DNA of 6,224 nt, from contig DAOVSY010000180.1 in NCBI GenBank assembly GCA_030633365.1, positions 1-6,224 on the forward strand, in the 5' to 3' direction. Shown here piece by piece: positions 1 to 6,224 of this stretch. The stretch comes from Spirochaetaceae bacterium (GTDB lineage Bacteria > Spirochaetota > Spirochaetia > B11-G9). Within the stretch, counting starts at the first letter, position 1, and the number at the start of each line of letters is the position of its first letter. Both the position numbers and the translations under genes were made by a program. The notes under the pieces are model-generated. The model saw nothing but the letters and a program-made list of their open reading frames with translations. It had not been told where the DNA came from and searched no databases.

Positions 1-569
1 TAACTGCTGTAAGAATGCCGGTTCCCTCTATTAGGACAATGAAACTACCGGTTCCGGAACCCGGCCAAGGGGTATACGGGCTGCTTCTTAATGCAAAGTG
101 TTATCCTGCTAAGGTGGGAGAATGGGTTGAAAACTTTTCGTCCCGGCACAATATTAGCTCTCTGCAGGTTAGGCCTCATCCAGGTTTTGATGTTGAAAAA
201 CTGTCAGTTATACCTAACTCATGTATCTGTGACTGGCATCAGCCTCTTGGTGAATATTTAGATGGTCTCGATCTGGTTTTTGCCCTTAATACAAATGCTG
301 TTATAGAAGCTCTGCTGCACGGTGTTCCTGTAGTATATCTGGGGGGCTTCGATCCCTATGAATACGATCTTCATCGTTTTGTGGCCAATGGCATCGCCTG
401 TCCCTATTTACCTTCAGACACTTTCCCCGAATCAGTTAGCAGTTTTTTCTTTTCCGAATCCTTTCGTGTAAAATGGAATCCCGGGGAATTTATTACTGAT
501 AATACTGAAGAGTCTGATCTCCTTACACAACTTACAGGAGCTGAGAATGATAACATTGCTAAGACGTAA
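1..569 (+). CDS. GT-B-like glycosyltransferase / capsule biosynthesis-like protein, C-terminal part (5' partial)
   Basis: The reading frame is open from base 3 to the TAA at 567-569. It has no stop upstream of the first ATG (base 15), and that ATG has no convincing ribosome binding site, so the gene very probably begins outside the window. Numbering from that ATG, residues 20-110 look like the C-terminal Rossmann domain of a GT-B enzyme: a strand GVYGLLLNAK, an RPHP motif (R53-P56), a segment LDLVFALNTNAVIEAL with E98 where such enzymes hold the nucleotide-sugar, then HGVPVVYLGG. RPHP plus a T/N-rich N-x-x-E-A motif is common in capsule-type and polysialyltransferase-like proteins. It probably transfers or processes a sugar in the cytoplasm for a surface glycan; donor and acceptor cannot be read. 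The 3' end overlaps the next gene by 23 bases. The class call is moderately sure, the exact family is not. Confidence 0.6.
   Translation, partial: TAVRMPVPSIRTMKLPVPEPGQGVYGLLLNAKCYPAKVGEWVENFSSRHNISSLQVRPHPGFDVEKLSVIPNSCICDWHQPLGEYLDGLDLVFALNTNAVIEALLHGVPVVYLGGFDPYEYDLHRFVANGIACPYLPSDTFPESVSSFFFSESFRVKWNPGEFITDNTEESDLLTQLTGAENDNIAKT
536..540 (+). promoter_or_regulatory. Ribosome binding site of the three-domain gene
   Basis: AGGAG lies six bases before the ATG at 547 and inside the coding sequence of the upstream gene. It supports the 547 start although this makes the two genes overlap by 23 bases, and it suggests coupled translation. Confidence 0.7.
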
Positions 570-2442
570 ACTTGGTGTAAGTAAACAATTACTAAAAAAC
601 CGACTACGTAAGAACCGTGGGAAACGCCGTTATATACACCCAAAGTTGGGAGTAGAAGGGTTTTTCAGGGAATTAAAGAAAAATGATATATCCTATTGTG
701 TTCTTAGATGGTTCGAGTCCCTTCCTCATGTGGAAGATGGAGAGGATATTGATATTCTTGTTGCAGATAAGGATATTCACCGTCTGGAACCGTTTTTAAC
801 AGGTGCAAAATCCTATGGAACTCCCTGTGATATCTATACATCAAGCGGCCTGCCTGGTACTTCATATCGTGGAATAGCATATTTTCCGGAACACCTGGCT
901 CAGGAACTTCTTGATACTGCTATCTGGCAGGATGATAAGATACTGGTTCCGGATCCCATGAGGCATCTGCTTTCCATGTCTTATCATGCTGCTTATCATA
1001 AGGGCTACGAGTCCGGAGTTCCTTCGGAAACCGGGAAAAGCCTTAAAGCAGAATCTCTGGATCATAACTATCCCCTTGTTCTTCAATCCTGTGCAGAAAA
1101 TGCTAAGATGAAACAACCGGAAATGACTTTGGAAGGTCTGGATCGATATCTTCAGGAAAATAACTGGAGTCCTGCCCGGGATGCTCTGGAAAAACTTTCT
1201 GCCCGTAATGAGTGGGTTCATGATCACTTTTTTTCTGATATTCCTGATCTGGAATCTTATTGGGATGGGTTTTCTGCATTTATTGTAAGGGAACAGGGGC
1301 TTGATCATCTTGATCTTGTTCGAAAAATGCTTTTTGAAGCTGGTTTCAATATTCTTTTTGAAAAAGAAATAGATGGAGATCAGAGGAAAGAAGCTGGTAA
1401 AAATCTTAGGGGGGGAAACTGGAATCGTGGGCCATGGCCTGTTAGTGGTGGCTTACCGGCATATCTGTTTGCTGTAAACGATTGTTTTCCAATTATCCCG
1501 GAAAAAAAACTGGCGGAAAAACATCCCGGACTGGTAAACAGTCGTCTTCTGGACACTAAAATTAGAATTCGTAATGCTGTGAATAGTCTAAAGACTCATC
1601 ATCAAAGGTCTAATGTCATTCACTCTGCAGATAATCCTCACCAGGGCTTGGAATATTTTCATACAGCAGTACCTGATTGTCCGGAATTTCCGAAAATAGA
1701 GAAGAAGCTTAAGAAAAATCAAAATAGTATGAAAAGCCCTTTCCCGGTAATTAAGACTCTGTCTGGTCATGGAAGGCGGGCAAAAGTAGAACTTATACAT
1801 TATAAAGATGGCAAAGCTGTATTAAAAACATATCGTCCCGGCAGAGAGCGTTTTTTAGAACGTGAGCTGATAGCCAGAAAGCTGGGAAAAGACCTTCCTG
1901 AAATGACTCCTGTTCTTGAACATGGAGAAAACTATCTTGTTCTTCCCTTTTACAATGATATTATGGATCGATCAAAACCTTTATCTTTCGGGGTAATTCG
2001 CAGAACCAGAAGTATGATCAGCCATTTTCGAAGTCTTGGTTTTGAACTTATTGACTTTAAACCAAAAAATATAATTCTTGATTCAAAAGATGGAATGAAA
2101 ATAATTGACTTCGAATTTCTTCAGGAGGGTGGAGTTAGTACAGAATCTCTTGCTGACAACTTCTGTTGGTATGCTGTTGGAAAAGATTTTAATGGTGATG
2201 TGCCTATGGGAAGAAAACTGCGCAGAAACAACTATTATCGATACTGGTTTGCGTCTACCGGAGTACCTCTCTTTTTTGCAGTACGAAAAATTCCTGATAT
2301 TTTACTATTTCCAATCAGATTATCCGGACAAACAGCTCTGTATTTCTATCATCTAACTGGTAAAATTAAACATATGTTTCGTACAATAAAAATTATATTA
2401 AAAAAATCTATAATATCAGTTTTGGGAAAAATTATTGGATAA
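547..2442 (+). CDS. Three-domain protein: nucleotidyltransferase-like, NDK-like, kinase-like fold
   Basis: This is a 631-residue soluble or membrane-peripheral protein with a very basic N-terminus (about residues 6-28). Residues 38-160 resemble uncharacterised nucleotidyltransferases: YCVLRWFESLP (50-60), then E66-D67-I-D69 as the likely metal-binding acidic pair, and YHAAYHKG (146-153) later. A mostly helical linker follows. Residues 242-375 resemble nucleoside diphosphate kinase: a first strand and helix ending in AGF, SGGLPAYLFAVND (300-312) like the NDK SGP strand, R340/R342, and N356-V-I-H359-S-A-D362 matching NDK N-x-x-H-G-S-D with the phospho-histidine kept. Residues 400-530 look like a protein-kinase fold: glycine-rich GHG (407-409), K427 in VLK, E440, the catalytic loop I-D503-F-K505-P-K-N508 and D521-F-E in place of DFG. 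The tail (560-631) is hydrophobic and basic and may contact the membrane. It probably modifies a sugar or glycan with phosphate or a nucleotide; the substrate is unknown. The kinase call is the safest, the NDK-like call is by eye. Confidence 0.72.
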   Translation: MITLLRRKLGVSKQLLKNRLRKNRGKRRYIHPKLGVEGFFRELKKNDISYCVLRWFESLPHVEDGEDIDILVADKDIHRLEPFLTGAKSYGTPCDIYTSSGLPGTSYRGIAYFPEHLAQELLDTAIWQDDKILVPDPMRHLLSMSYHAAYHKGYESGVPSETGKSLKAESLDHNYPLVLQSCAENAKMKQPEMTLEGLDRYLQENNWSPARDALEKLSARNEWVHDHFFSDIPDLESYWDGFSAFIVREQGLDHLDLVRKMLFEAGFNILFEKEIDGDQRKEAGKNLRGGNWNRGPWPVSGGLPAYLFAVNDCFPIIPEKKLAEKHPGLVNSRLLDTKIRIRNAVNSLKTHHQRSNVIHSADNPHQGLEYFHTAVPDCPEFPKIEKKLKKNQNSMKSPFPVIKTLSGHGRRAKVELIHYKDGKAVLKTYRPGRERFLERELIARKLGKDLPEMTPVLEHGENYLVLPFYNDIMDRSKPLSFGVIRRTRSMISHFRSLGFELIDFKPKNIILDSKDGMKIIDFEFLQEGGVSTESLADNFCWYAVGKDFNGDVPMGRKLRRNNYYRYWFASTGVPLFFAVRKIPDILLFPIRLSGQTALYFYHLTGKIKHMFRTIKIILKKSIISVLGKIIG

Positions 2443-2449
2443 AATAAAT

Positions 2450-3286
2450 ATGCAAAAAACACCAACAGTCTCTGTAATTATCCCCACATTCAAACGTCCA
2501 ACAGAACTTTTAAGAGCTGTTAACAGTGTTCTGGAACAGGACTATACAGATTTTGAAATCCTGGTAATTGATGATAATCCTCCGGAAAGTGAATATAGGG
2601 TTCAGACAGAATCGGTTCTTAAAAATCTTGATTCCAGAATTATCCATCTTAAAAACAGTAGTTCTCTTGGTGGTGCCGGAGCCAGAAATGCTGGCATAAA
2701 ATCAGCCCGGGGTTTGTATATTGCTTTTCTTGATGATGATGACGAGTGGCTGACTGGTAAACTTGGAAAGCAGATGAATCTTTTTCAAACTCTACCTAAG
2801 GAAGTCTGTAGTGTTGATACTGGTTTTTTTGAGATAGATGAACGTAGAAGCACAAAACGAGAGGTTCTTCCTGCTTTAAGGGGTGAAATTTTTGAAAATC
2901 TACTTGTTAAGCACAAAGGGAGGGCTCCCAAACTATCTTCCATGATATGCAGGACCGATGCACTTAGGAAAGTCGGGATGTTTGATCCCTCTCTTCCGTC
3001 AAGGCAGGATCTGGATCTATATCTGCGCCTGGCACGATTGTATAAATTTGAATATATTGCAGAACCCCTAATTAACAAGTTTATACATTCCTCAGGAAGA
3101 ATAAGCTCTGTAAGCAGTAATAAAATTCGTGGGTTTGAGATGCTTTATAAAAAGTACTATGATGATCTTCTTATACGCCCGGTTCTTCACCGTAAATATT
3201 TAAAACGTCATGCTTTCTGGCTTGCAAAGGGTGGAAAACTAATTCAGGCAGGTTCCAAGCTTTTAAAAAGTTTGATGGTACATTAA
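2450..3286 (+). CDS. Family 2 (GT-A) glycosyltransferase
   Basis: The protein has 278 residues from the ATG at 2450. The fold opens with VSVIIPTFKRP (7-17), reaches the nucleotide-binding acidic pair D41-D42 in LVIDDN, then GGAGARNAGIKSARG and the metal-binding cluster D95-D98 in FLDDDDEW. R185-Q-D187-L-D189 supplies the usual late catalytic-base region. These are the ordered motifs of family 2 inverting transferases, which move a sugar from a nucleotide-sugar to a lipid-linked or growing glycan on the cytoplasmic side. There is no membrane segment; the C-terminal 40 residues are basic and may bind membrane or partner enzymes. The start is uncertain: a TTG at 2435 would add five residues, overlap the upstream gene by eight bases and sits seven bases after GGGA. 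The ATG is preferred, but only GGA at 2437-2439 precedes it. The family is clear; donor and acceptor are not. Confidence 0.9.
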   Translation: MQKTPTVSVIIPTFKRPTELLRAVNSVLEQDYTDFEILVIDDNPPESEYRVQTESVLKNLDSRIIHLKNSSSLGGAGARNAGIKSARGLYIAFLDDDDEWLTGKLGKQMNLFQTLPKEVCSVDTGFFEIDERRSTKREVLPALRGEIFENLLVKHKGRAPKLSSMICRTDALRKVGMFDPSLPSRQDLDLYLRLARLYKFEYIAEPLINKFIHSSGRISSVSSNKIRGFEMLYKKYYDDLLIRPVLHRKYLKRHAFWLAKGGKLIQAGSKLLKSLMVH

Positions 3287-3289
3287 ATT

Positions 3290-4168
3290 ATGGTGAAGTT
3301 TAAACATTTTCTTCGTTCAATTCTGCGTAGCCATGGTTTTGATATTATAAAAACAGTTCATAAGAAAGGTATTGAACCTCCTCTTACAGAGTATATTGCC
3401 GATCAGCTATTTACTATTAATCAGGGAAAGATCCCTGCTCTTTCAGTTCCTGTAACAGACATTACCTGGGATAATGGTTTTTCTCTTCACCCAAATGGAT
3501 GGAACCCCTATTTGCAGACTGTCAAAGAGTATCTTTCCGGAACAGTTCAAAGTTACGGGGACTCCTCCCTATATTCATTTTATAATTCTTTTACTCCTGA
3601 ATCTGCAGGAGCCTATCTTTCTCCTGACCTTTCTTCCTCAGGACCTCTATCAAAAATATCAGCACATTCCTATATTCTCCCCTGGTCAACCTTAACACCT
3701 GAAGAACGTCTAAAATCGAGACAAATGCAGAACAGGGAAGAAGAAAAGCTTTCCTCTTCTATTTTTGGAAAAAGAAAGAAAATTAGTGGTATAAATAAAA
3801 TGGGACCTGTCTCTTTAGATAAAGGTCAGCTTGAGTTTAATCGACTTGTATATCTTGCAGATTCTATAAAAAAACAAGGATACAAACGCAGTCTTGTTAT
3901 GGATATAGAGGCTGTCGCTCTTCAATATAAGGATAGGATCCTTTATGTTATTTCTTCGGGTTTTCACAGATCTGCTGTTCTTACAGCTCTGGGACATAAA
4001 TCTATTCCCTTACTATTTAAGCCCCGGCTTATTGTAAATATGGATTTAATTTTACAGGGGCCTGCTGTTCGAAATGCCTACTGGACTAAGGCAGATGTTG
4101 AAATATACTTAAACTATCTTTTTACTGAAAAAGGTAAAGACCGTGCCCGTTCTATGGGTATATTATGA
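3290..4168 (+). CDS. Uncharacterised polysaccharide-cluster protein with ParB/sulfiredoxin-like G-x-H-R motif
   Basis: The protein has 292 residues and begins three bases after the previous stop; only a weak GATGG (3274-3278) precedes the ATG. The N-terminal 20 residues form a basic amphipathic helix ending in GFDII, a leader style often seen in sugar-cluster proteins such as FkbM-type methyltransferases, but no methyltransferase motif follows. Further on come LHPNGWNPY (66-74), an S/Y-rich segment with SLYSFYNSFTPE (93-104), ILPW (129-132), a charged linker, and GPVSLDKGQLEFNRL (172-186) before a helix. The end carries LYVISSGFHRSAVLTALG (218-235) followed by IPLLF. The G224-F-H226-R227 turn, helix A-x-x-x-L-G and following strand resemble the nucleotide-binding part of ParB or sulfiredoxin folds. 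The full family is not recognised. By position it serves the glycan pathway, perhaps as a modifying enzyme or nucleotide-dependent helper. The coding call is sure, the fold suggestion tentative. Confidence 0.75.
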   Translation: MVKFKHFLRSILRSHGFDIIKTVHKKGIEPPLTEYIADQLFTINQGKIPALSVPVTDITWDNGFSLHPNGWNPYLQTVKEYLSGTVQSYGDSSLYSFYNSFTPESAGAYLSPDLSSSGPLSKISAHSYILPWSTLTPEERLKSRQMQNREEEKLSSSIFGKRKKISGINKMGPVSLDKGQLEFNRLVYLADSIKKQGYKRSLVMDIEAVALQYKDRILYVISSGFHRSAVLTALGHKSIPLLFKPRLIVNMDLILQGPAVRNAYWTKADVEIYLNYLFTEKGKDRARSMGIL

Positions 4169-5367
4169 AAATTGCCTATATTACCAGTCAGTTTCCGGTT
4201 CCTTCGGAGACTTTTACTTCCGGAGATATTCTGGAGCTGCAGAAACAGGGGCATTCGATTTTTGCATTTGGGTTCCGACCGGACCACCCTAATATGGATG
4301 AGATGATATTACAGCGTGGTTTGCAATCTGTTCAAATTGAAAACTGTTCTTTTACAGGACAATTACATGGATTTTTCAGAATGATGATTTCTCCATGGTT
4401 AAGTATCCCTTTGTATTTCTGGCTATTAAAAAAAGAACTGGTACAACCGAAATTTCTTTTAAGGTCTCTTCTTCTTGTTCCGGCATTTTTTCATATTCTT
4501 GTCCTCCTTAAACGATTTAAACCAGATCTGATTCATCTTTTCTGGGGACATTATCCAAGTATTCTTGGTTTTCTTATTAAACGTTCAATGCCCAATATCC
4601 CCTTATCTATGTTTCTGGGTGCCCACGATCTGACTGCAAAAATGAATATAAGTTCTTTTATGGGTAAAAAGGCAGATTTTTTGTTTACCCATGCCCGGGC
4701 AAATTTACCACTACTTGAAGAGATGGGGATTCCCGGATCCTCTGTTACTGTGGCTCGTCGGGGTATTGATACTGGAGCTTTGGATAAAATTCTTTCTGAG
4801 CAGACCGATAAATCAGATTCTAAACTAATTCTTTCTGTTGGTCGTCTTCAATCTTATAAAGGGTTTGATGACACCCTTCGTATATTTTCTATACTCCTAA
4901 AGAATCATAAAGATCTTAAACTTGGAATCCTTGGGGAAGGTCCGGAAAAGAATAATCTTGTTCGTTTAGCCGAAGAGCTCAAGGTTAGAGATTCAGTTCT
5001 TTTTTATGGTCATCTTCCTCATAATGAGGTCATTCAATTAATGGCCGAATCCCGGCTTTTTTTGTTTATGTCCAGACACAATGGTGAACGTCTTCCAAAT
5101 GTAGTAAAAGAAGCTATGTTTTGTAAATGTATCTGTATAAGTTCAGATACAGTTGGAATTGAAGAGCTTATTGATCATGGAGAAAACGGATTTATTGTTC
5201 CAAAAAAAGATATTACCGCAGCAGCTTCTCTTGCTGATTCGGTTTTTTCCAGTAAGTTTCCGGATATACCCGGGGCCGCAAGGGATAAAATAATTAAAGA
5301 ATTTTCCAGATCTAAATCTATTCAATGTTACCTTGATAAATGGTTTCCCGGGGAGTCCTCTTCATGA
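4165..5367 (+). CDS. Family 4 (GT-B) glycosyltransferase
   Basis: The protein has 400 residues, the usual GT4 length, and starts in the ATGA that holds the stop of the previous gene. The N-terminal domain opens with MKIAYITSQFPVPSETF, the signature opening of WcaL/AmsK-like exopolysaccharide transferases, and contains a long hydrophobic, basic stretch (about 75-118) that probably lies on the membrane. H154 in GAHDL is the expected acceptor-side histidine. The C-terminal domain has VARRGID (196-202), SVGRL with R227, K232 in SYKGFDD, LGEGPEK, and E308-x7-E316 in the segment GERLPNVVKEAM, the retaining-GT4 donor-binding motif. It should transfer a sugar from a nucleotide donor with retention of configuration to a lipid-linked glycan at the cytoplasmic membrane face. 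The sugar is unknown. Weak GGG (4156-4158) precedes the start, so translation probably depends on coupling. Confidence 0.92.
   Translation: MKIAYITSQFPVPSETFTSGDILELQKQGHSIFAFGFRPDHPNMDEMILQRGLQSVQIENCSFTGQLHGFFRMMISPWLSIPLYFWLLKKELVQPKFLLRSLLLVPAFFHILVLLKRFKPDLIHLFWGHYPSILGFLIKRSMPNIPLSMFLGAHDLTAKMNISSFMGKKADFLFTHARANLPLLEEMGIPGSSVTVARRGIDTGALDKILSEQTDKSDSKLILSVGRLQSYKGFDDTLRIFSILLKNHKDLKLGILGEGPEKNNLVRLAEELKVRDSVLFYGHLPHNEVIQLMAESRLFLFMSRHNGERLPNVVKEAMFCKCICISSDTVGIEELIDHGENGFIVPKKDITAAASLADSVFSSKFPDIPGAARDKIIKEFSRSKSIQCYLDKWFPGESSS
5350..5355 (+). promoter_or_regulatory. Ribosome binding site deciding the start of the last glycosyltransferase
   Basis: GGGGAG ends eight bases before the ATG at 5364, which itself overlaps the upstream TGA as ATGA. 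This favours 5364 over the in-frame ATG at 5340, which would add eight residues and lacks such a site. Confidence 0.7.
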
Positions 5368-6119
5368 AAACGAAACAACCCATGGTCTCTGTAGTTACGG
5401 CTCTGTATAACTCAGCAGCTTTTATTGGAAATACTATAGAAAGTGTATTAGCCCAGAGTTTTACAGATTGGGAAATGATAATTGTAGATGATTGTTCTAC
5501 GGATAATTCTGCAGAAATTGCAGCAGGTTATAGAGAAAAAGATTCACGAATTATTATAATTAGTCTGGAAGAGAATAGTGGTGCTGCAGTTTCACGAAAT
5601 AAGGCTATTGAAGCAGCTAAAGGGAGATATATAGCCTTTTTGGACAGTGATGACCGATGGCACCCTCAAAAACTGGAAAAGCAGCTTGCCTTTATGCAGA
5701 AAAGACACTTCTCTTTTACTCATACCTGGTATGAAAAGTATAATGAAGCAGGGAAGTCTCTTGGAGCTATAGTTACTCCTCCGGAAAGTATGAACTATAA
5801 AAGTTTGTTAAAGTCTAATCGTATTGGATGTCTTACTGTAATTTATGATACTGAAAAATTGGGTAAGGTCTATATGCCCCTAATCCGAAAGCGTCAGGAT
5901 TATGGTTTATGGTTGAAAATATTGAAAAAAGATATAATTATCCATGTTTTTCCGGAGAATATGGCCCTTTATAGGGTCAGATCCGGATCAATATCTGAAA
6001 ATAAACTGGAGATGGTTAAATACAATTGGATGCTTTACCGGAAAGTAGAAAAATTTAGTTTAATTAAGTCAGCCTACTATCTTTCCTGGAATGTATTTCG
6101 TAAACTTAGAAAAGGTTAA
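5364..6119 (+). CDS. Family 2 (GT-A) glycosyltransferase, TuaG-like
   Basis: The protein has 251 residues, close to the usual length of TuaG-type enzymes (TuaG belongs to teichuronic acid synthesis in Bacillus). The motifs are in order: VSVVTALYNSAAFI (8-21), D42-D43 in IIVDDCSTDNS, NSGAAVSRNKAIEAAKG, the metal-binding D94-S-D96-D97 in FLDSDDRW, then a substrate-side region with IGCLTVIYD and R175-K-R177-Q-D179-YGLWLKIL, which is especially TuaG-like. It should add one sugar from a nucleotide donor to a growing surface glycan in the cytoplasm. The likeness to TuaG is in the protein family; a teichuronic acid product is not implied, as no tua neighbours are seen. It is the second family 2 enzyme in this operon but differs clearly from the first after the DxD motif, so the two probably make different linkages. 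Its last 30 residues are basic with aromatic patches. It is the last gene before the AT-rich spacer. Confidence 0.92.
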   Translation: MKTKQPMVSVVTALYNSAAFIGNTIESVLAQSFTDWEMIIVDDCSTDNSAEIAAGYREKDSRIIIISLEENSGAAVSRNKAIEAAKGRYIAFLDSDDRWHPQKLEKQLAFMQKRHFSFTHTWYEKYNEAGKSLGAIVTPPESMNYKSLLKSNRIGCLTVIYDTEKLGKVYMPLIRKRQDYGLWLKILKKDIIIHVFPENMALYRVRSGSISENKLEMVKYNWMLYRKVEKFSLIKSAYYLSWNVFRKLRKG

Positions 6120-6140
6120 ATAATTTCTGCTGCTTAAGCC

Positions 6141-6169
6141 TATAAATATATAGACCGAAAATATTTATA
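6141..6169. repeat. Perfect 9-bp AT-only inverted repeat
   Basis: TATAAATAT at 6141-6149 is the exact reverse complement of ATATTTATA at 6161-6169, with 11 bases between. A second palindrome, TTTATATAAA, overlaps it at 6164-6173. An all-A/T stem is weak as RNA and could arise by chance in such a composition; it may be a protein-binding site or easily melted DNA. Confidence 0.4.
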
Positions 6170-6215
6170 TAAACTATATAAAATATGTAAAAAGCTGAAT
6201 AAAATTTCCTGAGCT

Positions 6216-6221
6216 AAGGAG
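6216..6221 (+). promoter_or_regulatory. Ribosome binding site of a gene beyond the right edge
   Basis: AAGGAG, the strongest Shine-Dalgarno match in the window, lies three bases before the end. The next gene's start codon should fall within the following few bases outside the window. TCCT at 6207-6210 can pair with AGGA at 6217-6220. Confidence 0.55.
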
Positions 6222-6224
6222 TAA

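What the first reader, a model, noticed from the sequence alone, without database searches (positions are those of the whole stretch)
547..2442. One polypeptide joining nucleotidyltransferase-like, NDK-like and protein-kinase-like domains
Seen: E66-D67-I-D69 after a YCVLRWFESLP strand; N356-V-I-H359-S-A-D362; and K427, E440, D503, K505, N508 and D521 in kinase order. Three different phosphoryl or nucleotidyl transfer folds in one protein within a glycosyltransferase operon is an arrangement I do not recognise as described. Inference: it may be a self-contained machine that adds a phosphate or nucleotide group to a sugar or glycan, with one domain feeding the next.
Basis: partly seen in the sequence, partly recalled or inferred. 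Interest (0 to 1): 0.75.

Follow-up and report, generated by a model that had tools for sequence, protein, structure and literature searches.

The report
Three-part phosphate-transfer enzyme, surface sugar operon
A bacterial gene in a surface-sugar operon encodes one protein that joins a nucleotide-transfer domain, a divergent nucleoside-diphosphate-kinase domain and a kinase domain; relatives occur in many bacterial phyla, and the protein may add a phosphate-linked group to a surface polysaccharide.

The parts
547..2442 (+). 631-aa three-domain protein; Shine-Dalgarno-like AGGAG at 536-540
   Evidence: homologues; dN/dS 0.108 against L001
628..1239 (+). Nucleotidyltransferase-like domain, residues 28-231 (PF14907-like)
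   Evidence: Pfam PF14907 in 33 of 57 homologous segments at E up to 1, best 5.3e-4, none for the window's own; hhalign E 1.2e-5, probability 81, against five PF14907 matches
742..753 (+). E66-D67-I-D69; D67 and D69 the first two metal-binding carboxylates (inferred)
   Evidence: aligned with D-h-D of the PF14907 set
829..831 (+). D95, probable third carboxylate
   Evidence: D in 176 of 193 rows; on the strand after the EDID strand
1252..1701 (+). NDK-like domain, residues 236-385
1612..1632 (+). N356-V-I-H359-S-A-D362, counterpart of the NDK active-site strand; H359 the presumed phosphohistidine
   Evidence: N 190, H 189, D 190 of 193 rows, the rest gaps but for one Q
1738..2226 (+). Protein-kinase-fold domain, residues 398-560
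2107..2115 (+). D521-F-E523, D-F-E in place of D-F-G
   Evidence: E523 is E in 184 of 193 rows, 8 gaps, 1 A
2296..2436 (+). Basic C-terminal helix, residues 584-630; possible membrane contact
   Evidence: Helix in the model; net charge +7 here, family tails median +9 in 156 rows; amphipathicity not significant (92 of 1000 shuffles as high)
3..569 (+). Upstream ORF (5' part outside the window), distantly like TIGR04326 surface carbohydrate proteins; overlaps the gene by 23 bases
   Evidence: NCBIfam E 3.4e-5, 22.4 bits against a cut-off of 250
2435..3286 (+). GT2 glycosyltransferase of the operon
   Evidence: Pfam E 1.5e-29
4165..5367 (+). Group 1 glycosyltransferase of the operon
   Evidence: Pfam E 2.1e-34
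5364..6119 (+). GT2 glycosyltransferase of the operon
   Evidence: Pfam E 1.4e-38

Best explanation
It is a cytosolic, probably membrane-peripheral enzyme of surface-polysaccharide assembly built around a divergent NDK domain. Shown: three domains (PF14907-like nucleotidyltransferase by sequence profile, NDK fold, protein-kinase fold) kept together across phyla, with their catalytic residues conserved and the NDK site most of all. Inferred: H359 takes the gamma-phosphate of an NTP as phosphohistidine and passes it to a bound diphosphate (an NDP or a similar compound), making an activated donor on the spot. The neighbouring nucleotidyltransferase domain (D67, D69, D95, two metals) then transfers the alpha-phosphate part of that donor to a hydroxyl or phosphate of a glycan, giving a phosphodiester-linked substituent. 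The C-terminal kinase phosphorylates the acceptor sugar or the small alcohol to be attached. NT plus NDK is the minimal unit seen; the kinase can be missing.
For: Fold and family evidence for the domains. Of 186 homologue rows covering NT and NDK, the NDK site is broken in 1, the NT motif in 13, the kinase broken or absent in 20 (a changed N508 counts as broken); dN/dS between the window gene and L001 is 0.018 for NDK, 0.079 NT, 0.163 kinase, 0.234 C-terminus. All three parts in 75 of 81 NDK-bearing ORFs from 80 loci, NT+NDK without kinase in the other 6, one of them at a contig end. Two of four Halomonadaceae loci with a broken NT motif carry an intact stand-alone NT gene directly downstream. 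The three kinase-less Planococcus-type loci carry an APH-fold kinase gene four genes further on, with no relative among the other loci's ORFs. Neighbours on the same strand are glycosyltransferases, sugar epimerases and flippases; two homologues are fused to TPR + GT41 + FkbM methyltransferase. General knowledge: NDKs make triphosphates and pol-beta-type nucleotidyltransferases use them with release of pyrophosphate.
Against: No substrate, product or order was tested. Lys12 of NDKs is Arg here (R248), the Kpn-loop stretch is modelled as a helix (332-347), and the NDK glutamate after the active site (Glu129; NDK numbering recalled) is Y370, so nucleotide binding may differ. The NT fold was not confirmed by structure comparison. 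NT motif loss in L027, L069 and L078, with no stand-alone NT in the fetched stretch, means NT activity is not always needed; L067 and L075 lack the kinase and I noticed no substitute. PF14907 itself has no activity that I could find. Ordinary NDK is present in 9 of 10 host genomes tested, so making an NTP is not in itself missing there; but of three spirochaete carriers two (G002, G044) show none, which would fit the recycling rival as well.
Confidence: 0.38

Rival explanations
1. Chain terminator or end-capper that works like WbdD: the kinase phosphorylates the growing glycan's end and the other domains cap that phosphate (with a nucleotide or phospho-group instead of WbdD's methyl group).
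For: WbdD is a methyltransferase-kinase fusion that phosphorylates and then methylates the non-reducing end (abstract of PMC3482155); another methyltransferase-kinase terminates the Klebsiella O7 antigen (abstract and headings of PMC11231755). Two family members are fused to an FkbM methyltransferase.
Against: Flippase families (Polysacc_synt, 9 of 98 scanned neighbours) are common and no ABC transporter is among the 25 families shown of 65, whereas WbdD belongs to an ABC-transporter pathway; the kinase is absent or broken in 20 of 186 members. A coiled-coil ruler was not tested for.
Confidence: 0.2
2. Local nucleotide recycling: the NDK domain recharges UDP/CDP released by the operon's glycosyltransferases and CMP-sugar enzymes; NT and kinase parts are regulatory or attach the enzyme.
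For: NDK residues are the best conserved; the L001 cluster holds NeuB-like and CMP-transferase-like genes and several glycosyltransferases; two of three spirochaete carriers show no ordinary NDK, against 26 of 78 overall, a difference chance gives with probability 0.26.
Against: Ordinary NDK is present in 9 of 10 host genomes from several phyla; recycling does not explain why NT (173 of 186) and kinase (166 of 186) catalytic residues are kept, nor the stand-alone NT genes.
Confidence: 0.15
3. LicA/LicD-like decoration: kinase phosphorylates a small alcohol, the NT-fold domain passes the phospho-alcohol to the glycan, and the NDK domain supplies or activates the carrier.
For: NT-fold enzymes can transfer phospho-alcohols from CDP-alcohols (FKRP; passages of PMC11646218); bacterial LicA choline kinase has a protein-kinase-like fold (abstract start in the listing); D-F-E is the choline-kinase form (recalled); CDP-glycerol transferase PF04464 was matched by 3 of 98 neighbour ORFs; the extra kinase in the Planococcus-type loci is APH/choline-kinase-like.
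Against: No cytidylyltransferase domain found in the window protein; NT segments match PF14907, and LicD is not among the 18 families they match.
Confidence: 0.17
4. The protein is regulatory: a Hanks-type kinase with nucleotide-sensing partner domains that controls polysaccharide synthesis.
For: Kinase fold resembles protein kinases.
Against: The catalytic-loop lysine position (505) is variable and D-F-G is D-F-E; the conserved segment before K427 reads R-R-A-K rather than a glycine-rich loop (by eye); the NDK site, not the kinase, is the most conserved.
Confidence: 0.08

Closest known systems
Nucleoside diphosphate kinases (PF00334)
   Same: NDK fold, N-x-x-H-x-x-D active-site strand, counterpart of Arg105 (R342) and an aromatic residue in place of Phe60 (W292) by profile alignment (NDK numbers recalled)
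   Different: 8-16% identity in the NDK rows of the structure alignments; Lys12 is Arg; Kpn-loop stretch modelled as a helix; part of a fusion; window protein has no Pfam NDK match
NTP_transf_5, PF14907 nucleotidyltransferases
   Same: D-h-D strand, third-carboxylate strand and histidine-bearing helix in the same order
   Different: R-W replaces the K-G before the motif (by eye); weak similarity; fused to NDK and kinase
WbdD (E. coli O9a kinase-methyltransferase chain terminator)
   Same: Kinase fused to another group-transfer domain in polysaccharide assembly (abstract)
   Different: The abstract names methyltransferase, kinase and coiled coil, no NDK or NT; here a clear methyltransferase domain was found only in L071 and L072
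LanKC kinase domains, Rio2, CK2
   Same: Protein-kinase fold, among the best structural matches
   Different: No lyase or cyclase found; different partner domains; variable residue in place of the catalytic-loop Lys
LicA/LicD phosphocholine decoration; FKRP
   Same: Kinase plus NT-fold transferase acting on glycans
   Different: Separate proteins with a cytidylyltransferase step (recalled); no NDK

Membership tests
Nucleoside diphosphate kinase (PF00334) | NDK fold | tested here: met
Nucleoside diphosphate kinase (PF00334) | Active-site histidine in N-x-x-H-x-x-D | tested here: met
   H359 in 189 of 190 rows that cover it
Nucleoside diphosphate kinase (PF00334) | Lys12, Tyr52, Arg88, Thr94, Glu129 of the nucleotide site (recalled numbering) | tested here: inconclusive
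   Lys12 column is Arg in all 187 covered rows; Glu129 column is Tyr in 184 of 193; the others not placed reliably
Nucleoside diphosphate kinase (PF00334) | Pfam gathering score (27 bits) | tested here: not met
   Window protein and its central segment give no NDK match; of nine other segments scanned one by one, five match (best 25.8 bits, L012) and four do not at E 0.01. Best E among the 55 is 2.5e-8 (member and bit score not shown)
Nucleoside diphosphate kinase (PF00334) | NTP:NDP phosphotransferase activity | not testable with these tools
   Needs an assay
NTP_transf_5 (PF14907) | Sequence similarity over the core | tested here: inconclusive
   33 of 57 segments at E up to 1, best 5.3e-4, bit score not shown; none for the window's own segment. 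hhalign E 1.2e-5 over 110 columns, against 0.033 for an NDK set
NTP_transf_5 (PF14907) | Acidic D-h-D and a third carboxylate | tested here: met
   D67, D69, D95
NTP_transf_5 (PF14907) | NT fold by structure comparison | tested here: inconclusive
   NDK hits filled the PDB lists; among viral predictions a LicD protein (E 1.4e-2) and some nucleotidyltransferases appear, all weak
Protein-kinase superfamily | Fold, VAIK-type Lys, alpha-C Glu, catalytic Asp, Asn, D-F-x Asp | tested here: met
Hanks-type Ser/Thr protein kinase | Catalytic-loop Lys and D-F-G | tested here: not met
   Window has K505 but the position is variable in the family; D-F-E
WbdD-type chain terminator | Methyltransferase domain joined to the kinase | tested here: not met
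   No Pfam methyltransferase in the window protein; FkbM in L071, L072; the N-terminal extension of longer members matches no methyltransferase family (22 rows), apart from one weak Methyltransf_23 hit, E 0.0085, in L032

The most novel reading that the evidence does not exclude
A complete phospho-decoration pathway in one chain using a route not seen before: the kinase makes X-P from a small alcohol or sugar X, the NDK domain extends it through phosphohistidine to X-PP (or X-PPP), and the nucleotidyltransferase domain moves X-P onto the polysaccharide. The NDK would replace the cytidylyltransferase step (LicC-like), so no CDP-X carrier is needed. This would be an NDK-fold domain acting on non-nucleotide diphosphates in glycan assembly.
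Probability: 0.12. Interest if true: 0.87.

Novelty: new variant of a known kind. Interest (0 to 1): 0.64.

Why it matters
NDKs are known mainly as housekeeping enzymes. A conserved, widespread NDK-fold domain built into a surface-glycan enzyme together with a nucleotidyltransferase and a kinase would add a role for that fold, would give a possible function for PF14907-like nucleotidyltransferases (no paper found under that name), and would point to an unknown phosphate-linked glycan modification in Halomonas, Planococcus, spirochaetes and others. Where one search shows a source's name for a family member (most rows have none), it is 'hypothetical protein' or a protein kinase.

Tried and rejected
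Chance motif matches: rejected, because the residues are conserved across phyla and the structure agrees. Fortuitous ORF: rejected (dN/dS 0.108; full-length homologues). Viral origin: a scan of viral contigs with A5 gave 20 pattern matches and no confirmed relative; no match in the plasmid collection. N-terminal extension of the long members as a methyltransferase: it looks Rossmann-like to me (A7), but none of the 14 Pfam families matched, each in one of 22 rows, is a methyltransferase, and six of the seven PDB profile hits are designed TIM barrels, so left open. Mutual exclusion of NT and kinase loss (no member with both): not significant, Fisher p 0.37. Amphipathic C-terminal helix: 92 of 1000 shuffles as high, so only the basic charge is claimed. 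Replacement of a missing host NDK: two of three spirochaete carriers (G002, G044) show no PF00334 match, but so do 26 of 78 spirochaete genomes (probability 0.26), so no link claimed. NT profile against PDB sequences found nothing relevant. hhalign E-values are for a single comparison and lenient: the unrelated pair kinase-NDK gave 0.0081 over 19 columns. The first NDK hhalign, with the A2 sub-alignment, was weak (E 6.2e-4, probability 28); the broader A3 gave 8.7e-7, probability 91.5. Split NT and NDK in planctomycetes: small NDK-like proteins exist (P0121, P0124) but I could not fetch their neighbourhoods; a class search around G260 gave 4 of 397 genomes, all in frames of 539-883 aa.

Literature: open PMC papers were searched for the architecture; no paper listed describes it, judged from titles and abstract starts (one search showed 10 of 260; two searches found none). 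Searches were for WbdD and LicD-type enzymes. Subscription papers and preprints are not held. Read: abstracts and outlines of PMC3482155 and PMC11231755, passages of PMC11646218; all others only as search listings.
Full report
What is there. ORF 547-2442 encodes 631 residues. It overlaps the upstream ORF by 23 bases and the downstream GT2 ORF, if that starts at TTG 2435, by 8, and lies among glycosyltransferases. The nearest genome locus, L001 from a Spirochaetaceae MAG, encodes a 91% identical protein; a partial protein named Spirochaetales is 98% identical over 58%. In L001 the genes before it are a Capsule_synth protein (PF05159), a NeuB-like synthase, a cytidylyltransferase-HAD phosphatase resembling PseF plus KDN-9-phosphatase (most of these NCBIfam scores lie under the curated cut-offs), and the distantly TIGR04326-like protein seen at the window's start; a phytase-like protein and an exopolysaccharide sugar-phosphate transferase follow further on. 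Candidatus Marispirochaeta (L002) keeps the same core order by eye. So the operon makes a surface polysaccharide, perhaps with a nonulosonic acid.

Conservation. In 193 rows (120 database proteins plus 73 locus ORFs, overlapping sets), R248, W292, K338, R342, N356 and D362 do not change where covered; H359 is H in 189, Q in one Limibaculum copy. Limibaculum (L013) has two copies: one with H359Q and an intact NT motif, the other with an altered NT motif (RSxD) and an intact NDK site. Of 186 rows covering NT and NDK, the NDK site is broken in 1, NT in 13, kinase broken or absent in 20 (6 absent); after thinning at 90% identity, 1, 11 and 18 of 159. The kinase count is strict: a changed N508 alone counts. 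dN/dS between window and L001 is lowest in NDK (0.018). Two caveats: the genome scan's peptide patterns lie in NDK and NT and none in the kinase, and K505 is not conserved.

Distribution and arrangement. The scan of genome contigs confirmed 110 relatives, of which 80 loci were kept, many from close relatives such as Planococcus. In these, 75 ORFs are NT-NDK-KIN and 6 NT-NDK (one cut by a contig end); 33 of the 75 have 120 or more residues before NT, counted from the first Met of the open frame and so an upper estimate. The tree of 55 NT-NDK rows holds 12 named phyla with 18 label changes, against 34.9 in shuffles and a minimum of 11: clustered but not simply vertical. Within the spirochaete class 3 of 248 genomes have it, in the class of G260 4 of 397, and for the NT profile in the family of G262 10 of 250, two of them weak. 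It is rare and patchy, as surface-polysaccharide genes often are.

Parts apart. In Billgrantia ethanolica (L015) and Halomonas alkalisoli (L016) the fused protein has lost D69 (V or I) and an intact stand-alone NT gene follows directly; in L027 and L069, also with broken motifs, no second NT was seen in the fetched stretch. Stand-alone NT-like proteins were also found in the protein database (23 hits, some of them fragments or longer proteins), and a few NDK-only ones (5 hits, some fragments). In three related Planococcus-type loci (L076, L077, L079) the protein lacks the kinase, and the fourth gene downstream is an APH/choline-kinase-like gene (Pfam E 1.7e-7 in L076) with no relative by phmmer among the other loci's ORFs; this is one lineage, and I did not look for unrelated kinases beside full-length members, so it is only suggestive. 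L067 and L075 lack the kinase with no substitute noticed. In L071 and L072 the trio is the C-terminus of 1945- and 1812-aa proteins with TPR, GT41 (OGT-like) and FkbM methyltransferase domains, the best single hint that the substrate is a glycan or glycosylated protein.

How it may work. NDKs move a gamma-phosphate through a histidine to make a triphosphate; pol-beta-type nucleotidyltransferases use triphosphates and attach the alpha-phosphate part to a hydroxyl (general knowledge). With the two side by side, and NT-NDK as the minimal unit, the simplest scheme is that NDK makes the donor that NT transfers. The kinase would prime acceptor or substituent. NT-fold enzymes that transfer phospho-alcohols are known (FKRP; passages of PMC11646218), so the group moved need not be a nucleotide. 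None of these steps was tested. The basic C-terminal tail (net charge median +9 in 156 family tails) suggests membrane contact.

Known or not. WbdD joins a kinase to a methyltransferase in O-antigen termination (PMC3482155 abstract), and Klebsiella O7 uses a further methyltransferase-kinase (PMC11231755 abstract). Five answered searches aimed at the architecture listed no paper that describes an NDK domain in this setting. I file it as a new variant of multi-domain glycan-phosphorylating enzymes; the NDK partner is the new element.

Noticed in passing
window 3290-4168: 292-aa ORF without a Pfam match and with only a weak NCBIfam hit (E 0.16), similar by eye to L001 7707-8582; its C-terminal G-x-H-R stretch looks ParB/sulfiredoxin-like and PHROGs gives a weak ParB hit (E 0.068).
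   Followed up: partly
L013 2832-4718 and 9602-11731: Limibaculum has two copies with complementary damage: H359Q in one, altered NT motif in the other.
   Followed up: partly
L071 5891-11725; L072 6359-11794: 1945- and 1812-aa proteins joining TPR, GT41, FkbM methyltransferase, NT, NDK and kinase.
   Followed up: partly
G001:C257 (L090, L094) and other spirochaete genomes: About 400-aa spirochaete frames with an NDK domain matched in two pieces (profile about 1-51 and 69-129) and, in some, a weak further copy.
   Followed up: no
L001 10529-11581; L002 12769-13839: Phytase-like protein (PF02333 in L001, E 3.4e-37; L002 similar by eye) after the same operon in both spirochaetes.
   Followed up: no
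class search of spirochaetes: 26 of 78 spirochaete genomes have no PF00334 match at E 0.001, among them two of the three carriers of this family, G002 and G044.
   Followed up: partly
N-terminal extensions, A7 (22 rows): Partly conserved module (R-I-L-E, Y-L-G, N-N-A-D-V-L-I-L in the consensus) of unknown family in the longer members.
   Followed up: partly
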